From Gambelia wislizenii (lineage: Eukaryota; Chordata; Lepidosauria; Squamata; Crotaphytidae): DNA of 64,000 nt. This document shows, in pieces, positions 1-64,000 of this stretch. Numbering within the stretch: the stretch's first letter is position 1; the number at the start of each line of letters is the position of its first letter. The notes beneath the pieces were generated by a model. That model was not told the origin of the DNA. It saw only the letters and a program-made list of their open reading frames with translations, and did no database searches. Location: contig JAUMIR010000003.1 of NCBI GenBank assembly GCA_030847615.1, positions 21,147,001 through 21,211,000 of the forward strand. Reading direction: 5' to 3'. A program made the position numbers and the translations under genes.

Positions 1-2624
1 TTTATAAGGGGGAGAATGATACAAACCTTTTTGACCCTCTCTATTGCAAGTATCATCTCTAAAATGGTCTCCTCATATCTGTCAGTATCTGCTGTGCTGG
101 TTTCTGTATTTGAATCTCACACTCAGTGGCACTCCAAAGATCAGAAGCTTGCTTATTGACCTGAGGAAGGCACACAGCATGTTGCTGCTAAACAGAGAAA
201 TCGGCACAGGAATGAATGACAGCTATGAAGAGCTCCAGATTGTAAGCAAAGAAAAGCATTTGGACAGGATCAGAGATAGTGGAGATGTGGAGAAAAAAAG
301 TGGAAGCTTAACTAGAAAGGTAACATAGACTTGCCTCTTATGTGACATTGAAGATACAGGAGATTTTCTTAGAATAGTTCTCCCCACTCCTTCAGATTTT
401 GTGAGATGGAGGGGGAAGTATAGTTATGTAGGGGTCAGGGAAGGACCATAGGCAATAATCTGGAATAGGTTGAGAACTGGAAACCAGCTGGCAGGACCAA
501 GAAAAAATCAGGGTCAGAGAGAAAAACCAGCAAGTGTGTAATAATGGGTCCTCCCATTATCTGGGAGGTTTCCACATAAACAAAGGGTTAATGAGATGTG
601 GGTTTAAAATTACATTTATTGGGGGGTCAGCTTCACAGAAGACCACCAGAGATCATAGGAGACACTGGCCCAATGAGAGTGACCAGTACCCAAAGCTTTG
701 ATATGCTTCTAAGGAAAAGTTATAAAAACAGCAGGGGACCACACTGGAGAAGAACAAAGAGACAAACAAGGAGAGACAACAGACAGTGGCTCCTGTCCCC
801 AAAAGGGGATGTTGGGCCAAATAAGCCAGGCTCCTAGCCCCCACAAACATTGAGATGAGAACTCCATCAGCATTTGTGAGTAGACCAGGACAGTGGCCCG
901 GGAATCCTCAGGGGTTTGTGCTGTCCTCACAGGGGGTCCACAAAGGCTTGAAGGCTGCTTGGCTCACCTCCTCCCTTCCATTGTGTGACCACATGACAGG
1001 AGCCAAGGCAAAGACTGGCTGGCTGGCTGGCTGGCTGGACCTGAGCATTGCCATTCAACCTGCTCCAACCATAAACTTGGAACAAGAAGCAAGTGAAAAG
1101 TCCCCACACACACACACACACACAGTTCCTCTGAGGGAAGGTTTAATGGATGGTGTAATTGTATTATCAGTTGTTGTTGTTGTTGCTGCTGCTGCTGCTG
1201 CTATTGTTGCTGTTGTTTTAAATCTTGAGTTAAGTCTTGGAGGTCAGCAGCAACAAAAGATGTTTAAAGGGGGTCCCTGGTTTTTTTAAAAAAAGGTTAA
1301 GAATCACTGGACTAGGAAATGCTAGTTATATGTTAGAGGCAAAGCAGATGGCAAGTTTGAGGATTCCTGGTCTAGAAATCATCACCAGTGAGCAAAATCA
1401 GAAGAACAAGAGACATCGGAACAAGAGATGCTTATTTTTTGAGAGATATGACTGCCCCCTTTACAAAAGGATTTAACAGTTCATCCTTGCAGATATCAGG
1501 GTTGTGTACAAGACTATGATCAAATAGCCATAAAGTATGCAATAAAATTAATAAAGTATAATTAGAACAAGATGGGGGGGAGACCAAGTACAAGAAATAT
1601 ATAAGTTATATCAATCAGTTAACACATCTGGGCAATCAACAAGGGTTTGATTTGGCACCAAAAGCATAGCAATGCCAGTATCAGTTGTACCTCTATGGGG
1701 AGACTAATTGGAGCCCAAAAACAGAGAAAGCTCTCTCCCATGTTCTCATTAAATGCAACAGAGGTCCTTAGAGAAGAGCACCACTTGATGCTTTCTGCTC
1801 AAGCAAAGCGCCACAGAAAGAGAAATGCCAAGGAGTAGGCAATATTTCCCAAGGAGTAGGCAATAGTCAGTGTACACTGAGTTTCCAAAAGGTTCTTTAC
1901 TTAAGATGTAGTGATCTGATTTGCCATGTGGAACACTGATTAGCAGTTCTTGTTAGGCACAGGAAAGAGCTACACACATCTAGCATAATATAGGAAGGAT
2001 CACAAAATACAGGAAAACAAACAATAAACAACGAGTTGGAAGAGACCTGATGTCATCCAGATGTATTCTACTACAGCTCTCACTTACCCCAATCAGCATG
2101 AGTAAAAGAACATGGAAGCTGCAGTCCAACACATTAGGACAGCACCAGATTGCAAACCCTGCCCTAGTATTATGAGAGAGAAAGGAAAAATTCTTCCTAT
2201 CCATTTTCTCCACACCATGCATGACTGTCTCATATTTCCTTTTTTCAAAGCCTCCAAGTTCCAAACATTGTATTATTTCCTTGCAGGGGACTTGCTGTTC
2301 ATACAGAAGTTTCTCTGCTACTGATGAACATGATAGCACAAAGACATTTGGAGATGGGACAGGAGAGCAATGCCCAAAGTGGGAGCCACAAGCTCCTCAC
2401 TCATCAATAATTGTGAGAGCCAAATTAATTTCATTCATGCATGAAGGAAGATCTTGTGGATGTGCAATCTAGCCAACTTTTTTTATTTTATAAATGAGAA
2501 AGGTAAAAAAAATTGAAAAGTAGATGAAAATGAAAAAAAAAATAGAATTTTTACAAAGGTCAACCCTACAATTGGGAGAGTGAGACAATTGCTATGGGTG
2601 ACAGAGGCTGGTAGCCTCCCAGTC
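1..2624. other. No gene recognised; unassigned DNA with simple repeats
   Basis: No frame here resembles a protein I know. The longest plus-strand frames (44-328 and 855-1289) show no domain; the second reads through microsatellites. The first ends just after AAAG/GTAACA, which could be a splice donor, but nothing else supports an exon. Simple repeats are (GGCT)n at 1017-1038, (AC)n at 1105-1124 and a TTG/CTG tract at about 1171-1215. A 43-bp segment at 1423-1465 recurs at 3927-3969. Confidence 0.5.
1423..1465 (+). repeat. 43-bp segment repeated 2.5 kb downstream
   Basis: This stretch (starting AAGAGATGCTTATT and ending CTGCCCCCTTTACA) is found again in direct orientation at 3927-3969 with one mismatch. 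Both copies are followed 11-25 bases later by ACAGTTCAT, so the shared block is probably longer with an indel. It may be part of an unrecognised dispersed element. Confidence 0.7.
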
Positions 2625-2898
2625 TTTTATTTATTTATTTATTTATTTATACCCCGCTCTTCAGCCACAAGGCTATCAGAGCAGCTTACAAATTGTTTTA
2701 AGCAATAGCAATTTACACATCTATACTGCATTAAGCAATTTCCAATGGGTGTTAGCTAATTGCCCCCACAAGCCGGGTACTCATTTTACCGACCTACGAA
2801 AGGATGGAAGGCTGAGTGAACCTTGGAGCCCTCTGGAATCGAACTTGCAACGTGGTGACTTGCAGTACTGGCATTTAACCACTGCGCCACCAGGGCTT
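2625..2898 (-). mobile_element. tRNA-derived SINE (lizard type), minus strand
   Basis: Read on the minus strand it starts with GCCCTGGTGGCGCAGTGG, whose TGGCGCAGTGG matches the RNA polymerase III A box. A B-box-like GTTCGATTCC follows about 40 bases on. The body contains the stretch about a GGTCGGTAAAATGAGTACCC-type segment seen in two other copies (19702 and 35049). It ends in TATAAATAAATAAA, giving the (TTTA)n at 2625-2650. A clear TSD was not seen. Confidence 0.85.
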
Positions 2899-3120
2899 TC
2901 TGAGTTCCTCTTGGCTCCTACCAGATTTTGCAGGACAGTGCTGTGTGTGCACCCTGAATGTTCTCATCACAACTGTTGAATTAACATTTAGCTTATGAGA
3001 ATGGGAAGCTCAGGCAACAGAATATTTTTGGTTGCCCTGGAGTCAACTTAGTTAAGGAAGTTAAAATGCAGCGGTGAAACAATGAGCCTATTTTATGTCT
3101 TTAAGGAAGTTAAACACTAT
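2899..3120. other. Unassigned spacer
   Basis: I see no gene or recognised repeat in this short gap between the SINE and the palindromic MITE. Confidence 0.5.
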
Positions 3121-3121
3121 C

Positions 3122-3258
3122 CTATGGTTCTCAACCTTTGGTCCTCCAGCTACCCTGGACTTCAATTCCCAGAAGCAACAGCCAACGTGGTACCTGGTGA
3201 GGGATTCTGGGAGCTGAAATTCAAAACAGCTAGAGAACCAATGGTTGAGAAACCCTGC
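3122..3258. mobile_element. Palindromic MITE (hAT-like, nonautonomous)
   Basis: The two halves are inverted copies. GGTTCTCAACCTTTGG with CCTCCAG and CTTCAATTCCCAGAA on the left answers ATTCTGGGAGCTGAA and CCAATGGTTGAGAAACC on the right. This fold-back layout, with no coding capacity, fits a short nonautonomous DNA element. A clean 8-bp TSD could not be identified, so assignment to hAT is an inference. Confidence 0.55.
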
Positions 3259-3397
3259 GAAGGCACTGATACAAATTCAAAGGTGAAGGCAAGATCTATG
3301 ATTATTAAGTATTCAAAAATTGGAATGTGTGTGGGGAGGGGCAAAAACTAATATATTTATACATATTAATAATTTCAATGGATGGATGTGTCTTTCA

Positions 3398-3765
3398 TAG
3401 AATTATAGAATAACAGTGTTGAAAGGGTTCTTGTAGGCCATAGGGTCCAACCCCCTGCTCAGTATAGGAACTCCAGCTAGAGCATCCCCAGCAGTAGCTG
3501 TCCAGCCTCTTTTTGAAGATGTCCAGAGAAGGAGACCCCACCACCTCTCTAGGTAATTGCTTCCATTTCCAAAGTGTTCTTACCATCAAGACGTTCCTTC
3601 TAATATTCAATCAAAATCTACCCTTCTGTAACTTAAAACCATTAGACCTGGTCCTACCCTCTGAGGCAATAGAGAACAAACCTGTCTCCTCCTTGCCGTG
3701 GCAGCCCTTTAGAAATTTCAAGAGAGCAACCATGTCACTTCTTAGTCATCTCAGTAGGCTATCTT
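3398..3765 (-). mobile_element. CR1/L3-type LINE 3' fragment, minus strand
   Basis: The plus strand starts with ATAGAATTATAGAATAACAG and continues through segments corresponding to the conserved C-terminal ORF2 region and 3' UTR of CR1/L3 (FKRLDS, VGSPSL and RRNVLMVRTLWKWKQLP on the minus strand, 3395-3610). The copy is diverged and 5'-truncated, and was not compared with a consensus. Confidence 0.75.
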
Positions 3766-5690
3766 TACAAGGAAAAGTGCCACATTCTGAAACAGTCACA
3801 TTGTACTTGCCGGATTTCTGAAAGACCAACAAGAAAATCAACAGTGTTTATTTCTTTCATATTATGAACCCGTCTTAAAACAAGAAAAGTGACAGGGTCT
3901 GTATGTTACTAGCATTTAATGCTTCTAAGAGATGCTTATTGTTTGAGAGATATGACTGCCCCCTTTACACAATGTCCTATTTTCACAGTTCATTAAATGC
4001 CGGAAAGACCAAAAGGTCTTTCTTTAAAAAGAAGTCAAGTGTGACAGAAGTCAAGGCAGAACTGCTTACAGGCCAGGGAGGTAAACCGACCCAGCTAAAG
4101 TTTAATTACAAAAAGAAGTGCTCTTTGTTCCAACAACTGAGCATCTGACATCCAAAGTTCACAAACTTGAACTGCACTATTTATTACCTACCAACCAAGC
4201 TTGGCAAAGCTAAATAAATATGTTTTTGAGGGGCCTGGTGGGAATTGAAGGAGATTCCTAAATTATAGATAACTTGTGGAAAACAAGATCTTTCTGTCCT
4301 CAGGTTCTGTTTATAATTCTCCTTTCAGGGATGGCAAGGAAGTGTGAGTAATGACTCATTCACCCATCTTCCTTCTCTGAACCAGCCAGAGCCCTTATTG
4401 GCTGCCCCCCCTACCCACCCAACAAGCTGGTCTAGCTAAAGGCCTATTTATTTAGTTAAACTTTTATGTCTAGATTTGAACTGTTTTTTAAATATATTGA
4501 TTTTATCCATTTAAAATATTTCTATACCACCTTCAGTGGTGAGGCCTCTTGAAGAAGGCAGCTTCACACACACACGGTTCCTTAAAATAGTACAACACAT
4601 TTACAAGAGCCACATAAAACACCTTTTAGAAAGATGGACCCACATACAATTACACACAGCCTGAAACAACCAGGTCTTTAAGATCTTTTTAAAAAGAGTC
4701 AGTGAGGGAGCAATGTTGCATATGTATCTCCTAGGATAATATACTGTATTCCACCCCTAAGGAACCACCATCTGTCTCTCATGCCCACCAATGTAATGAA
4801 TCTGACCAGAAACCACATGACCTGGGCCACTGAGATTGATCTTAGGACCCTATCACATTGATATGGATGCAGGGGTCCTTCAGATAACTGGTATCCAATT
4901 ATTTTTATTAGTTTCAGCTGGTATCAAATTAGTTTTATATGTTCCCATCATCTAGCATCCATGAGCAACTAGTTGGTGCATTAGGCACCAGTGCAAGGGT
5001 CCAGACTGCCTTTAAAGGCATCCCCATGTAAAGTGCACTATGGAAGTCTGATCTGAACATCACTAGGAAATGGCTAGCTATAGCAAGCTCTGCTTTCCGC
5101 AGATAAGGGAACAGCTGGTAAACTATCCAAGGCTTATTAAAAACAAAAAAACCCCTAAATCTTTATTTCCCCCTTCTCTTCTGTCTGCTTTTTTTTTTTT
5201 CCACTGGCATTGATTTTATTCATTTTCTTAACTGGAAGAATGTAAGCCCAGGAATGAGAGAAATGTGTCCAGATGTTGAAGTGCTGAAACTCCCAACAAC
5301 CCTAGCAAAGCCAGTGGTGAGGAATGCTGGGAATTGTGTAGTATGTGGGGAAATCGTTATTGTAATGCAATCCAATCTTGTGTATCCCATGTTAAGTTCA
5401 GTTTAGGATTTTCCCTGTATGCATCAGTTCTTTCACATCCACTTCTTCTTGAAGACTAGGCAATTGAGGCCAACTGGAGCAATGGGTCATTCATCACATG
5501 ACCTAATTTAAATATTATATTACATTCTGTCTCAGTTCCTTTTAAGTTTTGTCTTCATGCGGCTGTAGCCATCTTAGCCATCTGTGTGTCTTTTAGTTGA
5601 GGCACCATGTAGCCCACACTGCTTAAGGCTGGGTGAGTTTTTTTCCTACCCTTAAATCCTCTTAGTTAGTTAGGGACCTTTAAGTTTGTT
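3766..5690. other. No gene recognised; AT-rich spacer
   Basis: It holds the second copy of the 43-bp repeat (3927-3969), a short (AC)n at about 4567-4575 and homopolymer runs. The CTCCCAACAACC...GCTGGGAATTG pair at 5290-5335 resembles the fold-back MITE at 3122. No frame looks like a real protein. Confidence 0.5.
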
Positions 5691-5706
5691 TTAATATGTA
5701 GATTAA
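5691..5706. repeat. L1 target-site duplication, left copy
   Basis: Sixteen bases identical to 8301-8316 flank the L1 copy directly, in the 7-20 bp range normal for L1. Confidence 0.93.
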
Positions 5707-8300
5707 TTTTTTTTGGTGAACTTTATTTATTAAAGGTTTTAAACGCATTAAAAAATACATATATCCTCCAAATTTATCTTCTATGTAATCCATTTTCCTC
5801 CAACCAAGAAACAAAAGAGTATATACATACATACATTCGTCTTCCGAAATTCTTCCAAATCATTTCCACATCTTCTTTCTTGGTTATTTTACAATATTTG
5901 CTCTATTCCTTTATTCTTTCTTCTGTATCTTATCTATCTCTGCTTCCTATTACCACTATCTCTCCATCCGGTATCTCGTTTTTCATAACCATTAAAACAG
6001 ACCTCTATAATATTCAAATTAATTCTATCTACATATTTCTTACATTTAGGTTTTTTCCCCTCTTTTCTATAAGAAATTCCTTATTACCAATTCTACTACA
6101 TGAATTTGTTACCTTACTGTTCCTTATTTGACTGGGATTTTACATTTCTATATTTATCTACTTCCCCTGTCCTTCATCTGAAACTTAATGTTGCTCCTTT
6201 CCCCCATTTTCTTTCCCATATCGGCACTAAGCAATCCCATTCCTCTTTAAAATTGCTTTCCTTTTTATCATTTAATGACATTGTTAACTTATCCAATACA
6301 GCTGTTTCATGTAGCTTAATCAACATTCCTCTACATCCGGAATTTCTGAATTTTTCCAATAATTAGCATATACCAGCCTAGCTGTAGTAGCCATGTATAA
6401 CAATATTCACCAATACTTTTTTCTTATCTGTGTATAGTATATCTAACATATTTAATAAATAAAATTCTGGTCTCATTGGTATATCTACTCTTATTATTTC
6501 CCATACTATTAAGTGAACCTTTTTCCAGAATTTCCTTACTTTGGGGCATTGCCACCAAATATGATAGAACGTACCTCTTTCTAACCCACATTTCCAACAT
6601 CTGTCATTTCTGGTTTTATACATTTTGGCAATCTTGTACGGTGTTAAGTGCCACCTATAAAGCATCTTATAATAATTTTCTCTCAAATCTTGGTTTTTAG
6701 TAAATTTTAAATTTTTATCCCAAGAGCTTTCCCATTGTTCTAATGTTGGTGAAAAGCCCATATTTTGTGCCCATTTAATCATGTTATTCTTCACTGTTTC
6801 CTCTTCCATATCTACTGTTAATAGCAATCTGTATAATTTGGAGATTATTTTTTCCTTCTCATTTCTCAGTATTTGATCCAATTCTGTATGATTCCTTTCA
6901 ATTCCAATCAATTTCATATCCTGTATAAATTTCTCTTTGAGTTGTCTATATAGGAACCAGTGGCATTGTAACTGCTCTTCTTCTAATTCTTCCCTTGTTT
7001 TTATACTCCACTGGTCCCCTTTTACTTTTAAGATCTCTTCGTAAGTCAACCATTTATCCTTACATAAGTTTTCTTTTTTATGAAAAGCCTTGTGTGTCGA
7101 TGTCCATAACGGTATCTTCCTTGAAATTTTATTCCTACATTTCTGCCATACACCTAAAAACGCTCTTCTTATAAAATGATGTTTAAAATCTTTATGCACT
7201 TCTGCCTTGTTATATATTAAATATGCGTGCTACCCAAACCTGTTATTAAATCTTTCTAATGTCAATAGTTTTTTATCATCTAAATTTACCCATTTTTCTA
7301 TCCAAGTCAAACAGCATGTGTAATAATATAATTTCAAATTTGGTAATTGAAATCCTCCTCTTTCTTTCCTTTCATGTAATATTTTCCATCTGATCCGTGT
7401 TTTTTTACCTTGCCATATAAATTTCGATAATTCTTTATTCCAATCTTTAAATGGGATATCATTCGTTATAATCGATATGTTTTGAAACCAAAACATCATT
7501 TTCGGTAATATATTCATCTTTATTAAGGATATCCTTCCTAATAAAGATAATTTTAATTTTTCCCATTGTTGTAATTCTTTTTTTATATTATTCCATCCTT
7601 TAATATAATTATTTTTAAATAGTTCTGTATTTGTCTTTGTTAATATTATTCCTAAGTATCTTACCCTTTTCTCTATGTTAAATTTGGACATTTCCCTTAA
7701 TTCTTTTTCTTCTTTTGTTGACAGATTTTTTGTTATCACTACTGTTTTTTCCGTATTAATTTTGAATCCCGCCAAGTGTCCAAATTCTTCTAAGACTGAT
7801 AATAGTTTCTTTATGCTCTCCATTGGGTTTTCTAAACAGATAACTAAATCATCTGCATAAGCTCTCAACTTATATTTATAGTTCTGAATTTTTAATCCTT
7901 TTATTTCCTCATCAGCTCTTATTTTCCTATTCAAAATTTCCAGAATCATAATAAAAAGTAATGGGGAGAGGGGACATCCTTGCCTTGTTCCTTTCAAAAT
8001 ACTACACGTTGGTGATTTTTCCCCATTTACAATTATTTTTGCCGTTTGATCTTTATATATTGCATTTATCCAACTTATAAAGTTCTCCCCGAATTTCATC
8101 TCTCCCATTACTTCAAACATGAATCCCCAATTTAGGTTGTCAAATGCTTTCTCAGCATCAATGAAAATCAAGCTTAATTTCTTATGATTTTGTTTTTCAA
8201 AATATTCCAGAATATCTATCACAATTCTTATGTTATTTCTTAGATATCTATTTGGCAGAAAACCACTCTGATCTTCATGTATCCAATTCTTTAGTGCTTC
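5707..8300 (-). mobile_element. 5'-truncated L1 retrotransposon with 16-bp TSD
   Basis: The element lies on the minus strand between two perfect copies of TTAATATGTAGATTAA at 5691-5706 and 8301-8316. Its 3' end shows as T8 at 5707-5714, a short poly(A) tail, followed inward by about 660 bp of 3' UTR. The 5' end is cut off inside the reverse-transcriptase domain, as is typical of L1 target-primed reverse transcription. Only the ORF2 RT core and C terminus remain. Confidence 0.93.
6378..8300 (-). pseudogene. L1 ORF2 fragment (reverse transcriptase and C-terminal domain)
   Basis: The reading frame is open from the truncation point at 8300 to 6378, apart from one TAG at 7230-7232. It enters at EDQSGFLPNRYLRNNIR (an RT motif), then shows motif A FIDAEKAFDNLNW, motif B KGTRQGCPLSPLLF, catalytic YADD and the YLGI segment. 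Downstream of the stop is the L1 C-terminal region with CWKCGLERGTFYHIWWQCP, the cysteine/histidine cluster usual near the end of vertebrate L1 ORF2. The endonuclease domain is missing. Because the nonsense codon is the only lesion over about 640 codons, the copy is fairly recent. It cannot move on its own. Confidence 0.92.
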
Positions 8301-8316
8301 TTAATATGTAGATTAA
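8301..8316. repeat. L1 target-site duplication, right copy
   Basis: Identical to 5691-5706. It begins immediately at the 5' truncation point of the L1. Confidence 0.93.
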
Positions 8317-9489
8317 GATTGATATACCTTCAGTAAACTTTTGATATGCATTTTTAAACTGACGTCTTTGTTGCTTTAATGAGTCTAATTGACTGGCTGA
8401 TAAGACCACTCATTTAATGTTAATTGAGCTGTGTCTGTATTCCAATGCTTTACTCTGCTGAATTTGAAAGAAAAGTGTTTTTACTTTTAAAGAAGATTTT
8501 TTTATTATTTTTAAAAGGGCTAGATTCCTGGAATTTTTAATACATTTTTAATTTTAGACTCATACCTCCCAACAAATTCCAGTCTAACAATATTGAGTGA
8601 GACACTTGCCCACCACTAATTTAGTTCAACACTGACCAGCCAGATACTTCTAGAAAGCCCACAAGTAGATAAGAGCAAGAAGTATAACTAAGATCAATCA
8701 GTTCAGAAATCACACCAAACCACTGTTAACATAAATAAAGGTGTGAGGTGGTCTGAAGACCACACTTCTTGATTCAAGTTTGATGAGAAGTCATAGATGT
8801 CACAACAAGTCACAGCTAAGTTAATGATGGTTTAATGTGATATGCCCTGGACCTTTATTCTCATACATAGGGTGGACCCCCCCCCCCGTGTATGAGGTGG
8901 GGGGAGGGAGAGGAATATATATTACCAAGAAAAGAAGACAAAATAGCACACAGGATTGCACAAAACTGCATATGCTGTTTTTTGTGTACAAACTCAAACT
9001 TAGAAATAATAGTTTAAATCAAATTGTTAGTCCTAACTAAATGACTGAATGAATGAGAACTGTGTAACTCAACATTTACATAATTTTCATTCATTCAATG
9101 GATGTAGTCTTGTTGGGACCAGCAAACAGATATGCTTCCTTAAATTGATATAATAATAATTGGCTATTATTATATATAAATACCATATAATCTTCATCAA
9201 ATGGGTAAGATGTCTTCTATGACTCCTCAGACTGTTACTGAGGGATTAGTAATGGATGGATAACATGAAAGCCTCTGTTCTCTCTTGCTATTTTGGTTCT
9301 TTACTGTCTGATTTAAACATTAAATTGGAGTGCCTGGATAGCCTTTTATCAAAGACACATTCCTAAAAAGAGGACTGTCATCTGACAGCCATTCTAAAAG
9401 ATTAATGTTTTGTGCCCTTTTGGGGGGCGGGTGAGGTGTCTACCCCACAGGAGAAAGTAAAAGTGAATGGTTCAGCTCAGACAACCCCC
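8317..9489. other. No gene recognised; AT-rich spacer
   Basis: Unassigned sequence with a C10 run at about 8878-8887. No frame resembles a protein. Confidence 0.5.
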
Positions 9490-9905
9490 AATAAAGGAAA
9501 TTAGTAGTGTAACTCTATTCTGCTTTGGTCAGACCTCACATGGAATATTGTGCCCAGTTCTGGGTATCACAATTCAAGAAGGATATTGACAAGCTGGAAT
9601 GTGTCCAGAGAGAGGTGACCAACATGATTAAAGGCATGGTAACCAAGTCTTATGATAAACGACTTAATGATATGGGTATGTTTAGCTTGGAGAAGATAAG
9701 ATTGAGAGATGACATGATCACTATCTTTAAATATCTGAAGTGGTGTCATGTAGAAGACAGAACCATAAGAACTGTTTGACAGTGGAATAGACTGTTTCAG
9801 AGGGTGGTAGAGTCACCATCTTTGAAAGTTTTTAAACAGAAGTTAGATGGGCATCATTCAGGAGCTCTTTAGTTCTGTATTCCTTCATGGCAGGGGGTTG
9901 GACCT
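9490..9905 (+). mobile_element. CR1 LINE 3' fragment
   Basis: Translation gives [33 protein letters not shown]...LNDMGMFSLEKIRLRDDMITIFKYLK in short recognisable blocks of the CR1 ORF2 C terminus. The stretch after 9770 jumps to a QWNRLFQRVVESPSLKVFKQ-type end, so about 60 codons are missing. The copy is old and lacks the ATTCTATG terminal repeats. Confidence 0.85.
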
Positions 9906-10024
9906 GCAAGACAACCTAGCTATGAGACTTAGGTTGTGGAGTCAATGCAACCAAACTAGAATCAGGTCTTTAATCCCTTTCTAACTGTTGCTTATATTCA
10001 TTGGAGTTTAGCAGCCACTGCATA

Positions 10025-10264
10025 CAGGTTATCTCCCCCCCCCCATATCTGTAGTGGCTATGTTCCCAGACTTACCGTAGATACATGAAACTGTAGATAA
10101 TAGTGAACCCTATTGATATGAGTGACATCCAGCCCAACTTCTGGTGGAAGCATACCATAGAATCATGCTGGAGGACCTAGAAAATGCCTAGAGAAGACAT
10201 TTTTTTCCCATGCATGGATAAGTGAAATCACGGATACCAGCCCGGAGATATGGTGGTCGACCTG
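10025..10264. mobile_element. Tigger/pogo-like MITE, TA TSD (copy 1)
   Basis: It is bounded by TA dinucleotides, with ends CAGGTTATCTCCC and GGTGGTCGACCTG, and has no coding capacity. It shares layout and internal words such as GGACCTAGAAAATGCCTAG with copies at 12603, 30423 and (more distantly) 19140. The terminal CAG...CTG with a TA duplication is as expected for Tc1/mariner-superfamily pogo/Tigger derivatives. Confidence 0.7.
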
Positions 10265-10266
10265 TA

Positions 10267-11704
10267 CTCCAATTTGAACTTTGCTGTCAGTTGGGAATGT
10301 TGCAGATTAGAATGAGCTTATGTTTTCAATACTATCTTACTGAATACATCCCTCTGTGACAGAGGGAAATAGGGTTCTTTCTACAGTAGTGACTTATTGT
10401 GGCCATTCCCAGAGCCCTAACTACACCCATTTCATAAACAATGTATCTTACTCAGGCAGACATATTTGTATGTCCTGAATTTCATACAGAGAGAATAATG
10501 AAATTGGTGTATCCAATGAGCACTATCAAATGAGCACTATCAGTGTTGCTATCATTTTGTCCTTACTGTGCCCTCCTTGCTTAGCCTACACATACTATTA
10601 GATTATTTTATAATATCACTGGAAGTTTCTGTAACTGCATAAACTCCCCCTCCCTTTTTGAGGCTGTATATTGTCCTGCTTCCTCCATTAGTGAATCAAT
10701 ATTACTTCATATACAATGCTGCCTGATTATAAGAGAGATAAAAATAAAATCAACTCTTTCCTTTCAGGTTTGAAATGCATACATCTTTCAAGTTTCATTT
10801 TGTTCAGCTTCTCCTTTTTCCAACCTTAATTTCCTTTCATCTCATTTCCACATCTGTTTGCATTAAAAAGAAAGTCAGCACAAAAAAACTATATGTACTT
10901 CTGTGACTGAGCATTTTTCTCAGCAATTTTCCTTATGCATTAATGCATTTTCATGTTATTTTCACGTATATGCATTTTTTTGCCTTTACCCCAAATATTA
11001 TGTGCTTTTGAAATATTTTTCTGACAAAAGAACTTAATTATAAATTTTCGCACTTTATGCAAAGATGAATAATGAAAGGTACCTATGGGCTTGTCTAGAT
11101 GGGCAATTTACCCAGGCTTCCCCCTGTTGGAGCCCTATAGTCCAAATGATGCAAGGTTCTTGTATTGATTTGCCTCTGGACAGTCCTTATGATGTCTGAG
11201 GCCAAGCCAGGGTAAACCCTTTTAAAATAAACCCCCGGAAAACCCACATCATGTGGAAAAACCTGAATGGGTCTGACACAGGAAAGCAGGAGTCTGTATC
11301 TGCATGACAGGCTGTATCACTGGATGCCACTACTGCTGGTGTTGCTCTGAAGCTGGGAATGAGGTACTCAGCATGTGGTCAAGGCCCCCTGCATGTGACC
11401 AACCTTGATCACATGCTGAGGGCCCAGCTTCAGAGAATGTGGTGTGCAACAGCATTAGAGGTGCCCACCAAGCCCAGCTGGCATGTGCATGTGGATTTCT
11501 GCCCATTTCCTTGTGATAATGAGGGGGATCTGAGCCAGCTCCAAGGTGAAGTCCTTTGTTATGGCCTATGTTTTAGTTCAGGCAATGTGAATTTGGTAAG
11601 TTAGCATTAAAATTTGAATCAAACTTATTTCTCATCCACATTTGATGATGCCAGTTCAAAGAAACCACTCTCACAAAACATTGTCACTAGAAAGTGTATA
11701 GGAA
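10267..11704. other. No gene recognised; possible MITE end at 11090
   Basis: Most of this is unassigned. At about 11091 GGGCTTGTCTAGATGGGCAA resembles the ends at 29396 (GGGCTCACCTACATGGGCAA) and the starts of the ~600-bp repeats at 26110 and 39787, so a decayed DNA element may begin here. Its other end was not found. No frame looks real. Confidence 0.4.
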
Positions 11705-11963
11705 AATATCTCCTTGTTGTGGCTATGTGCCTTCAACTCTGTCTTATGGCGACTCTAAGGGTATTCATTGCAAGATTTATTCAAAAGAGATTTGCCATTG
11801 CCTTCCTCTGAGGCTGAGAGATCCAAGGTCAGCCAGTGGTTTTGTTGTTGTTGTTGTTGGGTTTTGTTTTTTTTTTGTGACTGAGCAGGGATTCAGACCC
11901 TGTTCACCCAGAGTCCTAGTCCAACACTCAAACCACTACCCCATGCTGGCTCTCAGACTTCAA
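11705..11963 (-). mobile_element. tRNA-derived SINE, minus strand (copy a)
   Basis: On the minus strand the head reads GAGCCAGCATGGGGTAGTGG, with A-box-like TGGGGTAGTGG and a B-box-like GGTCTGAATCC. The body contains the GAGGAAGGCAATGGCAAA and CGCCATAAGACAGAGTTGAA segments. An expanded (TTG)n at about 11842-11860 sits inside it. This family differs from the SINE at 2625. Confidence 0.8.
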
Positions 11964-12139
11964 CTCCACCCTATCATTGGGTTTTCTTGGAAATATCCAT
12001 TTACAGGAGGTTTACCCTTGTCTTCCTCTTGAGTCTGGAAGAGTCTGACACCCAGGATGGGTTTCCATGGCTGAGTGGGAATTTAAACTCTAGTCTCCTG
12101 GAGTCCCAGCATTCAAACCACTACACCACAACTCTCTAA
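11964..12139 (-). mobile_element. tRNA-derived SINE, minus strand (copy b, partial)
   Basis: A second copy of the same family follows directly in the same orientation. On the minus strand AGAGTTGTGGTGTAGTGG carries the A box, then come the CCAGGAGACTAGAGTTTAAA and GCCATGGAAACCCATCC segments. It is shorter than copy a and lacks the distal part. Confidence 0.75.
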
Positions 12140-12600
12140 AATTATGCTTATTTAGATGCCTGGGTTCACCAATTTCATTATTCCGATTATATGAAATTGC
12201 AGCTTACAAAAGGTCTGCCTGAATAAGATAATTTATTTATGAAATACAGTTAGAGCTCTGGCAATGGCTACAAATGTGTTACTACTACACATTTCCCTCT
12301 CCCATAGAAAAGGTTATGCTTTCTTGGGGTAGATGTTGGATGAAAATTATTACTCCACCTTTATGCTTTACACAATGACTTTATTCAGATTTGCTGCTCT
12401 TAAAGAAATAGACCGTGGGGTGTGTGACAGTGGTCAATATGAAACATGAGACAAATTTATGTATTTAGGCATAGGAGAACCTGGATCATCCCAAGAAATC
12501 TTGCTTCCTGAGGTGAAGGAAGGTGCCCTTCTCTTCCAGTCCAGGTACAGAAACTGATTGAACTGGCAGTTGAATCTTGAACATCAGTCATGGGAAAATG
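12140..12600. other. No gene recognised
   Basis: Unassigned AT-rich sequence between the SINE pair and the next MITE. Confidence 0.5.
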
Positions 12601-12602
12601 TA

Positions 12603-12867
12603 TATACAGATCCACCACCCACCCATATCTGTGGAACCAATATCCATGGTTTCAGTTATCCAAGAGACACATAATATTGGCCACACACCATAGAGTAATA
12701 CTGTAAAATGCTAGAGAGGTGTCCTCTCTAGGAATCGCTAGATCCTCCAATGCAACTCTATGGTTTGTTTGTACAGGAACTCCTTTATTTTCATAGGGTT
12801 TGCTATTACCAGTGGTTTCACTTATATGTGATAAGACCAGGAATGTATCCCTCATGGATACAGGGGC
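12603..12867. mobile_element. Tigger/pogo-like MITE (copy 2)
   Basis: The left end CAGATCCACCACCC and right end ATGGATACAGGGGCAACCTG are preceded or followed by decayed TA/TG. Internal words such as ATCCATGGTTTCAGTTATCC and CCTCCAATGCAACTCTATG recur in the copy at 30423. It has no open frame. Confidence 0.65.
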
Positions 12868-13168
12868 AACCTGTGTTGGAAAATATAGTTTGCAGTCCAA
12901 TAAGTGGAAATGGTTTTGCCATTGAAGGGTTAACTGAGAAGGCATATGAGATGAGCTGATGTAACTTCCTAAAGTTTTACTATTGGGCAATCTGGGATGA
13001 AGGGGGAGTGTCAGAGGGTCCTTCTTTGTTCCAGATGCCATGTTATCTAACAATCCTCATGGACCTTTGAACTGAGAGGACCCCGAAAGGGGTGTCCTGA
13101 ATATAGTTTCCTAACAATGTAGTTTTTAAGTATTTTTAACCAGTTTTAGTCTGTTTTGATGGTGTTTT
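12868..13168. other. No gene recognised
   Basis: Unassigned sequence immediately upstream of the insertion site of the full-length retrotransposon. Confidence 0.5.
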
Positions 13169-13180
13169 TGTTATCTGCCA
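13169..13180. repeat. 12-bp TSD of the full-length retrotransposon, left copy
   Basis: TGTTATCTGCCA here is identical to 17172-17183. The bases outside the two copies differ, so the duplication is exactly 12 bp. Confidence 0.92.
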
Positions 13181-13888
13181 CCTCCCCATTGACGCCCCCT
13201 TGTCGTGGGAGAGAGGCTTGCGTACCCTAATGATGTTTTGAGCTATGCTGGCGGTGGCATAATAGCCACTGGTAGGGTCTCCCATGCCAGACAGGTCAAA
13301 ACTGAAGGGTCTGACAAAGAGCGTCAAAGGGCAGGATGGGCTCTCCAGCCTTGTGGCAACCGTCCTAGGAGAAGGAAAACTCCAATCCCAAACCCGGGCA
13401 GATGGTGCTCGTCCAACCCTGTAAGGTCAACCATCTAAGAGAAGGAAACTCTAATCAAACCTACGGCCCGAGGACCTCACTGCCACGTCCATGCTTGCAA
13501 GGCCACGGCAGATGAATCTCTGGTTTAAAGGGTGAGGCCAGTTCTGTGCACGCTGCGCTCCACCAGAAAAATCCATTGCACAGGATCGAAGGACAAATCC
13601 ATTTCCAAAAAAGCCCTGTAGCGACTGGCGAGGGACGAAACCGGCAGGTGTAAAGATGCACTGGAAGCCGCAGCCCCAACCCTGCATGCAGGCGGTTCAG
13701 GACATTGGTCGCTCAAGCCTGACCCGGGAGATGACAGTCTTGTTCGGCAGCATTCTGAACGACCAAGCAGCCTTTTTTAAGGAGAGCACTGCTTGCTCCA
13801 CATGGAGAGGGGCCTAGAAAAGGTGGCCTAAAGAAAGCTCATCCCCAACTACCTGGTTGGCTAGCCGCGGCCAACGGGAATCTTCTGA
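13181..13888 (+). promoter_or_regulatory. 5' UTR and presumed internal promoter of the retrotransposon
   Basis: This segment between the TSD and the start of the open frame is more CG-rich than the surrounding DNA and begins CCTCCCCATTGACGCCCCC. Full-length non-LTR elements must carry their own promoter here to be copied intact, so the role is inferred from position. Short frames on both strands show no domain. An in-frame TGA at 13886-13888 closes the coding frame upstream. Confidence 0.6.
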
Positions 13889-13978
13889 TGCGGTCAAACC
13901 AAGGCAAAGAAACAAAGGCACACACCGGCCTCCAAAGGTGTAAACAAACTGACACTTGCATGCTGGAACATCAGAACC
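13889..13978 (+). other. Upstream in-frame coding extension lacking an ATG
   Basis: After the TGA at 13886-13888 the frame stays open for 30 codons into the main CDS and encodes ...SKGVNKLTLACWNIRT. ACWNIRT is the conserved first strand of AP-endonuclease-like domains (the N is a catalytic-site residue). No ATG occurs in this frame. An ATG at 13888 exists in another frame, so translation may begin at a non-AUG codon, or a small indel may have separated the start. Confidence 0.8.
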
Positions 13979-16900
13979 ATGCAAGACTCTGAAGATAGTG
14001 GACGGCCTGAGCGTCGTTCTGCCCTAATAGCCCTTGAACTATCACGGCTTAATATTGACATCGCTGCTCTTAGTGAAGTTCGCTTCCATGAGGAAGGCAG
14101 CCTTAAAGAACATGGCGCCGGCTACACACTTTACTGGTCTGGCAAACCCAAAACCGAAAAACATCTGTCAGGAGTAGGCTTTATGATTAAAAACTCCATT
14201 GCCTCCAAACTCGAAACCTTGCCAACAGGACACTCTGATCGCATTATTTCCTTACGCCTCCCACATGTTGTTCTCTTTAGTATATATGCCCCAACTATGC
14301 AAGCTGACCCTGTAGAGAAAGACAAATTCTACACAGACCTACGCCAACTCATACAAAAAGTCCCTGTAGAAGATAAAATTATTATCCTTGGTGACTTCAA
14401 CGCCAGAGTAGGAAAGAACTCCGAAGCCTGGAAAGGTGTCTTAGGCAAGCATGGTGTTGGAAATTGCAATGATAACGGACGCCTCCTGCTAGAGTTCTGT
14501 GCAGAACAACAGCTGACTATTACAAACACAATCTTTCAGCAGAAAGATAGCTTGAAGACAACCTGGATGCATCCCCGATCCAAACATTGGCACCTCATTG
14601 ACTACGTTCTAGTCCGTCAGAGAGACATTCGTGATGTCCGTCATACCCGAGTGATGCCCAGTGCAGAATGCCAAACAGATCATCGCCTTGTCAGATGTAA
14701 ACTAAATCTTCATCTTAAGTTCAAACCTAAGAGGGGTGGCATCTTAAAGAAGAGACTCCAAGTCAACAATCTTCAACAAGCTACCATGAGAGACAACTTC
14801 CAGGCAAATCTACAAACGAAACTTGAAGACCACCCTACAGATCCTTCTCCTACAGTGCTTTGGCAACATATCAAAAACAGTATCCTCCAGTCTGCAGAAG
14901 AATCCCTTGGCTTCTCCCACAAGAAAAATCAAGACTGGTTTGATGAAAACAACCAAGAGATCCAGGAACTGTTGGCAAGGAAGAGAGCTGCTCACCAGGC
15001 ATACCTCGCCCAGCCAACCTGTCATGTAAGAAAAGCAGCTTTCCGCCTCACATGTAGCAAACTACAACAAAAACTCCGAGACATGCAGAACAAGTGGTGG
15101 ATCAGTATAGCAGAAAAGACACAACGCTGTGCAGATCTGGGTGATCATAGAGGATTTTATGAAGCTCTTAAAGCAGTGTTTGGACCTACTTATCAGGTCC
15201 AAAGCTCCTTATACAGTACAGATGGTCAAACATTAATTACTGATAAAGCCTCCATCCTAAATCGTTGGGCTGAAGATTTTCAAAGTCTCTTTAGCGCCAA
15301 CCGAGTAGTCCAAGCCTCAGCTATCCAAGATATGATACAAAAACCAATGAAAAATGAATTGGACATAGCTCCCACTTTGGAAGAGACCTTTAAGGCCATA
15401 CAGCAGATGAAAAACGGCAAGGCAGCTGGGATTGATGGAATCCCACCTGAAGTTTGGAAACACGGAGGTCATGCACTCCACGAAAAATTCCACGAATTCC
15501 TTGTGAATTGCTGGGAAAAAGGGGAACTGCCATCAGACCTCCGAGATGCAGTCATCATCACCCTGTACAAGAAAAAAGGAGCAAAATCCGACTGCTCAAA
15601 CTATCGAGGCATAACACTGCTCTCTATTGCTGGAAAAATCCTTGCAAGGATACTCCTGAACAGGTTAGTTCCTGCTATTGCAGAAGAACTTCTCCCTGAA
15701 AGCCAATGTGGCTTCAGAGCCAATAGGAGTACTACAGACATGGTATTTGCCCTTAGGCAACTGCAAGAAAAATGTAGGGAGCAGAACAAGGGTCTCTATG
15801 TAACATTTGTCGACCTCACCAAAGCCTTTGACACTGTAAGTAGAAAAGGTCTGTGGCAGATCCTGGAAAGACTAGGATGCCCCCCCAAATTCCTTAAAAT
15901 GATTATCTTGCTACACGAGGGACAGCGTGGTCAAGTCAGATATGGCGATGCTCTTTCAGAGCCCTTTCTAATAACTAATGGAGTGAAGCAAGGTTGTGTT
16001 CTTGCACCAACTTTATTTACAATCTTCTTTAGCATGATGCTCCAAAGGGCTATGGCAGAGCTTGAAGAAGACGACGGCATCTATATACGCTACCGTACTG
16101 ATGGTAGCTTGTTTAACTTAAGCCGTCTGAGGGCTCACACTAAGACTCTAAACTATCTAGTCCGTGAGCTGCTCTTCGCCGATGATGCTGCCCTTGTTGC
16201 CCACACAGAAGGAGCTCTGCAGCGCCTAACATCCTGCTTTGCAACAGCTGCAGAGCTGTTTGGGCTAGAAGTCAACCTGAAGAAAACAGAAGTTCTTTAC
16301 CAGCCTGCACCACAGGACGAACACCACCATCCCCACATTGCCGTCGGCAAATCAGTGCTCAAGTCCGTTCAGCAGTTCACCTACCTGGGAAGCATCATCT
16401 CCTCAGATGCCAAGATTGACAAAGAGATCGATCACAGATTAGCAAAGGCATATAGTGCATTTGGAAGACTTCACAAAAGAGTCTGGAGCAATAAACACCT
16501 GAGGCAAAGCACAAAAATCAGTGTGTATAGAGCCATCGTACTGTCTATCCTCCTTTATGGATCTGAAACATGGGTCACCTATCGCCACCACCTACGACTC
16601 CTCGAGCGCTTTCATCAGCGCTGTCTACGCACAATCCTAAATATACACTGGACTGACTATGTGACGAATGTTGCTGTCCTTGAGCAAGCAGGGATCACCA
16701 GCATTGAGGCCATGATATTGAGAACACAGCTGCGCTGGGCAGGGCACGTTTCTAGGATGGAGGACCATCGCCTCCCAAAAATACTACTCTACGGTGAACT
16801 TGCCACGGGTCAGCGTAAGAGGGGCGCTCCAAAAAAGCGATACAAAGACTCCCTGAAACAACATCTCAGGCTTGGCCAAATTGATCACCAACAGTGGTCC

Positions 16901-17137
16901 GCCCTGGCCTCACATCGGGAGGCATGGAGACGCACTATCCACAATGCTGCAGCCTTATTTGAGAACTCACGACGAACAAGTCTTGAAGAGAAACGACAAC
17001 GCAGAAAGAATCACAACCCAAAAACATCACCCAAGGAGACCTTCTGCTGTGCTTTTTGCAACCGGACTTGCTTATCTCGGATTGGCCTTTTTAGTCATCA
17101 GCGCGCTTGCAGAAAGCGCGGGATGAGTCCTTCCTGA
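13979..17137 (+). CDS. Endonuclease/reverse transcriptase polyprotein of non-LTR retrotransposon
   Basis: The protein nicks target DNA and copies the element RNA there (target-primed reverse transcription), acting on chromatin in the nucleus. Numbering from the first ATG (1,052 aa), the APE domain shows catalytic SEVR (E33), YAPT (103-106), GDFN (138-141), IDYV (207-210) and TDH (D234-H235). The RT has NGKAAGIDGIPPE near 479, FVDLTKAFD with D612, KQGCVLAPTLF, catalytic FADD with D735-D736, and FTYLGS. The C terminus carries CAFC...H...C (C1024, C1027, H1039, C1043), probably a nucleic-acid-binding finger. The first endonuclease strand, LTLACWNIRT, lies upstream of this ATG in the same open frame (13889-13978). 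The true start is therefore earlier and not an in-frame ATG, or it has been lost. All catalytic residues I can identify are present. Confidence 0.93.
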   Translation: MQDSEDSGRPERRSALIALELSRLNIDIAALSEVRFHEEGSLKEHGAGYTLYWSGKPKTEKHLSGVGFMIKNSIASKLETLPTGHSDRIISLRLPHVVLFSIYAPTMQADPVEKDKFYTDLRQLIQKVPVEDKIIILGDFNARVGKNSEAWKGVLGKHGVGNCNDNGRLLLEFCAEQQLTITNTIFQQKDSLKTTWMHPRSKHWHLIDYVLVRQRDIRDVRHTRVMPSAECQTDHRLVRCKLNLHLKFKPKRGGILKKRLQVNNLQQATMRDNFQANLQTKLEDHPTDPSPTVLWQHIKNSILQSAEESLGFSHKKNQDWFDENNQEIQELLARKRAAHQAYLAQPTCHVRKAAFRLTCSKLQQKLRDMQNKWWISIAEKTQRCADLGDHRGFYEALKAVFGPTYQVQSSLYSTDGQTLITDKASILNRWAEDFQSLFSANRVVQASAIQDMIQKPMKNELDIAPTLEETFKAIQQMKNGKAAGIDGIPPEVWKHGGHALHEKFHEFLVNCWEKGELPSDLRDAVIITLYKKKGAKSDCSNYRGITLLSIAGKILARILLNRLVPAIAEELLPESQCGFRANRSTTDMVFALRQLQEKCREQNKGLYVTFVDLTKAFDTVSRKGLWQILERLGCPPKFLKMIILLHEGQRGQVRYGDALSEPFLITNGVKQGCVLAPTLFTIFFSMMLQRAMAELEEDDGIYIRYRTDGSLFNLSRLRAHTKTLNYLVRELLFADDAALVAHTEGALQRLTSCFATAAELFGLEVNLKKTEVLYQPAPQDEHHHPHIAVGKSVLKSVQQFTYLGSIISSDAKIDKEIDHRLAKAYSAFGRLHKRVWSNKHLRQSTKISVYRAIVLSILLYGSETWVTYRHHLRLLERFHQRCLRTILNIHWTDYVTNVAVLEQAGITSIEAMILRTQLRWAGHVSRMEDHRLPKILLYGELATGQRKRGAPKKRYKDSLKQHLRLGQIDHQQWSALASHREAWRRTIHNAAALFENSRRTSLEEKRQRRKNHNPKTSPKETFCCAFCNRTCLSRIGLFSHQRACRKRGMSPS

Positions 17138-17171
17138 ATCTTCGTTTGCGAAGAAAAGCCAGAGAGAGGGG
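17138..17171 (+). terminator. 34-nt 3' UTR with terminal hairpin
   Basis: Directly after the stop codon, 17140-17153 reads CTTCGTTTGCGAAG, a perfect 5-bp stem with a TTTG loop. GAAAAGCCAGAGAGAGG and the TSD follow. There is no poly(A) or AATAAA. The same hairpin, with two changes that leave wobble pairs, ends the copy at 61224. It may be the recognition structure for the element's own RT. Confidence 0.75.
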
Positions 17172-17183
17172 TGTTATCTGCCA
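17172..17183. repeat. 12-bp TSD of the full-length retrotransposon, right copy
   Basis: Identical to 13169-13180 and directly abutting the 3' end of the element. Confidence 0.92.
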
Positions 17184-18639
17184 AGAATCAGCTCTCTAAA
17201 CTGTGAGTAAAGAAGTTTTTGTACTTTTCAAACTAACTTTGAGTATTGAGTGGTTACTTTGGTAGTTAAACAACTTGGGAAAAGGCAAAGGATGTTTGGT
17301 TATAAGCTAAGCAGTGTTTTTACATGCATGCTAACATTCTGACACTAGATGCTGCGTGTGTGCATTAAGCTTGCTATACTCTGCTAAAGTTGGCTGCATT
17401 ATGCATTAACGTGTGAAGTGCAGTGTGGATGTTTAAACAGGGACAAAATACCCTGATATTTTAAACAGTGTATTTTTACACAATTTCCAACAACCTGTAC
17501 ATGTACTACACACCTGAGGCAGTAGGCAAGGTTAGGGGGACCAGGGCAGAATTGGCTAACATCCTGTTGAATGGTGAGTCAACACATAGGTAACCTCATT
17601 GACTGAATGGTCTAGTCTAGTCAGAACTAATAGGATTTAAGCCATTGTTTGATATGCATAGTAATGTCATCCCAAAGAGAGAGAGAGAGAGAGAAATAGC
17701 TGAGGAGCTTAGGAGAAACAGCAAAGAAACTGTTGTTTCTTTTTTCCTGACATTTGCTGCCTGAAGCAGTTGCTTCACTCTGCTAATGGTAGGGCCATCA
17801 CATGTGATAGAGAGCCTGACACTAATACACTCCTTTATTCTCTCCCCTTCTTTTCACTGAAGTGGAACATACTTCAAGCTTTTGCTGATAGCTTCTTTAA
17901 AAAAAATGGAACTGTAGATTTCAGCTCAAATACAGGAAAGTAGTTTTGTACAAACCAGTTTCCTATGTTTGCAAAAACAAGAAGCAACTTGTTACAAAGC
18001 ATGATCAGAAGCCTAAGATTTTTGGCTGACACACATAAAGGGAATAGGAGAGGAGTAACATACATGCTTCCATAATGCTCATAATGCTCATTCAAAGTTC
18101 AGCATTATGGCTCTGTGAGGAGACAGTAATATTCGACATAGGTAAAGTCGCAGCACTTAGGGTCATTTTACTGATGCAAGAGAACACTTCCAGATCCTTT
18201 CTTCCCTCTTCACATAAGCATAATCTTTCAAAATCTCTTGATTATCTTAAAAAAATGCAATTGAATATGCATGTCAAAAATAGGCATTTGTGGTTCTTAT
18301 CTACGTGAAATCAGAAAGCAAAAGAACAAAACAAAAGAACTGTGTTGAGTTGCACAACACAGATGCACCTGACTTGTAGGCTGCTGCATCCAGACACCTA
18401 GGAAAGAAAGTCTGCACAGTTCTCAAGGTATGCTTTTTGTAGGTGTGAAAAGGCTCTTAAAGCACAGCACTCCTTGGGTCACTGCTAAGTGGAAATATCA
18501 GCAAACATTAGTGGATTCAGCATCACAAGCTGTAAATGTGACTAAAAACAGCAGGGTCTTCATGCATTTAGAGCACTGAAATCTCCTGATTTCCTTTTTG
18601 AAAGAAGAACTCAAATAAAGCTTTATTGTCCTGGTGCTG
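17184..18639. other. No gene recognised; unassigned DNA
   Basis: Apart from a (GA)n run at about 17676-17693 I recognise no repeat or gene. The frames present are short and featureless. Confidence 0.5.
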
Positions 18640-18740
18640 GGCATTTCCTGTGGATTAATGGCCAGCTGGGAGGAGCTGATGGCCCTGAATGTAGCCAAGG
18701 GCCATTAACCTCAGCCAGTCATTAATCCACAGGAAGTGCC
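18640..18740. promoter_or_regulatory. Quasi-palindromic ATTA-rich block, candidate conserved noncoding element
   Basis: Arms 18640-18660 and 18720-18740 are inverted copies of GGCATTTCCTGTGGATTAATG with one mismatch. Inside them TTAATGGCC (near 18655) answers GGCCATTAA (near 18704). TAATCC and ATTA are homeodomain-type sites, and TTCCTGT is ETS-like. It matches none of the mobile families in the window. A regulatory role is inference from motif content. Confidence 0.4.
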
Positions 18741-19137
18741 TTGTGCCAAGCTCATTTTATTATCCTCAAATGAAAAGTGAATATGGCTACTGTGGAGGTT
18801 TTTTAAAAAAGTAACAAGCAAATGACATGTAGTGAATTGGGTCTTGTAGGTGTATATATATTTATATCTATAATAGGAGTCCATCTATTTATATCCTAGT
18901 GTCTATCTGTAGTGTGTAGAAATGAAGAGTGCACCATAAGAAACAAGAAACATCTCAGAAACTCAGCAACAGATTTGGCACTATGTGCCAAGGCCAGCCC
19001 AAGACTGAGTTGGAGCTGTAAGTGGCACCTTGTGCATGCCCAAATCAAGGTGGACAGTATCCAAAGTCAAGCAAATTATCTTACCATGTGCAACAGATAA
19101 TCCCACAAGCAACATCCATGATCCAGAGTAATAGAAT
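18741..19137. other. No gene recognised
   Basis: Unassigned sequence between the quasi-palindrome and the next MITE. Confidence 0.5.
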
Positions 19138-19139
19138 TA

Positions 19140-19331
19140 CAGTCAGCCCTCCATATCCACAGATTCTTTATCCACTGACTCAATCATCCACTGCTTGAAA
19201 ATATTCAAAAATAATTCCAAAAAGCAAACCTTGCTGTTTGCCATTTCATATAAGGGACTTCAGCATCTATGGATTTTGGTATCCATTGGGGGTCCTGGAA
19301 CCAAATCCTAGTAGATGCAAAGGGCCCACTG
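19140..19331. mobile_element. Tigger/pogo-like MITE, TA TSD (copy 3)
   Basis: TA flanks both ends. CAGTCAGCCCTCCATATCC starts it and GGGCCCACTG ends it. The interior (GAAAATATTCAAAAATAAT, ATATAAGGGACTTCAGCATC) closely follows the layout of amniote Tigger-derived short elements built around 'TATCCACAGATTC'. At 192 bp it has no coding capacity. Confidence 0.8.
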
Positions 19332-19333
19332 TA

Positions 19334-19701
19334 CACTATATTAGATTAAATAACTAATTTTTTCTGCCCTTTCATAATCCCACAAACCTTATCCTTGAGG
19401 TAGCTACCTCAGCCTGCCCAAAGAGTGGGCTTGTCCTTGGGTGTAGAGAGAGAGCTAATCTGTGTTTAGACCAGTGGTGAATAACTACAGTGAATCCAGA
19501 AACCAATTTTCAGCCCCTGGGACCATCCAGGGTCTGTATATCCTGCCAAAAATGCAAAACAAAATGAAGACAAACATATATACCTCAGTGCAAGTAGCTG
19601 GAAGTTTGTTTTTGTATCACCCTCCAATACTTCACGGATAAAAAATGGGGATGTGTGTAGCCAAGCAACACAGAGTGTGGTCAAGATGGCAAAAGGAGGA
19701 A
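19334..19701. other. No gene recognised
   Basis: Unassigned sequence between a MITE and a SINE. Confidence 0.5.
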
Positions 19702-19989
19702 GCCCTGGTGGCACAGTGGTAAAATGCCAGTACTGCAAGCCACCACTTTGCAAGTTCGATTCCAGCGGGCTCCAAGGTTCACTCAGCCTTCCATCCTTTC
19801 GTAGGTCGGTAAATTGAGTACCCAGCTTGTGGGGGGCAATTAGCTAACACACACTGGAAACTGTTTAATGCAGTGTAGATGTGTAAACAGCTATTGCTTA
19901 AAACAATTTGTAAGCTGCTCTGATAGCCTTCTGGCTGAAGAGCAGGGTATAACTAACTAACTAACTAAATAAAATAAATAAAAATAAAA
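19702..19989 (+). mobile_element. tRNA-derived SINE (lizard type), plus strand
   Basis: It starts GCCCTGGTGGCACAGTGG (A box), has a B-box-like GTTCGATTCC, and carries the GGTCGGTAAATTGAGTACCC body and a CTAACTAAATAAAATAAATA tail. It is the same family as 2625-2898 (minus) and 35049-35330. Confidence 0.87.
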
Positions 19990-19999
19990 GTTGACTGTC

Positions 20000-20402
20000 T
20001 GCAACATCCCAGAGGGCCTTTTCGGTAATTGCCCCCAAATTACGGAATTGCCTGCTGAACAAGATCCATCAGATGACAAGCTTGAGTAGCTTTAAAAAAG
20101 CACTAAAGACGGATCTCTTTCGGCAGGCCTTTCCTGATTAGATCCCGGCCTCAGGAGCTGCGTCTCCTGGCCTCTTTTAGTCTTGCTGGCTGTTAATTTT
20201 TCTATTTGTTTTTATATGTGATTTTAGTTTAGGCAGTTTTTAATTTTATATGAGTTTAATATCTTTTTATGGGGGAGGCTGGGGGTGGGTGGTGCTTAGG
20301 GATTTTAGCCAGCATTATTGTATTTTAATTGTTGTAAGCTGGTCCGATTGTTTTTAACAGAGCGGTGGGGTTATTATTATTATTATTGTTATTATTATTA
20401 AA
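20000..20402 (+). mobile_element. L2 LINE 3' end
   Basis: The segment begins in CCCAGAGGGCCTTTTCGGTA and runs through FRQAF-like coding remnants (CGGATCTCTTTCGGCAGGCC) into a T-rich 3' UTR with TTGTAAGCTGGTC. It ends in (TTA)n at about 20373-20402. This is the usual shape of amniote L2 3' ends. The copy is non-coding. Confidence 0.8.
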
Positions 20403-20770
20403 AGTTACTAGAGAGGAAGAGCTCACAAGCTAGTAGAGCCTGCAGCACTTTGCTTTTGCCTGAGCCTACTGAGAAGGGCAAGATTCTACCTCTCCTCTCA
20501 CCCCTGCAGAGTCAACTGAGTGCAAACTGCTTCTGAAGATTGAATTTAATTTGCAACAAATGATATAAACTGAGGACAAAGAGTGAAATTGGAAGGTGGA
20601 TAGAGAAACTGGGACATTTTAAAAGCAGTTGAAAACTAGGGATGACAGATTAGTAATCGAGACTATCCCTGTCAAATCAGGACAGCTGGAGGATATGTGT
20701 CTGGTTTTGATGAAAATATTTTTATGTTAAAAAATGCAGGGTCCTGCAACCCATTTGCTGCTTCTAGGGG
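20403..20770. other. No gene recognised
   Basis: Unassigned spacer. Confidence 0.45.
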
Positions 20771-21403
20771 CCCTTTCACCCTACACAACTATAGTGCTAC
20801 TAGTTTTACCCAGTGTAACATATGCCGTTAAAAAAACCTCCCAGAAAAACATCCGGTAGACCTCATGACAACCCTGTAAGGTTGCCTGGTGGATTTTAAA
20901 ATTCCTCCTCCCCCTTCTCAGCATTCCACACTTTCCCCAGAATTGCTGAGGATGACTCGCTCTGTTGCCCTGCTGCTGCCACCGCAACTGCCACCAGTTG
21001 ACTGCTTTGGTCTTGTCACAGTGGTTGACTGTCTGGGTCCTGTCGCAGCCTGTGACTGGTGAGTGGCTGAGGGAGGGAGAGGCCCTTGTAAGGCTGGAGG
21101 TGTAGATGCAAATTGAGTGGCAGGAGTGGATTGTGAGGTGGTGATTGGTTGCATGTGGGTGGTCATTGGTTGGGTGTGTTTCCTGAGCTGTCAATCAGCA
21201 CACTGGGAAAGACAACATACCCAGGAGCTTTATATATAGAGAGAGAGATTCTACTTTAAATGCCATAGCTTCCTGGGGTTTTCAGTTTAAAGAAGGGATT
21301 TAGAATTCTCAGCTGAAGAACTCTAGTGCAAGCTGGGTAAGACACTACTCTGGCAGCTAAAATAGAATATCGTGCTAGAATTGCATAGTGTGAGTGAGCT
21401 CTA
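20771..21403. mobile_element. Possible decayed DNA transposon with inverted ends
   Basis: The left side (CTACACAACTATAGTGCTAC) and the reverse complement of the right side (CTCACACTATGCAATTCTAGCACG) look like diverged inverted termini of the type also seen at 45815. The interior includes a moderately GC-rich stretch with three ATTGG (inverted CCAAT) boxes at about 21144-21169. Neither frame present (minus 20781-21194) has a recognisable domain. Boundaries and TSD are not established. Confidence 0.35.
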
Positions 21404-21543
21404 GGAGAGGCATTTTTTTACCATAAAAAAAGGTAGCCCAGGACAATCTGTGTGGGTTGAGAGCCACAAAAAAGAGCAGAAGGACATATGTAGCTCCAGG
21501 ACAGCACTCTGTCCATCCCTAGTGTAGACCTGAGAAAGAGAAT

Positions 21544-21870
21544 AATAGAATCATAGAGGTGGAAGAGACCACAAGGGCCATCCAGTCCAAAACCCTGCCA
21601 TGCAGGAATACACAATCAAATCATTCCCGACAGATGGTCACCTAGCCTCTGTTTAAAAACCTCCAAAGAAGGAGACTCTACCACACTCCAAGGCAGTGTA
21701 TTCCACTTCCAAACAGCTCTTAGTGTCAGGAAGTTCTTCCTGATGTTTAGGTGGAATCTCTTTTCCTGTAGTTTGAACCCATTGCTCCATGTCCTAGTCT
21801 CTAGAGCAGCAGAAAACAAGCTTGCCCCATCCTCAGTATGACATCCCTTCAAATATTTAAATGGGAGAGA
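21544..21870 (-). mobile_element. CR1 LINE 3' end, minus strand
   Basis: The plus strand begins ATAGAATCATAGAGGTGGAAGAG, the reverse of CR1 termini built from ATTCTATG units. The minus frame (21616-21852) reads [20 protein letters not shown] and [20 protein letters not shown], the CR1 ORF2 C terminus. It is followed by a (GA)n tract at 21865-21889. Confidence 0.88.
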
Positions 21871-21889
21871 GAGAGAGAGAGAGAGAGAG

Positions 21890-24092
21890 GAGGCAGTTCT
21901 GCACTACGGGCTCCTGTGAAAGAGATGAGAATTGAGGGGGACCACTCTTGTTAAAGCCCAAGTTAAGAAATCTTCAATCTCTGTGGCTGGTCTAATCAGA
22001 GAGCATTGGATAGTCATTCATATTTAGAAGAAGTGAGTATTCCAGAGATGCCTGACCAGTCTTTTATTGATTGAAGCATGTTGTTTCACCCTTGGGTGCA
22101 AAGCAATTCTACAAGAGAGTTGGTGTTTCCATTATTGACATGTTGTTTTTTTGTATAGGTCTGTGGGTGTTTGGCATTCCTGATTGCTTGCAAGTCCCAT
22201 ACTGTGGCCTTTTCCCCACTCCTTTTCCTCAGCAGCATGACTCACAAAAGCTGTCTTCTCATATTAGGCTGAAGTGGATCAATGTGACAAACTGACAAAC
22301 AAGGTTAAAGTCAGAATTTCAGAATCACTCTTTACAAGTCAGCAACCTGCCTTTAATAAACAAAGAACACTATGTATCATTCTCCTGTACACACATAACT
22401 TAATTGAAGCACCTTACTGTGGCATTTTGTTTCTGAGTGTATCAACTGTCATTCTACCACAAGCTTTAAGAACAGTCTTCATGACAGTGCTCTTTGTGGG
22501 GTAAGGATGGGGATGTTCAAGTAACTAATGGGGTAAAGAGATACAGCAACAATTTTTGAGGACCACCAGATGAGGCATATGTGCCAGGAGGTGGTAGTAT
22601 ATGTTGCTGTAGTTCTCAGAGCTTTTGAAAATATCCAAATGATGTCTTTTTGTCCTGAACCTTTTCCTGTCAAATCCAGGCACCAGCTGCAACATTTTAC
22701 TCCCATCCTTGAGTAGTGTTTTTTCCCCCTCCTAAATTCCAGGATATCATTACCTACCCTGATAGATATTCTATCTTGGAATATCAAATAATTGGCTATA
22801 TTTAATAATTTGGCTTACGGTGGCCATCCACATGGTTGCAGGTAAACCAGGAACCTCCAAATTTCAAGACAGGATTCGTGTAAGATCAAGGGAGGGGCCT
22901 TTGGAAATTCCACTCAGGTTAACAACTGGAGGGGAGTCACTCACTAATCCAATCAATGAAAGTAGAGACCTTAATGCTTGTAAAGTGAATCCTTCTTCTC
23001 CTGCTCCCCTCCAACAAAAAACCTTGCCTGTTCCTATTCAAATCCAAAGTAAAGCACCCACTAATGAGCACTCTTTGTTTAGTCATGGGAACCTCCGAGA
23101 AACATTGCATTCCATTCAAGCTTTCATCTCTTCAGATGAATTGTTCCACATAAATATCATCCTTAAACACCACCCAGGTGTGCACAAATCCCTTGCCTTT
23201 TGACTCCATGTCACTTCGTACCACCATTCTGCCTCCCGGACCTCCTCTCTGCTGGTTTACTTCAAGATCGCAGTTCTGCAAGATTGGTACAGTATAACCT
23301 GCAATCCCCTTACTCTATTCCTCTATGCAAATATTTCCAACTGCTTTCAATAGCCTTGTGTGAGTGTCTGAAGCCTGAGTGTTTGCGTGGATGCTATTGG
23401 TATTAATCTCCAATAACAATTATTTAAGTGTACCTTTTGGCTTAGAATATCCTCCGTTATTACTGGTATACATAGGTTAAAAGGCCCCACCATTGCCTGA
23501 CCTCTCACATGCCAAGCTGGGTTAGCTAAATTCCTCACATTAATATTAGGACATTAGAGGGTCCCCATGGACCCCAAGCAATTGTGGTAACAATATATCA
23601 TAAAGGAAAAAAAATCTACTCATTTCCTTCTTTCTTTCTTTCCCTTTAGAGTTATGGTGCTATAGTGCACTCTAGCATTATGACTAGCATCCTGTATTGC
23701 AGTTATGGATTTGTAACCTAGAGTACCTAGAGAGGCATGATCATAAATACCCTCACCAAACTGACCTTAACAGCCAGCAGCCTGACCAACCAATGGAGGT
23801 CTGTTCTGCTGGCAATAGGAGCACTGCAAGATGGTGTTTCTAGCTCCCCTCCACCAGTGAGTGAGGCTGTGATGATGAATTGCAACAGGGATTCTGCTTC
23901 TGATTGTCACAGCCTTGACTGCTGGAAGGAGTGGACTGAAAATGTCATCGTGCTGTGCCCTGATCGCCAGCTGAACACACTTCCATCAGTCAGTGTGGCT
24001 GCTGGCTGTTAAGGTAGTTTTTTGGGTTAGGCCAGGAGATGATAATTAGTTATACATTTGTATGTGTGTGAACATTTGTATGAATTTGTAAC
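21890..24092. other. No gene recognised; unassigned DNA
   Basis: No coding or repeat family is recognised across these 2.2 kb. All frames are short and featureless. Confidence 0.45.
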
Positions 24093-24095
24093 TAA

Positions 24096-24426
24096 GGAGA
24101 TTTTCAGACAGGCAAAAATCGCTCCTTGCCGCGCGAGCAGCCTCCCGAAACTGCTGCGCGGCAAGGGTCTTCTTCGGACGACGCTGTGCCTCTGGCGAAA
24201 CCGTCCGTGTCACTTCCGTGAAGCTTGGGACGGCTCCGCATCATATTTCAATCACGGGCAGCCTCCGTGCTTGAAATATGACGCGGAGCCGTCCCAAGCT
24301 TCACGGAAGTGACACGGACGGTTTCGCCAGAGGCACAGCGTCGTCCGAAGAAGACCCTTGCCGCGCAGCAGTTTCGGGAGGCTGCTCGCGCGGCAAGGAG
24401 CGATTTTTGCCTGTCTGAAAATCTCC
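24096..24426. mobile_element. 331-bp near-perfect palindromic element, TAA TSD (Harbinger-like MITE)
   Basis: TAA at 24093-24095 and 24427-24429 flank inverted arms of about 163 bp that differ at only two positions, separated by a loop of about 7 nt (GCAGCCT). Termini are GGAGATTTTCAGACAGG. Each arm carries its own nested hairpin (CCTTGCCGCGC against GCGCGGCAAGG), so the single strand could fold into a branched structure. It is rich in CpG, unlike the surrounding DNA. A 3-bp TWA duplication is the PIF/Harbinger signature. There is no open frame, so it must be mobilised in trans. Confidence 0.85.
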
Positions 24427-24429
24427 TAA

Positions 24430-24980
24430 GTAGGAAAAGTAGGATATCAGCCTATAGTTCTAGGGGGGAAACTTTTTTTTTTTAATAAAGGGAAGAATAA
24501 GATTTATCCTTAGCAGACAACAACGCCCCCCCCCCAAAAAAAGATTGGAACAATTGGATGCCAAAGTGACAACAACTGGCAAAACAACTGGGCTCTGGAC
24601 TCACAATGAATTTGTCAAAATATTGCAGAATTTTTGGTGGCATGGTTGTGGAAAAGAAGGCAGAAGTTTCTTTGGTGGGGAAAAAAAGTCTTGGATTTAA
24701 AGCCAAATTGTATTCCTGGAAGTCTTCTGGAAGTGCAATTCCACTTCTAAAACAAGCTTTGAGTTCCTCACATGCCTTGTTTTTAAAAGAAATTGGGGTC
24801 TTTTTTTTTTTTTTTGGCCACTGCAAAAGCTGAAGTGCCACTGCTATTTTCCTGAAATTTTGCTTCAGCTACTTGAAGGCAAAGTGGTTTTCAGATGCAG
24901 AGTATAGCTGTATCACAAGAGGGAAATTAAAATCAGACGATAATTCTAAGCATGTTTACTTGAAGAAAGAGATGTACATT
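24430..24980. other. No gene recognised
   Basis: Unassigned sequence with T, C and A homopolymers. Confidence 0.45.
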
Positions 24981-24982
24981 TT

Positions 24983-25058
24983 GTAAGCTGCTCTGAGAGC
25001 CCATGTGGCTGAAGGGCAAAGTATAAATACTCTAAACAAACAAACAAACAAACAAACA
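24983..25058 (+). mobile_element. SINE 3' tail fragment
   Basis: TTTGTAAGCTGCTCTGAGAG and GGCTGAAGGGCAAAGTATAA match the 3' part of the SINEs at 19702 and 35049. An (AAAC)n tail at about 25033-25057 follows. The tRNA head is missing. Confidence 0.65.
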
Positions 25059-25959
25059 CCATATTAGACTGAAATATAGCAAAAGCAGGCACCTTCACAC
25101 CAGATGTAATGCTTTACTGTATGACACCGGCATTCTTCCAGCAGTCTTTCATGCTGGTCCTGTCAGGGACCGAGATTAGAAAAAAGAAATGGTTTTACCT
25201 CAGTCCCCCATGGGACCTGAACAAAAGAACACCGATGTCATGCAGTAAGGTAGCAGGGGAGACGGAATGTTCTTGCTGCTTTGTCATTTTTCTCCGGAGT
25301 GTGGTAAGCCCCTTAAAGTGCATTTCAAGCTTCATAACGCCCTGGGCTCTGCACTTATCCTTCTAGAAATTTTCAGCTTTCTGACTTGAACCATTCTCAT
25401 ACTATTTGTCCATGACGAAAAAAAAACAACACCCAAACAGAGAAAGAAAGATCAAACATATTATTCTCCTTCTCCACAAACATCATCATCATCATCAGGA
25501 TTCCCTTTCGACATCAACCATGATACCTATATTTCTGCAAGTTTGTATATTTGTTCATTATGAGCAGCTCTGTGTGACTTGTGTCATTTTCATAGAAATT
25601 GTCCACCTCTTTCCCCCTGAAAACAAACAAACAAACAAAACAAACCCATTAACAGAAGAACTATATCTCTCTCCTCCCCCAGAAGTTTTGGACTCCCCAT
25701 TGACATGAACTGTAGCACTTCTCTTACTCAAATTTTGCAGGTTTACATCAGTTGTGTTTGCTATTTGCATAGCAGAGAACATAGGAGAATGAAGCAAATC
25801 CCTTTTGAATAAAGCTCCTTTTGAAAAAGGCTGCTGTTATACAAAAAACCCTGCACCTATTTGTCTAACATTTAGAAGGTATCATACCTTTCCACAGGGC
25901 TACTAAGCCTATAATTTTAAAAATGGCATTTTTTTGGGAAAATCTAATGTTAAAAGCAT

Positions 25960-25990
<31 letters not shown>

Positions 25991-26108
25991 CAACAACTAT
26001 GGCAACAAGAATGCCTACTAAGCCTTCCAGTTATATACATAAAAAACAAAAACAAAAAACAAATCCAGTCATACTTAATGGGAGGCACAGATCTTCTGGT
26101 TTTGGGAT
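25059..26108. other. No gene recognised; microsatellites
   Basis: Unassigned DNA with (ATC)n at about 25482-25497, (AAAC)n at about 25621-25640 and (AC)n at 25963-25991. Confidence 0.5.
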
Positions 26109-26109
26109 T

Positions 26110-26680
26110 GTGGGGTTGTCTAAACAGTGAAAATAACCCTCATGGAATTCGCTGGGAATACAACCTGTCTAAATGGGATCCCGCATCAATCCACAGTATT
26201 TGGAAGGAGTGAGGCCCAAAATGGCAAAAAACCCCTTCCTGTAGTTTTTTTTTTTTTTTTTAAAGTGAGGCAGTGCACATTCTTACTCATTAGGACAAGT
26301 ACATTCACTTTGAATCACTTTCCCATATGAGAGGAAGCTCAAAGCTGATTGGCACAGTGGCTTACTAACAGGGTAAGCGCCCTCTGCTGACATGTTGGTG
26401 GGGTGTTTTCCTTAGCTAGTGGTTGTTAAGACAATAAAACAGGGTGGTTTGTTTTTTGTTTTGTTCTGCAGCCCTTTTAATTTGGAAAAAAAATTCTATC
26501 ACTCCAGTGCACCTTAGACAACATTTTTTAAAAAAAGTTTGGCAGCGGGTAAATCACTCATGGCATCCATCTGGCACATGAAGCTTCTGGAGGCTTCTGG
26601 GGCTAAAAACATCATTAAGACAAGTCACTGCTGCTGCAAAATGCCATTACTGTGAGGTACTCCATCCCCCCCCCCTTGTG
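26110..26680 (+). mobile_element. ~600-bp dispersed repeat, copy 1 (probable nonautonomous DNA element)
   Basis: It shares, in order, the blocks GTCTAAACAGTGAAAATAA, CCTCATGGAATTC, CCACAGTATTTGGAAGGAGT, GAGGCAGTGCACATTC, GCTGATTGGC, GCTGACATGTTGG, GGTTGTTAAGACAATAAAAC and a C-run end with the repeat at 39787-40399. Internal order and spacing are conserved but sequence identity is moderate. The left end GGGGTTGTCTAAACAGT could be a terminal inverted repeat. No protein frame is seen. Confidence 0.6.
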
Positions 26681-27505
26681 CAGGAGAGGACTTAGATTGA
26701 GCTGGATAGGTCCACATAAATCAGAGCATACCCTGACCACTATTAGAACTGCTGAATCAGGGTCTGTATTGAATTATGGAGGGTGATACACATTCTCCCT
26801 TGATAGCTAAAATCAAAATGGACCTCAAAGAAAATGACTGGTGTTCCACTTGGGAGTTATATCTTTTTAACTGACCTTCCATGTGCACAAAACTGAAATG
26901 AGTAGTTTCACCTGGGAGCCATGATGTTACAACATATGTGCATCCATTGTGCATGGTGAGCCAGTGGAGTGACTGATGCACCATGGGTGCTTCAGGGTGC
27001 TCCATGATACACTTCAGAATCACAGCTAGAAAGTGCCAGAGCACAGTGGGAGCTTTTGATGTGCATCAGAAGTGACAAATGTCCATCAGAAGTGCCCAAT
27101 ATCCATTGGAAATTCCCACTGCATATCTCTGCAATTCACTAACAGGGTTGTGTTTCAGTAACATTGTTACAGATCCATAAAGTTATGAAATGTACACTTG
27201 TGATGTAGGATCTCAGCTGACATCTTTAGTATAGGAGCATTAATAAGAAAATGCTGCAATTTTTCCTGTCCCTAGTGGTGCCCTGATTTAATGTATAGTT
27301 GCACTTCTTCTGTAGTGTTGTATAGATTTCCACATCGCTGCTATCTATAATGGCAAAGTGCAACTGGTTCTGGTTCCAGTCTAATTTTGGGAGCAAGGAG
27401 CCTTTCCACATACAGAGTCAAGCTGAAAGTCATCGCTGAATCCAGATGGAAAACAATTTAATTTACATTTATATACAATCAATTTTGTCATTGATTTCAT
27501 GAGGA
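26681..27505. other. No gene recognised
   Basis: Unassigned sequence. AAGTGTCCAT/AAGTGACAAA-like words at 27060-27110 form a short imperfect tandem repeat (ATCAGAAGTG, CATCAGAAGTGCCC). Confidence 0.45.
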
Positions 27506-27509
27506 TCTA

Positions 27510-27745
27510 GGCTGCAGTACTAAGAGCCCGTGTGGGGTTGCAGTTTGAGTGCTGGATTGAGACTTGAGAGATTCAGGTTCTCCCCATGAGACCCACTGGG
27601 TGATCTTGAGCCAGTCACATTCTCTCTCACACCTGACCTACCTCACAAGGTTGTTGAGATTGTAGAGTAGAGAGAAAGAGAGGTATGTATGTTGATGAGC
27701 TCACTGGAGGAAAGGTGGGATATAAATGTAACAAATAAATAAAAG
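27510..27745 (+). mobile_element. MIR/tRNA-core-like SINE
   Basis: TTTGAGTGCTGGATTGAGAC followed by AGATTCAGGTTC (degenerate B box) and GAGACCCACTGGGTGATCTT, GAGCCAGTCACATTCTCTC corresponds to the tRNA head and core of MIR-like SINEs in amniotes. It ends in GGGATATAAATGTAACAAAT. The head is degraded. Confidence 0.7.
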
Positions 27746-28790
27746 ATGCACAGGACTTTGCAACACTCCAGGAGGTTAGCTGGAAGAGAGCTCCAAAATG
27801 GTCTTGAAATAAATGCAAATAATCTGTTTGGACTTCAGAGGTTAACCCCCTGCAGTTTTTGCAACAGCATGCCTAGGACCTGGCATATCTTCAGAAAGTC
27901 ATTTGTATATGTTAATCAGGAACTACTAGGAAGTTCAAGAGCTTTGGCTTGCAACTAATGAGGCAATTGCATTTTTTTAAGTCTTTTTTGGGTTGAAGGG
28001 AGTGGGGAAAGAGAAAGAGTGAAAGGAGGGCTTGGATCTGAAATTATTATCTTCTCTTCAAACATCTGTGCATTGGCAGATTTCAAGTCAGGAGATTTTC
28101 ACTCAGCAAAGAATGATTTAATGACTTCCAAGCTAAGCAAGGCCTTGGGAAAGAAATTGCTCTAAATGGCCCCTCTGCCCACCCCCTCCAGCAATCGCTA
28201 GCTGATCTCTTTTTTGAGGCACTTTTCATAATTCATCTATCTATAGCCTTAAAATAATATTTCATAGCCCCCCCCCTTTCGTTGCCCCAAACCTTAGCAA
28301 TTAACTGAGTGATTATTTTAGTATCTGCAAAGCCATTGCCAATTGATTTTAACTTCTTGGCTGCTTTTAAGGAGTGAGCCTTCGATGTGCTATTCTTACT
28401 GACCCATTAATGTTTGGCAATCGGCTTCCCCATTTTCTTCTTGTTTTAAGTCCTGTTTGTTATGCACAGAATGTATCTTTAATGGCCTCTCTTTGGTACT
28501 CAGGATAGTGTTCTTTGGGGAGATTAGGTTTAATACACTTTAGGGATTTGAATTTTCTGGGAGGAAACATCACATCAATAGTTTTCCCCCCTCCCCACCC
28601 AACAGGGCATGAGTGTAGCTCTATCCTCATTCAGGCTGAAAGTCTCTTCTGTCCTGAACTTCCTCATCTCAGCTGCCTTGTGCCAACAACACAGATCTGT
28701 ATTGCTTTCTACCCTCAGCTTACTATGTGCTGCAGTAAGAGGAATCAACATCCAGAATCCCTAGCAGTGGCTTTCTCCAATCAAGCTCAT
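27746..28790. other. No gene recognised; repeat-free block, possible conserved noncoding sequence
   Basis: Between about 28030 and 28470 there is no recognisable repeat, and short motifs (TTTAATGGCC, GATTTAATGACTTCC, AATTAACTGAGTGATTATTT) look like the ordered AT-hook and homeodomain-type words common in conserved noncoding elements. This rests on appearance only. Confidence 0.35.
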
Positions 28791-28792
28791 AG

Positions 28793-29365
28793 TTTTCTGT
28801 GTTTTTTTTTTCTGGGCTGTGAGGCCGTGTTCTGGAAGAGTTTATTTCTGATGTTTCGCCTGCATCTGTGGCTGGCATCTTCAGAGAATGGTTGGGTAGG
28901 AGTGTGTGTGTGGGAGAATCAGAATGCACAGTGAAGCTATTGAAATCCACAAACACCTGGACAACTTCAACAGGAAAGAAGAAACCCTAAAAGTAAAAAA
29001 AATCTGGCTACCAGTCTTGAAAAACGCTAAAATCAAAACTCAACACATGCAAATTAACTCCAGCCAGGGATAGGGGGATTTCCAGCAGACAATGGACCAT
29101 TAGCCAAACAGACACTTATCCTCCTTGCATATCTCCCCCCCATGAACTAGCCATTCAAATATACAAATTTGCATATCCTCCCCAGCAGGAGTTCACAGTA
29201 TATAAACCCCACACACACTCCTACCAAACCATTCTATGAAGATGCCAGCCACAGATGCAGGCAAAACAGCAGAAATAAACTCTCCCAGAACATGGCCTCA
29301 CAGCCCAGAAAAAAAACATGGAAAACCTATGGATGCCGGCCATGAAAGCCTTCAACTTCACAAGC
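28793..29365 (+). mobile_element. Penelope-like element fragment with inverted LTR-like ends
   Basis: The left part (28793-28889) is an inverted copy of the right-hand terminal segment (about 29235-29335); both contain GATGCCAGCCACAGATGCAGG and AACATGGCCTCACAGCCC. Between them a coding remnant reads EAIEIHKHLDNFNRKEETLK, then a tryptophan-proline segment, resembling the end of the Penelope RT/GIY-YIG protein. The right end finishes in GCCGGCCATGAAAGCCTTC. Oppositely oriented LTR-like pieces are typical of Penelope insertions. The copy is 5'-truncated and not coding. Confidence 0.65.
28846..28888 (-). ncRNA. Hammerhead-ribozyme-like motif in the Penelope end
   Basis: Read 5' to 3' on the minus strand: TTCT (helix I), core CTGAAGA, an extra T, GCCAGC...GCAGGC (helix II with one A-A mismatch and loop CACAGAT), core GAAA, the short ACAT pair forming a minimal helix III, cleavage triplet ATC, then AGAA closing helix I. 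All conserved hammerhead core positions are present apart from the unusual T after the first core block. Penelope-like elements are known to carry hammerhead motifs with very short helix III. Activity is not shown. Confidence 0.6.
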
Positions 29366-30422
29366 TCACAGTAATTACTCCCATAAGTTAACTGAGGGCT
29401 CACCTACATGGGCAATGAAACCTGTACACACCTCTTATTTGCAGCACAGTTGACACACAGCATTTTCAATGATGTGCATTTTCACTGGGATTTCTTCAGG
29501 AAATCCTAGATCTGTAAGAGTCCCAATTTGCTCTAGACTTGAATGGAAAACCCAGATTTTTGGCCAGGACTTCATTCTGCTTTTTTAAAAAGAAACTTTT
29601 AAAAACTGTTTTAAAAATAAAAATTGATTGTGTGTATATCTGGATAAGCATATCTCTGCTTATCCAGTGATACAGTACGCTGGGACCACATTTATTTGTT
29701 TATTTGCATTCATGAGTGAACAGAAAAAACAAACAAACACCTAAGCAGCCCTGGTCATGTGGCTGGAAATAGTATGATATATAGGACACATGATCTGTGT
29801 CCTGCCCCGACACAACTAACATTGTGGAGGTGTTAGCATGCCTTACTACCCCCTCCCTATAATATCTCATAATTGGAAATAGGGGACACTTCAAATGGGT
29901 CAAGTATACTGGGGTGGTCAAAAAAGAGGTCAGGTGGAGGTCACAAGAACCTTGCATGATTTCTTAGAAATGTTTTAGCAAGTAAACCCAAGCTAGGATT
30001 ATGTGAAGCCCCTTAGCAAACAAAACCATTAAGGATATATGTGCTAATTCCTTCTTGGGCCTCTCAGTGGTGAGTCATACAAAGTGAACAATCAAGTGAC
30101 CTCTCCAACCCAAATCCCCAGGAAATATCCCTTGAAACCCACTCCTGTCCTGAAATGTGAGGTTGTCATAGACCCATCAATTCCAATCTCCCAGCCATTA
30201 ATACCAATCAGTTAGGTTTTGGTTTCCTTTGTTTACTCAGTGGAAAAGCCATATAAGCTTTGTCCTAGCCAGAGTACCCTCTTCAGGATATGAAGAAAGG
30301 TATAAATATTGGTCCTATAACAATAGAAAAGTGTGCTTCTGAGGATGAGACCAGCCACTATCTTTCTTGGCATGCCCCTGGATCAGAACTTCCAATGCCA
30401 CCCTCAGACCTTGTTCTGAGTA
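29366..30422. other. No gene recognised; possible MITE end at 29396
   Basis: GAGGGCTCACCTACATGGGC at about 29394 resembles the putative terminus at 11091, but the partner end was not found. The rest is unassigned. Confidence 0.4.
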
Positions 30423-30674
30423 CAGTAGGACCCCCGTATCCACTTATTCATTATCCACTGATTCAGTTATCCATGGTTTCAATGTCAGTTCAGCTACCAT
30501 AGAGTCTTCCAGAAAATGCATCCTCCCTAGCCATTTTCTAGGTCCTCCAAGGCAACTCTATGATATTTTAAACTGAAAGTCCCATTATTTTCAATAACGT
30601 TTGCTGTTATCTGTGGGGTTAGGTATCCATGGCACCCCTAGAACCAATCTCCCATGGATACGGGGATCCTATTG
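30423..30674. mobile_element. Tigger/pogo-like MITE, TA TSD (copy 4)
   Basis: TA flanks both ends (30421-30422, 30675-30676). CAGTAGGACCCCCGTATCC opens it and GGATACGGGGATCCTATTG closes it, a good terminal inverted repeat. Internal words are shared with 12603-12867. It is 252 bp with no frame. Confidence 0.85.
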
Positions 30675-30676
30675 TA

Positions 30677-31480
30677 TGTCAAAACTCTACTTTTCAAAAT
30701 CTGGTAACTATCGCCGTATTCCCTGAATCTATTCCTCTACCCAACCTTTCTGCCTTACTTCTTCGATAGCTTGTCTCAAACATCAAAGTTATACAGGTTT
30801 TGCCATCTCTTATTCCAACATATTCTGATTGGTGTCCATTCTTGTCAACTTGTTTGAATGAGTTGTTCTTTAACATTGCCATTAATCTATCTAAATCCCA
30901 CATATCTCTTAATTTAATTAACCAATCATCTATTGTAGGAATTTCTTTCTCCTTCCATTTTTGTGCAAATAATGTTCTGACTGCTGTGACCATATACAAC
31001 ACTAATTTCCAATGTTTCTCCATAATATTTTCCCCCAAAATATCTATCATATTAAGGACTTTTTCGGATGGGGATTTGTAACGGAAGCAGCCTCGTCCCC
31101 ATTGTGAGGCTGCTTCGCTGCAGAGGGTCCATTTCGGACAACGCTCTCCCCTGCCGATACTGTTGCAGAAGTGCTGGGAGGCTGCAGGGCCATATTTGGT
31201 GATTTTCTAATCACGAAAGTTGATCGCGATTAGGAAATTGCCAAATATGGTGCTGCAACCTCCCAGCACTTCCGCAACAGTATCAGCAGGGGAGAGCGTC
31301 ATCTGAAATGGACCCCCTGCAGCGCAGCAGCCTCACAATGGGGATGAGGCTGCTTCTGTTAAAAATCCCCATCTGAAAAATCCCTAAGCAAATACAGTTC
31401 TGGAAGTTTTGCAAATCTTATTCCTATAATCTCCATTATTTGGTTGTGAATTTTATTCCTTTTTTTCCCATTTCACATCA
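30677..31480 (-). pseudogene. L1 ORF2 C-terminal fragment, split by a palindromic element
   Basis: The minus-strand frame 30694-31050 encodes MIDILGENIMEKHWKLVLYM, then TAVRTLFAQKWKEKEIPTI, a standard L1 ORF2 C-terminal region. Beyond the palindrome at 31056-31384 the frame continues upstream with NQIMEIIGIRFAKLPELYL. The L1 at 5707 has EFYLLNMLDIL at the same place, so the two halves join directly once the insertion is removed. Only the last part of ORF2 remains. Confidence 0.85.
31056..31384. mobile_element. 329-bp palindromic element, TAA TSD (second family member)
   Basis: TAA at 31053-31055 and 31385-31387 flanks inverted arms beginning GGACTTTTTCGGATGGGG on the left and, reverse-complemented, GGGATTTTTCAGATGGGG on the right. 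As in the 24096 copy, each arm has a nested hairpin right behind the end (AAGCAGCCTC against GAGGCTGCTT). It also shares GGGTC...TTCGGAC(G/A)ACGCT. Arms have diverged more than in the 24 kb copy. It sits inside an L1 frame. Confidence 0.85.
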
Positions 31481-31749
31481 CCACCACATGTGGGGAAAAA
31501 AACCTGTGGAAGAGAGAGACAGCTGCCAGAGAGACCTCCCTGTCAAGTGAAAGTGATGCCTTATTCGCGGCTGCAGCGCAGACTGAGCATGCAAGGATGA
31601 CAAGAACATCTGAAACTGGGACCTATTTGTGATACAGTATCGTGTCTGATAGTCTCCTATATTTCCAGTTTCTATGTATGGATATGTAAACTGAACATTG
31701 AACAAAGTTGATAGGAAGAGAATCAACTCATTTGAAATGGGGTGCTGGA
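31481..31749. other. No gene recognised
   Basis: Unassigned short spacer. Confidence 0.45.
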
Positions 31750-32095
31750 GGAGAGTTCTGCTGATACCCTGAACTGCTAAAAATGAGCCTTAAAGCAAAT
31801 CGAGTCTGAACTCTCCGTAGAAGCCAAGATGACTAACCTGAGACTACCACACTTTGGACATATCATGAGAAGACTTGATTTATTAGAAAAGACAATGATG
31901 CCTGACAAGACAGTAGGCAGTAGGAAAAGAGGATGACTGCATTACGGGTGGATAGACTCACTCAAGGAACCCACAGCCCTGAGTTTACAAAACCTGAGCA
32001 GGGCTGTTGAAGATAGGTTGACTTGGAGGTCTCTCATTCATAGGGTCACCATAAGTCAAAGTCAACTTGACACCAGTAAGCAACCACCACCTTGG
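31750..32095 (+). mobile_element. RTE/BovB-type LINE 3' end
   Basis: Translation in one frame gives HFGHIMRRLDLLEKTMMPDK, a glycine-rich basic stretch, a W-DSLKE segment, then LSRAVEDRLTWRSLIHRVTI, in the order of the BovB ORF2 C terminus. It is followed by GGGTCACCATAAGTCAAAGT and CAACTTGACACCA, the BovB-type 3' UTR. In-frame stops show decay. This lineage is distinct from the intact element at 13 kb. Confidence 0.85.
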
Positions 32096-33310
32096 TTAGG
32101 CCGGCTGAAGGGGTGTTATTTCTTGTCCTTCCTCAGGGAGAAAAATGTCTTAGGCCAGCCTTGTCAGAGTAACACCCTAGGCCAGGGAGTATGAAACAGA
32201 TACCTTTTTGGTGTATATCTCCTAAAATCACCTAGTCAGTTTGGCTGAAAATAGCAATTATGTATTAACTGACATTTCACATTTCTTCCATTGCCTCTTC
32301 TTTTCATTCCATGCACCCCCCAAACTTTTCAAAAAGTCTTCATTGTTCATTGTGGCCTTCTCTTTTATTTACTTGCATCTCAGTTGCCAATGCTAAACTG
32401 GCTGAGTGCATCTTAGAGGGCAAGGCCTTACCGTGAATGTAATAAACATTTCTCTCCTGTTTACTGTTGAGTGGAAAGTCAGAGCCCAGAGCATATACCA
32501 TTAATAAAACCCGTTGGTAACTCTCCAGAGATGTCACAGTGCTAAAAAGTATCCTAATTGAAGCAGAGTTTCCAACCAAGCAAGCAGATGTCTATAAATG
32601 AAACCAACACACCGAACTAAGTAGAATTATCACATAAACCAAATCATGTGGGACATTCATCTGTATGAAGCTGCTCCAAAGCCAAGTCACGCCATGTACT
32701 TATTGACAGATAAATGGAGAGTTTTAGACTCTCAGACCAATGCACACTATGTATGTCAGCACATCTCTGGCATTTTCTCTATGTGGCTCCATCAAGAGAC
32801 TTAGCCTGTGATCCTGTGCACTAGCCCACCCCAACCTGGGTCCCACCACATGTGTTTCACTATAGCTCCCATTATTTTCAGCAAGTGTGTGGTGAGAGTT
32901 GAAATCTGACAAGTCTGGTGTGAACCACATTTGAGGAAGGTTGCAAGGCAAAGTGATGGATTCTCAATGAATTAATTGCATTTATATTTCCATACAATTT
33001 CTCCTGACCTGAATGTTAGCAATTGTTCAAGGGGGTGAAGGGAACTTTTTTGCCGTAGAATGTCCCAGGAAAAACAAAATGTCAACACATCCTATTATTC
33101 CCAGGAGTGTTTGGGACAGAGTGAGGAAACATTTTGTTTTCCAATGAATTCCTTTAGCAACCAGTTATGTTTTTACAGGGACAAGCTGGAACAGGGTTAC
33201 TTTTTTGTGTCTGCAATGGCTCTGTCTATAATTCTCTACTTTTCAGTGCAAAAGGAGTGGGTGTCATCTTGTTACTCAGGGGGTGGTTCTGTTCTTACTA
33301 AGGATGGGAA
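32096..33310. other. No gene recognised
   Basis: Unassigned DNA. TTGAAATCTGACAAGTCTGG at 32899 lies in a diverged fold-back MITE-like patch (about 32860-32940). Confidence 0.45.
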
Positions 33311-33394
33311 GAATATTAAAAATATTTCAAAGATGGGCAAAAAAAACAACAAAAAAAACATGCTTTTCAAGCACCAGGAAACCCAGATGAGAAG

Positions 33395-33765
33395 AATCAT
33401 GGATTGATGAGAATCTTCGCAGTTCAGGGCATTGCCTGTGCAAAATTTGCTGGCTGTTTTGTGCAGAAAACATCATTTTCTATGCAGGAAACAGCATTTT
33501 CTATCTGGAAAATAAGATTTCAACACAGAAATATTAATTCTTGTACAGAAAATGGTGTTATTTGTTGTGCTTAAAATTCACTCATGCTTGATTTGCATAG
33601 GAAACAGCATTTTCTACAAAGAAAACAGCATTTTTTTCATAGGAATTAATATTTTCATTGCAGAAAATGCTGTTTCCTGCACAGCAAATTCACTTTTCTC
33701 AGCAGGAAATGCTGTTTTCTGAGCAAAACAACTGCAAGTGAATTTTGCATAGGAAAACTCTAGCA
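33395..33765. repeat. Internally repetitive dispersed element (CAGCATTTTCT units), copy 1
   Basis: The left half carries direct copies of GGAAACAGCATTTTCTA-like units (near 33465, 33488, 33599, 33622). The right half carries the inverse GCAGAAAATGCTGTTTCCTG (33661) and GAAATGCTGTTTTCTGAGC. The flank GAAGAATC...GCAGTTCA...GTGCAAAATTTGC also precedes the related block at 47455, showing a dispersed family rather than a local satellite. No coding capacity. Confidence 0.6.
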
Positions 33766-34714
33766 TTGTGAATAGCCTTCAAAGCTGTGGGTTTTTAAAA
33801 ATACTTTCTCACAATAGGAAGAAAATGGCTGAAATGGCTTTTTGCTGCCTTTAGAAAGAAGCATTGTTAAAAATTGTATTTCTAGTTCTGACTCATTCTG
33901 AGCAATGGAGAGGAAGAAAGATTGCCTGGGTGGCTGTCCCCATTCTGCCTCTTTGTGGGTTGCTGTGCAGCATGTGAGGAAATGAAGGGACCACAAAGAC
34001 AGCCAGCAATGAGGGGAGACAGAGAGAGGAAGAGACAAAGGAGGAGGAAGAGATACATTGAAAACATGAGCAACATTAAAGACTAAGGTTGGCCAGACAT
34101 TAAAACCAATCTTTTCAAATGTTGCCCTGTTATTCCTTCCTTCCTCCATTCTGCCCAAATGAGTGAGGTTACTTCTGCCACCATGAAGAAAGAGAGAAAT
34201 AATAAGACACACAGAGAGGGTGTTGTTGTGAGGCTGACGGTGTTGGTGTGAGCCATGAAGCAGTCTGGATGAAGCAAAGGGAGTGCTTATCTACAACACT
34301 TTATGCCAGTTAAGGGACCTGATTTAGGACAAGTTGTTTGTGGAGAGTATTTTTTCAGTAATGCAATGGTAACCACAGTAGCTCATAAAAGTTCATTTGT
34401 AATGAGTAACTCTGCATGTTAAAATTTCTGGGCTGCAGTAACAGTAATGACCTGTTGACATGTCTAGAGTAGTGAGCAAATGAAATAGTTCATTTTAAAA
34501 TGTATAATTCCAAGTTCTGGTTTCTACTGCCATGATTGATACAGAGGGGTGAAATGGGCCATATTGTAACTGTAACCTTCATAGGCTTCCAGGACCCTTT
34601 GACACAAAGGGTCAAGGCCAGTAGAGAATCACTGCTGATTCTAGCCTGCTGATGACTTTGTTAGCCTGAGGCTAACACCTCAGTCCAAAGAGGCAGAATC
34701 CAACAGCATAGCCA
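33766..34714. other. No gene recognised
   Basis: Unassigned DNA. The long minus-strand frame 33760-34212 is low in complexity and has no domain. Confidence 0.45.
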
Positions 34715-34789
34715 TGTTATTCTGGATCAGTCTGACTGAGAGAAAGAAATTGGTAGTGTAAGCCTTCGTAGACTTAAGCATCTGATGAA

Positions 34790-34975
34790 TACACTGCCTC
34801 ATAGTATGGTAGAGTCTCCTTCTTTGGAGGTTTTTAAACAGAGGCTGGATGGCCATCTGTCAAGAATGATTTGATTGTATATTCCTGCATGGCAGGAGGT
34901 TGGACTGGATGGCTCTTGTGGTCTCTTCCAACAATGATTCTATGACTCTATGATTCTATGATTCTATGATTCTAA
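34790..34975 (+). mobile_element. CR1 LINE 3' end with terminal octamers
   Basis: GTAGAGTCTCCTTCTTTGGA and TAAACAGAGGCTGGATGGCC encode the CR1 ORF2 end ([14 protein letters not shown]). It is followed by the CR1 3' UTR (TGGCAGGAGGTTGGACTGGA) and repeated ATTCTATG units up to 34975. It is heavily 5'-truncated. Confidence 0.9.
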
Positions 34976-35048
34976 GTAGACTTAATTCTAAGAAAGTTTA
35001 TGCTATCAACTTCTTTCTCTCAGTTAGTCTCAAAGGTACTACAAGATA

Positions 35049-35330
35049 CCCTGGTGGCGCAGTGGTTAAATGCCAGTACTGCAAGCCACCACGTTGCAAG
35101 TTCAATTCCAGTGGGCTCCAAGGTTCACTCAGCCTTCCATCCTTTCGAAGGTCAGTAAATTGAGTACCCAGTTTGTGGGGGCAATTAGCTAACACACATT
35201 GGAATCTGTTTAATGCAGTGTAGATGTGTAAATAGCTATTGCTTAAAACAATTTGTAAGCCGCTCTGATAGCCTTGTGGCTGAAGAGCGGGGTATAAGTA
35301 ACTAACTAAATAAAAATAAATAAAAAATAA
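35049..35330 (+). mobile_element. tRNA-derived SINE (lizard type), plus strand
   Basis: A box TGGCGCAGTGG at 35055-35065 and B box GTTCAATTCC at 35100-35109 are well preserved. The body and the TAAATAAAAATAAATAAA tail match the copies at 2625 and 19702. AAGAT on both sides (35043 and 35329) may be a short TSD. Confidence 0.88.
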
Positions 35331-35350
35331 GATCCCTTTGCATACCTCAG

Positions 35351-36075
35351 TCCAAGTAACTCATCCTTCAGGCTACTCTCAGACCGTCCGTTGCTATGTG
35401 GCCACTTGATTGTCTTCACCTGCCCTAATGTTAGGACTGATCAGTATTCCAAAGAATAACATCAAACTGACCTAAGATGTGAAAAGGTCTGTGTGTTTCA
35501 AAGTATGTTTGCAATTTTATCATACCTACAAATATACCTGTGGGTGGATGGAGGATGGAGAAGAACTACATTGTAGGAGTCCCAGTGTAGAAGCTGTTTC
35601 TAGAATCTGAGGTGAGAGGGAATAAGGGATAAGACTGCAAGTTGGCATGCTCAAAATTGGGAGGAACCACATCAACATCAAGAGGAAAAGGGTGATCCCA
35701 TTAATTTATTGGGAACAACACAGCAGATTACTGTGGTTGGCTGGCACAACATTTGATTTTCAAAAAACCTGTTCCCAATAGCCTAATATTGAATATGATT
35801 ACAATTACTTATGAGAGATCATCTTGCAGCCAAAATTATTATAGTTGCTTACTTAAAAAAACAAAACAAACAAACAAACAAAAAATTCCCTTCCAGGCGA
35901 AATTTATGTGTGTGTTTAATGTCTTTCATTAATATGATCTCATCCAGCATCTTTTTCATAAAAAAGAATTATGGTTTGACATACTACCAGCATGTTTCAG
36001 TGGAAAATTATCTCTTCATAATATTATTTTGACTTCTTTTCTATTAATTGAAAGAACACTATGAAGCCCTGCATG
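35351..36075. other. No gene recognised
   Basis: Unassigned AT-rich DNA with an AAAC-rich tract near 35855-35884. Confidence 0.45.
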
Positions 36076-36077
36076 TA

Positions 36078-36983
36078 CAGGATCTGTCTATTAAATAATG
36101 AGATTGGTACAATAACCCATCTTTATTTATATGTATTTCAGTTCTAATACTTGTCCCCTTCAATATACTCCCCATTCACACTCACACATTAAAGTAGTCT
36201 TGTTTTCCACTGGTCGAAGGTGTGGAGCAGATCAGTTTCTTTCAGCTGTGCAACACATCTACCGTTATCTTCTTTACTGTATCAGTTGACTCAAAATGTG
36301 GCCCTTTAAGCACTGATTTCACTTTAGGGAAAAAAAAAAGTCACATGGTGCCAAATCTGGTGAATATAGAGATGTTCAAGTATAGTAATGCATTTATCAG
36401 CCAAAAACTCCTTCACAGAAAGTGCTGTGTGAGCAGGCACATTGTCTTGATGAAGAATGAAACCATTGTTATACAGTTCTGGCCCTTTTTTCTGACTGTT
36501 TCTCTCAGCTTTGTCAAAACTTCCTTATAATAATGCTGGTTCACTGTTCTGCCTTCTGGAACCCATTCTGCCAAAATTACACCCTTGATGGCTTTGAATG
36601 TGGACTTGCTTTGACGTGCTTTTTTCATTCTTGGTGATGATGGTGTTTTCCAATGCATTGACTGTTATTTTGTCTCAGGATCATACTGGAAGATCCAGGT
36701 TTCATCACAAGTGATGATCTTTTTGAAAAAGGTTTGGGTCCGTCTCAAGTTGCTGCAGAACGAAATGTTGCTCAACTTTTAAACTTAGCATTTTCCGAGC
36801 ACACAACAGACAACACAGCTGTTTTAAAGGAGGACTGACAATTAACTGAATGGCGGAGGGTGTCAATGTTTGTCATGCAGGTTCAGACATGTTCAAGGTC
36901 AGCACTCAATCATTCACAATCAGTTCTCCCTGATTTGTCTGAAAGGTAGAAACACAGTCTCGTTATTTAACAGACAGACCTCG
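36078..36983 (-). mobile_element. Mariner transposon, decayed, TA TSD and TIRs
   Basis: TA at 36076-36077 and 36984-36985 flanks inverted ends: left ATCTGTCTATTAAATAATGA, right (reverse complement) GTCTGTCTGTTAAATAACGA. Inside on the minus strand lies a mariner-type transposase with frameshifts. At 906 bp it is shorter than a usual complete mariner of about 1.3 kb, so part of the 5' coding region is deleted. Confidence 0.88.
36330..36800 (-). pseudogene. Mariner transposase pseudogene
   Basis: On the minus strand TCDETWIFQYDPETK holds the first catalytic aspartate. It is followed by a stop, then MKKARQSKSTFKAIKGVILA and NQHYYKEVLTKLRETVRKKG. After a frameshift come HQDNVPAHTALSVKEFL (second aspartate) and a SPDLAPCD-like segment (third). 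The D,D34D arrangement identifies mariner. Stops and frameshifts rule out activity, and the N-terminal DNA-binding part is mostly missing. Confidence 0.88.
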
Positions 36984-36985
36984 TA

Positions 36986-39319
36986 TGCATCTGTTGCACC
37001 AAATATCAAGAGAAGACAGAACATGGCACTGAATCCAGAATTGTGCTTCCCAGGAATCTTGGCTTTTCATTAAAACAAGTTTCTGGCCTTCACATTTGCA
37101 ATAATATGCTTGGTAGTATGTACTCAATACCTACTGAAACATTAGTAGGCATTGTTGAATACTACGGATTGATTCTTCCTATATATGATATGTATCAGGA
37201 TGTCAGTGGCTTCCTGAGAGTAAGGAATGAGACTAGGTTGTTTACATGAAAAGAGTCTGTACCTGCTAGGCCTGAAAAGATCTTCAAAACATCTGTTAGA
37301 AATGTTAGTTTGATGGAAAGTTATCTCAGCACATGCACAATGTACAAGTGACTTAGCAACTCAAATGAGCACAGGGTTCCCATTCTGTTCAGATTCTGGT
37401 CTGTCAGAGTGTGAGAAAGAAATGCTTGTCTTTCAATAAAAGCTGGATTCATTAGCATGGCCTTCTAGTCTGTTCTGGTATGGCTTGGAAAAGCAATTCC
37501 ACTTAGAGTTCTATGAAGGTTTCACATTCCAGAGGGAGCTTCCAGGATAACATGAGGAATTATGTCTCCTGTCAGCCAGCTGCAAATTGGCAATTGTAGC
37601 TGGCACACATGGTAGAGCAGCTCATGATATGAAACCATTCCATCCATTGCTTGGACTGATTGCAGTGGGATTAGTGTTAAAGTTGTATGATGGCAGCTGC
37701 CCGAAATGACAGCTCTGTGTCTAGTTCTCCCTGTTAACCTCCCCTCCTAGGTATGTTTCAACTTGCCTATGTGAGAATCTCATCATAAGGTATACTTCTC
37801 CATCTTTGCTCCACATAATGGTCTTCCACTGGCAGGACATACACATTTTGTAAGAAGGGGGGGAACAATTTCACACTGTGCCATCATAAGGTTGAATCCA
37901 TTCTTTAGTTTAGTTGAATGCATTGTTTAGCCTCAAAAGCGTGGCTGGATATTTATAGTCATGACCAGTGGTATGAAGATTGTCCACACAATGGAAGACT
38001 TGGCAAGCCAGTGTGATGTTACAACATCATGCAGATGAGTCCAAAAATGACTAGTAGTATTTCAGCCTATTTAGTGTTGATTTCATGTTGGATTTACTCA
38101 TGATTTTACTAAGGTATCTTGGAAGTTTATAACTAATGAGTGGGATATAATATCATTTTTATATAATTATAAAATAAAATATTGTAATGAATTCCTTGCC
38201 TCTCCATCCTAACATTGTTCTTGCCTCTCACTGAGCAGCCATAGTGTGTGCTTGAGCAGGAGTTCTAACACCTTTGAAGCCGATCCTTGCAAGTTTGATT
38301 AATTATTTCCATTTAATCTTCTGTTAAGTTTCCTTGTGGGTGTGAATATAATTAAAGCAGCTGATGCAATGATTTTTTTTACCACTGATAAATATCAAGT
38401 ATTAGTGATGAAACTGCTACTTTTTAAATACATACACGTGCACACACACACACACACACAAATATACTCACATGCACATATTCACACATTTGTGGGGCTA
38501 ATGCCTGCTTGCAAACCACATTTGATAGAGGCTGACTGCATACGTCCTACACAGCTTCACTTCAGGCAACTGATATGCTAAGAAACAAGCCACGAGTATT
38601 AGGAAAAGGAGGGACAGAAATTAAATAAAACTAAAATACGATGAAAGGGCCAATATGGATGCATCTATCCCACTATTCTTCAGTGCTGCACAGTACAATA
38701 AGAGATCACTGCACGCACTAATTCTTCTTTAAAAAAATAAATATCAACATATTACTAAACTAAACAAATATATCAGAGTTATATATTATATATTGATGGC
38801 ACAAACAGTTTATGTAATAACCTGTCAAGCTAAAAACCATGTTGTTGACCTGGAGACCTCTAAAGGATGGTGATCATTATAATTGTGTTATCTTAGAGAA
38901 GATACATGAAGCCTGACCCCATGAATGGCTGGAAGGTTATTAATATGGCAGCATTATTTAGGACTGTCTAGGAAATCAATATTGGAATGCTATTACATTG
39001 GACAGTGGTATCATCAGTAGAACTGATTGGAGGTAATGTAATGAAATCAGCAACACATTTGCTGAGGAAGGAACTGTTTACAATAGAGAATATGTCAATA
39101 TAATTTGGATTTGCAGTTTAGAGATAGTGTATGGATGGAATTGAAGTGCTCCAACATTGTGTAGTGCATTCACCAGAAATAGACTAGTAGTCCATTGTTA
39201 CATGTTTACCATTGGAAGATACTGCCATGCACCTGAGAAATAAAGGAGAGATGCAACTAAAAAAAAATGTTCAAGGATACTGTATATCTACTATGGGCCA
39301 AGTATTTATATCCAACATT
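36986..39319. other. No gene recognised; long unassigned block
   Basis: Apart from (AC)n at 38441-38460 no repeat family or gene is recognised in 2.3 kb. The segment 37560-37720 (CAGCCAGCTGCAAATTGGCA, GGCAGCTGCCCGAAATGACA) has E-box words and no repeat match, and could be single-copy conserved DNA. Confidence 0.4.
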
Positions 39320-39728
39320 CTTTCTCTCAGGCTGTCTCTCATCCCATCACCATCACAGGCACATTTCTTGAGGACATAAGTCGCTCCCAAACTGTGGAAC
39401 ACCTTCCCACAGGAGGTCTGGTTGACCCCCCATCTCTGATCCTGTTCTGCTAGCAAGCATAGACCTTTTTATTTAGGCAGGACTTTGATTCTTGAAGCAT
39501 GTGCCATAAGGGTGTTTTGAAAGTACTGTGCTGTGTTTTTATCTTTCCAATTATGTTTTAAATGTGTTTAAGTTGTTTCATACCATGTGTTTTTTAAAAT
39601 AATTGTTTGTTTAATTGCTTTCTAACTTTTGTAAAATAAGATTGCAGCTGAACTTTGTTTTAAATTATTGTAAGCAGCTTTGGGTCCCATGTTGGGAGAA
39701 TGGTGGAGTACAAATTAAATAAATAAAT
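39320..39728 (+). mobile_element. L2 LINE 3' end
   Basis: The decayed frame includes LWNTF and a FLFRQDF-like patch (TTTTTATTTAGGCAGGAC). It is followed by a T-rich 3' UTR and GCAGCTTTGGGTCCCATG, with a TAAATAAATAAATGA tail. This matches the L2 copies at 48340 and 55430. Confidence 0.8.
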
Positions 39729-39786
39729 GACTCTGGATATGGGGAATAGCACTATGCACAGATGTCTGTTAGCTGAACACTCAAGT

Positions 39787-40399
39787 TCTGTCTAAATAGT
39801 CAAAATAATCCTCATGGAATTCCCATGGAAGGCGATCTGTCTAAACAGATATTCACATCGATATGTCATATGTGGAAGGGGGAGCAGCCAAATCCACTGT
39901 AAACTCTGTCAGGGAAGTCTTTGCGGTTTTTCCCCGAGTTTTAAAAAGCTCTGTAGGGGATGCAAATATCCACTCATTAAGACAGTTGCATTGCTGCGCT
40001 TTTCCATAGGAGAGGCAGTGCATGCTGATTGGCCAGATGAGCATGGGGGAAGGGCTTGCAAATAAGACAAGCACCTGCTGCCAGCATGTTGGATTTTCGG
40101 CTAAGCAAGATATTGGTAAAGCAATAAAACAGTGATCTTTTCCTCTCTTTTCTCTTTCTCCTTTTGTAAATATGAAGTATCACTTGAGTGTACCATGTTA
40201 CAAGTTTTTTTTTTTAAAAAAAAACTAAAGTGGCAGTGGCAGATTTAAAAGTACAAGTAATTTACTCACAGCCACCATTTTGGCTAGGGGGCATGGAAAG
40301 TTTATCGGGGCTCTATTAATCGTTAAGACAGTTCGCAGCTGCTATTAATGCTACTCTAGAGCAATACAGGATTTCCCCCCTCATATAGATGAGCCCTTA
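39787..40399 (+). mobile_element. ~600-bp dispersed repeat, copy 2 (probable nonautonomous DNA element)
   Basis: It is collinear with 26110-26680 (TCTAAATAGTCAAAATAATCC, CCTCATGGAATTCCC, GGCAGTGCATGCTGATTGGC, GTAAAGCAATAAAACAGTG). The right end ATATAGATGAGCCC and the left GTTCTGTCTAAATAG are weakly inverted copies, which suggests TIRs. TTA follows the right end, but no matching TTA is preserved on the left. Confidence 0.6.
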
Positions 40400-41040
40400 G
40401 TTACTAAAATATCCTGGAACACAGAGCAACATCTGACTTGAAAGACACTGAACAATTAATTTCAACAAGTTCTTCTTGTTTGCTAGTAAAGCCACCCATA
40501 CAGGGCTGGGAATATCCTTGGACTTGGAAGGGATTACACAACTTTTCCTACTAGCTTCTGTTCCAAACAGAAAGCATTCCCTTCAAAGCCAAGAAGTAAT
40601 ATGGCCTATTAGCACTGGTGTCTTCTGTCCTTGCATCTCAAAGAAGCAGCATGCAACACTGCACTTCCATCTTTAAAAGATGCTCAAGGAAGTTTACAAT
40701 ATTGTTATTAAAAGTCAATGGAAATAACAGTTAACCAATAAACTCTGATGATAAAAATGTTTACAAGACAAAAATACCATTCTGAGGCAGACTGGCTAGG
40801 GGCAGGAGGTAGGAGTCAAAGTGCAGAAGCATTATAGGCCAGGCAGGGCAAGAAAGCAGGTCGACTTCAACATCTTGAGGAAAGTAGCCAAATGGATTTC
40901 CTGAAATAAGGAGTTCAGTAGCTTGAGTCCCTCACTTCTTATTCCTCAATCACATTTCTGACAGTTTGGGGAAATGAAATCTGATGGCATTAAGGAACAG
41001 ATTTAAGATGTGTTACATAAAGATGCAGATTTGCAATAAC
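40400..41040. other. No gene recognised
   Basis: Unassigned spacer. Confidence 0.45.
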
Positions 41041-41760
41041 ATGTGTGTATGTTCCTTCAAGTCACATTTTGGCTTATGGCAACCCCATGAATCACAGAAT
41101 CATAGAATCATAGAATTGTAGAGTTGGAAGAGACCACGATGGCCATCCAGTCCAACCTCCTGCCATGCAGGAAATCATGATCAAAGCATCCCCAGCAGAT
41201 AGCCATCCAGCCTCTGTTTAAAGACCTCCAAGGAAGTAGACCCCACCATGCTACAATGGAGTGTGTTCCACTGCCGAACAGCTCTTACTGTCAAAAAGTT
41301 CCTCCTAATGTTGAGGTAGAATCTCTGTTCCTGGAGCTTGCATCCATTGCTCCGTGTTCCAGTCTCTGGAGCAGCAGAAAACAAGCCTGCTCCATCCTCA
41401 ACGTGACCCCCCTTCAAATACTTAAACAGGGCTATCATATCGCCTCTTAACTGTCTTTTTTCCAGGCTAAACATACCCAGCTCCCTAAGTCTCTCCTCAT
41501 AAGGCAGCGTTTCCAGACCTTTCACCATTTTAGTTGCCCTTCTCTGGACATGCTCCAATTTGCCAGTCCTTTCCTCTGAAATATAGCCAACAACACCTGC
41601 TATTTGTTGGATGTAAGACCACCAACAAATGGTGCTGTAGGCTATATTTCAAAAAAAAGGAACACAAAACCACCTCTGAATATTTCTTGCCTACGAAAAC
41701 CCTATGAAATTCATGGGGTTGCCATAAGCCCAAATGTGACTTAAAGGCACATAGCTGCAG
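41041..41760. repeat. Inverted SINE ends enclosing CR1 and a hairpin
   Basis: TTCAAGTCACATTTTGGCTT with ATGGCAACCCCATGAAT at 41056-41093 is answered, inverted, by ATTCATGGGGTTGCCATAAG with CCCAAATGTGACTTAAAG at 41710-41748. Between them lie a CR1 end (41091-41563) and a hairpin whose arms TGAAATATAGCC (41577-41588) and GGCTATATTTCA (41640-41651) extend to about 30 bp with mismatches. The arms belong to the 3' half of the SINE family seen at 11705. Confidence 0.65.
41091..41563 (-). mobile_element. CR1 LINE 3' end, minus strand
   Basis: It begins in reverse octamers (ATCATAGAATCATAGAATTG). The minus frame to 41558 encodes [40 protein letters not shown] and [20 protein letters not shown] without a stop. 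It is a young but strongly 5'-truncated CR1 copy, closely similar to the C terminus of the element at 49.5-53.6 kb. Confidence 0.93.
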
Positions 41761-43150
41761 ACAAATTACAGAAAACTTGCCATACCTTATGCACTGACAC
41801 TTCCCCTCAAAAAGTGAGACTAGAAGTCAATGTGACTAGAAGCACAAATCCTTATTTCTGTCTGCAGCAGGCCCACAACTCCTGTTTTCCAGTAAAGTGG
41901 AGTAAGCATAAGCTTTCAACTGGCCACTGGCCACTTTGCCTGGGCAACAATTGCCTTTCTGGCTCTTGTGCATTCCAGCATATTCTTCACCTCTGCCACC
42001 TGGCTTGGTTCCTCATGTCTTGACACTCTGGCATAATTTTTGGCACCTAGCTCCCCATGATATTTGGCTTAGCCCACACAACTGATCACATAAACATACA
42101 GATACATCAAGAGGAAACAATTTGTGGGCTTACAGATGTTGCTGGACTCTAACTCTGATCAACCCTAGCTGGCAGGGGTAATGGTGAGGGATAACGCTAT
42201 TTCATCTCTAACACCATCTGGAGAGTTGCAACTTTTCCACCCCCTGCAGCATATTATTGCATATATAAGATGAGAAGGGAAATGCACTTAAAAATTGAGT
42301 TTAGAGAAAATGAGGGTTTACTATAAGGGGAACAATTAGAGTTGGGTTCAATTTAGAGCATCACATAAGATGATTGTGAGCATAAACAGCTCAGGGCTGA
42401 TACATATCAATCTACAGAAATGCCATCAACATCCACAATGAGTCATAACAGTAAGATATATCAGAAAGTTTACTGGGCTCCAGGGTGGTACAGAAAGGGG
42501 AGCAGGCTTCACAGTTGTCATTAAGCACAAGGATAAGCTAATGTAGTATTGATGGCTCACTAATGGAAATCAAATTAGAGAACAGTGTACAAGTGCCTTT
42601 GATTAATTAATGTTTTCAGTGACAGTTGCTCTAACATAAATTTTCTTTAATGCCACTGAATACAGCCATTCATCAGTCCAATAATTCTATCATTCTTTCT
42701 AATAGTGTATTCAATATCTGAGCACAACACAGTTGGGCTCTGCATTCACTTCCATGTTTGTTTGTTTCATTTTAGCAAAGAAAGAAGGGAAAAGTCATCC
42801 CTTTAAAATTTCCAATTATTCCTCCTAGAAATACACATGCACATGTGTACAGTATCAAAAATGTTTCTTCTTCTTCCCCTATGGAAAATGTTTGCTACCA
42901 AGAGTCTTCACTGTAAGTCTCTAAAATATTAATTCCTTTGTACCAATGTTGTTTTGCTCAATAAAAAAATTGCTGTCTCAGCTTCCTGAAGGATCCATCT
43001 TACCTATCTTCAAATCAGACACTGACATTTCTGGAACATATGCAGGCATATAGCTATTGCCAATGCAAAATTAAGGCATTGTTCTTCCAATAAAAATGCT
43101 GCCCCCCTGATTGTTTCCTCTTCAGTCATTACATTTCTGGCATTGCAGTA
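41761..43150. other. No gene recognised; unassigned DNA
   Basis: A diverged fold-back patch (GTTGCTGGACTCTAACTCTG ... CATCTGGAGAGTTGCAAC) at about 42138-42232 looks like a short MITE. The AT-rich part at 42500-42720, with TTTGATTAATTAATG, is repeat-free. Confidence 0.4.
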
Positions 43151-43825
43151 ATTTAAAACTGCAACTAAGCATTTAGAAACACAATTTAGGACTTTATCAG
43201 ATGCAGCAAATATGGCATCATAACGACGCCAAATTAACATGTAAAGGCGTGCATATCAGATGATGATGTCCTTTTGAGATCAAAAGCTGCTCTGTCAAAA
43301 AGGTGCTCTGTTTTATTGATGGGCCAAGCTACTGTTGCATTTTTGTTCGGGTATTGCCAGCATTTGAAACCTTGCATCATTGTGCTCACGTGAATAGAGC
43401 ATCAATGGGCAGAACACTTCTGGGTGAGACTGCATTCTTTTTATGAACCTCCCCAGTTTACTTTGACCTTTTAAAGTGTATTTCTGTGCTAGTGTGAACA
43501 TTTTATGTCTTAATTTTGCTTTACGTTTTAAATTTGCCGCACTTACATCTTCTTGTGAGAATCGGTGAGATCTCAAACTGGGAAGTAAACAGAGCTCCGT
43601 TTGTTCTCCATTTATGCTGGGGCTGCCTTTCTGACACTGCTGGGGGTAGGTTTGATAAAGGGGGTTCTTTTGCCAGCATAAAAATGCCACAAAATATGCT
43701 GGCAAAAGGATGTTTATGGAGGGTGGTCTGATAAAGTCCTTAGGCATCCAAAGAAAAATGACAGGCAAAGTTACTAAGGGAATGTGGACAGAGAAAATAG
43801 GAAGAGACTTCTGGGTGGAGACTAT
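43151..43825. repeat. Dispersed repeat hosting the TTA element
   Basis: AGCATTTAGAAACACAAT before the insertion, and GGCATCCAAAGAAAAATGAC, GGCAAAG, AAGGGAATGT and GACTTCTGGGTG after it, match 60484-60580, where the same sequence runs without interruption. The family itself is not recognised. Confidence 0.7.
43189..43739. mobile_element. 551-bp nonautonomous element, TTA TSD, 13-bp TIRs (Harbinger-like)
   Basis: TTA at 43186-43188 and 43740-43742 flanks perfect inverted ends GGACTTTATCAGA. Just inside the right end is a hairpin (CTTTTGCCAGCATA against its complement across about 15 nt), a layout also seen in the 24 and 31 kb palindromes. The frames inside (minus 43313-43768, plus 43516-43731) show no transposase motif. 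TSD length and sequence suggest PIF/Harbinger. Confidence 0.8.
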
Positions 43826-44430
43826 GGTGGGCTGATGTCTTTGCCTTGTGTTCTTAGGCAGAGAAAGTTAAGCAGCAGAATAGCCCCCAAATTAGCTGCT
43901 AATTAGTTGACAGAACTCTCTCCAGATAATGGAGAGAGCATGAGATTGCCCACATGTGTTCAGAATCACTGTTCCTCTCAGGATACTGCTGGATTTCTTG
44001 CAGTCAGAAGTGGGTTTTAAATAGTGGGAGCCCTGGGATAAACATCAAAGCTCAGGCCACCTAAAACAACACTGAGTCTGCGAATTCTCCATTTTCTTAA
44101 CCATTTTTATTGGCCCACTTTACAAATGAAGAGTGTTCTTCCTCCTAGTGGTGAAAACAAAGCTTTGGTGAGTTTCCTTCTTTTTGTAAACAAGAGATGA
44201 AGGGGAAAAGTCTACTTACAAGATTCAAGCTAAACAGAAAAAGTTAAAAGTTTAGCAAGATAAAGTCATGCAATCCATAGACAGGGCAGCAGTTTGAAAA
44301 GATATAAGGTTTCTTATTTTGCCACTTGAATTTGTCTCGAGAATACTGGACATAAATTGAATAAAGAGCTCATTCCTCCATGGGAAAATGATTTGTTGAC
44401 TTTTTTTAAAAAAGATAAGGCTGAAAACAA
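43826..44430. other. No gene recognised
   Basis: Unassigned sequence. Confidence 0.45.
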
Positions 44431-45790
44431 TCAGACCAGATGGTGGTGTTGGATTTGACTTTTGCCTTTAACCCTATAATTGCTGGTTATAGGGAAGATG
44501 GAGCTTTTCACCCCAAGAAACTTTACAGATGGTGCTAGATGAGATAAGATGTTTAGAAATGAATTTATGGATCTGAAAGAAGGACTGAAGGAAGATTGGA
44601 AAGAAGAGGCTAAGCAACTAAAAGAAGCAGTGAAGCAACTGGTTGACGTAGCAAAATGAAGTAATGAAATGGAACATTTCGATGTAAATAAATAACAGGG
44701 GAAAGATCTGAACAATACAGCTTTCATGAATAAAAAATGGAAAGGAGCACAGAAGATCAGTTTAAGTTGATGGGTGGGTACTTTGAATATGGGAATGATT
44801 TTAAGGTGAATGTGGATGATATGTTGCTTCAAAATAACAATGTTAAGATATGTAGTGAGATTGTGAAACATATGTTTGGATGGGAGAGATTGAATCTGTT
44901 GTTGAAGGGGAATAAATCTAGGATGGAAAGGAATGACAGTTTAGAGTGAGGTCTCTATTTCAACAAATGTCTGCTTTGAGAACTGATGTACCACTTAAGC
45001 AATGGCAAGGATAATTTCCTTGCCATTTGTAAGGCAATGGGGGCGGGGACAAGAGTTAAATATAAAGATTAAATTAAAAAGTAAATGTTAAAATGGGTTG
45101 AGAATTTTGGTCATAATGTATTGACGAAAAATGGAATAATGTATGTTTAAAGAGACTGAGATTTGGATTATGTTATGATGTTAAAGACAATGCTTATAAA
45201 ACAATTTTTTATAGAATCATTTATACTTGTTATAAAATGTTCCAGCTATAACATATGGATAGATTAAAGGATTTATATGTCATTAAAGGGACTGAGGTTT
45301 GGAATATGCTAATCAAAATGAAGTACAGTTGTTATAAAATATTACAAAATTGTTTAAGAATGGACAAGAGGACTGTAGATGTTTGTGGGAAATATATATA
45401 GAAATGTTTTATTATGTGGGGTAAATACTGGTATTGGATCACACTATTTGTTTAGCTGGAAAGAATTATGGAAGATATCAACATTAACCAAGATGGAGGA
45501 ATAGATGTTGAATTTGAGAAATTTATTAGAAATGGACATAACATTTGAGCTGATTTGATTAAATATTGGTAACAATAGCTTTTTTAAAACAAAATCTGAA
45601 ACCCCTTATGGATCATATGTATGGGGGAAAACACAAAATGAGATGGTGATTTGTAGTTTTGATAATTAATGAGAACAGGTTAGTGGAAGAAGTGAATTCT
45701 TTTATTTGTAGATAGAAAAGCTATGGATACCTGTATGCATCTATTGAAGTGACTTGAGGAAGATTGGAAATCCACTATTCCTCTTTTTTT
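44430..45790 (+). mobile_element. Possible old L1-derived AT-rich sequence
   Basis: A short frame near 44560-44655 reads FMDLKEGLKEDWKEEAKQLK, then EAVKQLVDVAK, a lysine/glutamate coiled coil like the L1 ORF1 N-terminal half. Neighbouring frames (to about 44949) are similarly charged, and a W-EED W-like patch lies near 45760. The evidence is composition and one coiled coil only, and no RT motif is present. Confidence 0.3.
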
Positions 45791-45814
45791 TCCTTTCTTT
45801 TTTATGGACTTTAA

Positions 45815-45975
45815 CACACTACACTATTATAGAGCTATTGTTCCACTTTAAGTGCTATGGCTGCCTCCTGTGTAATTCTGGGGTTTGTAGTTTAGTGAGT
45901 CCTAAGAGCTCTCTAGCTTAGAGTTCTAAATGTCCCTCCCTATAGTAATGTGACTTATATTCCTATTGCCTCTAC
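45815..45975. mobile_element. Short MITE (hAT-like), decayed
   Basis: CACTATTATAGAGCTATTGTTCCACTTTAAGTGCTATGGC in overlapping short words, followed by TCTGGGGTTTGTAGTTTAGTGAG, matches the body of a widespread reptilian nonautonomous element with 'TTCCACTTTAA..GC.ATGGC' and 'GTAGTTT'. The right half is decayed. Confidence 0.5.
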
Positions 45976-47400
45976 TCTAGTAGGGATCAACAATTGTATT
46001 GAGGCCAACTATTCCAAAAATGCTAGGCCTGAATCCAGGTTAATAGTCCCAATCAGAATAGAGCCATTGCATTAATGAGATTTATATAATCTCGTCAATC
46101 AAAAATCGATTTGGTGGGTTTATTCTAGCTGAATGTACGAATAGGATTGATGTCCCAGTGTGGCCAATGGAGTCAATGGATGATGCTAAACACACACACA
46201 CACACACACACACACGAATAACCCCAAATCCACAAATCCCCTGTTCTAATCCATCTTTATTTGTACTCCCCCCTACTTACATACAGCTTCCTACAAGTTA
46301 AATCATTGCTTACACACATCACACTACAGGCATTGTTCCTATTCAAATACCTATTTATATGCAAAGCCAGACATATACACCCATCTGGAGACTGTCCAAA
46401 CCCTTCTTCTTATGGCAGACCCCATCTTGTCATCTATAGAACTGACTGGAGCTCATTTGCTCCATTAAATTCTGTATTCAGAACCCACTTTGCTCAACAG
46501 GCAGTCAGGTGGAAAACAGTTATATGAAGTACAACACTTCCAGTTGTATTTTAACTACAACACTATACTTCACTATGCACCCTTGCATTTGTCTTTGTGA
46601 TGGGTGTCCTTGAGTGAATTTAATGTTAAAGTTTTTTCATCGGCTATATTGCTTGAATTCCATGCATAGTCCTTAATGGACTGTCTGTTTAGCACAGAAC
46701 TGTATAATAAAGACTTCTCAAATGCATAAGTGATGCCTAAGACACATTGTTCTAACAGATGCAAAGGACAAACCATGCCTATCTGAAATGTTTTGACACA
46801 ACAAGAGAAGGAGGCTGCTGGAGGGGGGGGGGGTTCGGGAAGGCAGCTTAAATAAAAACAAAGCCAAGACTTCCTTTTTAGACTGTTAAAAAAAAGAAAT
46901 GAAAAGAAAGCAATGATTGTCTTCAAATGGCTTTACTGCAAAAAGAAGCAGCTCAACATTTTCCACCTACTGACTCTGAGTAAGGCATTCTTTTCACATA
47001 ACATACTTTGAAGGAGGCAGAAATGCTAGATTTTTTAGTTTACTTTCAAATGTAAGCTTAGGTATTTTCAAAATGGAAGAGCAAACACCCATTTATCCCC
47101 TCCTGTCTTCCAAAACAGTTGTTCAGATAGCCTGTGTGTATGTGTATGTCTGTGTGCATGGGCATGTGTACAGCCACATATATACATATCATGCCCTATA
47201 TGGAGATGGTTAAAAAACTATTTATTTGCCACAAATCTCAACTAGGTATGAAAAGTATGTCTTGTCATAGTCAAGGAAGGCAAAAATAATTCTTCTTCTC
47301 CTCATGCCAGTTACCAGTGGTGGCTGGTGGCTAGTGATGGCAAGGATATTTTATTTATTTTATTTATTTTATGGTGGGGGGGGGTAAGTGAAAAACCTGT
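45976..47400. other. No gene recognised; microsatellites
   Basis: Contains (AC)n at 46191-46215, a G10 run at about 46825-46834 and (ATTTT)n at about 47349-47371. Nothing else is recognised. Confidence 0.5.
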
Positions 47401-47429
47401 TTCTTGAGGTTTAGAAAACACTGACAAGA

Positions 47430-47690
47430 AGAATCCAAGACTGAGAAGCATCTTTGCAGTTTGAGACTCATTCTGTGCAAAATTTGCACTTTTCTGCACT
47501 GGAAACAGGATTTTTCTACACAGGAAATAGCATTTTCTGCAGAGAAAATAGTATTTCTTCAGGGAAATATTTTCTTCTCAGAAAAAGCTACTCTCTCTGT
47601 GTAGAAAATTATGTTTTCTTCACAAAAAATGTGCAAACTTTGTACAGAAATTGCTAAAAATACATTCTTTCAAAAATGTAATTAAGGATG
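47430..47690. repeat. Internally repetitive dispersed element, copy 2
   Basis: GAAGAATCCAAGACTGAGAAG and TTTGCAGTTTGAGACTCATT lead into GTGCAAAATTTGCAC. After that come GGAAACAGGATTTTTCTACA, GGAAATAGCATTTTCTGCAG and further degenerate units, as in 33395-33765. Units are more diverged here. The block at 54060-54300 may be a third, very weak relative. Confidence 0.5.
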
Positions 47691-48339
47691 AAATTTTGGA
47701 GCCTGTGCATAGTGGTGCTTAACAACTACACAATTATCCTGAGTGACTAAAAGTATTGCACCAGGATGTTGGAGGGAGTGTATAGACCAAGGTTTATACA
47801 AACACATGTGGCTTGAATGTGCTAGAGTTAGATCTTTGGGGACTGCAGTATTGTATCAAATATCATTAATTACAAAGCAGACTATCTACTTCTGTTCAGC
47901 TCTTTTACTGTTATCTCTTTGCATTAAGAATAATAGGTAGCTGAAGCACAGAAAGTTGATAGCTCTTTTTATTGCTGCTTCTAGGGCAGAGGTGGCTAAA
48001 CATTGTGAGGCAGGGGGTCTAAAAACTGAAAATTGGTGGTCAAGAATCTGGAATACCTGTGTGCTGGAAAAGCTTTTGTACAATATAAACATGTAATGGA
48101 CACACAAAGGGCAATATGTTCTGTAACGACTGGTTGATATTTATGTTAATAGTCACCCACACCAGCTCCATCCTCCATTAGACCAGAAGGACTTCTTGAA
48201 AGATACTATATCTCCAGACCTCACCTCCACAGATGACAACAGTCCAGAAAAATCTGTCAAATAGAGCAACAGCTTAATTTTCTCTTTCCTCTTCCCTCTT
48301 CTTTGCTAACCTTGTCTCAGGACACATTGGAAACCAAGA
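47691..48339. other. No gene recognised
   Basis: Unassigned sequence. Confidence 0.45.
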
Positions 48340-48945
48340 ACAGTTTTACAGAAATCATACCACGCCCCTGTTGAAACAGCTCCATGGCTGCCAATCTATT
48401 TCTGGGAACAATTCAAAGTGCTGGTTATGACCTATAAAGCCCTATATGGCTCAGGTCCAGGCTATCTTGCAGACTGTATGAACCAGTCTGGATCCTGAGA
48501 TCATTGAAAGAGGCCCTTCTCTCAGTCCCACCACAATCTCAAGTATGGTTGGTGGGGACATGAGAGAAGGCCTTTTCAATGGCTGCCCCTAGGCTCTGGA
48601 ACTCCCTCCCCAGGGAGGCCAGATTGGCCCCCTCCCCATTGTACTTCTGGCAGTAGGCCAAAAGCTTTTTATTCAGAAAAACAGGAGGGGTGTGTGTGTG
48701 TGGCTTTGGTTGGGCTGTGTTTAAAAGCTTTTTTATCTTTTAAAAATGTTTTAAATACTTTTAAGTATATTGTATTCTTTTAAATATTTTGATTGTTTTA
48801 ATGGTGTAATTTGGTTTAATTCTATTTTAATGTGCACTTTTTGTAGATTTTAATTGTGTCTTTCTAAAACTATGAGTCACTTTGGGTCCCAGCCTTGGGG
48901 AAAAAAGTGGGTTACAAATAAAGATCATCATCATCATCATCATCT
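48340..48945 (+). mobile_element. L2 LINE 3' end
   Basis: Coding remnants correspond to L-WLPIYF..QFKVLVMTYKAL and an FSMAAPRLWNSLP-type patch (GGAACTCCCTCCCCAGGGAG), then KSFLFRK. After this comes a T-rich UTR, CACTTTGGGTCCCAGCCTTG and an (ATC)n tail at 48924-48945. Stops break the frame. Confidence 0.88.
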
Positions 48946-49204
48946 CTACTGGTGGCTAGGGATATAATTGAAATTGTTCATTTCATTATTTATTTTTTGT
49001 GAACTAGAAGAAATAATGTAACAATTTTTCTCCTTGCTGCTAAAAGGTCCTCAAAGATAGCACAGGTGCTCAAAACATGCCAACTATAGTTTGTCCTTTA
49101 TTTGCATAAAACAACTCATTTGGATTTTTGTGTGTGCGGAAAACAGAATTAAAAGCAATGTAAAAGTATAGTCATTTAAAAAATGCAAACAATATAGCAC
49201 ATTA
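48946..49204. other. No gene recognised
   Basis: Short unassigned spacer upstream of the CR1. Confidence 0.45.
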
Positions 49205-49270
49205 TTAAAAACCTTTTCCCCACATACAAAGGCCTGACTCCTCCCTCCCCAAGGAAAGACCTTTGACTAT

Positions 49271-49372
49271 TTTCCTGCCAGAGAGAAGGAGAGCAGCTTC
49301 TGGACAGCAAGTTTCCTGCCAGTTTCCAGGCCAGTTTCCTGCCAGGGAGAAGGAGAGCAGCTTCTGGACAGC
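49271..49372 (+). repeat. Tandem repeat in the CR1 5' UTR
   Basis: TTTCCTGCCAGAGAGAAGGA with GAGCAGCTTCTGGACAGC at 49271-49308 is repeated with one change at 49335-49372, a 64-bp period. Duplicated 5' UTR blocks often carry promoter function in LINEs; that role is inference. Confidence 0.75.
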
Positions 49373-49612
49373 CATTCTGACTGGGGAGATTGAATTTTTT
49401 AAAAAACTGTTGGGAGAGGCTGCTTGTTGCTGAGGGGCTTGAACTTCTGACCTTGCCCTTTTACCCTCAAGAGCCTGAGGCACGCGCCTAACGGTGCGCA
49501 AATTTCAGTAACCAAACAAAAATACAGCAGACCAAAAAGTTCAGCTTAACATTCTCAGCATTAACTAAGAGTTCTTAGATTACCTAAAAGCTCTCACCTA
49601 AAAGCTCTCACC

Positions 49613-50588
49613 ATGGACACTGGGGGGACTGCGGCAGTCACTTGCAACACTTGTGCAATGTTTATCTTCTTGTCTAAAGACGTGGAGAACTTCACATGCA
49701 CCAAGTGCAAGCTGGTAGCCCTCTTGGAGGAGAAAGTACAGCAGCTGGAGACACGGGTAGCTACACTTCAACAGATTCGCGAGCAAGAGGTTTTCCTGGA
49801 CAGAACAGAACGAACAGTCTTGGATGGGGACTGCACAGAGGAAGTGGCTGTGGAGGAGAGGGTCACTTCACAGACACAGGAAGTAGACAGCTGGAGGAAC
49901 GTCACACACAGAACAAGAAAATCCAGGGATTCTTCGAGCAGCTTGCAGCTACAGAATCGATTCGAAGCCCTTTCCCTTATCAAGGACAACGAGGAAGAAC
50001 AGCATGGACAGACTTCAGGGGTAGAGCAGGAGACCTTGAGAGGACCACCGCAAGGAACAGCAGCTGCGAAGCCACAGCGGAGGCGTGTGGTGGTGGGGGG
50101 ACTCCTTGCTGCGGGGTACAGAAGCAGTGGTATGTGGCCCTGACAAGATGACTCGGGAGGTGTGTTGTCTCCCTGGGGCAAAGATCTGTGATGTGACCGA
50201 GAGGCTGACAAGACTCGTCAAGCCTACGGATCATTACCCCTTCCTTTTGGTCCATGTGGGAACCAATGATACTGCAAGGCACAGCTTTCCCAAGATGAGA
50301 AGAGATTATGAGGCCCTGGGGAGGAAGCTGAAAGAAATGGACGCACAGGTGGTCATCTCGTCTCTTCTGCCAGTTGAAGGGCATGGTCCAAGAAGGGAGA
50401 GGAAAATAGCCGATGTAAACAACTGGCTCCGTAGATGGTGTTGCCAAGAACAAATTGGATTCTTGGATCATGGACTGCGCTTCCATGCGGGGGGACTTCT
50501 GGCAAGAGATGGGGTGCATCTTACAAAAGTTGGAAGAAACATTTTTGCCAACAGTCTCAAGAATTTGATCAGGAGGGCTTTAAACTGA
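49613..50588 (+). pseudogene. CR1 ORF1 (zinc-binding, coiled coil, esterase domain), frameshifted
   Basis: The first part encodes CNTCAMFIFLSKDVENFTC with a C-x2-C...C-x2-C pattern, then a heptad-like segment LLEEKVQQLETRVATLQQ. The frame fails in a G-run near 50090-50100: one extra G turns VVVGDS into VVVGGL. In the +1 frame the SGNH-type esterase continues with GDSLLRG, REVCCLPGAKICDV, LLVHVGTNDTA and DGVHLTKVGRNIF, including the catalytic S of GDS, the N of GTND and the D..H of DGVH. CR1 ORF1 proteins bind element RNA, and the esterase is typical of the group. Confidence 0.88.
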
Positions 50589-50590
50589 GT

Positions 50591-53516
50591 CAAATGGGGG
50601 AGGGAGACAGTATTCTGGAAGGCAAAAGGGCTGGAGAAAATAGTCAAACTGTCATAGAGGGAACAAGGCAAACAGCGCAAGGACCCAACAGTGGGAGGCA
50701 AAAAAACTTGAACAGGAAGCAAGTAAAGGGAACACATGGTCTCAGATGTCTCTACATTAATGCACAGAGCATGGGAAATAAGCAAGATGAACTTGAACTC
50801 CTAGCACTACAAAACAAATATGATATAATAGGCATTACTGAAACCTGGTGGGACGAGTCTCATGATTGGAATGTAGGAATAGAGGGGTATAATCTTTATA
50901 GGAGAAACAGGCCAAACAGGAAAGGAGGAGGAATAGCATTATATGTCAGGGATATTTACACCAGTGAAGTGATCCACAACATCAATACTGGAAGCCAGGT
51001 GGAGAGCGTCTGGATAAAAATTAAAGGGGAGGGAAACAACAGGGATGTTATTGTGGGACTCTAATACAGACCCCCAAATCAGACGGAGGAATTGGATGTT
51101 GCCTTTCTAGAACAGATGAACACACATGCAGAAAGGAGAGATGTAGTAGTGATGGGGGACTTCAACTATCCTTATATTTGCTGGAAATCTAACTGAACCA
51201 AAACTTCAAGGTCTAGCAAATTCCTTACATGCCTGGAAGACAATTTCATGGTCCAAAAGGTGGAAGAGGCAACAAGGGGGTCAGCTATTTTAGATCTGAT
51301 CCTAACCAACAGAGATGACCTGGTTAATGGGGTGCAAGTGGTGGGATCCTTAGGTGGGAGTGATCATGTTCTCCTGGAGTTTGTTATACAATGGAAAGGA
51401 GAAGCCAGGCATAGTCAGACACACATTCATGACTTTAGGAGAGCTGATTTCAATAAACTCAGGGAAATACTGGGGGTGATCCCATGGTCAGGAATACTAA
51501 AAGAGAAGAGACCTCAAGACGGATGGGACTTTCTCAAAAAGGAGCTACTGAAGGCACAATTTCAAACAGTACCATTGAGGAAGAAAAATGGGAGGTGTCT
51601 CAAGAAACCAGGATGGATGACTAAAGAACTTTCAATGGAGCTAAGTTTTAAACGGAACATGTATAGGAAATGGAAAGGGGGGGAAATCACCAAAGAAGAA
51701 TTCAAACAGATAGTGAACACGTGTAGGAGTAAAGTCAGAAAAGCTAAAGCACAGAATGAGCTCAGGCTTGCTAGGGAGGTTAAGAACAATAAAAAGGGTT
51801 TTTTTGTGTATGTACGCAGCAAAAGGAGGAAGAAGGAAATGATAGGGCCGCTACGTGGAGAAGATGGCAAAATGCTAACAGGGGACAGAGAAAAGGCAGA
51901 ATTACTCAACACCTTCTTTGCCTCAGTGTTTTCAGAAAAGGAAAGGGAGGACCAACCTGAGGATAATGGAACAGAGGACACAATAGGGGAAATCCAGCTC
52001 AAAATAAGTAAAGAGGTAGTACAGGAATACCTTCTTAATCTAAATGAATTTAAATCTCCAGGACCAGATGAACTGCATTCAAGAGTATTAAAAGAGCTGG
52101 CAAATATAATCTCAGAGCCATTGGCAATAACATTTGAGAACTCCTGGAGAACAGGAGAAGTCCCAGCAGACTGGAGGAGGGCAAACGTAGTTCCCATCTT
52201 CAAAAAGGGGAAAAAAGAGGATCCCAACAATTATCGTCCAGTTAGTCTGACATCAATACCAGGGAAGATTCTAGAGCAGATCATTAAACAGAGAGTCTGT
52301 GAACATTTAGAAGGCAATGCCATAATCACAAAAAGTCAACATGGGTTTCAGAGAAACAAGTCATGCCAGACTAATCTGATCTCTTTTTTTGATAAAGTTA
52401 CCAGCTTGGTAGATGAAGGGAATGCTGTGGACATCGCATACCTTGATTTCAGTAAGACCTTTGACAAGGTTCCCCATGACATTCTTGCAAACAAGCTTGT
52501 AAAATGGGGGCTAGACAAGTTAACTGTTCAATGGATTTGTAATTGGTTGACCGGCCGAACCCAAAGGGTGCTCAGCAGTGGCTCCTTTTCGTCTTGGAAA
52601 GATGTGACTAGTGGGGTGCCACAGGGTTCTGTCCTGGGCCCAGTACTATTCAACATCTTTATCAATGACTTGGATGAGGGAATTAGGGGCATACTTATTA
52701 AATTTGCAGATGACACCAAATTGGGAGGAGTAACTAATACCCTAGAGGACAGAATCAAAATTCAGAATGACCTGGATAGACTGGAGAGCTGGGCCAAAGC
52801 TAACAAAATGAAATTCAATACGGAGAAATGTAAAGTACTGCATTTAGGGCAGAAAAATGAAATGCATAAATATAGGATGGGAGAGACCTGGCTGAATGAG
52901 ACTACGTGCGAAAGGGATCTAGGAGTCCTAGTAGACCACAAGATGAACATGAGCCAACAGTGTGATGCGGCAGCTAAAAAGGCCAATGCGATTTTGGGCT
53001 GTATCAATAGAAGTATAGTGCCACTCTTGATATAGATCAAGGGAAGTAATAGTGCCACTCTATTCTGCCTTGGTCAGACCTCACTTAGAATACTGTGTCC
53101 AGTTCTGGGCACCACAATTCAGAAATGATATTGACAAATTGGAGCGTGTCCAGAGAAGGGCAACTAAAATGGTGAAAGGTCTGGAAACGATGCCTTATGA
53201 GGAGAGACTTAGGGAGCTGGGTATGTTTAGCCTGGAAAAAAGACGGTTAAGAGGCGATATGATAGCCCTGTTTAAGTATTTGAAGGGATGTCATGCTGAG
53301 GATGGAGCAAGCTTGTTTTCTGCTGCTCCAGAGACTGGAACACGGAGCAATGGGTGCAAGCTCCAGGAACAGAGATTCCACCTCTACATGAGGAGGAACT
53401 TTTTGACAGTAAGAGCTGTTCGGCAGTGGAACACACTCCCTCGGGGCATGGTGGGGTCTCCTTCCTTGGAGGTCTTTAAACAGAGGCCGGATGGCCATCT
53501 GTCGGGGATGCTTTGA
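50591..53516 (+). pseudogene. CR1 ORF2 (endonuclease and reverse transcriptase), broken
   Basis: One frame runs from just after ORF1 to 53035, with stops at 51062-51064 and 51194-51196. The endonuclease shows LYINAQSMGNK, TETWWD and the catalytic GDFNYP between the two stops, then GSDH (SDH motif). The RT has KSPGPDELHSRVLK, NYRPVSLTSIPGK, AYLDFSKTFDKVPHD (motif A), SGVPQGSVLGPVLF and catalytic FADDTK. At about 53015-53050 the frame shifts by +1 within a small duplication. The C terminus resumes at 53052 with [16 protein letters not shown] and ends [19 protein letters not shown]. All domains are recognisable but three lesions prevent a full product. Confidence 0.92.
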
Positions 53517-53613
53517 TCAAGATTTCCTGCGTGGCAGGGGGGTTGGACTGGATGGCCCTTGTGGTCTCTTCCAACTCTGCAATTCTATGATTCTATGATT
53601 CTATGATTCTATG

Positions 53614-55429
53614 CTGCTTGAGGGACACCTTTAGAAAGGGAATTTAATAGTCTAGGAGTAACCACTGAGAAGGTCCCCTCCTGTATTCCTGCCAGATGTA
53701 CCTTTGAGAGTGGAGGAAAAGAAAGATGGGCCTCACTCAAAGATTTCAAGGCCTTAGTAGGTTTATATGGCATAATTCAGATAACCTCCTTACACATGGA
53801 GTATGGAACTGATGCCTAGTAGATGAGATTAAGTGTGAGCCACTTTTCAAACTACATCTCCACTGCCATTGATCTGGACTAAGGACAGGAAGGAATTTGC
53901 TTGGGTCCTCAACAGTGTTGATGGAAGTGGCTTTTTGTACATTTTGAGAAGTAAACAGAATTGTACTTCATCTTAAGAATGCCCATTGTCAGGCTTACTG
54001 GTACAGAAGTATTCATACATTTTCTTATGCTTGATTAGGAACAGCGTGTCAATACAAGACCACTCTATCAAGAAAATCTGCTAACAGATTTTTTCATGAC
54101 TGGGACCTTTGGTGAAAAAATCATTTGTGTAAAAAACTTGTTTCTTGCACAAAAACACAAAAGAATGTGTTTAGCAACAAAGTACAGGTTTTTTTCTACA
54201 AATACCTCCCAGCAAATTATTTGTTTTTAGCAAGCAATTTTTGGTCGGTAAACAGCTCATAAATTATGAAAAAAATAATTGAAAGATGCTCAAAAAATTG
54301 TACTCTTGCCCAGTGGGGAGAAACTTATGGAATTATTAATTATTGCATGCCAGAATAAAGTATGCACATTCCTAAAGAAGTAAAATGTGCACAACATGCA
54401 CATTTCAAAATGCAAATTGCTAAATAGGAAAGAAAGAAAATGCTAGTGAATTCTTAGCACTCAGCAGATGTAAGGTCCATAAGTAACCCAGCCCTCACAA
54501 GAGTGTGAGCACATCTGCACATTTATAGAGCAAGAAGAGTGAATATGAGCTTCATAATATGAGTTTATGTGCTCAATAAAACATGAACACACACACACAA
54601 ACAAGGTTGAGCCATATATATTGTTTAGATTCATTGCTTCATTTGGCAAGCTGCTTTATTTTGTTGCTTCATTAGCTTGCTTCCTTTCACTTCTGTTTGT
54701 AGGGTCACTTCATTCGAGGAATGAAGCCTTGTTTCTTTGCCCGATTGCTTTGGGCAGGGGAAGGGGGTGGAGGCAGGAATCAAAATGCCTATAACTTTTA
54801 CATTTTTATCAGAATAAGAAGGATGCAAGGATGGCAGCTTCTTCTGAGAGAATAATCCCTATAGACAACTTGACCCAGGGGGGTTTGTTCTAGGTATCCT
54901 TATGTCAGAGGAAGTGATGTCACACCACTTGCTGTTGTCATTTTGATAGTACTTCAGCAAAAGCAGAGGTATTTGAGGGAGAGTTTCTGACAGTTGTTGG
55001 GCACTGTTTTGTATTTTGTATATTTTTCCATTTGGGGAGCTTTCTCACTGCATGTGTGGTTTTCTGGCAGTTTGGAGAAGGATTTTGGTGAAAACAGAGG
55101 TATTCAGGGTAATTCAAGAAGGTTGGGGTAGATAAGGGTGTTTCACATTTGTGGGTTTTGAGTGAAAAATCACCCCAAATTCTGTCAATTTTTTTTTAAT
55201 TGAGGGCTTGAACAGACTGGTGGAGGGGGGCACTTTAGAGCCCACAAACGTCAGGTGCGCACTTTCCTCACCTCTGATCTAGACCAAGGTTGTCTGCTCC
55301 ATTTAAGAAGAGATCTACAAGATCTTGTGGCAGGAGTGGAAAGATATAGCCATTTACTTTTTCCTGCCTTTCAATTGTTTTAATCTCAAATTCTCATCCT
55401 GTTCCTCAAGAAATTTGTGTGCATTGACA
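53614..55429. other. No gene recognised; unassigned DNA
   Basis: Mostly AT-rich sequence with a short (AC)n at about 54586-54599. A weak echo of the 33395/47430 repeat may occur at 54060-54300. AAAGCAGAGGTATT-like words at 54959 and 55095 form a minor direct repeat. Confidence 0.45.
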
Positions 55430-56370
55430 CACAACTCTAGCTCTCCTGTTTGTGTACTAAATCAGTGTCTGCTGTCAGTAATGGACTGGATGAGGATGAA
55501 CACACTGAACCTTAATCCAGACAAGATAGAGGTATTCCTGGTCAGTCAGAAGGCAGATTAGGGGACAGGGATTTAGCCTCCTCTGGATGGGATCACACTC
55601 CCCCTGAAATGTCAGGTTTGCAGCTTGAGTGTGCTCCTGGACTTGAATCTGAGCCTGGATGCTTAGGTTTTGGCCATGTACAGGAATGCATTTGCACAAT
55701 TAAAACTAGTATGCCATCTTGCACCATTCATTGACAAGTTGGATCTAGCTACAATGACACATGTCTTGATTACATCCCATTTGGACTATTGTAACATGCT
55801 CTACATGTGGCTGCCTTTGGAAACTATTCTGAAATTCAGTGGGTCCAAAATACTGTGGCCAGACTGTTGACTGGGCTGGCTACAGGGGGTCAACAGTGAC
55901 TCCCCCCACTGAAACAGCTTCATTGGCTACCTGCCCATTTCCAAGTATAATTCAAAGTGCTGGTTTTGACCTTTAAAGCTCTAAACACCTTGGGTCCAGA
56001 CTATCTGAAAGACTGTATCTCCCTATACAAGCCAGTGCAAGTGTTAAGATCAACAGTGGAGTGTTTTCTCTCAGTCCCACCACCTTCACAGATGTGGTTG
56101 GGGAGGACTCAGGAGAGAGTGTTCTTTGTGGCTTCTCCCAGACTGTGGAACTCCCTTCCATAGAAGGTCTGGTTAGCCCCCTACCTGCTCTCTTTTTGCC
56201 AGCAGGTGAAGCCATTTTTATTTAGGCAGACTTTTTGAAATGTGAATTTTAATTGGTGTGCTGCTTTTTAATGTCTTTTAACATTTGTAACTTTTATTGA
56301 AATTATGTTTTTATTCTACATTGTGTTTTTAACTGTTATGTTTTAATAATGGTGACTACCTCTTTTTCAA
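55430..56370 (+). mobile_element. L2 LINE RT C terminus and 3' UTR
   Basis: The frame at 55430-55560 reads LSVMDWMRMNTLNLNPDKIE, the conserved L2 RT palm/thumb border. Further on YRNAFAQLKLVCHLAPFI and VLITSHLDYCNMLYMWLP are standard L2 C-terminal blocks, then QVLRSTVE and RLWNSLP. Stops and frameshifts separate the blocks. A T-rich 3' UTR ends near 56370. Confidence 0.92.
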
Positions 56371-59300
56371 CTTTTGTAATGTTTTATATAAATATGTTGG
56401 GATGTTCTCATAAAAGAAGCAAAAAAGAGGATGGGCAAGGAATTAAAGTCTTCAAACTTTCTGAAGCAAAGACAAAAGACAAGATGCTACCCTCTCCCCA
56501 TCCCTCAGAATCTGAATCTACTGGCAATTGATTGGATGTTATTTCAACATTGGTCACAGTCAGCTTTCTGCAATGCATTTGATGGAAGCTGATTAGCTGG
56601 GTAGCTGAAGGAACACATATGTCAGACTGTATGGCACACAGCTCTCTTTTCCAATACTTTGCCACTTTCTATGCCCTCCCAGTATATGTGCTTAAGATAG
56701 CTAGCTCTCTCTGCCTAAGGAGGGGGTTGGCCTGGTTGCAAGGAAGGCGGTATAAGAACGAAATTAATAGGCTGATAATAAGAGTTAATACAACCAATTA
56801 ATTAATATACATTAGTACATTAATAAGATGCCAATGAGACTTAATATCTAGCCTCATTTCTTTTAAATATCACATTCATAACAAAGGGAAATATAAGGAA
56901 TAACACTGGGTATTAAAGTTAGAAGAAAAGCTCTATAATTCTGAATATGTGTACTGATTATCAAACTTAATGATAAAAAAAAACACCCTGATGTACTACT
57001 TTTTACCATTGAGAAGCAGGGGCATACCTTTAAAACAACTATGCAAGGACTCGCCTTATACCAAATGAGACCTTTTGTTTATTTTGCTTTCCCCTGTACA
57101 AACTGTACCTTTCCACCAGTCTGAACAAAGCCTACCAATCAATGACAAGTGGGACCTGCAACAAAACATTCCAGTATAGTGTTGCTACTTAGTGTTTCAG
57201 CCAACCAACCATAGCATGCCCTTTACCAAGACACTCCATTCCACTCAGCCACAAGGCACTGTTCAGTTCCCATTGAGCTCTTTTGGACTCCACTCCCATA
57301 CAGATCTAATGTATGTACTTCTGCAAATCATGTAGTTTGAGAAAACCTTCTGGTAACTTCTTGTCAAATGAAGCTGGTGACCTATTGACTACAGAAGCAA
57401 CTGCAGTCACATTAGAAATAAAGAAAATAATGTAGAAGGATTTGGGGTGAATTGTCATTGGTGTGCTAAGGAGAAAGAGGGGAAATTAAGTTGCTGACTA
57501 TGCAGCTCACTACTCTTCAAGCAAGGAAATGGAAAGTTGTGAAAGCAGAACTGCCCTTTTAAAAACATCTGTGTACCAAATTTGATTCTGGGATGCCTTC
57601 ATTTCTTTTAAGCATGACCTTTTTTTTTTTTTAACAAAAAATATTTCAGTTTCTCACCTGTCTTCCCCCATCCCAACTTTGCATTTTCTTTATAGAATCA
57701 AAATCAGAAGCAAATTTCCATGTAATGCTCCATAGCCAAATTGCTGAAATACTAGGCCAGGGGTAGGGTGGGGATATTATTAAGCAGCTGGAACATTTCT
57801 GCAATGGACAACATGGCCTCAAAGCCTGGAAGTGGAATTTAGAGACAAGATGAAAGGCAGGTTATGCAGCTCCATTTCTGCGAGGTGCTTCAGGGGAGGA
57901 GCTGCTGTTGTTGGCCTCCAATGGGGAGAGGCCAGGTGTAAGTTTGTCAGGTGTGACTGTGCCTAGATGTCAATGGAGGGAGATGGAGTCAGAGGATATC
58001 TAAGTCCTCCTGTCTCCCTTCACTTCCTCTTTGGTGTTGTTTCCTTCAAACACAAATGGATGGAGCAATGCCAATGACAGACACCAGCATATCAGAGCAG
58101 TGGCAGTTTTGGAAGGGAGTGATCATAGAGGGGTTCAATCAGGTGGTCAGCTCATGGATTGTGTTATCATTGCACAATCCAGCCAAGTGGATTGCAGAGG
58201 GGCTGTTTGGGAGGGGTCAAGTTGGTTGTTGGTGTTTTTTCTTTATTAGGCCAATTTTTGGCATATGGTGTAAGCCCTGCTAGCCCTGCTGTCATACATT
58301 TTTATATGACAGGGGTATAGTTAGACCCCCACCCCTTTACAGGCTGCTTCTATTGCTTAGGCCTGGGTGAAGGATCCATCCAATGTATTGGGTGTCGGAT
58401 ATCCTTGGCTTACAAGAGTTATGTTCAGCCTCTTAAATGTTGAATTGTAATTTGCCATTTACTAATGTTGCTATCTTTTCCAGATTCTAGATTTTGTCTG
58501 GAGAGGTGGCAGATTCTGAATTACAGCCATAGTATGGTTTACTGGGTGGTGCATGAGGCCTGGAACTGCCATTTTGGGGCTCAACTGGGGTTAAGCAATC
58601 AGGTCACAGTGGAGTGGCTTGGGAAAAGTGTTTTGTTACCCTCAGGGCTCAGGTGTTTTGTCCAGGGGAAGGCTGAGGAGCAAGTAAAGGAGTGGCACCT
58701 CAGCTGATCCTGCACTAGGTTGTTCCATCCTTTTTGCTCCTCTCCAGGTTCATTTCTTAAAAGCAGGTTTTACATCAAATAAAATGGCCCTTATTCAACC
58801 CAGCTTTCTGTGTCTGCTCTCATTATTCCATGGTTGGTCAGCAATGATGAAAGCTCCTTAAATTAACATTAGGTGAATGCAGACCTATTAGGTTACCTTT
58901 TTGCATGTTGCATGATTGATTCCCAAAGAGTTAAATGAACAAAGGCTAAAAAACAAAGAGCAAATGTGTACTTTAAAGTGAAAGAGAGAGAAAAACAGAT
59001 GGAGAACCTGGCCAAACATTCAAAAAGTAGCTGGTCCTTTAAAGAAAAGTGCAGCAAAAGAACATCTGGAATCGCTAGCTGTGCTCCAAGACCTTAACTT
59101 GCTAGAAATTAAAGAAGGGGTGGGGGGAGAGGAAGCCCATTACATTTATTTTCTTCACTTTTTTTTGCTGTTGCTGCTCTTGTTTTAACTAAATACATTT
59201 TAGTAATTTTGTGTGTGAGTTGCAAAGGTGCAGCTTTCCCAGAAAAGTAATTTCTGTATGGCTCCAGGCCACTTGGCAAACAGCTCCTACAAGAAGCAAA

Positions 59301-59564
59301 GATCTACAGTTTTAAAAGGGAACAAACAAATAAGGTATTGTAAGCAACACTACCAAGTGACTGAGCTATTCTGCTAAATGCCCAATTTAAAACTGTCCAA
59401 AGAAAATGAGATTTTAGCATACAGCACATAAAGAACATTCTTGCTGTTGTTTCTAAAAATGCAATTGGCCAAGACATATTCTGAAAAGGGGAGGAAAGAG
59501 AATCTTAATTAATACAATAATTATGGATTAACTATAGATTATGGCTGTGATGCCCCTCTCTTAA
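56371..59564. other. No gene recognised; longest unassigned stretch
   Basis: Over about 3.2 kb I find no gene or confident repeat family. The plus-strand frames at 58031-58283 and 58465-58707 have tryptophan-rich but unfamiliar sequence without domain motifs. Part of this block could be single-copy or regulatory DNA. Confidence 0.4.
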
Positions 59565-59764
59565 AGTCAATCAAAAACACAAAAGAATCTTGTGGTACCT
59601 TATTGACAGTGAGCAGGTTCTCAACTGGGGGGAGGGTAGCTATGCAAAGTAGTCTAATGAAGGTATTGCCTCATAAGAATTCTGACCCCCCAATGAAATG
59701 TTCGTTGAGTCTCCAAATTTATAGCACTGAAGTAATTATACAATCATAGAGACATTCAATGTGA

Positions 59765-59976
59765 AGTTGAAGGCTTTCACAGCCAGCATCCATAGCTTTT
59801 CCTTGGGTTTTTTCGGGCTGTGAGGCCATGTTCTGGAAGAGTTTATTTGTGACATTTCACCTGCATCTGTGGTGAAACATCTCTGAAGATGCCAGCCACA
59901 GATGCAGGCAAAATGTCAGAAATAAACTCTTCCAGAATATGGCCTCACAGCCCCCCCCCAAAAAAACATGGAAAAC
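59765..59976. mobile_element. Two Penelope LTR-like ends in inverted orientation
   Basis: On the left (about 59765-59872, minus sense) runs AAGGCTTTCACAGCCAGCATC ... TTCGGGCTGTGAGGCCATG. On the right (59881-59976, plus sense) runs GAAGATGCCAGCCACAGATG ... ATATGGCCTCACAGCCC. The two meet at about 59873-59881 with no coding DNA between them. The right copy keeps the CTGAAGA core (59882-59888) but has CAAAA in place of the GAAA core, so its hammerhead is broken. Confidence 0.7.
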
Positions 59977-59978
59977 CA

Positions 59979-60470
59979 TAGAATCATAGAGTTGGAAGAC
60001 ACCACAAGAGCCATCCAGTCCAACCCCCTGCCATGCAGGAAAACACAATAAAGCACTCCTGACAGATGGCCATCCAGCCTCTGTTTAAATACCTCCAAAG
60101 AAGGAGACGCCACCACACTCCCAGGCAGTGCATTCCAGTACCAAACAGCTCTGACTCTCAGGAAGTTCTTTCTAATGTTTAGATGGAATCTTTTCCCCTG
60201 CAGTTTGAGTCAATTGCTCTGTGTACTACTCTCTGGAGCAGCAGAAAACAAGTTTGCTCCATCCTCAACGTAACATCCCTTCAAATATTTCAGCATGACT
60301 ATCATGTCTCCTCTTAACCTTCTCTTCTCCAGGCTAAACATACCCAGCTTCCTAAGCCATTCCTTGCAGACCTTTCACCATTTTGATTGCCCTCCTCTGG
60401 ACACACTTCAGCTTGTCAATATCCTTCTTGAATTGTGGTGCCCAGAATTGGACACTGTATTCTAGGTGCT
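59979..60470 (-). mobile_element. CR1 LINE 3' end, minus strand
   Basis: ATAGAATCATAGAGTTGGAAG starts directly at the Penelope end. The minus strand encodes the [18 protein letters not shown] stretch, then older coding remnants back to the [21 protein letters not shown] block near 60430. It is 5'-truncated at about 60470. Confidence 0.88.
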
Positions 60471-60483
60471 CAAACATTTGTTG

Positions 60484-60580
60484 AGCATTTAGAAGTGCAG
60501 TTTAGGCACCCAAAGAAAATGAGAAGGCAAAGAGACCAAGGGAATGTAAACACAACAAACATAGGACTTCTAGGTGTGAA
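60484..60580. repeat. Uninterrupted copy of the repeat hosting the 43-kb TTA element
   Basis: AGCATTTAGAAGTGCAGTTTA continues directly into GGCACCCAAAGAAAATGAG and AAGGGAATGTAAAC. This is the order found on the two sides of 43189-43739. It serves as an empty-site paralogue. Confidence 0.75.
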
Positions 60581-61223
60581 CAATTTTTAATCTCTTATTC
60601 TCTGCAGTGCTGAAAATTTGGGGAGTGAAGGCATATTTCATGTGGAAGAAAACAATTCTTAGGATGGGAACAATGCCTGCATCTCCCCGCCCCCGCCGCT
60701 ACAACCCTGAATGTCATTCCACTGAGACAACTGACTCTGAGGATGATTCCTCCTTCCTCTGCAGCCCCTTGTATCCTCTCAAACCTTCTTCAACCCCTGG
60801 AGCAGATATTTGGTTATCACGGAGGTCTGTAGGGAGTAGAAAGGAGTGTAATGGGAGTGCAGTGTGGGATTTAGGTCTTTTCTATAATAGATGTAAAGCT
60901 TCACATACTTTATTTTCACAGGTAAAAGATATTTTCACTATCTTTTAATTAAAAAAAATACCCCCAAACCATGAAGATTTTCTTGCGTAAAATACAATCT
61001 TTGCAATCAGTACAATCATTGCTGGTGGTAATGAAGAAAAAAAAAGGACTAATTTGTTTGGTCTTGAAAGGGCTGAACACACACAAACTCCCCCCACCCC
61101 CACAATGGACTGTTTTGGTGCCTTGAGACATTTTTTTCTTGTTGATGAGGGGCAAAAGGTATGCATTTTTAATATTTCCATTTGCTATTAATTATTTCAC
61201 CAATGGAACTGTACATGGTATTG
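60581..61223. other. No gene confirmed; one unfamiliar frame
   Basis: A plus-strand frame at 60607-60948 encodes a proline/serine-rich stretch (TMPASPRPRRYNPECHSTET, TDSEDDSSFLCSPLYPLKPS) in locally GC-richer DNA. It has no recognisable domain or clear splice sites. It may be chance, an exon remnant or part of an unrecognised element. Confidence 0.3.
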
Positions 61224-61881
61224 CCTCTCTCTCGCTTTTCTTCACAAACAAAGATTCAGGAAGGACTCATCCTGCTCTTTCTGCAAGAGCACTGATGACT
61301 AAAAAGGCCAATCCGAGATAAACAAGTCCAGTTGCAGAAAGCACAGCAGAAGGTCTCCTTGGGTGATGTTTCTGGGTTGAGATTCTTTCTGCGTGGTTGT
61401 TTCTCTTCAAGACTTGTTTGGCATGAGTTCTCAAATAAGGCTGCACCATTGTGGATAGTGCGTCTCCATGCCTTCCGATGTGAGGCCATGGTGGACCATT
61501 GTTGGTGATCAATTTGGCCAAGCCTGAGATGTTGTTTCAGGGCATCCTTGTATCACTTTTTTGGAGCGCCTCTCTTACGCAGACCTGTGGCAAGTTCACC
61601 GTAGAGTCCTGTTTTGGGGAGGTGATGGTCCTCCATCCTAGAAACATGCCCTGCCAGCACAGCTGTGTTCTCAATATCATGGCCTCAATGCTGGTGATCC
61701 CTGATTGCTCAAGGACAGCAACATTCATCACATAGTCAGTCCAGTGTATATTTAGGATTGTGCGTAAACAGCGCTGATGAAAGCATTTGAGGAGTCATAA
61801 GTTTTGGCGATAGGTGACCCATGTTTCAGACCCATAAAGGAAAATAGAAGTACAACGGCTCTATACACACTGATTTTTGTG
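61224..61881 (-). mobile_element. 5'-truncated second copy of the APE/RT retrotransposon
   Basis: The minus strand reproduces the last part of the 13-17 kb element, from the position corresponding to about 16509 to the 3' terminus. It includes LRTQLCWQGMF, the KRGAPKK-equivalent region and the finger FCCAFCNWTCLSRIGLFSHQ. The 3' end carries the same short UTR. Coding continuity is lost (frames at 61256-61489 and 61537-61731 differ). It is clearly older than the intact copy. Confidence 0.9.
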
Positions 61882-62195
61882 CGATGGTGGGGGGGGTGGA
61901 CAGGGGATGGAGAAGAGGAGGAGAGCTCACCTTCCTTCTCCCTTCCCCATGGGGGCTTCCAGCACTGTGGTGGAGGTGGCAGGGGGATGGACAGGGAAGG
62001 GAAAGGAGGAGGAGAGCTTGCCTCCCTTCCCCACGAGGGGTTCTGGCAGCGCGGCAGAGGTGGCGGGGATGAATGGGGGAGGAGGAGAGTTCATTTTCCT
62101 TCTCCTTCCCCTGCAGGGGGTTCTGGTGGTATGGTGGGGGGTGGACAGGGGAAGAGGAGGAGCAGAGCTCACCTCCCACCTGGTTCCCTCCCCTT
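61882..62195. repeat. Minisatellite, about 3-4 units of roughly 85-100 bp
   Basis: Purine-rich units recur: GGACAGGGGATGGAGAAGAG, GGACAGGGAAGGGAAAGGAG, GGATGAATGGGGGAGGAG and GGACAGGGGAAGAGGAGG. Each is followed by GAGAGCTCACCTTCCTTCT-like and CTTCCCCATGGGGG-like pyrimidine-rich segments. The many overlapping frames here are products of low complexity. It directly abuts the truncated end of the retrotransposon copy. Confidence 0.75.
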
Positions 62196-62309
62196 CCATC
62201 TGTCTTACCTTCATTCCATGGCAGGAACCCACTGGGCTGCCTTCCTCTTCCTTCCTCTTCCTGCCTGGCTCCCTCCCTTCTTTCTCCTCCTCCATAACTC
62301 TTCCCCTAT

Positions 62310-62376
62310 CCTCATTGCAGGGCATTTGCTACTATCTATGGTATTCAGTATCCACATGGATATGGGGTTGCTACTG
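62310..62376. mobile_element. Probable Tigger-like MITE end
   Basis: TTCAGTATCCACATGGATATGGGG with GTTGCTACTG before TA resembles the right ends of the copies at 12603 and 30423. The left end is not identifiable. Confidence 0.45.
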
Positions 62377-63004
62377 TATTCCTTCCTGGTATCATATTTG
62401 AGTCCGTTCATACATCTGCATATAGAAGGTAGAAACACATTCTTATGAGAGGATCTTGTATACATTGATTATCTTTAAAAACCCTTGATACATCTATGAC
62501 ATGTTTTTAATGGGGTGAATGGAAGTGTCTATTGACATCATGAGGGCTTAAAAGTGCTTAACTTTGGCTACATGTTTTTTTTTCCCCCAGCTATGAGATA
62601 AAGAAGAAATGTGCAAAATCCTGGGATATTTATAGCCTTGCCCTTGATTATTTTTTTTTCAAAATATCCAGTGGTATTTCTCCATTAAAAAATCCTTGTG
62701 ATGCAGTTTCTTTTTAGCTGTCTCTCCATGGGAAGTAAGAGGCTGGCCTACTTGGTGCAACTGCTGCTCCATGTGAAAGAAAGTTTTTAAAGTAACTATA
62801 TATTAAGTTGGTCATGCATAATACAGGTATTGGCATTTCTTGCTTAGAGGGAAAATGATCATCACATTATTTTATTGTCCTTTTTTCACAATGTTCTGGG
62901 CTTCTGTAAAAGTCCTGCAAAAGCAGAATTTGGGACAGAACAGATCATCTACCATAAATATAGCTATATATTTAGGTGCTTTTATGATTCTGTTGGTATC
63001 TTTC
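62377..63004. other. No gene recognised
   Basis: Unassigned AT-rich sequence. Confidence 0.45.
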
Positions 63005-63478
63005 TTTAATGGTGTTGCTCAGAATTGGGCACTACTCCAGATGAGGTCTGACCAAAGGTCTGGACACTTTACTTCTGTTTATGCAGCCTGGAATTACATT
63101 AGATATTTGTTGTCACATCACATTTTTGATGTAGACTACAAAGTCGCCTAGATCCTTTTCAAAGATACTGCTGCCAAGCCAGGTATAACCTACCCTATAT
63201 TTGAGCATCTGATTTTTCCTGCCTAAATGTTACATTGACCCCTGCTGAAAGCCATTTGGTTAGTTTTGTCCCAAATTCAACTGTTAAGGAATATTTTGAA
63301 TCTGGATTCTGCCTTCGGAGGCATTAGTTACCCTTCTGAGTTTGAGTCATCTGCAGATCATATGAGCATGAGCTCTATTTCTTCTTCCAAGTCATTTTTA
63401 AAGGTGTTGCACAGTACCAGCCTCAAGACTGAACCCTGAGGCATCTCACATGTCATGGATGATGATTTCTGTCCATTT
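63005..63478 (-). mobile_element. Ancient L3/CR1-type LINE fragment, minus strand
   Basis: On the plus strand, consecutive words (GAATTGGGCACTACTCCAGA, GAGGTCTGACCAAAG, CGCCTAGATCCTTTTCAAAG, TTTGAGTCATCTGCAGATCA, GACTGAACCCTGAGGCATCT) are the reverse complement of the CR1/L3 ORF2 region between the RT catalytic motif and the C terminus. It is heavily decayed and shared by old amniote copies. Confidence 0.75.
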
Positions 63479-63484
63479 TCAAAT

Positions 63485-63765
63485 CTTCTGGGTCAGCCTT
63501 TCACTCTGTCCCATCACCTTCATAGATAACATCTGGTGAGAACATGGGGAGGGCTTTCCTGGTGGCTCCCAGGCTCTAGAACTCGCTGACTAGATATGAT
63601 AGAGCATCCTTTTGTTGGCAGGTAAAGAATGTTTTTTTTTCTTTCCCAACAGTCCTTTCATGGCTTTTGGGGGAGGCCTTTCAGAATGTGCTATACTCTT
63701 TATTTGTTGGTGCTTAATGGTCTTACTTTTACCTGCTTTTTATTATATTGTGTGTTTAATTAGCC
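63485..63765 (+). mobile_element. L2 LINE 3' fragment
   Basis: CACTCTGTCCCATCACCTTC, GGGAGGGCTTTCCTGGTGGC and TCCCAGGCTCTAGAACTCGC repeat the order seen in the L2 copies at 48340 and 55430. A T-rich stretch follows. It is an old copy. Confidence 0.75.
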
Positions 63766-64000
63766 TAGTTAATTTGGCACATGAGGCAAATAATCCCACT
63801 AACGTTCTTCATCCCTGATAGTACAAATGTAATAACACATTCATTCACTAGAAATTGTATGCTTTTTGTGACCCCTTCCAAATCTGTTGCTTGGGGCAGC
63901 TGCTTCATTCAGCTCAGTGACAGGACCAGACCTAAGGAGAAATAGTCAGAAGAAAAGACTGTTATAGCAATGCTGTGAACTGCTCCATTCCATGCAGATT
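63766..64000. other. No gene recognised
   Basis: Unassigned sequence to the edge of the window. Confidence 0.45.

What the first reader, a model, noticed from the sequence alone, without database searches (positions are those of the whole stretch)
24093..24429. 331-bp, almost perfect CpG-rich palindrome flanked by TAA
The two arms of about 163 bp differ at only two sites and are separated by about 7 nt. Each contains a nested hairpin. Such a palindrome is hard to replicate and normally shrinks, so near-identity implies a very recent insertion or repair of one arm by the other. Transcribed, it would give long double-stranded RNA.
Basis: seen in the sequence. Interest (0 to 1): 0.75.

Follow-up and report, generated by a model that had tools for sequence, protein, structure and literature searches.

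The report
Young palindromic mini-transposon in lizard-like genome
A 331-base stretch of reptile-type DNA reads almost the same on both strands because it is most likely a small, non-coding jumping element, and an older relative nearly 7 kb away suggests that the two halves of such elements change together during evolution instead of drifting apart.

Summary
The palindrome is real: a 331-bp element (P1, 24096-24426) with 162-bp arms, 2 mismatches, a 7-nt spacer and TAA on both sides. It is not alone. At 31056-31384 lies a second, older palindrome (P2) with the same plan: 161-bp arms (20 mismatches), a 7-nt spacer, flanking TAA and a hairpin starting at arm position 29. The two are distant homologues (about 54-58% arm identity). 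Removing P2 with one TAA leaves a continuous reading frame with a short L1-like match across the junction, as expected of an insertion. Best explanation: a non-autonomous palindromic DNA transposon (MITE) with PHIS-type (PIF/Harbinger or NuwaII-like) duplications, in a squamate-like genome. P1 looks young: its CpGs are nearly undecayed. P1's arms match each other, as do P2's, while P1 and P2 have diverged deeply, so arms are re-matched (or palindromes re-created) in the active lineage. In P2, 7 of 10 arm CpG sites are in mixed state, so matching does not persist after insertion. The host genome could not be searched (ten calls unanswered): copy number, transposase and mechanism of matching are untested. 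New member of a known kind; the arm co-evolution is the interesting part and rests on two copies.

The parts
24096..24426 (.). P1: 331-bp palindromic element (MITE), 35 CpG
24093..24095 (.). left target-site duplication TAA (readable as CTAAG with neighbours)
24427..24429 (.). right target-site duplication TAA
24096..24257 (+). P1 left arm, 162 bp
24258..24264 (.). P1 spacer GCAGCCT, 7 nt
24265..24426 (-). P1 right arm, 162 bp, 160 of 162 complementary to the left arm
24124..24166 (+). P1 nested hairpin, left arm, starting at arm position 29
24356..24398 (-). P1 nested hairpin, right arm (mirror of the left one, not folded on its own)
   Evidence: by symmetry
31056..31384 (.). P2: 329-bp older palindromic relative of P1, arms 161 bp (141 of 161 identical), 7-nt spacer 31217-31223
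31053..31055 (.). P2 left target-site duplication TAA
31385..31387 (.). P2 right target-site duplication TAA
31084..31116 (+). P2 nested hairpin, left arm, starting at arm position 29
31324..31356 (-). P2 nested hairpin, right arm (mirror; folded within the whole right arm as RNA)
30694..31052 (-). open frame interrupted by P2, L1-like by a short match at the junction only; continues beyond 31387
   Evidence: no Pfam match (run on 30694-31206) and no protein hit

Best explanation
P1 is a young copy of a non-autonomous, fully palindromic DNA transposon (MITE) moved by a transposase supplied elsewhere, most likely of the PHIS superfamily (PIF/Harbinger, or the related NuwaII group), which inserts at TAA and leaves a TAA duplication. 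P2 is an older, distant member of the same family. Shown: palindrome, TAA flanks, shared architecture, P1-P2 homology, and a continuous frame once P2 and one TAA are taken out. Inferred: the transposase, and that while the family is active the two arms are kept alike by copying one from the other when the strand folds back in replication (template switching) or by mismatch repair inside the hairpin; after insertion the arms drift apart.
For: P1-P2 homology: nhmmer E 3.7e-12 (P1 query) and 1.9e-9 (P2 query); left-arm alignment score 26.5 against a maximum of 13 in 1000 shuffles. Same plan: arms 162/161 bp, spacer 7/7 nt, hairpin from arm position 29, TAA flanks. Excising P2 with one TAA gives an open frame; a protein frame of the window's other L1-like element (6378-7229, minus strand) matches across the junction without a gap, 15 of 29 residues, about 22 on one side and 6 on the other. 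Arms match within an element (160/162; 141/161) but not between elements (81-88 of 151); of 151 ungapped columns 54 split P1 from P2 and 0 split left from right arms. P1 keeps 17 of 18 arm CpG sites in both arms; P2 has 3 of 10 intact in both and 7 mixed. PHIS traits in PMC4482050 (passages and sections 5 and 8 read): TWA duplication for PIF/Harbinger with first TIR base usually A or G; C|TNA|G target and GG ends for most NuwaII TIRs. Both elements start GG, and P1's site is C|TAA|G.
Against: Only two copies, from one window. No transposase or autonomous partner was seen. P2's site is T|TAA|G, fitting TWA but not full CTNAG; the duplication may be 3-4 bp (P2) or 3-5 bp (P1), since the element's first base equals the flanking G. 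blastn (word 7, E<=1) did not link P1 to P2. The split count 54 to 0 is partly a restatement of arm identity. The L1-like label is my recall: the junction match is short (E 6e-06 against 700 bases only), the interrupted frame has no Pfam match, and its left-flank part (118 residues) had no hit among proteins of 0.55-1.75 times its length, a search that could not see full-length L1 proteins. In a longer stretch (31056-31190) P2's fold is not exceptional (z -1.65, 12 of 200 shuffles as good), though the hairpin stays in it.
Confidence: 0.7

Rival explanations
1. Independent rebirth: P1 and P2 each arose by a fresh inverted duplication of the same end of two long-diverged autonomous elements, so the arms match because each palindrome was made recently, not because arms are homogenised.
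For: Gives the same within-element identity; a birth by snap-back at a short hairpin could fix the spacer length.
Against: Both palindromes turn at the same place: equal 7-nt spacers, and inner arm ends similar (12 of 17 inner bases, permutation p about 0.0006, length chosen after looking; p 0.0013-0.010 at the four other lengths tried; inner-part alignment reached by 0 of 2000 shuffles). A second birth would have to reuse the same turning point.
Confidence: 0.2
2. Arms stay matched by selection on the folded form (transposase or Myb-protein binding, or an RNA hairpin), through separate compensatory changes.
For: A nested hairpin is kept at the same arm position although much of its sequence differs.
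Against: Whole 162-bp arms match, not only hairpin or terminal stretches; in P1 only 2 of 162 pairs are broken, more than selection on pairs would seem to need.
Confidence: 0.12
3. The palindrome is an assembly or fold-back sequencing artefact.
For: Long palindromes are a known artefact class (recalled); no reads were available.
Against: The symmetry stops at TAA duplications, the spacer is not symmetric, two arm differences exist, and a related older palindrome sits 6.6 kb away.
Confidence: 0.03

Closest known systems
PIF/Harbinger MITEs (Tourist-type, recalled; short non-autonomous Harbinger-Snek variants in sea kraits, PMC8437027, two passages seen)
   Same: TAA (TWA) duplication, no known coding capacity, first TIR base G, a few hundred bp, reptile-type host
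   Different: Inverted repeat runs the whole length with a 7-nt spacer; in PMC4482050 about 93% of PIF/Harbinger TIRs are under 60 bp. No sequence comparison with a named family was possible.
NuwaII group of the PHIS superfamily (PMC4482050, section 8 read)
   Same: P1's site is C|TAA|G and the ends are GG; the group is reported from, among others, one turtle
   Different: P2's site is T|TAA|G; reported NuwaII TIRs are 13-46 bp; no transposase seen here
Inverted-repeat arm homogenisation by template switching (PMC8604942 outline and abstract; PMC8794818 passages)
   Same: One arm is rewritten from the other, keeping stems perfect
   Different: Described there for short repeats in yeast coding DNA and for RNA genes; here inferred for 162-bp arms of a mobile element over deep divergence

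Membership tests
PIF/Harbinger (PHIS) | 5'-TWA-3' target-site duplication | tested here: met
   TAA flanks P1 and P2; taking out P2 with one TAA leaves a continuous frame; a length of 4-5 bp is not excluded
PIF/Harbinger (PHIS) | terminal inverted repeats, first base usually A or G | tested here: met
   ends GGAG...CTCC in P1, GGAC...TCCC in P2; low specificity
PIF/Harbinger (PHIS) | mobilised by a DDE transposase plus Myb/SANT protein of a related autonomous element | not testable with these tools
   host genome search unanswered
NuwaII (PHIS) | C|TNA|G target | tested here: inconclusive
   P1 C|TAA|G yes; P2 T|TAA|G no
MITE | short element with terminal inverted repeats and target-site duplication | tested here: met
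   331 and 329 bp; near-complete inverted repeats; TAA flanks
MITE | no coding capacity | not tested
   ORFs were listed only from 150 aa up, longer than the element could hold; no search for shorter frames
MITE | many copies in the genome | not testable with these tools
   2 copies in 64 kb; genome search unanswered

The most novel reading that the evidence does not exclude
The family is copied through a folded-back single strand (hairpin) or is obligatorily corrected in that form at each move, so every new copy starts as a perfect palindrome made from one arm; elements then diverge at nearly half of their positions while always staying palindromic, a transposon whose two halves share one evolutionary history.
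Probability: 0.15. Interest if true: 0.75.

Novelty: new member of a known kind. Interest (0 to 1): 0.42.

Why it matters
Long near-perfect palindromes are expected to be unstable (established knowledge), yet here two related ones, of different age and little more than half alike, keep the same arm length, centre and nested hairpin. If more copies confirm it, such a family would be a natural record of how often inverted-repeat arms are rewritten from each other in a vertebrate germ line, and whether this happens at transposition or in ordinary replication. P1 is also a candidate source of hairpin RNA.

Tried and rejected
Search of the host genome for further copies: ten identical requests, none answered. 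Rfam: 0 matches at gathering thresholds in the window. Two P1 words in viral contigs: 0 and 0 exact matches, with the tool's warning that records of the window's own genome may be left out. A profile of P1 and P2 found no third member in the window (next hit E 5.8). Other palindromes of the window (P3-P6) were considered as relatives: none is among the profile's hits up to E 100, and P2 alone touches P6 only at E 6.5; P3 has TTAA at both ends (read), so they are left out. A protein search with the left flank of P2 (118 residues) to confirm the L1-like label gave 2 candidates and none at E<=0.001. Literature: the listed titles and abstract starts of searches showed no paper on arm co-evolution in palindromic MITEs; the lists were capped (for example 15 of 2,373 papers, 20 of 92), and only listings were seen except for PMC2872659 and PMC8604942 (outline and abstract), PMC8794818, PMC8437027 and PMC10760457 (passages), and PMC4482050 (passages, sections 5 and 8). 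The library lacks most subscription papers, and no repeat library was on hand, so this does not show novelty. Rejected: ongoing arm repair at settled loci (P2's mixed CpG sites).

Full report
Observation. The palindrome is as described. The element proper is 24096-24426 (331 bp), arms 162 bp, spacer 7 nt, 160 of 162 arm positions complementary, TAA on both sides. It has 35 CpG, observed/expected 1.2, in a window at 0.17. Eight palindromic self-matches at seven places occur in the real window against one in total over 20 shuffled windows, P1 being the strongest. The left arm folds into a nested hairpin (24124-24166; z -5.7), and the right arm mirrors it. Folded as RNA the 337 nt with TAA flanks form one long hairpin of -357 kcal/mol.

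Host. The window carries several reverse-transcriptase elements. The CR1-like one (label recalled) at 51197-53035 is 75% identical to a Podarcis muralis and 73% to an Anolis carolinensis protein, second and third of the 120 listed; the first (77%) has no name, and birds and turtles follow at lower identity (only the 7980 candidates sharing most words were scored). This points to a squamate, by inference; the species is not known.

A second member. A scan for inverted repeats gave another palindrome at 31055-31385 with the same spacer length. P2 is 31056-31384, 329 bp, arms 161 bp, 141 of 161 identical, spacer 7 nt, TAA on both sides. nhmmer links the two (E 3.7e-12 and 1.9e-9), and the left-arm alignment scores 26.5 against a maximum of 13 in 1000 shuffles; blastn at word 7 and E<=1 did not. 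Shared features are GG ends, a T-rich stretch, a hairpin beginning at arm position 29 and carrying AGCAGCCTC, a GGGTC..TTCGGAC.ACGCT block, and AATCACG near the inner end of the left arms. P2's hairpin on its own has z -3.6 (0 of 200 shuffles as good); a longer P2 stretch is not exceptional (12 of 200).

P2 looks like an insertion. Joining P2's flanks with a single TAA gives a frame that reads on through the junction; a protein frame of the window's other L1-like element (6378-7229, minus strand, beside a frame with a Pfam reverse transcriptase domain) matches across it without a gap, 15 of 29 residues, about 22 residues on one side and 6 on the other. The evidence is short: the interrupted frame has no Pfam match, and a protein search with its left-flank part found nothing (length limits exclude full-length L1 proteins). 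It still supports a TAA duplication, since the frame is kept. Because the element's first base equals the next flanking G, 4 bp (P2) or up to 5 bp (P1, CTAAG) cannot be excluded.

Arms against copies. Within P1 the arms differ at 2 of 162 sites, within P2 at 20 of 161 (16 transitions, 4 transversions; 12 in CpG, TpG or CpA context), but P1 and P2 arms share only 81-88 of 151 aligned sites. In the four-arm alignment (151 ungapped, 21 gapped columns) 76 columns are constant, 54 separate P1 from P2, none separates left from right arms, 19 are differences inside P2 and 2 inside P1. So the arms of each element share a history younger than the P1-P2 split. Either the arms are re-matched in the active lineage or each palindrome was born anew. 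The common centre (7-nt spacers; 12 of 17 inner bases alike, p about 0.0006 with the length chosen after looking, 0.0013-0.010 at four other lengths; inner-part alignment reached by 0 of 2000 shuffles) favours an already palindromic ancestor and thus re-matching.

When does matching occur? In P2 only 3 of 10 arm CpG sites are intact in both arms and 7 are mixed (6 CA, 1 TG), and 13 of 141 non-CpG sites differ; in P1 17 of 18 CpG sites are intact in both and 1 of 126 non-CpG sites differs. P2 therefore decays like ordinary DNA and is not being kept fully matched now. P1's identity is explained by youth: at a neutral rate of about 0.8e-9 per site per year (recalled), 2 of 162 (95% interval 0.15-4.4%) would be some 8 million years, with a range from about 1 to 27.

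Mechanism. A PHIS-type transposase acting in trans fits the TAA duplication and GG ends (PMC4482050). Template switching is reported to homogenise arms of short inverted repeats (PMC8604942 abstract) and to create or fix hairpin stems (PMC8794818 passages). Extending this to 162-bp arms of an active MITE is my inference. Nested hairpins may be protein-binding sites; untested.

Verdict. Most likely a palindromic MITE, new member of a known kind. Interest lies in the arm co-evolution, which two copies suggest but cannot prove.

Noticed in passing
In a reptile-type genome this could fit horizontal transfer. Its 3' part recurs at 61224-61882 (92%).
   Followed up: partly
window 23758-24020: Another, older palindrome (about 71% arm identity, CpG-poor) only 75 bp from P1, with TTAA at both ends, suggesting a different palindromic element family.
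   Followed up: partly
window 59815-59953 and 28788-29331: A 139-bp palindrome whose arms match the roughly 126-bp inverted arms of a 544-bp stretch, so perhaps one family in fully palindromic and longer forms.
   Followed up: no
window 33573-33746, 41567-41661, 18640-18740: Further weaker palindromic self-matches (70-75% identity), so this region is rich in old palindromes compared with shuffled sequence.
   Followed up: no
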